From the IMG/VR virus record IMGVR_UViG_3300042868_002811, positions 1-21,662 of that record: a stretch of DNA of 21,662 nucleotides. The stretch is one strand, 5' to 3'. How positions within the stretch are numbered: the first letter of the stretch is position 1; each line of letters begins with the position of its first letter. Positions 1 to 21,662 of this stretch are shown here, one piece after another. The stretch is from a virus. A model generated the notes under the pieces. That model was not told where the DNA came from. It saw nothing but the letters and a program-made list of their open reading frames with translations, and ran no database searches. The position numbers and the translations under genes were made by a program.

Positions 1-295
1 TCTTGTGCTTACCCTTGCGGTAGAGATGCACGCCTTTTTTCAGCACTGAAACGCCGTGCTTGAATGCGCTAGGGTCGGTGTTGGCATTAAAGCTCGCGAA
101 CGTGTCAGGTGTCACGAGAAACATAGCGTCATCGTAAATTCCACGGTCGTTCTTGCCAACTGCTCCCATCGTGTCGAGATAGTAGCCGCGCACTCCAACT
201 AACACGACGGCGTATTTTTCCGCAATGTCTTTTGGAATCAACTTGGTGATTTCCTGTGCCTTTGCTTGTGGCTTCGATTTAGGAATGATGCTCAT
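1..295 (-). CDS. Conserved phage protein, C-terminus cut by window edge
   Basis: The ATG at 295-293 opens a frame that runs off the left edge, giving 98 visible residues. The start overlaps the stop of the DUF1353 gene by ATGA, so the gene is translationally coupled. Visible segments include VVLVGVRGYYLDTMG, GKNDRGIYDDAMF and SFNANTDPSAF. I recall this pattern from a conserved phage family found near the end of late operons, but I cannot assign a reaction. The stretch RGIYDD and the lysine- and glycine-rich end suggest a soluble cytoplasmic or virion protein. No signal peptide or membrane segment is seen. A role in lysis is possible from its place beside a small membrane protein, but that is inference only; the missing C-terminus is needed to decide. 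Confidence 0.7.
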   Translation of the reverse strand, partial: MSIIPKSKPQAKAQEITKLIPKDIAEKYAVVLVGVRGYYLDTMGAVGKNDRGIYDDAMFLVTPDTFASFNANTDPSAFKHGVSVLKKGVHLYRKGKHK

Positions 296-750
296 AGTGC
301 TTTGCTGTGAACGCTTTTGTCCTTCTGCCAAAAATCCATGCCGAATCCCATCACCGCTTGGTAATACATTTCAGAAAGCGGAAAGCGATCCTTGCGCATG
401 ATCGAGCGGAAAAGCCCGTTGACCTGCTCAAATGTTAGCTTGAAATGCTTGGTTGCAGAGAACTGGAAAAGAACGTCATGCACCAGCGATGCGTGGACGT
501 TGCTAGCCGTGTCGGGCGTTCCGAGCCACACGCCTAGCACTTTGCGTTTGGGGCTGCACCCGTTCCAAGCGTAGCCTGGGGAGATATACAAAATGCCTTC
601 CTCAATCGTTGCCCAGACTCGCCCAGAGCCATCGCAGAACGCCGCGTTGCGATGGAAGAACGGGATCGGCGTGGCGATGATCCTGCGCGTCACAAAGCGA
701 TAGACATTGCTGTCAGTCGTGCGAGCGTAGTCTGTGCCAAGGTGAATCAT
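292..750 (-). CDS. DUF1353 family phage protein
   Basis: The protein has 152 residues. The segment around residues 59-67 (GYAWNGCSP) followed by HASLVHDVLFQ at 86-96 and a helical end containing LFRSIMRKD is the typical layout of DUF1353 (PF07087), a family common in phage late regions. The conserved His and Asp in LVHD look like possible functional residues, but no activity is known to me. The start overlaps the upstream stop by ATGA (747-750) and the stop overlaps the next start the same way. It lies in a run of small genes after the tail fibre, where phages often keep lysis or host-takeover functions. The family call is fairly firm; the function is unknown. Confidence 0.75.
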   Translation of the reverse strand: MIHLGTDYARTTDSNVYRFVTRRIIATPIPFFHRNAAFCDGSGRVWATIEEGILYISPGYAWNGCSPKRKVLGVWLGTPDTASNVHASLVHDVLFQFSATKHFKLTFEQVNGLFRSIMRKDRFPLSEMYYQAVMGFGMDFWQKDKSVHSKAL

Positions 751-953
751 TTTTCAGGTGATTGAATTTTTCTCCAGAAACACCCGTGCGCCCCGCATCC
801 GCCGCTTAGTCGCGTAACGTCTTTTTCAAGTGCTTGGATGCGATACATAAGCAGTGAGTAAATCAATTTACCTAACGCCCCCACGATGCCGCAAAGCGAG
901 AGAAAACCCGTCAATGCCCAGCCGATCGGGATGGTGAAATTTGCTTCATTCAT
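747..953 (-). CDS. Small single-span membrane protein, lysis-type candidate
   Basis: The protein has 68 residues. A hydrophobic helix spans roughly residues 9-36 (glycine-, leucine- and isoleucine-rich), followed by a short amphipathic stretch (YRIQALEKDVTRL) and a Cys-rich tail, GGCGAHGCF. This is the shape of many small phage membrane proteins placed after tail fibre genes, including holin-like and spanin-like proteins. There is no lipobox and only one membrane span, so a class assignment is not possible. It overlaps both neighbours by ATGA. Coding status is well supported by the tight coupling; a lysis role is inferred from position and topology. Confidence 0.65.
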   Translation of the reverse strand: MNEANFTIPIGWALTGFLSLCGIVGALGKLIYSLLMYRIQALEKDVTRLSGGCGAHGCFWRKIQSPEK

Positions 954-1201
954 TGGAAAAGGTCGTCTAGTTGTTCGGGTGTTATTGAGAATTTAGGCGC
1001 AAGGGTAGCGAGCAATTCAGAATTACGTCGAACGGTCGTTTCATATTCCCATGAGTTCTGAGCCAAGGCTCGATCCGTCTCGTTAGGGATTTTTGCAATC
1101 TCATCATCAACCAATGACGGGGTGATGCCAGCGAGTATCAAACGTTGGCGAAACGCCGCCATGCTTAGACTCATTGTGTTTCTATCGAGTTCTGATTTCA
1201 T
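950..1201 (-). CDS. Conserved small phage protein of unknown function
   Basis: The protein has 83 residues, is all-helical in appearance and has no membrane segment. The core, MSLSMAAFRQRLILAGITPSL followed by ALAQNSWEYETTVRR and ITPEQLDDLF, resembles small phage proteins encoded next to tail fibres, for which I know no assigned function. A second in-frame ATG ten codons in (MSLSMAAF) is an alternative start. I keep the first because it overlaps the fibre stop by ATGA at 1198-1201, the pattern used throughout this operon. A chaperone or attachment role with the fibre is possible but not shown. Confidence 0.65.
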   Translation of the reverse strand: MKSELDRNTMSLSMAAFRQRLILAGITPSLVDDEIAKIPNETDRALAQNSWEYETTVRRNSELLATLAPKFSITPEQLDDLFQ

Positions 1202-2955
1202 CCTAGTGCTAGTTTACGGTTTGATATACGGGCAATGATTGAATTGCCAGATGATGGTGCATTTGTTGAGTGAGTCGCTACAACCCATGCTGGCGTGCCA
1301 AGGTTGGCAAAATTTCCGCTAGTAGGGCCACCTGCAAGCGTTGCGCTAGGTGTTGCACTAGGAACCGATGAGGAGCTTGTGGATGAGCCAAACCAAGTAT
1401 GAGCTGTTACCGTTCCATCACTTGCCAGTCGGAGAATGATGTTAAAAAAGCCGTCAAGGTTTCCCGCGCCAAGTCCCGTGTCGATTCCTGTTCCTTCGAC
1501 GTAGGTAGTCCCGTTATGCGCCCAAAGGTTGAACTCTAGTTTGCTGGTGCTGCTATTCCAAGCAATTCGCCATCCAAAGCCCCTGCCAGTAGTCGCGTTA
1601 GCATCTGCCGCAACTGCTGATGCGCCATTTACCATGCCAAATCCACAACGAAAACTTGCGCCGTTCGCTCCCGATCCAAGGTGGTAGATATTACCTGCGC
1701 ATGCCAGCCTGACTGGAATAACGGCATTTGCAGTGCCTGAAACTCCCGGGTTTCTGTTCCAGTTTCTGAAGCGATAAACGTTAGGACGTTGGTTAGCAAG
1801 TAGTGCTGACAACGAAAGACTGTCACCGTCTTGCGATGATGTCGCTGTTCCTAGGTTTGCTGTAAAAACTCCAGCGTCCGATTCTTGGCGCGTCAATAGG
1901 GTAAACAATGACTCAATTTGCAAATCAGCCGATGTGATGTCTAGCGCGTCTCTGTGCGCTGCCGCCGCCCCTGCGCCGTAGGTGTAAGTCGTCGCATTGA
2001 ATGTTGCCGATGTGCCAATCGTCGGACTGGTCAGCGATGGAGATTCAGCAAAAACCAATGATCCGCTTCCCGTTTCGTCTGTCACCGCTGCGGCAAGATT
2101 CGCGCTGCTTGGCGTTGCGAGAAATGTCGCTACGTTTGCCGCTGGGGTTGTTGTCGCTAGCGTTGTAAGCCCTAACACCGTGCGAGCGTCACTGCCTGAC
2201 AATGCAGCTATGTTACTGCCCCCGCCCGATGCCCTGCCAAGTATTGTGTTGTTGCCAACTGACAACGACGATGGCGAACCTGTGCCTGATTGCTGGACTA
2301 ATAGCGAGTGCGCTGGGGTGTATGCTGATTTTAGAACTGTGTCGCCTGATGCTGATACACCTAAAGCCGTTCTATGCGCTGCCGCTGCGCCTGTCCCGTA
2401 GGTGTAGCTTGTGGAGTTAAATGTTGTCGTTCCTGCAATCGTGCCGTCTGTGAGCTTGTCAGGAACTCCCGTGGTGCTTGCTGTTAGTGCCACCGTTCCG
2501 CTTGCGTTTGGGAACGCGATGCTTCTCGCATCGGTAGCCGCTTGACCGCTGAGCTGCACAAAGCCGCCTGAGTTAGTACTTGCCAAAGTAATTGATCCGG
2601 ACGGCACTATGCCCAAATATGCAACGCTCAGATTCGCCGTCCCATCGCTAGTCGTTGCGCTGGTCACGCTGTTTGGACCTGCTGCGCCTGTTGCGCCTGT
2701 TGCTCCTGTCTCTCCCGTATCGCCTCTTGGGATCGTGAAGTTAAACACCGCCGCGCTAGTCGTGCCGCTGTTTGTAACGCTTGCGTTTGTCCCAGCCGAA
2801 CCCGTGGTTGTTGTTCCAACTGCTACGGTTGCTGATGTTCCTGCATCGCCTTTCGGTCCAACATTCAAGCGGATGATCGTCGGTCTGCCAGCGCTGCCAA
2901 GCTCTACTAAATCAGGTCCAGAAAAAGCGCGAATTTCAACTGTTGAGATACTCAT
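1198..2955 (-). CDS. Collagen-like tail fibre or receptor-binding protein
   Basis: The protein has 585 residues. The N-terminus (about 1-40) probably attaches to the tail. A short collagen-like run of Gly-X-Thr/Ala triplets occupies residues 78-94, after a glycine- and threonine-rich segment typical of phage fibre stalks. The middle holds two copies of a segment (ATFN.T.YTYG.GAAAAHR.AL) separated by 140 residues. The C-terminal 230 residues are a separate beta-rich, tryptophan-containing globular domain (GFGWRIAW, FNLWAHNG), a likely receptor-binding or carbohydrate-binding tip. Trimer formation is expected for this class. It follows the small 104-residue gene with an ATGA overlap (2952-2955) and couples to the 83-residue gene downstream. 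The fibre call is confident from composition, repeats and position; the receptor is unknown. Confidence 0.8.
   Translation of the reverse strand: MSISTVEIRAFSGPDLVELGSAGRPTIIRLNVGPKGDAGTSATVAVGTTTTGSAGTNASVTNSGTTSAAVFNFTIPRGDTGETGATGATGAAGPNSVTSATTSDGTANLSVAYLGIVPSGSITLASTNSGGFVQLSGQAATDARSIAFPNASGTVALTASTTGVPDKLTDGTIAGTTTFNSTSYTYGTGAAAAHRTALGVSASGDTVLKSAYTPAHSLLVQQSGTGSPSSLSVGNNTILGRASGGGSNIAALSGSDARTVLGLTTLATTTPAANVATFLATPSSANLAAAVTDETGSGSLVFAESPSLTSPTIGTSATFNATTYTYGAGAAAAHRDALDITSADLQIESLFTLLTRQESDAGVFTANLGTATSSQDGDSLSLSALLANQRPNVYRFRNWNRNPGVSGTANAVIPVRLACAGNIYHLGSGANGASFRCGFGMVNGASAVAADANATTGRGFGWRIAWNSSTSKLEFNLWAHNGTTYVEGTGIDTGLGAGNLDGFFNIILRLASDGTVTAHTWFGSSTSSSSVPSATPSATLAGGPTSGNFANLGTPAWVVATHSTNAPSSGNSIIARISNRKLALG
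1951..2440 (-). repeat. Two diverged direct repeats inside the fibre gene
   Basis: The unit at 1951-2020 recurs at 2371-2440, exactly 420 bases (140 codons) away. Both encode TFN.T.YTYG.GAAAAHR.AL with silent and conservative changes. They look like repeated shaft or junction modules and are a possible substrate for recombination between fibre variants. Confidence 0.75.
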
Positions 2956-3266
2956 GGTCTAAGTTTTAGGTTTCCTCCAGCGATAACAATTGGGTTACTA
3001 TCTTCATCCACTAATAAGACGCGCCAAGTATAATTTCCTGCCAGAACACCATCTGTTGAAGCGTCAACTTCAACGATGCCGCTCGCTGGGGTGGAGATCG
3101 TAGGTGACAAGTCGATCACGTCTGTTTCATCGCGTGGCGATTGCCTCACCCATCCTTCGGCAGTGTAGCCGCTCAGATTGCTTGGTTGTCCCTCATCGTC
3201 GAGGCAAGATAAGCGAAGCGTGATGACTTCGCCGATGTAATACTCAATATTCGCGCCGTCGCTCAT
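2952..3266 (-). CDS. Small beta-rich baseplate or fibre-adaptor protein
   Basis: The protein has 104 residues and is predicted to be mostly beta strand: IEYYIGEVITLRLSC, then NLSGYTAEGWVRQ, a loop, and YTWRVLLVDEDS before the end. This resembles the N-terminal domain of BppU-like baseplate proteins and small immunoglobulin-like tail adaptors, but the match is by pattern only. It is one of the few genes here with a usable Shine-Dalgarno sequence: AGGA at 3274-3277, seven bases from the ATG at 3266. That may permit translation at a rate different from the coupled genes. It sits between the glycosyltransferase gene and the collagen-like fibre, which starts inside its stop codon. A role joining the fibre to the tail tip is plausible. 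Confidence 0.65.
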   Translation of the reverse strand: MSDGANIEYYIGEVITLRLSCLDDEGQPSNLSGYTAEGWVRQSPRDETDVIDLSPTISTPASGIVEVDASTDGVLAGNYTWRVLLVDEDSNPIVIAGGNLKLRP

Positions 3267-3278
3267 GTCCTTTTCCTA

Positions 3279-3989
3279 CTATGCTTTTTGATTTTGTGCA
3301 AGCCTAAAGTTGAAGTCGTTCAATCTCCGCATTGCGAGTGTAATTTCAAGTGCCCGATCTTTCCAGCCGTCTGCTGGTGGATTGCCAAAGGTCAGAACGT
3401 CGAACCTCGCACAGTCCACTGGATCGAATGTTTTCGGCACTGCGGAGAAGGCGCCGCCGTTCGGGTTGAAGTCGTGCAGCTTGTGTCTGATGTTCAAACG
3501 TTTGATTGATTGCCAAATGAGAACGTCCTCTGGTCCGTGTGGATCATTCATCGCCGCTAGATCGTCATGAACCCGGCGAGCTGCGTCACGGGTCAGAGAA
3601 TAGCAACAGCCGAAAGCTTCGCGCCGGTTCATCGTGCTTGAGCATACTCCAGTGCTGATGCCTTGGAAGCTGTCCACTCGCTGAATGATCGTGTCACTGT
3701 CGAGCTTGAAGGCATGTCCCGTGTGCGTGAGCCTCATTGCCTCATACAAGCTCTTTGCGATGCCTGCCGCGCATTCTGTGCCGTTGAGATTGCCGCGGCG
3801 GTTGAAATCACTCTGAAAATACAAGCCGCCTTGTGATTCCACCCATGACCATACGGCATGTCCCATCGGGTGCTTTGCGTCGTCAATGACAACTGGCAAA
3901 AGCCCTGCAATTTTCGCCCCTCTCACGCACTCACGGAGAGGAAGCGAATCTGCTGAGTAGGTGAAAATGCAAGCGGGAATCATCGCCAT
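3279..3989 (-). CDS. GT-A-type glycosyltransferase-like protein
   Basis: The protein has 236 residues. It begins with a strand-helix-strand pattern (PACIFTYSADSLPLRECV, then GLLPVVIDDA) expected of a nucleotide-sugar-binding GT-A fold. A hydrophobic approach to an acidic triad, FKLDSDT, at residues 94-100 supplies a DxD motif (D97, D99) that would bind a divalent metal and the sugar nucleotide. Later GPEDVLIW (152-159) resembles the acidic ED motif that holds the acceptor or catalytic base in several GT-A families. The ATG at 3989 is preferred because GAAGG lies nine bases upstream; a second ATG at 3983 gives an exact ATGA overlap. No membrane span is seen, so a cytoplasmic enzyme is likely. 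Its target could be a tail protein or host surface sugar. The fold call is fairly good; the substrate is unknown. Confidence 0.65.
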   Translation of the reverse strand: MAMIPACIFTYSADSLPLRECVRGAKIAGLLPVVIDDAKHPMGHAVWSWVESQGGLYFQSDFNRRGNLNGTECAAGIAKSLYEAMRLTHTGHAFKLDSDTIIQRVDSFQGISTGVCSSTMNRREAFGCCYSLTRDAARRVHDDLAAMNDPHGPEDVLIWQSIKRLNIRHKLHDFNPNGGAFSAVPKTFDPVDCARFDVLTFGNPPADGWKDRALEITLAMRRLNDFNFRLAQNQKA

Positions 3990-4918
3990 AAGATTGAGCC
4001 TTCGTGGATCTGTATTAGTAAGCCGTTGCCGTCGCTGTATGCAATCGGCACATATTCGAGACTTGAACTATTAGCAGGTAGAGTAGTTGAGAAGAACGGA
4101 CCTGCTACGCTTGTGAAATTGCTGCCTGACTTTGTAATCTCCACATAGACATACCCAAGCTTCGGGAATGCCGGTGAGAGCGTGACCGCCATGTTGAATG
4201 GCTGAGAATCGCCGTATGTCGTCTCACCGTAAGCAGTTGATGTGAAAGTTCCGCTGGGTGAGTCGGGTGAGTAGTCTGCGGATCGTGTCGCAACGTCATC
4301 GGTGCCGTCATTGATCTGCGCGGTGCCGTCTGAATTTGTGGTCAGAAGCCATGTCGTGTTCGTCCACTCGCGAAATCCAGTCAGCGGATATTCGCCGCCC
4401 TGCGCTGTGCCTCTCGATACTAGCACATTCGCCGTGCTGGTGCGTCTCACGCCATCGTAGCTGATGTCGAGCGTAAATGCCGTGCCTCCGTTGTAAGTGT
4501 CCTCTCCGAACGTTGTAGCCGTGAAGGTGCCCACCGGCGCAATGGTGAATGAGCCTGTGAATGTCGCTATCGCCGTGTTTGTCGGGTCAACGATTTCTGC
4601 TGTGCCTGCACCAAAGTCTGCAATAACTTTGTTTCCCACTGAGTCGGTCCATTCGTCAGTGTCCGTTTGTCCGAACCAGCCGACGGGTGATAGCGTAGCG
4701 GTGATCGTGCCAGACGATTTGACGCTGCCCCCGCCACCCCCGAGGAAGATCGGCGCGGCGCTCGTGCTTGTTCGTAAGTCCTCGGTTGCTGTGAGCAATG
4801 ATGTCGGAGTTCCGCCCACGATGTAGTGTGTGCTGGTTGCCGCCTTGAGATCCACGACATAGCCGCCATTACAGAGAATGTTTCCGTTCGAATCAACTGT
4901 GCAAAGAAATTGGGTCAT
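3980..4918 (-). CDS. Duplicated-domain tail tip or fibre protein
   Basis: The protein has 312 residues, rich in Thr, Ser, Gly and Asp, with no membrane segment. A polyglycine hinge (LGGGGGS) near residue 60 separates an N-terminal section from two related beta domains. The halves can be aligned by GTFTATTFGEDTYNGG and GTFTSTAYGETTYGDS, each followed by a hydrophobic beta strand. The last 60 residues form another section ending in EGSILWR. Position directly after the hub protein (ATGA overlap at 4915-4918) and before the glycosyltransferase suggests a tail tip extension or side fibre. Ser/Thr richness would make it a possible glycosylation target, which is inference. Confidence 0.65.
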   Translation of the reverse strand: MTQFLCTVDSNGNILCNGGYVVDLKAATSTHYIVGGTPTSLLTATEDLRTSTSAAPIFLGGGGGSVKSSGTITATLSPVGWFGQTDTDEWTDSVGNKVIADFGAGTAEIVDPTNTAIATFTGSFTIAPVGTFTATTFGEDTYNGGTAFTLDISYDGVRRTSTANVLVSRGTAQGGEYPLTGFREWTNTTWLLTTNSDGTAQINDGTDDVATRSADYSPDSPSGTFTSTAYGETTYGDSQPFNMAVTLSPAFPKLGYVYVEITKSGSNFTSVAGPFFSTTLPANSSSLEYVPIAYSDGNGLLIQIHEGSILWR

Positions 4919-6897
4919 GGATTGAAAACGATGTTGTCTTGTGAAGTTCTGCGGATTTTGTCGGTGAAGCTGCGGTAGTCGAGACGAGGTGGAGTGCCAA
5001 GCGTTAGATCAGTGGTGCCGTTCTTGAGGTCGAGCGTTTCCTCTGCGACCATCGCGCCCATGCTGGCAAGCTCGGATCGTGTGCTGTCAAGGTTGACTTT
5101 GCAGCCTCGGTATCTTGTCCCGCCTGCGGTCTGCTCAGTGATGCGCACGCTGCCTTCATATGGTATGAAATTCATCGTTGTGAGCAAGTTCGATGCAAGG
5201 TTCGCCGGTGGTGAGATGAAAGAGTAATCGGCTGGTGCAAACACCTTCGTTCCGAGGATTCGATACGGGAATCCTGATCTTGTTCTGCCGCCTGTGGACG
5301 TTGAATAAGTTGCAGCTTTAGTAGTTCCATTGTAGCTTGTGATTGTCGCGATATACCAAACATCATTTACCCCGTCAGGCGATATTGGCAATGGGTTTTG
5401 CAAGTATGCAATTCTCATGCCAGTGTAAAATCCATCAATTGAGCTTGCGGTAGTTGCGAGAACTAAAGTGTTAGATGATCCACCCGTTCCGCTTCTTAGC
5501 GTGCCATACATGTGCGGTAGCGTCGAGCTGCTGGTCGTGTAACCTTGCACGGTGTAAGTGCCGCCAACTAGTATGTAGTGGAAATCGCCATCCCAAAATG
5601 AATCTACTTGTGTTCCGCCCAAAGAATCAAGCCATGACGGTTTGCCATCGTTGGAAACATAGCCATTGCCAAGGCTAAAACGCTGGTCTTTCCATTCGTA
5701 AACCCATTGTCCAGAGATGACAATTGGTTTCAAATTGTGTGCCGTAATTGCCCACTCTGGCAAGTTGTCGGAGAGAATGAGTTGTGATCCAAGTGAAGCT
5801 GGCTGTCCTGTGTCATCGGTGACCGACGCCTCTGGTTGCGTGTATTGCACGGAACGAGTCCCGCTGAATGAACCAGTCGAAGGACTTTTGCCAGATGAAT
5901 ATCCGCTGTATTGCCGCTGCCCCTGTTGAATGTTGATCTTGGTAAATCGAAGCCCGTTTGCGACCGCTCCAGCGAATTGAGATGACGATAAAACGAAATC
6001 CTCAAACTGCGTAGCGAGCGGGAAGCCTGTCAGCGTGGCAGAGTCGAAATATTCGCTCGGCAGGAAGGTATCAAGTTCGGGTCCGCTGATTGTCAGCACC
6101 TGAATTTTGCCAACTGTTGCCGTGCCTGACGATTGTGTCTGATAGCTCGTCAATCCGTTTGTGTCGCGTGTGACGTATGGTAGAACCACCTGCGAAACTT
6201 GCAGTTCGATCATCGGGTTGACGTCGAAATCTTCAACGGGTGAGGTGCCAATCGTGAGCGTACGCGTAGTCGCTGCGCTGCGCCTGACGACGTTGAATGT
6301 CGGTGTGGCGTTCGTATAGTCAAAATAGGTCATCGTGTCAGGAACGAGCCTCACAAGCTCACTGATGACCTGTGCGCACGTTGACTGATTGAGCGTGACG
6401 CGCGGGATGTCGAAATACGTTCCAACCGTGCTTCCGCCTGTGATGTTTGCCATCGGCACCCCAAGTGAAACGCTCGTATTAATCGCGGTCTGAATTGCCG
6501 TGGTCAGATTCGTCCCGCTGGTCGCATTGCCGAAAACTCCCGTGATCCGATTTGCACTTGCACCTGCGCCATCGGTCTGGCTCGTGACATAGTTGATGCG
6601 TTCCATGAACCACCAGGCGTTGCTGATCGTGACTGTGATCGAGTTGTTCGATGTCGTTCGGACATTGGTGACGTAACCCGTGAAGAATCGTGAGCCATTG
6701 CGGAAAAGATCGACTCTCTGCGCGTAGGTGGGAATCGTGTAGCTAACGACGTTTTGTGGTGAGATGTTCAGCACCAATTCATCGACTCCGACGCTGCGGA
6801 ACGTGAGCGATGCGTTTTCTACTGCACGCTCTGCCAGCGTCTTGGATGTTGTGTCCCAAGCTTTCCCTGTTTCTCCTGTTATGGTCCAAACTGGCAT
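4915..6897 (-). CDS. Baseplate hub or tail tip protein
   Basis: The protein has 660 residues. The N-terminal 100 residues (strands around LTFRSVGVDELVLNI, QRVDLFRNGSRFFTGYVTNV and SITVTISNAWWFMERI) follow the pattern of the gp27/VgrG-type hub fold, in which a structural protein reports displacement variables in the tail tube axis. The next 200 residues (TCAQVISELVRLVPDTMTYFDY) fit the second part of the same hub. The remainder is beta-rich and probably species-specific. It starts with a TAATG junction at the tape measure stop (shared base 6897) and ends coupled to the 312-residue gene. The place immediately after the tape measure is where siphophages keep Dit, Tal or hub proteins. I see no lysozyme or peptidase motif. 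Confidence 0.7.
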   Translation of the reverse strand: MPVWTITGETGKAWDTTSKTLAERAVENASLTFRSVGVDELVLNISPQNVVSYTIPTYAQRVDLFRNGSRFFTGYVTNVRTTSNNSITVTISNAWWFMERINYVTSQTDGAGASANRITGVFGNATSGTNLTTAIQTAINTSVSLGVPMANITGGSTVGTYFDIPRVTLNQSTCAQVISELVRLVPDTMTYFDYTNATPTFNVVRRSAATTRTLTIGTSPVEDFDVNPMIELQVSQVVLPYVTRDTNGLTSYQTQSSGTATVGKIQVLTISGPELDTFLPSEYFDSATLTGFPLATQFEDFVLSSSQFAGAVANGLRFTKINIQQGQRQYSGYSSGKSPSTGSFSGTRSVQYTQPEASVTDDTGQPASLGSQLILSDNLPEWAITAHNLKPIVISGQWVYEWKDQRFSLGNGYVSNDGKPSWLDSLGGTQVDSFWDGDFHYILVGGTYTVQGYTTSSSTLPHMYGTLRSGTGGSSNTLVLATTASSIDGFYTGMRIAYLQNPLPISPDGVNDVWYIATITSYNGTTKAATYSTSTGGRTRSGFPYRILGTKVFAPADYSFISPPANLASNLLTTMNFIPYEGSVRITEQTAGGTRYRGCKVNLDSTRSELASMGAMVAEETLDLKNGTTDLTLGTPPRLDYRSFTDKIRRTSQDNIVFNP

Positions 6898-8537
6898 TAT
6901 CTAATTGGTGCGGTTCCGTATTTTCCAAGTAGCCTTAGAATCTCTTTGTTTTGCTTTTGCAAATCCCTTCCGAAGTTGTTCATTTGTTGAATCAACATGT
7001 TGACGTTCTGCACGTTAATGTTTTGAGCTGTCGTTGCGCTGCTTGTTACTTGTTGAATGGCGACTGTTGCTTTTCCTGTTTCATTGGCGAGAATCTGATT
7101 ATCCTTCAACAATACTTGTATCGTCGCCAATCCTTCCTGCTGCGCTTGATTTACTGGCGTGATGTTTTCAAACGTTTTTCTGAGCAAATCAGCGTTTGCT
7201 GTTGCTTGCGCTTCTAGCTCATTCGTTTTCCCCGTAATGTATTGCTCTTGCCCTTTTAAGTCGATTCGTTCAAGTGCGCCTGTTACTTCAATGCTGACAT
7301 TTTGCAATGTCAATTCAGACGCTAGCAAGCCTTGAGCCGCTGCGTTCAAATCTTCTTGCAATCTGCCGTTAACAGCGTTTGAGATGGCTGTGATTCGTGC
7401 ATCTAATGCTTTTATTTCAGCATCAAATGGAGTTGATGCAAGTTGTTGTTGCGCTGCGCTTGCCGCATCACTTGGTTTATAAATCGGAACACCAGCGCGA
7501 ATTGATTGCCGCTCATCAATCGTTGTTTCTTTTGATATCTTTTCAAGCTCTTTCTTGCGCTCGCGTAAAGCCTCAAGACGTTTGACCTCAGTATCAAGTT
7601 CTTGCTGACTGAGAACTAAAGCGTGACCACGTTGTGCTAGTTCATCTTGAGCTAAAATCTTAGCTTGCTCTGCTTGCTTTACCTTTTCAATCTCAGCTTG
7701 TTTTTGCTGTTCTTGCTGTAAGAGAATCGCTTCATTTTGTAACTTAATCGAATCGAGTCCTGCTTGCGCATCTGTATAGTCGCCTCTTAGCTTTTTAAGT
7801 TCAATCTCAGCTTGCTTCAGGTTGTTTATTCCAGCAAGCGCTTGATTTGTGAAAAGTTGCTCGCTTGTCGATGCAATTTGAAAGCCTTGCGATAGTAATT
7901 TAGTTAGCTCGATTGCCTCAGCAATAGCATCGCGACCCATGTCGATTTTTTCAGACTGCAATTTACCAGCGTTTTCTGCGATCTTGTCAATTGCGTCAGC
8001 TAGTGTTTGCGCTTTTTCTTCGACAGTCGCCGCGTCATCTCCCATCTTCATGAAGACCCCAGTCGCTGCCGCTCCAATGGCAAGAATGCCACCAAGGATA
8101 GCGCCAGTAGGACCAAATGCTCCAAGTAATTGTGAACCTTGCTGTGCGAGAATAGTAGTTGCAGCAACACCCATCTGAGCTTGAACCGCGATGTCCTGAA
8201 CCTGCAAGCCGACTTGTGCTGCTTTTTGTGAGCGACCTGACGTAGCTTTTGCTAATGCTTGTTGCTCTTGTGCTACAGCTCTTTCTGCTGCTTTAACTCG
8301 TCGTGCTGATTCTTTCTCTGCCTCTACTGTCTTGCGCTTTTCCTCACGAATCACAGCGTCAGCCGCTTTCTTTGCTGCTTGCTCTGCTTTTAGTGCCGCT
8401 CTTTCTTCGGCCGAAATTCTTTTCTTGCTAGTCTTTTCTGCCTCCTCGCCTACTTTTTTTAGACCATCTTCCGTCTGCTTAGCGCCTGTCCCGCTTGCAG
8501 TTGTGTTGATCTTAATATCGACGTTCTTCGCTGCCAT
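6897..8537 (-). CDS. Tail tape measure protein
   Basis: The protein has 546 residues. Residues 25-100 form a long charged Lys/Glu/Ala coiled coil. Residues 108-165 contain LQVQDIAVQAQMGVAA, then LAQQGSQLLGAFGPTG and a Gly/Ala/Ile-rich hydrophobic segment, the classic pattern of siphophage tape measures that form the membrane-interacting part during DNA ejection. The C-terminal two thirds is again Gln/Glu/Lys-rich helix (KQAEIEKVKQAEQ). From the rule of about 0.15 nm per residue, the tail would be roughly 80 nm long. The gene is noticeably less GC-rich than the tube and hub genes around it. It lies one codon after the preceding tail gene and shares base 6897 with the hub gene. Confidence 0.88.
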   Translation of the reverse strand: MAAKNVDIKINTTASGTGAKQTEDGLKKVGEEAEKTSKKRISAEERAALKAEQAAKKAADAVIREEKRKTVEAEKESARRVKAAERAVAQEQQALAKATSGRSQKAAQVGLQVQDIAVQAQMGVAATTILAQQGSQLLGAFGPTGAILGGILAIGAAATGVFMKMGDDAATVEEKAQTLADAIDKIAENAGKLQSEKIDMGRDAIAEAIELTKLLSQGFQIASTSEQLFTNQALAGINNLKQAEIELKKLRGDYTDAQAGLDSIKLQNEAILLQQEQQKQAEIEKVKQAEQAKILAQDELAQRGHALVLSQQELDTEVKRLEALRERKKELEKISKETTIDERQSIRAGVPIYKPSDAASAAQQQLASTPFDAEIKALDARITAISNAVNGRLQEDLNAAAQGLLASELTLQNVSIEVTGALERIDLKGQEQYITGKTNELEAQATANADLLRKTFENITPVNQAQQEGLATIQVLLKDNQILANETGKATVAIQQVTSSATTAQNINVQNVNMLIQQMNNFGRDLQKQNKEILRLLGKYGTAPIR

Positions 8538-8539
8538 GG

Positions 8540-9283
8540 CTAGTATTTACCGAGGATTGTTACGTTTTGCAAGACCGAAACTCCGTTCTGCGCAAGATTG
8601 ACCACGCATGAGACGCTGGAGAGCGTTTTCGAGTTGGAGATTGTCGGTGCTACTCCAGCCGTTGTGTTTGCGCTCGTTGCTCCAGTGATGACCGGCGATG
8701 GCGAGCCGTTCGTGGTGACAAGCGCAAGCGTGCCGTCATTGGCTTCTGCTTGCCGCTTCGTGATGATGACGGTCGCACCTGAACTCGTGATGACATAGCG
8801 AAACGCGATGCTTGAATTTGCGTTCAGTGAGGTCGCAATCTTCGCCGCGTATTGTGTCGGAGTATCTCCCGATAGCACTGCCGTCGATCCGCTTGCTGTC
8901 ACGTCCACGCTTGTGAATGACCAGTCGATGTTGCCAGCTCCCGTCGTTGTGCCGACGCAAGTGAGCGTCTCGGATTGCACTGTGCCTGCCGCTGTCAGCC
9001 TGCCAATCGTTGCCGTCTGTGTCGCCTGTGAGAGCAAGCCTTGAGGCATGTTGAGCAAGTAGTTCTCAGCATCGGTTAGTGACGTGAATGTCAGCACGCT
9101 GTCAAAACTAACAGTCGTGCTGGATCCACCACGGAAGAACTGGTCAAACTGGTCAGCTTCGATGTATTGCACCTGCTGAAAGTTCGGCTCAGCCGAGATT
9201 TGGAAGTTGGACGTTTCGCTTCTTTGACCGTCGCCACCGGCGAGGTCGTAAGCAATCGCGCCGCGCTGGAGTCTTACGAACAT
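8540..9283 (-). CDS. Tail protein between tube and tape measure
   Basis: The protein has 247 residues. The first 100 residues (QRGAIAYDLAGGDG to IGRLTAAG) and the last 35 (LSSVSCVVNLAQNG) look like parts of one small beta-rich domain. Residues about 105-212 resemble an inserted module found in sheath, tube and surface proteins of phages, with DTPTQYAAKIATSLNAN followed by a strand and ANDGTLAL. The slot between tail tube and tape measure is normally held by tail assembly chaperones, but nothing in this sequence is chaperone-like: it is not a small acidic helical protein. It may be a second tube protein, a tube cap or a tail tip element. Start and stop are close to both neighbours. Confidence 0.6.
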   Translation of the reverse strand: MFVRLQRGAIAYDLAGGDGQRSETSNFQISAEPNFQQVQYIEADQFDQFFRGGSSTTVSFDSVLTFTSLTDAENYLLNMPQGLLSQATQTATIGRLTAAGTVQSETLTCVGTTTGAGNIDWSFTSVDVTASGSTAVLSGDTPTQYAAKIATSLNANSSIAFRYVITSSGATVIITKRQAEANDGTLALVTTNGSPSPVITGATSANTTAGVAPTISNSKTLSSVSCVVNLAQNGVSVLQNVTILGKY

Positions 9284-9286
9284 GGC

Positions 9287-10201
9287 TTATGCGGTTACTG
9301 CTGCGACTGCAAATAAGGTGACTGGTGCTCCGGAGTTGAATTTACGCTTGGCGCTCATGGTGAGCGTGCCGAGTCGGTTGTCACTCGCTGAGAAGTTGCG
9401 CTGCAATTCTGTGACTTGTACCTCTGCGCAGTCGAAGTCCAATCCTCCCACTGTGGTGGTTTTGATTTCGAGCAAGCTCACTGCCAAATCCTCACCTGCG
9501 CTTAGGTTGTCGAAGAAGGTATCGAAGTCGAGTTGGGCAATGCCTGTCGGAATGCAAGTGATATTGCAGCCTAGATTTCCCATGCTCATGTCCACCGTGC
9601 CGATGCCGTCAACCATGACTGGATTGAGTGACAAGTCAAAGCTGATCTCAAAGCCTTCTGCACTCATGAATGGATCAAGTGCTCCAAGTGTCGCGGTGTA
9701 AGGTGCGGTGTAGATCAAGGACGGATTGAATCCTGTGCCGATGCTATCGCCGCCTGCGGTCGTGTAGTAGTCCTCGATGTTCTGTGGGTCGCCGTCTTTC
9801 TTGAGTAATCCTGTGAACTGCACCGATCCGAATGCTGTCTTGGTCGCACTGCACGAAATAGTCGGCATTTGCGTGATCTGAGCGTTGAGGATCGTGTAGG
9901 TTTTATCAGCCGATACGATGACAAGGCTCTTGTCGGTGTTGCCGTAGATGCTGGCACCCATTGCGGTGTTGCCATGCGGGAAGAGAACTGCGAGCGCCTC
10001 GATCTCGCCTACCGGCTCAAATTCAACAACAATGGTAAAGTCGGTTTTCGACTTGCTCACGATGCCATAGGCGTCAGTTTCTTTGTCGAATGTCGAGTTA
10101 GTCGTGGTCAGCACTACTCCTGCTTTGGAGTAGAATGTTTGCGAATCATAGGTGACTTTGCAAGGACCGCGAACGATGGTGGTTCTGTCGAATGTTGGCA
10201 T
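9287..10201 (-). CDS. Major tail tube protein
   Basis: The protein has 304 residues. Alternating beta strands (GPCKVTYDSQTFYS, FTIVVEFEPVGEIEAL, YTILNAQITQMPTISCSAT, FGSVQFTGLLKK) and the final LGTLTMSAKRKF match the beta-barrel fold of siphophage tail tube proteins that stack as hexameric rings. It lies after the tail terminator and before the tape measure, the usual position. Residues about 130-270 extend the basic tube domain and may form a surface decoration. No Shine-Dalgarno is seen upstream (leader ends CTAAACCATC). The call is good from fold pattern plus position. Confidence 0.75.
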   Translation of the reverse strand: MPTFDRTTIVRGPCKVTYDSQTFYSKAGVVLTTTNSTFDKETDAYGIVSKSKTDFTIVVEFEPVGEIEALAVLFPHGNTAMGASIYGNTDKSLVIVSADKTYTILNAQITQMPTISCSATKTAFGSVQFTGLLKKDGDPQNIEDYYTTAGGDSIGTGFNPSLIYTAPYTATLGALDPFMSAEGFEISFDLSLNPVMVDGIGTVDMSMGNLGCNITCIPTGIAQLDFDTFFDNLSAGEDLAVSLLEIKTTTVGGLDFDCAEVQVTELQRNFSASDNRLGTLTMSAKRKFNSGAPVTLFAVAAVTA

Positions 10202-10207
10202 GATGGT

Positions 10208-10693
10208 TTAGCGTGTTGGAGTTGTATTTTGTAGCCCCACTGGGCAATTGAAAGTGATGATTTGTTGAAGCATCGGAGGTGTTGCGTCCTCCTGCATTGA
10301 GTCGAAAGTAAGAACGCCGCCGGTGAGTGAATCACCGCTAGCGTCAAGTGGTTTGTGATGGTGCAGAATGCGAGCCACTGCCTCGCCGATCTCTGTTGCG
10401 CTTGGTTTTGACATGTTGCCAGCCTGCTGTCTCCAGACGCTTGGAATCTCCGAGCATGTCACGCTGAATGTCGCCGAGTCCATGTATGGTCCAGGCGTGT
10501 CGGGTGACGATGCCTCACTCTGTGAGAAGTTGACCATGACGAATGCACCTGCCTTGCTCATTGCATTCTCGATCTCGCGGTCGATGTCTTTGTGATCCTG
10601 AACCAGAACGGGAATAATCGGAACGGTGCGGAAGTACGCGTGATCTTTCAGCGTCTTTGCCATGCTTTCGACTATCTGACGTATGAGGCTCAT
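10208..10693 (-). CDS. Tail terminator or gp37-like tail completion protein
   Basis: The protein has 161 residues. It has an N-terminal helix (LIRQIVESMAKTLKD), then strands IIPVLVQD and GAFVMVNFSQS, a helix EIGEAVARILHHHKP and final strands including MLQQIITFNCPV. This alpha/beta order is that of phage tail terminators and of the Mu gp37-like (DUF1834) family, which cap the tail tube and join it to the head. It overlaps the connector gene by ATGA (10690-10693) and precedes the tube gene, as expected for a terminator. The class is inferred from size, fold pattern and position rather than an exact motif. Confidence 0.65.
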   Translation of the reverse strand: MSLIRQIVESMAKTLKDHAYFRTVPIIPVLVQDHKDIDREIENAMSKAGAFVMVNFSQSEASSPDTPGPYMDSATFSVTCSEIPSVWRQQAGNMSKPSATEIGEAVARILHHHKPLDASGDSLTGGVLTFDSMQEDATPPMLQQIITFNCPVGLQNTTPTR

Positions 10694-11142
10694 GGTGATT
10701 CTGAGAAGTTCATGACAGCAGCGCCGCCATAACGAAAAGAACTGCCGCTAGTAGCAGCGAATGATTCGGCTCCGGTATCATCAGAGTCTGCGTTGTTGTT
10801 GGCAAGGTCATCGAGATAGCTATTGGCTTCCTCAACTGCTCTGCGTCGATCATCGCCGTTGAATTCAGCCAGCGAAGGGTAGGAGTCCGTCAGTTCTTGA
10901 CGGGATAAATTGTAGGCGTGTCGGCGCGCACCTGGTGGCACATACAAGCCAGTGTTGACAACTGGAGGCAATCCACGCTTGCGACGACCTGAGTTGACGC
11001 GTGAGGCAATGTCTTGCGCTACGCTCGTGAGAATCTCCTGCGCTTTGTCCTCTGGTGTCGGACATTCAGCAAGCAAACGGTTAAACTCCTCGGTTGAGAG
11101 TCTATCACGTAAAGCGGAGTATGTTAGAGCGAGCCAAGCCAT
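10690..11142 (-). CDS. Head-tail connector, DUF1320/Mu gp36-like
   Basis: The protein has 150 residues, mostly helical in its first 115: LTYSALRDRLSTEEF, then AQEILTSVAQDIASRVNSGRR, a proline-rich turn GLPPVVNTGLYVPPG, then AYNLSRQEL and RAVEEANSYLDDLA. This order matches the DUF1320/gp36 adaptor proteins that sit below the portal. The C-terminal 35 residues are low-complexity Ser/Ala/Asp and probably flexible. It is the first gene after the GC hairpin and couples by ATGA to the tail terminator. Confidence 0.65.
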   Translation of the reverse strand: MAWLALTYSALRDRLSTEEFNRLLAECPTPEDKAQEILTSVAQDIASRVNSGRRKRGLPPVVNTGLYVPPGARRHAYNLSRQELTDSYPSLAEFNGDDRRRAVEEANSYLDDLANNNADSDDTGAESFAATSGSSFRYGGAAVMNFSESP

Positions 11143-11165
11143 AGTGTTATGAGTTTCAAGAATTT

Positions 11166-11200
11166 AGGGCGGCGGAGGAAACTACCAACTCCGCCGCCCT
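11166..11200. terminator. Strong GC-rich stem-loop after the capsid genes
   Basis: A perfect 12-base inverted repeat pairs 11166-11177 with 11189-11200 (arms AGGGCGGCGGAG and its complement) around an 11-base loop. It lies in the longest gap of the window, between the cement protein stop and the connector start. Read on the minus strand the stem is followed by AAATT, not a U-run, so a clean intrinsic terminator is not shown. On the plus strand only TTT follows. It may be a transcription attenuator, an RNase block protecting the capsid mRNA, or a partial terminator. The structure is certain; the function is inferred. Confidence 0.6.
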
Positions 11201-11221
11201 TTGCACACAAGTTCCAACGGA

Positions 11222-11623
11222 TTAGAACAAAAGCTTGGCGACCATGCTGCCAGTAACAGTGCCAGCCGTGGCGGTCATCGTTTGAGCGATGCGCACATAG
11301 CGACGGGTGTTAGCTGGAACGCGGAAGCGAACCTCTTTGGCGACGATGCCAGCGCTGCTAGCACCAGTCTGAGTCGTGCTGATTGCTGGATCAACGGCAG
11401 CCCAAGAAGAACCGTCAGCGCTGTCTTGCAGAGCGTAGGTCACGACTTTTGTGTCAGAGATGCCAGCAGCAGTTGGAGCGGAGAGCGAGAAAACTACTCG
11501 CTCGATGTCGCCACCAACTGCTTGCTCAAGGTCAAATGCTGCGGTATTTGCACCAGCCTGCGCGATAGCAACAGTGGAGGTGTAATTCTTGTCTTGAATG
11601 TTTCGGTTGAATTCGAAGCTCAT
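11222..11623 (-). CDS. Bbp16-like capsid cement (decoration) protein
   Basis: The protein has 133 residues and is a beta-rich small protein: NTAAFDLEQAVGG, IERVVFSLSAP, VVTYALQDSADGSSWAAV, EVRFRVPANTRRYVRIAQTMTA. The phrase YALQDSADGSSW is characteristic of the small capsid-stabilising proteins of Bbp16 type that lie beside the major capsid gene and bind the outer capsid surface. It follows the capsid gene by 18 bases and is followed by the GC hairpin. No Shine-Dalgarno is present; the leader is A-rich (CATACAAAATC). High expression is expected because it would be needed in hundreds of copies. Confidence 0.7.
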   Translation of the reverse strand: MSFEFNRNIQDKNYTSTVAIAQAGANTAAFDLEQAVGGDIERVVFSLSAPTAAGISDTKVVTYALQDSADGSSWAAVDPAISTTQTGASSAGIVAKEVRFRVPANTRRYVRIAQTMTATAGTVTGSMVAKLLF

Positions 11624-11641
11624 GATTTTGTATGGTTAGAA

Positions 11642-12583
11642 TTAAGCGGTCAGGGTTTCGGTGTCAACGATCGAGTCGGTGATGATGATTGGAACTCCGA
11701 AGGATTCCGTTGGCACACCTGGAAGAATGCCGGTGAAGGCTTCCTGCTTGGTCGATGGGGTTGTGTTCCGGCTGACTTGAAGCTGGAATGCGGAACGGCG
11801 CGACATGAGCAAGTGAGTCGGACGCTCGCCAACTGGGAACTTGCTGAGAAGCTCGGCAATCTTGGCGTCTGTGCATCCTTTGCCGCTGTCTGCGGTGAGG
11901 TCTTTCAAACGACCGATTGCGTGCTTGTTGACGCACTGGAAGCCGATCCATGCGGTGAGGTCAGCGATGAATGCTGCGTAACGTTTGGCGTCTGCGTCAA
12001 CTGCATCGCCTTCGCGGAATGGCGAGAGGTCGAAGGTCGTGCCGTTGCCGTAAACGTATTGCACACCTGTGTTTCCAGCCTTGATGGCGTAAACCGAGGA
12101 ACCAGTCGCGGAGGTTGTTCCGCCTGCGTCAACTACGATATCGCTTCCTAGAGCGCTAACCAATGTTTGCAGACCGGCGAAGCCTTTCGAGCTTGCGTTG
12201 TCGCCGTAGATGGTTTGAGTTCCAACTGTGGTCAGAGCAGCGCGCATAACTCCCATTGCCTCGATGGCTTGGAGAGCCTCAGCACCGTCCTCGTAACCGC
12301 GTGCGACAGCCTTATCGACTTCAACGCGAGCGGAGAGAATGAAGCACTCAACGAGACGTTCGGTGAAGTTCGACTTGGTTGCGTCCGTGCCTTCGTTGGC
12401 TTGACGGAATGCAACGCTCGGGCGACTGTTGCGGGTCACTGTCTTGTAGGACGTGCCGCGAATCGTGCGTGCTGGGATGATTGTTACCTCAGGTGAGGCA
12501 CTGGCGACTTCCTCAATCAGACCGACGATGGGATCATGTCCGTTGAGCTTGGCAAGGTCTAACAGAGTTAGGTTGTTTGGCAT
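11642..12583 (-). CDS. Major capsid protein, HK97 fold
   Basis: The protein has 313 residues. It begins TLLDLAKLNGHDPIVGLIEEV, followed by PARTIRGTSYKTVTR and a helix-rich segment RVEVDKAVARGYEDG. Later it has KGFAGLQTLV, the glycine-rich GTTSATGSSVYAIKAGN and a final FGVPIIITDSI. This order is that of major capsid proteins in many Mu-type and other phages with an HK97 fold: N-arm, E-loop (SYKTVTR area), spine helix and A/P domains. There is no long prohead delta domain, which agrees with a separate scaffold in the upstream gene. The start has no Shine-Dalgarno; the leader is AAACAAACAATACT. It should be the most abundant virion protein. Confidence 0.88.
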   Translation of the reverse strand: MPNNLTLLDLAKLNGHDPIVGLIEEVASASPEVTIIPARTIRGTSYKTVTRNSRPSVAFRQANEGTDATKSNFTERLVECFILSARVEVDKAVARGYEDGAEALQAIEAMGVMRAALTTVGTQTIYGDNASSKGFAGLQTLVSALGSDIVVDAGGTTSATGSSVYAIKAGNTGVQYVYGNGTTFDLSPFREGDAVDADAKRYAAFIADLTAWIGFQCVNKHAIGRLKDLTADSGKGCTDAKIAELLSKFPVGERPTHLLMSRRSAFQLQVSRNTTPSTKQEAFTGILPGVPTESFGVPIIITDSIVDTETLTA

Positions 12584-12595
12584 AGTATTGTTTGT

Positions 12596-13114
12596 TTAGT
12601 GAGATTGGTTTTGAGCTTTGAAGGATGCTTCGACGAGTGCGAGTCCTTTGAGTTCGGTTTGTTTGGTGCCTTCTTCAGCTTTACCGGCGAGAACGGTTTC
12701 GCCGTTGACTGGCTTGGCTGGGATGGCGTTGAGAATTTCGACAGAGTTCTTGTCGGCTTTGATTTGAGCCTTCCAGAATGACTTGGCTTTTTCATCTTGC
12801 GGAGCGATGCGACCAGCTTTGACTGCTTCCTCGATCACGCTGTCAGCAGCTTTGTCCTCGATTTCAGCGAGAGATGCTTTGAGTGTTTCGACTTCGCTGG
12901 CGAGTGCGTCACGCGATGCAACGACTGTTTCAAGCTCGGTCGCATGGTTGGCAGCAGCTTGCACTGCGTCGGCTTCCTTGGTCATGTATCCAGCTTCGAT
13001 CTCAGCGATCTTGCTTTTCATGGCTTCGATTTCGAGCTTGGCAATTTCCATTGCTTTCTCAGGGTCAACATCCTCGGCAACAAGTCCAAGGTCGATTAGT
13101 GGTTTGATGTCCAT
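12596..13114 (-). other. Possible internal in-frame start for a scaffold-only product
   Basis: An ATG at 13114 (codon 160 of the protease gene) sits after the protease domain and would give a 172-residue coiled-coil product. In Mu, gene Z encodes the scaffold from an internal start inside gene I. Here the sequence before the ATG (ACAACGAAACCAAT) resembles the A-rich leaders of the capsid genes, not a Shine-Dalgarno. This is inference by analogy. Confidence 0.35.
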
Positions 13115-13591
13115 ATTGGTTTCGTTGTATGATGCGGCGATCTTTTCCATCGCCTCGAATGCTGGCTCATTGACGAGCGAACCGATTTCACCGTGAGTCG
13201 GCAGACCTGCTGGCGTGCCGTTGGCGAGAAGAAAGTTTGGTGAGAAGTAGGAGTAGTCTTTGCCCTCGATGGCGCTTTTACCTGCTTGTGTCCATTCGAT
13301 GTCCAGCACAAGCCCAACGCCCGTTTCATATCGAAACTCTTTGGGAATGAATGATGCAGGACCAGCTTTGTGGTCGAAGCCTGCGAATGGTCGCACGTTG
13401 CGAGATTGGCGAGTTTGCAAGTCGTTTGTAAACGAAGCGAGGATCGACTCATCGACCTTCACCTTGCGCTTGGCAGCTTTGCCATTGACGGTAGCATGGA
13501 TCTCATGCTCGCCCTCAGGCAGATATACAATGCTCTCAGCCAAAGCTTCCACTTCGGTCTGAAAAGATGCACTGATGATTTCGTTCGCCAT
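12596..13591 (-). CDS. Mu gpI-like prohead protease with scaffold tail
   Basis: I place the start at the ATG at 13591 (331 residues). An upstream in-frame ATG at 13735 would overlap the preceding gene by 97 bases with low-quality sequence. Residues 66-120 carry the protease signature of Mu gpI-like proteins (PF10123): FAGFDHKAG (His 74), LDIEWTQAGKSAIEG and YSYFSPNF (Ser 117). The His and Ser are the likely catalytic pair. Residues 180-255 form a Glu/Ala/Lys coiled coil typical of internal scaffolds, ending in KAGRIAPQDEKAKSFW, common to this family. The protein would assemble the procapsid, cleave itself and leave. It precedes the major capsid gene by 12 bases, as in Mu. Confidence 0.85.
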   Translation of the reverse strand: MANEIISASFQTEVEALAESIVYLPEGEHEIHATVNGKAAKRKVKVDESILASFTNDLQTRQSRNVRPFAGFDHKAGPASFIPKEFRYETGVGLVLDIEWTQAGKSAIEGKDYSYFSPNFLLANGTPAGLPTHGEIGSLVNEPAFEAMEKIAASYNETNMDIKPLIDLGLVAEDVDPEKAMEIAKLEIEAMKSKIAEIEAGYMTKEADAVQAAANHATELETVVASRDALASEVETLKASLAEIEDKAADSVIEEAVKAGRIAPQDEKAKSFWKAQIKADKNSVEILNAIPAKPVNGETVLAGKAEEGTKQTELKGLALVEASFKAQNQSH

Positions 13592-13638
13592 TTCGAATAG
13601 AAGATTACCACCCGATTCTGGCTTGTAATTGCTTTTTT

Positions 13639-14244
13639 TTAAGTAGCTCCTTCGATCTGTGCGATGATGCTTTCGAGCGCCCCATTCGTGAACGCATCGA
13701 GATATGTTTTCTCCGGTGGCAGAGCGTTTTGCCATGGCTTCTGCGTGATGGATTTTTTCAGCACGAATACTGGTTTGATACCGGTGGGAGAGTTTTCATC
13801 TGCCTGAGCTAGCACACCCTTGACAGCAAATAGCGGTGCGATTGTTCGGCTGTATGTGCGAGCTGTCAGCCCGTGCGCTTCTGGCACAATCGGGATCGTG
13901 AGGAACTTTGCACGTCGGGCGGTAATCGTTCCGCCAGTGACTTTGTGCGAGAATCCAATGGCACCCTTGCTGCGTAGTGTCACGCCTGATCCGCTAGCGC
14001 CCATGATTGACCATGAGCCAGCCACTTTTCGCCACCACTGCGTTTTCTTTCGTCCCGGTCCATGAGTCGGAAGCGATGGATTTTCCCATAGCTGCGATCC
14101 GTTCATGTTGTAGTATTTTTCGACGACTTCCAGAGCATCCTGAGCGCCGGTGAGAACCGCGACCTTGCGCACCGATGCCGATTGTAGGCGGATCATCGAC
14201 GCCTTCACTGGATCGAGTCCTGTGGCTGTGATGGTGATTTTCAT
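13639..14244 (-). CDS. Mu gpG-like virion morphogenesis protein
   Basis: The protein has 201 residues. The N-terminus ITITATGLDPVKASMIRLQSAS, helix DALEVVEKYYN, the strongly charged PGRKKTQWWRKVAGSW and the stretch KVTGGTITARRAKFLTIPI resemble the Mu gpG/phage virion morphogenesis group (PF05069-like). Those proteins are encoded between portal and protease and take part in head completion or head-tail joining. The stop lies 47 bases before the protease ATG; between them is an eight-base A run (13633-13640 on this strand). It overlaps the upstream small gene by ATGA (14241-14244). The class rests on motif pattern and gene order. Confidence 0.65.
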   Translation of the reverse strand: MKITITATGLDPVKASMIRLQSASVRKVAVLTGAQDALEVVEKYYNMNGSQLWENPSLPTHGPGRKKTQWWRKVAGSWSIMGASGSGVTLRSKGAIGFSHKVTGGTITARRAKFLTIPIVPEAHGLTARTYSRTIAPLFAVKGVLAQADENSPTGIKPVFVLKKSITQKPWQNALPPEKTYLDAFTNGALESIIAQIEGAT

Positions 14245-14480
14245 AGTTCGCGCTCTAGTGATTTGACGATTGCCGCGCCGATCTCGTTTTCGAGTGACGT
14301 TTCAAGCGCTCGTTTGTCGAGCATGAAAAACAACTGTGGTATGCGCTCGATGACTTGCTCAACTTCGATTTGAAATGCGCCTGCGGTCATGGTATAGCTC
14401 TTGTCGATCAGATCCGCGAAGATTTGATCCACTGGTGCGAGCCATTGCCCCGCGACCTCACGCATCTGTTCATCAGTCAT
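14241..14480 (-). CDS. Small head-module protein of unknown function
   Basis: I choose the ATG at 14480 (79 residues), which overlaps the portal stop by eight bases. A longer frame exists up to 14609, but it would overlap the portal C-terminus by over 130 bases and that part is basic low-complexity sequence, a shadow. The protein is mainly helical: REVAGQWLAPVDQIFADLID, then FQIEVEQVIERIPQLFF and RALETSLENEIG. No family is recognised. Its place between portal and gpG-like gene, with overlap on both sides, suggests a head assembly or connector accessory role. Confidence 0.6.
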   Translation of the reverse strand: MTDEQMREVAGQWLAPVDQIFADLIDKSYTMTAGAFQIEVEQVIERIPQLFFMLDKRALETSLENEIGAAIVKSLEREL

Positions 14481-16107
14481 TTTCGATTTGTTTGAGCTTT
14501 GCGTTTGCCCACTCTCTGCCAGCATCGCCGCCCCAGCCGTGCCATGCCTGCCAGCCTTTGCCTTTGTCGCCCCATGTCTCGCCTTTTTTGTCGATCTCAT
14601 GGCGAGCAAAGAATGAAACCATGCGCTTCACCGTCTCTGCTGATAGCTCGGAACGGTTGGAAATGTCCCGTGCTCGTGCAATGCCGACTGAGGTCATTCC
14701 GCGCTCTGATGCTGGCTTCTGTCTGCGAATCTCAAGCGCGTCTTGTGCTGCCTTCGCCATGTCCTCGGTTGGTCGCAGGTCAATGTCAGCGCGTGCCGCC
14801 TCGGCGATCTCTGGCAGCAATGGGAGAGGATCTTCGACTTCTCCGAAAAGCGCCTCGCCTTCTTGCGGTTCTGCGATTCCGAGTTCGTTGTAAATCCACT
14901 TGTTCGATACCGGCAGCCCGATGTCCTTCGTGACGATCTTGATGCGCTCGGCGATTGCTTTCTCGTCCTTCGGCTTCGGTATTACGATTTCAGCATAGGG
15001 CATGTCCTCGCTGGCAATGCCTGCGCCGTAATTCATACGTACGATTGAAGGGATCAACTGTGTTGTCACGACCTGCCCGATCCATGTCGCCACCGCCTGC
15101 AAGATGTCGCCGCGCACTGTTGCATGGACGTCGCCAAGCGCTCGGCTTCCGCTGTCACCCACGTCTGTGGTCAATGTCTGCCCAAGCATGAGGATGTCGC
15201 ATGCTTTGTCCGACTCGTTCATCAGCGCGACCTGTGGCAACGATTCGCCGCCCTTGATGCCGTCCATTATGGAGAACTTGACCCCGGGTCCAGTGACCGC
15301 GTAGCCGCTGGTGCCGATGTTTTCCAGCATCTCCTGTGCCTTCATCATCGCCTCGTCGCTGCCATCGGTTTCCGCATGTCGCCAAGGGATCGAGTAGAGC
15401 TGCGCGTATTGCATGAACCAGCCCAATCCATAAATTGCACCGAGCCAGAACTTTGTGAGCGCTCGGAGGTTTGCCGAGTGGATTGGATGACAGCCGCCTT
15501 GCTGCCATATTGCAATCAAGAACTTGTCGGGCGGGAAGTCGATGAGCGTGTCGTAGTTCACGCCGTTCGGTGCCATCATCAGTCGGTCAATCTCATTCGA
15601 TGCCGATGGATAGGCGAGATATTTCGCTGGAACTGGAGCGTAGCAGCGCGGTGAAACGATGCCGTTCTCCGTGTGCCAGATGATTTCCACCACGCTGATT
15701 CCTTTGGCGTAGGCGTCGATCAGCGCACGCATCATGCCCTTCGTGTCGAGTTCCCAATGACTCGGACGTGGTGCATACGATTCAAGCGCTCGTTCGACTG
15801 TCTCGTGGATCTGCAATGCCTGCGGTGTTGGCTCCTCTGCACCTTCGCGGATACCTGGCTTGATCTCGATGTCGAGCGCCGTTACGTTTCCAGCTATCTC
15901 ATTGATGCACTTGCGCAGACGCGACCACGAATCGACCATCATGCGGAAAAGTCGATCCTGATCCTCCAGCTTGCCGGTGCGCACGTTGCGCAGGATACTA
16001 CGCACCTGCTCGGGTGTTACATTAGCGAGGTCATAGTCCTGCGTGCGGTAGGAAGCTGGCAAAGGCGCTACGATGCCCTTTCGTTCGTCTGCGGTCATGG
16101 TGAGCAT
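14473..16107 (-). CDS. Portal protein, DUF935/Mu gp29-like, with C-terminal extension
   Basis: The call starts at the ATG at 16107 (544 residues); a TTG at 16143, 13 bases after the upstream stop, would add 12 residues, and neither has a good Shine-Dalgarno. The core has MVDSWSRLRKCINEIAGNV, a helix-rich section with GMMRALIDAYAKGISVVEIIW, then PIHSANLRALTKFWLGAIYGLGWF and RALGDVHATVRGDILQ. These are the landmarks of the DUF935 portal family, which forms the dodecameric ring through which DNA enters the head. The last 75 residues (14700-14476) are a separate segment: GIARARDI, ETVKRMVSFFARHEIDKKG and WGGDAGREWA, known as a C-terminal piece in some phage head and protease proteins. No stop or frameshift separates it, so it is a fusion. 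Confidence 0.85.
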   Translation of the reverse strand: MLTMTADERKGIVAPLPASYRTQDYDLANVTPEQVRSILRNVRTGKLEDQDRLFRMMVDSWSRLRKCINEIAGNVTALDIEIKPGIREGAEEPTPQALQIHETVERALESYAPRPSHWELDTKGMMRALIDAYAKGISVVEIIWHTENGIVSPRCYAPVPAKYLAYPSASNEIDRLMMAPNGVNYDTLIDFPPDKFLIAIWQQGGCHPIHSANLRALTKFWLGAIYGLGWFMQYAQLYSIPWRHAETDGSDEAMMKAQEMLENIGTSGYAVTGPGVKFSIMDGIKGGESLPQVALMNESDKACDILMLGQTLTTDVGDSGSRALGDVHATVRGDILQAVATWIGQVVTTQLIPSIVRMNYGAGIASEDMPYAEIVIPKPKDEKAIAERIKIVTKDIGLPVSNKWIYNELGIAEPQEGEALFGEVEDPLPLLPEIAEAARADIDLRPTEDMAKAAQDALEIRRQKPASERGMTSVGIARARDISNRSELSAETVKRMVSFFARHEIDKKGETWGDKGKGWQAWHGWGGDAGREWANAKLKQIEND

Positions 16108-16155
16108 GGCAATAGCACGCAATGCAGCCAATGGCAAGCTCAAATTTACAGAGCG

Positions 16156-16524
16156 TTATTCCTCTGTGTCCATTTCTTTTCTCATGCTATCAATTCTTTC
16201 TTGTATTTTTGCTTTTAGAATCTCCAAGTCGTCAATCATTTCCTCACCCCATCCATCTTCTCCGTATGAGTAGTCATCTTTGACGGTGTCAAGAAACTCA
16301 TCTATTTCAAACTTGCATACAATTGCTGTGTCGCCGTTGTCGTCATACATGGTTACTACCATTGACAGATTGCCATCTGATTTACCTAATGTCATCTCTG
16401 CGTTAGAAATATCCGCGCATTCTGGCACGTCCTCTTCTATGTTGCTGATTGCATTTTCAATCTGCTCCTTTACCAAAGCGATAATTTCACTGTGTAGACT
16501 TGGTTTGTTGATTTTTAGTTTCAT
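16156..16524 (-). CDS. Acidic AT-rich gene inserted between terminase and portal
   Basis: The protein has 122 residues and matches no family I recognise. About 32 residues are Asp or Glu against about 12 Lys or Arg, giving a net charge near -20. It starts with a helix (LHSEIIALVKEQIENAI), then beta strands (LSMVVTMYDDNGDTAIVCKFEIDEF), and ends in a charged helix (LEILKAKIQERIDSMRKEM). The gene is clearly more AT-rich than the flanking terminase and portal genes, and it interrupts the usual terminase-portal pair with unlinked starts. That looks like a moron acquired by transfer. A DNA-mimic or anti-defence role would fit the charge, but a head assembly role is equally open. Confidence 0.65.
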   Translation of the reverse strand: MKLKINKPSLHSEIIALVKEQIENAISNIEEDVPECADISNAEMTLGKSDGNLSMVVTMYDDNGDTAIVCKFEIDEFLDTVKDDYSYGEDGWGEEMIDDLEILKAKIQERIDSMRKEMDTEE

Positions 16525-16533
16525 TGCGGCGCA

Positions 16534-16562
16534 ACAATGACTTGTTTTTTTGCAAGCGTCAA
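16534..16562 (-). promoter_or_regulatory. Possible sigma70-type promoter before the acidic gene
   Basis: On the minus strand TTGACG (16562-16557) is separated by 17 bases from CATTGT (16539-16534). The -35 box fits five of six consensus positions, the -10 box only three. The expected start site would be within a few bases of the ATG at 16524, giving an almost leaderless message. It lies in the 46-base gap after the large terminase stop. Weak evidence. Confidence 0.3.
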
Positions 16563-16570
16563 CAATAAAA

Positions 16571-17920
16571 TCACAAAGCGTTAAACCCTCGGACCGTTCG
16601 ACTGGCGAATGTGTTCCTCGATGTGGTAACTGATGCCGCGCCCGTCATGGCTCCGCTGATGCGACTGCCGAGCGCGATGCAAGCAAGCAATGCGTCAGCG
16701 CGGTCCGGTGACTTCATGCTTTTCGCTGCCATCTTTTCCTTCGATTCGACGCGCAGCTTGCCCGTTTCGTTCCACTCGCTTTTTCGTGTGGTTATCTGTG
16801 AGAACGTCATTGGATCGAGTTCGCCAACGTGTATTCTGCCGCGCTCCAGCTCACGACTAGCAACGTGCCACACCTGCGCGATAAGGTTTGCGTATTCGTC
16901 CTTCTCACTCGCTGGCTTGCCGCCATGGAATCGGTTGATGTGCCAGCCAAGCTCGGCGAACTGGTCGCAGAAGCCGGTGCCAAGTCCGTCTGCATCTCCC
17001 CATACCTGCCCAGCGCTTAGTCCTTCGGCTTCAAACATTCGTATAAATTCCCTCGCTGCCTGCACTGTGTCTCGTTCCTGCCATGCCTTCACGATGCGAG
17101 CGTGATTGCCGCGGCGAATTGCCAGAACGTTTTCGTCTCGCCCTGCTGCAAAGTCACAGAATGCCACTACTTCTCCGAACGGTGCAGGCTTAGGCTGAAT
17201 GTCCAGTGCGTTGCGTAGCAAGTCCGGTGCGAGAACCAAGCGGTCGAAGTCCTCAGTGAACTCGGCGAGATGCTTTGAGCGGTAGAGCGGATGCGATTCG
17301 CCATATTTCATGCGATCCAGTTCGCGCTTCTCCGCGCTGATGTGTGCGCAGTCTGTCGATGGCACGCGGATCGTCTTGTAGAGGCTGGAGTTCTTGTGGA
17401 ATGAGTCGTAGAACTGACCCCGCGGCGCTCCAGGTGACGACACCCAAAGCTCGAACTTCCGCGTGCATCGGTCGAACGCTTCGAAGATAGCGTCTGGAAC
17501 CGTCTTGGCTTCGTCGATGATGAGGAACACGGGATCAACATCGCCGCCGATCTTCGGGTGATGTCCTTCCGCTCGTCCCGGGTTGTCGGTCGAGAATCCG
17601 AACGCATAGCCACCCTCGGGCGTGCGAAGCTCCTCGGACATGAAGCGCCAATGCGGGAACCTGTGCTGATAGACCTTCACCGCGCCCCAGAGCTGCTTCT
17701 CGATCTGCATCCACGAGCCGCTGGTGAAAATGCACTGCCCACGCGGGAACTCATGCAGGAACCATAGCACAAGCGGTGCCACCAGTCGTGCAGTCTTGCC
17801 GCTGCCGTTCGCTGCGACCACGCTGGTCGGCTGTTCCATCGCCACCGACTCCATGGCTTCGCACTGCCAAAGGTATGGCACAATGCCTAGAACTCGAACG
17901 CAGAACTCGGTTGGTGTCAT
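16571..17920 (-). CDS. terL: Terminase large subunit
   Basis: The protein has 449 residues. The ATPase domain carries Walker A AANGSGKT (36-43) and Walker B FLIIDEA (132-138), followed by SSPG at 161-164, the coupling motif. The nuclease domain has CDFAAGRDEN (D256), WGDADG (D309, D311) and SPDRADAL (D406, D409), the RNase H-like metal ligands. It packages DNA into the procapsid through the portal and cuts concatemers. The length is typical of this class. It overlaps the small subunit stop by ATGA (17917-17920). The C-terminus is Ser/Thr/Arg-rich after residue 425 and may contact the portal. Confidence 0.93.
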   Translation of the reverse strand: MTPTEFCVRVLGIVPYLWQCEAMESVAMEQPTSVVAANGSGKTARLVAPLVLWFLHEFPRGQCIFTSGSWMQIEKQLWGAVKVYQHRFPHWRFMSEELRTPEGGYAFGFSTDNPGRAEGHHPKIGGDVDPVFLIIDEAKTVPDAIFEAFDRCTRKFELWVSSPGAPRGQFYDSFHKNSSLYKTIRVPSTDCAHISAEKRELDRMKYGESHPLYRSKHLAEFTEDFDRLVLAPDLLRNALDIQPKPAPFGEVVAFCDFAAGRDENVLAIRRGNHARIVKAWQERDTVQAAREFIRMFEAEGLSAGQVWGDADGLGTGFCDQFAELGWHINRFHGGKPASEKDEYANLIAQVWHVASRELERGRIHVGELDPMTFSQITTRKSEWNETGKLRVESKEKMAAKSMKSPDRADALLACIALGSRISGAMTGAASVTTSRNTFASRTVRGFNAL

Positions 17921-18417
17921 TTCTTCGCTTTGCCCTTGGCTAGTTCAACCAGTGCGGCAAGATTGACTTCCTGCTCTGGCGAAAGTGAAACGCTCGCTTG
18001 AGTAATTGGTCCACCGTTTGCGCCGGTGATTTCTTGGTGGACTCTGTCACCGTATTTCTTGGGAGCAAGTTTGCCAGCCCTCCACTGTCTCGCCCAAATC
18101 TGCAACTTCTTGACGTTGTAGTCCTCAGGTGTAGCCGAGTCAGCAAGTTGCACACAATAGTCAGCTTCGTGTTCCTGTTGAGCCTCGCGTGCCTGCGCGA
18201 TAAATGTTGCGAAATCAGGGTCATTCGTCATTCTGCGGTAGATGTTGCTGGCGTCTGGAAATCCATTTTTCCCTGCGATTTCATTGATGCTTGATCCTGT
18301 GGAAATCAGGTCGAACATCTTTTCTTTCATCTCCTCAGTTAGCTTTGTCGGGCGTCCGCTGGATTTCTTCCCTTGATCTTGCGAGGGTTCATTTTTTTGA
18401 GCTTGACGTGTTTTCAT
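17917..18417 (-). CDS. terS: Terminase small subunit, Sf6 gp1-like
   Basis: The protein has 166 residues. A basic, disordered N-terminus (1-25) leads to a helix-turn-helix around residues 28-62 (LTEEMKEKMFDLISTG, NEIAGKNGFPDASNIYRRM) that would recognise the packaging site. Then comes DPDFATFIAQAREAQQEHEAD and the oligomerisation segment LQIWARQWRAGKLAPKKYGDRV (106-127), characteristic of Sf6-like small terminases. A flexible C-terminus follows. It is coupled to the large subunit by ATGA and lies 21 bases downstream of the minor head gene. No Shine-Dalgarno is visible before the ATG. Confidence 0.85.
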   Translation of the reverse strand: MKTRQAQKNEPSQDQGKKSSGRPTKLTEEMKEKMFDLISTGSSINEIAGKNGFPDASNIYRRMTNDPDFATFIAQAREAQQEHEADYCVQLADSATPEDYNVKKLQIWARQWRAGKLAPKKYGDRVHQEITGANGGPITQASVSLSPEQEVNLAALVELAKGKAKK

Positions 18418-18438
18418 GGGTCGTTAAAATCTTGTTTA

Positions 18439-19326
18439 TCACATCCTTAGCGCCTGTCTAAGCGCGTCGAGTGTGGGTTTTCCATCTCTGCCGATTGCTT
18501 GCGGTCCGAGCCTGTCGGTGATCGTCTGCCGTGCCTCGTTTGCCAGTTCGGGCGTGAGGTCGTCAATGTTTGCATCGACTCCAGCGTTGAATTGCTTTCC
18601 GAGGTCAACTCCGAATTGAGCAACGTTCGGAGCTTTGACCCGCTCGCCTTTTCTGACCAGCTTGCGGCGCTCGGCTTCGGCACGTTTGACCGGCTCTTGG
18701 ATCATGTATGAGTTGAAACCAAAAGGACCCCATGGCACGTCGAAGCCTCCAATGTCAGCGGCATTCTGGAACTGCCAGTATGCGTAGTCGTCCCATCGTC
18801 GAACGTCACCTTCGGCTTCGACATGGCGCTGCCGCTTTATGCGTGCACCTGGTCGTCGAACGAAGCGTGCTGCGGGGTTAAGATTGAGCCAGTCCTCATT
18901 GCGCATTCTGCCCTGCCACTGCGCGAACGTCGAAGCTTGCTCTAGGTTGGTATTGTAAATCAACTGTAAGCGAGCGTTTGAAATCACGTTCGTGATCTTC
19001 TGATCCTTGTAGTCTGCAGGCGTTGCCAGTCCTTCTTGGATCAAAAACTCTGCCGACTTCTCGCGGAACTTGGCGAGTCCCGTCTCTTTGTAGGCTGTAA
19101 CGGTCTGTCCCGTATTTACGTCCACGATCTCCTCTGTCGCGTCCGCTTGCCAATCCAGCAACATGTTGCGCATCTTGTTGAGAACGCGTGCTGAGGTCAC
19201 TGTGGCGCTGAAAAACGAACGATTGCGGATTGCCGGTGCCATCGCCGACCACTCACGCCATCGGAACCACGAAGGCGTCACTTTGCGCCGTGAAAGGTTT
19301 TCGATTGCTTGGAGAAATGAGTTCAT
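18439..19326 (-). CDS. MuF-like minor head protein
   Basis: The protein has 295 residues. Signature segments of the MuF/SPP1 gp7 group (PF04233-like) are ISNARLQLIYNTNLEQASTFAQW in the middle, ARFVRRPGARIKRQRHVEAEG, then VRRWDDYAYWQFQNAADIGG and VPWGPFGFNS. The latter carries the arginine, histidine and tryptophan pattern of the minor capsid domain. The C-terminus (FGVDLGKQFNAGVDANIDDLTPEL) is common in this group. It would associate with the portal inside the procapsid. Unusually, the gene precedes both terminase genes instead of following the portal. Its ATG overlaps the stop of the winged-helix gene by ATGA (19323-19326), so it is expressed with the early-side regulator. The first 45 residues are more variable. 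Confidence 0.78.
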   Translation of the reverse strand: MNSFLQAIENLSRRKVTPSWFRWREWSAMAPAIRNRSFFSATVTSARVLNKMRNMLLDWQADATEEIVDVNTGQTVTAYKETGLAKFREKSAEFLIQEGLATPADYKDQKITNVISNARLQLIYNTNLEQASTFAQWQGRMRNEDWLNLNPAARFVRRPGARIKRQRHVEAEGDVRRWDDYAYWQFQNAADIGGFDVPWGPFGFNSYMIQEPVKRAEAERRKLVRKGERVKAPNVAQFGVDLGKQFNAGVDANIDDLTPELANEARQTITDRLGPQAIGRDGKPTLDALRQALRM

Positions 19327-19694
19327 CGTATTGATTCCGCACTGGTCAGTTCGGCGATTGCTCGCTTGCCTGCTGGCGTGAGGTGGTAGGTTGACGGTCT
19401 GCCAGCTCGCTTGGCAATGTAGCCCTTTTGAGTCAGGCTCCAGAGCTTGTTATTCACAAAAACCAAGCTTGCTTTGGCTTGAGTGGCGATTTCGCGCATG
19501 GTTTTCCCATCGGTGATGACGAAGATTTGCGCTTCGCTGATTCCGATTCCGAGCATGTAAAGTTTGCCGACAATAGCATGAACCGTGGTAGTGGTCACGG
19601 AATCAAGATACAGAAATTCGAGCGGTTGGCAAGCGTGAAATCGGATTGAGTTCGCCCCTGCTCCTCGCGCCTGAACATGCGGGAGCAGAGGCAT
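19323..19694 (-). CDS. Winged-helix DNA-binding protein
   Basis: I place the start at the ATG at 19694 (123 residues), 13 bases after the upstream stop. A longer frame to 19769 would overlap that gene by 62 bases. Residues from about 55 to 115 form a winged helix: QIFVITDGKTMREIATQAKAS, then VNNKLWSLTQKGYIAKR as recognition helix and wing, and STYHLTPAGKRAI. The pattern is that of MarR/PadR-like regulators, with no ligand domain. It overlaps the minor head gene by ATGA, so it is made together with the first structural gene. It could be a late-gene regulator. Function is inferred from fold and position. Confidence 0.65.
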   Translation of the reverse strand: MPLLPHVQARGAGANSIRFHACQPLEFLYLDSVTTTTVHAIVGKLYMLGIGISEAQIFVITDGKTMREIATQAKASLVFVNNKLWSLTQKGYIAKRAGRPSTYHLTPAGKRAIAELTSAESIR

Positions 19695-19707
19695 TGTTTC
19701 CCGTCTA

Positions 19708-19986
19708 TCACTCGATAGGGAGATTTTTGATTGCCGCTTGCACGGCGTCATAAGCTTTAACCATGGCACGCGCCTGTTCGATCTTTCGGCAGTTGTGCAT
19801 AACTGTGGCGTGATCCGTGCTGAAAACTAATGCGATCCTAGAGTAAATCCAGCCTCGGTCACGCATGACAGCCTGCACGACTGCTCTGGCGTCCGCTGCT
19901 TCCTGGAGCCTTGTCTTGGTTGTTACGAGGTCAGGATCGACGCCCATTTCGGCGCTGACGATTTCGATAATGTCGGAAATTTTCAT
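19708..19986 (-). CDS. Stand-alone DnaA domain IV-like DNA-binding protein
   Basis: I place the start at the ATG at 19986 (92 residues), which overlaps the upstream stop by ATGA. An upstream ATG at 20064 would overlap the MazG-like gene by 82 bases. The whole protein aligns with the DnaA C-terminal DNA-binding domain (PF08299). A helix carrying ARAVVQAVMRDRGWIYSRIALVFS ends in the signature STDHATVMHNCRKIEQ (57-71), the helix that reads the DnaA box. There is no ATPase domain. It may bind origin sites or compete with host DnaA. Confidence 0.75.
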   Translation of the reverse strand: MKISDIIEIVSAEMGVDPDLVTTKTRLQEAADARAVVQAVMRDRGWIYSRIALVFSTDHATVMHNCRKIEQARAMVKAYDAVQAAIKNLPIE

Positions 19987-20351
19987 GGGTTTGATTTTAC
20001 GAAAATGCCGTCGACCATCATCCCGTTGCGTTTGGAAATTGTATCGTATGCCATCTTGAGGCATTCTTCCAGAGTAAAACCATACATTTCACAGACTCCG
20101 ATGAGTGTGACCACTGTATCGCCGATGCCGTCTTTTATGTCGTTATATTCTTTGAACATTAAGTTTTCAATGCCAGAAAATTCTTCGATGCCAGAAGCCT
20201 CCAAGAATTTCAGATAATCATATCTGACCACTGCATCCCTTATCTCGGTTAGCTCTTCCTGAGTCTTTTCGAGTTGTTTCAGCGGGCTACTGTTTGCAAT
20301 GATGCCTTTGTCGTGAAACCATTGGCGTGTTTTGTCGATTAGTTCGTTCAT
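19983..20351 (-). CDS. MazG-like nucleotide pyrophosphohydrolase
   Basis: The protein has 122 residues. It carries the helical MazG-like metal site: EELTEI at 32-37 and IKDGIGDTVVTLIGVCEMYG at 72-91, with Asp 74 and Asp 78. The end, ECLKMAYDTISKRNG followed by DGIFVK, is typical of phage MazG-like proteins that hydrolyse nucleoside triphosphates to the monophosphate and pyrophosphate. The role may be to adjust the nucleotide pool or alarmone level during infection. A Tyr-Phe insertion at 44-65 lengthens the central loop. It is AT-rich compared with the head genes and couples to the DnaA-like gene by ATGA. Confidence 0.75.
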   Translation of the reverse strand: MNELIDKTRQWFHDKGIIANSSPLKQLEKTQEELTEIRDAVVRYDYLKFLEASGIEEFSGIENLMFKEYNDIKDGIGDTVVTLIGVCEMYGFTLEECLKMAYDTISKRNGMMVDGIFVKSNP

Positions 20352-20355
20352 AGTT

Positions 20356-20613
20356 TTAGCATTTATCTTGTTTTACTTTTTCTGCTAATTTTTTAATTTT
20401 CTCAATTACGTCATGGTCGCAATAATTCTTTTCATCATTTATTATTGCTTTGAATAGCTTTAAGCACATTCCCCCAAGTGGAGCACTGTCGTGCATTATG
20501 ATTTCACAAACTACCATGTTTGCAAATTGGACAACTTCTGGAGTATCAGCGTATTGCATGAAGTCACGCACTGCGTCAATAAGTTGCTTTTTTGTTATTT
20601 CTATTGTTGTCAT
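20356..20613 (-). CDS. Small helical protein of unknown function
   Basis: The protein has 85 residues and is almost entirely helical: TKKQLIDAVRDFMQYADTP, VVQFANMVVCEIIMH, GGMCLKLFKAIINDE and a Lys-rich end (IEKIKKLAEKVKQDK). No family is recognised. The gene is AT-rich, like the MazG-like gene five bases downstream, and lies four bases after the stop of the 51-residue gene. No Shine-Dalgarno is present; the leader is AACAATGAAAAA. Confidence 0.6.
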   Translation of the reverse strand: MTTIEITKKQLIDAVRDFMQYADTPEVVQFANMVVCEIIMHDSAPLGGMCLKLFKAIINDEKNYCDHDVIEKIKKLAEKVKQDKC

Positions 20614-20617
20614 TTTT

Positions 20618-20773
20618 TCATTGTTTTTGTTTGTCCCGCTTTGCCATTCCGTCCCATGATAGCTGGCAACATAGCTGCCATGCTGCTTCGTCTTTTTCTA
20701 GCAACGCATACCAAATGCTCTTGCGCTTGCGGAAAAGATGAGATACTCGCGCTTGCTTTTGTTTGTTAGTCAT
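20618..20773 (-). CDS. Short basic protein, 51 residues
   Basis: The ATG at 20773 opens a 51-residue frame ending in TGA at 20620-20618. The protein reads MTNKQKQARVSHLFRKRKS, then IWYALLEKDEAAWQL and ends KRDKQKQ. It starts eight bases inside the end of the preceding gene and is preceded by GAAAGGGGG (20779-20787) five bases away, a good ribosome binding site. This filling of an otherwise empty 150-base gap supports a real gene. No family is recognised; the basic ends could bind nucleic acid. Confidence 0.6.
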   Translation of the reverse strand: MTNKQKQARVSHLFRKRKSIWYALLEKDEAAWQLCCQLSWDGMAKRDKQKQ

Positions 20774-20990
20774 CGCTGCCCCCTTTCGCTTGCTCGATCA
20801 AATCCTTGATAGCTTGTAATACCTTAAATCCGTGCGCTGACTTATGCTCCTGAGGTGTAACGCCCAGTAGTTCTCCAGCGTATTGGATGAGGCTGAATGC
20901 GCCATCGCGTTGCTCTGTTACCCTGGCAATCTCACGTTCAAGCGTTTGTATTGCCGCTTTTGCCGCTTCTCGCTCGTAGGGATCACTCAC
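20766..20990 (-). CDS. Small coiled-coil protein of unknown function, GTG start
   Basis: I place the start at the GTG at 20990 (74 residues) because a near-perfect AAAGGAGG lies five bases upstream (20996-21003) and the start overlaps the previous stop by eight bases. The longer ATG frame to 21065 would overlap the previous gene by 83 bases. The protein has a coiled coil (YEREAAKAAIQTLEREIARVTEQRD) followed by SLIQYAGELLG and LQAIKDLIEQAKGG. It resembles small phage proteins of unknown role. Confidence 0.6.
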   Translation of the reverse strand: MSDPYEREAAKAAIQTLEREIARVTEQRDGAFSLIQYAGELLGVTPQEHKSAHGFKVLQAIKDLIEQAKGGSDD

Positions 20991-21489
20991 TTGCGCCTCC
21001 TTTCCATGCCAGCGCATCCTGCCATGCAGCGCGGTAGCAATCAAGACGGCTCCAACGATAGACATTGCCTTTTTCTAGGTGCGCATGATAGCCGATCTTG
21101 CAAGCGTCATCGATATTTTTGCTGGTGTCAGCAGGATTATAGAGGATTACCATTTCGGTATCGTCAGCAACATGCTCAGGATGCCGCGCCAGAACGTCCG
21201 CTAGTGGCTCGCCTTCATGCGGTATAAACACAGTTGGCAACATCTCTTGCGGCTCAACCCACTCAATCAAACTCTCACGCCAGTAATCGGCGTAGGGCGG
21301 GTGGTCAAGAATGTTGACTTCATCGTCATCGTCATCGTAAAGCCACTCGCATTCGATCATGCTGGGCTTTGCGCTGTAATGGTAAATTATACCGCTTTTA
21401 TCCTGCGCGATATACCTGGGCTTCTCAATCCCCGCCGCTTTGCACGCTGCGAGCAGGGATTCCGATAGTTCTTTTTCTGGTGTTTTCAT
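20983..21489 (-). CDS. Acidic phage protein of unknown function with Asp tract
   Basis: The protein has 168 residues. An N-terminal helix (KELSESLLAACKAAG) leads to YIAQDKSGIIYHYSAKPSM, then a run of five Asp and a Glu (YDDDDDEV) encoded by a repeated CATCGT unit at 21321-21337. A second part has TVFIPHEGEPLADVLARHPEH and VILYNPADTS. It ends YRAAWQDALAWKGG, a tryptophan-rich tail seen in several small phage early proteins. No family is recognised. It overlaps the upstream gene by ATGA at its start and the GTG gene by eight bases at its end. Confidence 0.6.
   Translation of the reverse strand: MKTPEKELSESLLAACKAAGIEKPRYIAQDKSGIIYHYSAKPSMIECEWLYDDDDDEVNILDHPPYADYWRESLIEWVEPQEMLPTVFIPHEGEPLADVLARHPEHVADDTEMVILYNPADTSKNIDDACKIGYHAHLEKGNVYRWSRLDCYRAAWQDALAWKGGASE
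20996..21003 (-). promoter_or_regulatory. Strong Shine-Dalgarno deciding a GTG start
   Basis: AAAGGAGG is placed five bases before GTG 20990-20988. It is the best ribosome binding site in the window, most other starts having none, and it favours the short form of the gene. Confidence 0.7.
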
Positions 21490-21662
21490 AGTCTCGATAA
21501 TTGATATTTCATGAAATCCGCTTGAGTCAGCAGTCCACTGATTTCCGCGTGTTTGCGCTCGATCTCATTGCGCTCGTCGATTGAAAACGATGCGAACTCT
21601 GGTCGATGCATTGTCGCCTCCAGCTTCTCAAACTGCGCCATCAGCTCAGCCTCCAGCGCGGT
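21486..21662 (-). CDS. C-terminal part of a helical protein, cut by window edge
   Basis: An open frame enters from the right edge and ends at TGA 21488-21486, overlapping the next ATG as ATGA. The 58 visible residues are helical and charged: ALEAELMAQFEKLEATMHRPEF, then ERNEIERKHAEISGLL and MKYQLSRL. No family is recognised and the start lies outside the window. Confidence 0.6.
   Translation of the reverse strand, partial: TALEAELMAQFEKLEATMHRPEFASFSIDERNEIERKHAEISGLLTQADFMKYQLSRL

Follow-up and report, generated by a model that had tools for sequence, protein, structure and literature searches.

Organization of the Tail Module

The window analyzed here is the whole 21,662-nt stretch of the IMG/VR virus record IMGVR_UViG_3300042868_002811, in which a structural gene run on the minus strand encodes the terminase, portal, protease, major head protein, tape measure, hub, gp_312, a putative glycosyltransferase (GT), gp_104, and a fiber. 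The tail part of this run comprises the following genes:

6897..8537, minus strand: tape measure protein (phrog_1538, E 2.4e-12)
4915..6897, minus strand: gp_660, predicted tail hub of 660 aa and candidate acceptor (hub fold; homologous to Akkermansia phage hubs)
3980..4918, minus strand: gp_312, hub-partner tip protein and candidate acceptor (10-nt overlap with the GT; synteny)
3279..3989, minus strand: putative GT gene (ORF of 236 aa; GT-A fold in the model; unnamed family)
2952..3266, minus strand: gp_104, small tail protein downstream of the GT (phrog_1084, E 2.6e-7; synteny)
1198..2955, minus strand: collagen-like fiber protein of 585 aa (phrog_4120, minor tail protein; short G-x-y stretch)

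The original prediction had placed a glycosyltransferase-like gene at 3279-3989 and had left out its strand; the coordinates proved correct and the frame lies on the minus strand, the plus-strand frame being interrupted by stops. An open frame of 236 codons has a p of ~2e-5 per position in random sequence with the same GC, and the dN/dS values of 0.018-0.187 obtained against eight relatives indicate that the gene is under purifying selection, so the ORF exceeds chance and is a real gene. The GT starts inside gp_312, and the resulting overlap of 10 nt (3980-3989) points to a translational link with the tail operon, as had been claimed; it ends 12 nt short of gp_104, which in phages without the GT is the next gene after gp_312. 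The described flanks were also recovered, with gp_312 (26% Ser+Thr) on one side and gp_104 and the collagen-like fiber on the other. The Ser/Thr content of gp_312 differs slightly by GT presence (0.230 vs 0.208), a difference not used as evidence.

The label of a tail adsorption operon is a fair one, since gp_660, directly upstream of gp_312, is by structure comparison a tail hub of the gp27/gp44-like type. Its model, of moderate confidence (pLDDT 63.6), consistently matched hub proteins, namely Mu gp44 (Z 14.4), the PVC hub (14.2), T4 gp27 (10.9), and T5 pb3 (10.5), and the hubs of Akkermansia phages are homologous to it (hhalign probability 99); a tblastn search with gp_660 against the phage records gave no match. 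The hub fold of gp_660 is discontinuous, spanning residues 1-636 in the alignments and broken by long, poorly predicted stretches such as 95-209. A resemblance of gp_312 to the C-terminal domain of the Akkermansia hub, seen by eye, obtained an hhalign probability of 0.7 and was dropped.

Predicted GT-A Fold and Active-Site Motifs

The AlphaFold2 model of the GT, built with 32 aligned sequences, reached a pLDDT of 93.4 and a pTM of 0.91. When this model was compared with the PDB, 969 of 999 chains scored at Z ≥8, and those listed were all GT-A enzymes. Among the matches listed from Foldseek and VIA-align, the best was CHSY3 (Z 16.4), accompanied by B3GalT5 (14.8), Manic Fringe (14.7), GlyE (14.4), C1GalT1 (14.2), glycogenin (14.1), and the PBCV-1 capsid glycosyltransferase (14.0), and predicted viral structures also returned many glycosyltransferases. 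CHSY3, B3GalT5, Manic Fringe, and C1GalT1, which are eukaryotic Golgi enzymes, have the GT-A fold (Z 14.2-16.4) and the DxD and ED motifs in common with the window GT, from which they differ in sequence (7-18% identity). GT31-type enzymes were among the best structural matches listed, where rows within 1 Z count as tied, but a match to a Pfam model did not accompany them. Profile comparison by hhalign, with GT2 and GT8 profiles taken from related genomes, gave probabilities of 2.5-8.7 for the GT against GT2 and of 2.6-2.8 against GT8, in a setting of low power where the control of GT2 against GT8 itself reached only 0.4.

The conserved segments of the protein map to the window as follows:

3771..3800, minus strand: family signature R64-x-G-N-L-N-G-T-E-C73 (conservation)
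3693..3701, minus strand: DxD motif D97-S98-D99, predicted to bind the metal and the nucleotide-sugar (conservation; end of strand 92-97)
3600..3614, minus strand: F126-G127-C-C-Y130, candidate GT-A G-loop (placed by order along the chain, not by superposition)
3525..3533, minus strand: xED motif P153-E154-D155, predicted catalytic base (conservation; start of helix 154-164)

Both motifs on which the glycosyltransferase reading was first based are present, as K95-L-D97-S-D99-T and G152-P-E-D155-V-L-I-W (GPEDVLIW, residues 152-159), and their key residues are strongly conserved among distinct relatives: D97 in 72/74, D99 in 74/74, E154 in 72/72, and D155 in 68/72. The family signature exhibits a similar level of conservation (R64 72/74, G66 71/73, N67 70/73, L68 71/72, G70 71/74, C73 67/74), and within the candidate G-loop G127 was kept in 71/74 and Y130 in 73/74. 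DxD and xED are the shared active-site motifs of GT-A enzymes, the xED Asp serving as the base of inverting enzymes (PMC7185993, a deep GT-A study). A conserved His in the C-terminal part was sought across the 74 distinct relatives and none was found; the C-terminal His of GT-A enzymes has been lost in several clades (PMC7185993). The GT-A core, on which the original prediction had made its case depend, is present in the predicted structure, and the DxD lies at the end of strand 92-97. With this confident fold in the model and the conserved DxD and xED, the identification of the protein as a GT-A fold glycosyltransferase is well supported at the level of predicted fold, and the enzyme is probably metal-dependent (through the DxD) and inverting (with the xED Asp as base).

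Distribution of the Family

Searches of Pfam, PHROGs, and NCBIfam with the GT and its relatives, both as single sequences and as profiles, returned no match, leaving the family unnamed in these libraries, and a PDB sequence search with the same proteins gave no useful match. Relatives were found at 44 IMG/VR loci, on five genome contigs (one from a Verrucomicrobiaceae MAG, three from Akkermansia, and one from a "Bacteroidales" MAG), in four Akkermansia phage records, and in one Akkermansia plasmid record. Many of these loci are fragments from metagenomes, and some of the rows nearly duplicate others; counts are given on distinct sequences where stated. The named phages carrying the family are Chantilly, Chambord, and Moulinsart, and in the annotated Akkermansia phage records examined its only annotation was "hypothetical protein".

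In the phylum to which the Verrucomicrobiaceae MAG belongs, a survey recovered family members in 16 of 387 genomes, against a single one among the 395 genomes surveyed from the phylum of the "Bacteroidales" MAG. Since that single genome was the MAG itself, its record may be misbinned. The family is accordingly all but limited to Verrucomicrobiota and the phages infecting them, and on the grounds of this range the host of the virus probably belongs to the same phylum.

Several members deviate from the common arrangement. The phage-like contig of the "Bacteroidales" MAG (L019) carries two overlapping tandem members on the plus strand (5159-5986 and 5971-6696), the second of which has GES in place of the xED and lacks its Asp. 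Chromosomal members occur in Akkermansia-related genomes (L089, 3912-4679, minus strand; L090, 12810-13583, plus strand; L073-L076; and L087), with no obvious prophage around them; those of L090, L073-L076, and L087 adjoin a gene reading like sufE, and a gene reading like aspS lies near those of L089 and L090. The latter two loci also hold a degenerate member directly before an RHS-repeat gene (L089, 18359-19144, minus strand; L090, 2913-3698, plus strand), in which KPD replaces the DxD and PEG replaces the xED, and which is perhaps inactive.

Position beside the Tail Hub

Gene-neighborhood analysis revealed that 50 of the 64 distinct family members lie directly after a hub cluster protein (30) or a gp_312 homolog (20), the hub cluster being defined by single linkage, such that it may include a few tail proteins of another kind (e.g., L080, L081, L088). 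The gap was 15 nt or less in 46 of these 50. This placement was found in freshwater and Akkermansia phages alike, and in the latter the GT directly follows the homologous hub though other tail genes are differently ordered. In more distant members the preceding gene encodes some other tail protein, and several of these proteins have a common N-terminal motif near GDPIxAxWxNxL, recognized by eye. Because most distinct relatives directly follow the hub or its partner, we assign the GT to the tail-tip module. On the earlier question of whether homologs always sit beside the same fiber genes, the answer is that they adjoin the tail hub or its partner, not the fiber genes as such.

The same placement bears on which molecule would be glycosylated. 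A fiber, another virion protein, a host protein, DNA, or a small molecule could be the acceptor, and the collagen-like fiber gene two genes downstream of the GT, together with one relative that follows a collagen-containing fiber, would agree with this; however, most relatives follow the hub or gp_312 and not fiber or DNA-metabolism genes, and few GT-carrying loci showed collagen-like stretches, so that we regard such an acceptor as distinctly unlikely. The gene context favors a tail protein. Within the tail, the GT is better conserved than the hub and gp_312 in some relatives, as in L029, with 80% for the GT versus 47% and 53% for hub and gp_312, which argues against tight co-divergence with a single acceptor; an enzyme reading a short conserved motif would also fit this pattern.

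Gain and Loss at a Single Site

A search based on the hub recovered phages that have the GT between gp_312 and gp_104 and others that lack it at this site. On the hub tree, in which 29 of the 56 rows have the GT and 27 do not, the GT changes state seven times, at least six of them on supported branches, and thus, as reconstructed from these sequences, it comes and goes at one site in a cassette-like manner. The median length of gp_312 is 428 aa in phages without the GT versus 312 aa in those with it. Most of the homologs in GT-less phages are longer, bearing either a domain of ~115 aa inserted behind residue 120 or additional repeats of the TYNGG type (insert or repeats in L123-L140, L148, and L156; and in L107, L145, L147, L159, and L165). 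All four informative independent pairs agree with a trade-off between the GT and a longer gp_312 (4/4, p 0.125), which is not significant on the tree and makes the trade-off suggestive, a lead and not a result. The loci L110, L120, and L122 are without both the GT and a longer gp_312.

The usually greater length of gp_312 in GT-less phages, through insert or extra repeats, is what one would expect if the GT-A protein were a noncatalytic component of the tail tip, serving in structure or in sugar binding and replacing the extra gp_312 domain. We consider such a role highly improbable: the DxD and xED are kept almost without exception and mere binding would not need both, the opposition with gp_312 length does not reach significance on the tree, and three loci have neither element.

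Prophages with Additional Putative Sugar-Related Genes

Two prophages carry, besides one GT, a second family member or a sulfotransferase/Stealth-like gene. An Akkermansia-relative prophage (L092) has two family members on the minus strand (3489-4238 and 16451-17356), one after a 952-aa protein in the hub position and the other after a 565-aa fiber with a collagen match. In a Verrucomicrobiota prophage (L093, on contig 23 of G316), whose locus is surrounded by phage genes, a gene of ~796 aa (1717-4104, minus strand) directly follows the hub and GT. Its product matches sulfotransferase at E 3.6e-5, short of the curated cut-off, and also has a second DxD-bearing region, recognized by eye, and a weak Stealth match (E 0.0069), features by which it is possibly a multi-enzyme glycan builder in the tail operon. 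This sulfotransferase/Stealth-like protein was sought in the viral contigs and none was found. Both arrangements are those one would expect if the glycans of tip proteins get extended or capped.

Proposed Function and Comparison with Known Systems

We propose, with a probability of about 0.6, that the GT is a GT-A enzyme of the inverting type and that, while the tail is being assembled, it glycosylates the tip protein encoded next to it. As a small, soluble, cytoplasmic protein made with the hub gp_660 and gp_312 from one overlapping gene run, it would transfer a sugar from a host nucleotide-sugar to a side chain (e.g., Ser or Thr) of the hub or of gp_312, in the cytoplasm and before or during tail assembly. 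The virion would thus bear a glycan at the point of host contact, from which we infer a benefit in adhesion, shielding, or receptor tuning. Tail-tip glycosylation is supported by the GT-A model, the virtually invariant motifs, purifying selection, and the hub-adjacent place, as well as by the gain and loss at one site, the two copies of L092, the sulfotransferase/Stealth-like gene of L093, and the precedents discussed below. Against it stand the chromosomal members that have a sufE-like or RHS gene as neighbor and no tail gene, the dispensability of the GT in many relatives on the hub tree, and the lack of co-divergence with one acceptor. We hold it to be plausible and better grounded than when it was first put forward.

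Its strongest rival is that the GT modifies a host surface glycan or a cytoplasmic precursor thereof (LPS, capsule), blocking re-adsorption of sister virions. A role of this type has already been proposed for glycosyltransferases encoded inside the tail loci of Xenorhabdus tailocins, which would alter the producer's own LPS (PMC13280938), and the chromosomal copies of our family outside a prophage context would suit it as well. The Xenorhabdus genes resemble the window GT in residing within a tail locus, but they occupy a hypervariable, often inverted region, whereas the position of the window GT behind the hub is constant. A gene inside the tail operon would be made late, with the virions; the GT accompanies the hub or a different tip protein and not a lysogeny region; and where one prophage has a second copy, this accompanies a second tip protein. 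On balance, we consider modification of the host surface unlikely.

For glycosylation of the tail tip, the closest precedents are phage-encoded glycosyltransferases of mycobacteriophages (Che8 gp110, Corndog gp38, and Myrna), which were reported to glycosylate the phages' own capsid and tail-tube proteins (PMC12363180). A GT gene within the virion gene module, as in phage virion-glycosylation systems, is also the arrangement observed here (50/64 after the hub or gp_312). The mycobacteriophage enzymes differ in acting on the capsid and tail tube, whereas the family described here goes with the tail hub in Verrucomicrobiota phages, and its activity is predicted. PBCV-1 offers another small GT-A enzyme from a virus (Z 14.0), which according to the title of PDB 2p73 takes part in glycosylating the major capsid protein; it shares a role in virion-protein glycosylation and differs in its sequence (10% identity), its origin in an algal virus, and its acceptor, the major capsid protein. 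Virion glycosylation by phage enzymes is thus a known kind of activity, and what the original prediction called little-described for a tail operon has, as a class, a precedent in mycobacteriophages (PMC12363180). The novelty lies in a GT-A family that is unnamed in the libraries searched, goes with the tail hub, and occurs almost only in Verrucomicrobiota and phages of that phylum.

A broader arrangement is possible, though doubtful, in which Verrucomicrobiota phages would place one dedicated GT-A enzyme directly after each tip or fiber protein that is glycosylated, sometimes with further sugar-modifying genes, and in which the tip glycan would replace the host- or mucus-contact role of an extra protein domain in GT-less sister phages.

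Reports of phage glycoproteins concern a few mycobacteriophages, in which they occur in capsids and tail tubes. A cultured host and the named phages carrying the GT family make it experimentally approachable. A sugar on the tail tip, if true, would bear on host recognition, and in Akkermansia phages it would perhaps be relevant to life in the gut mucus.
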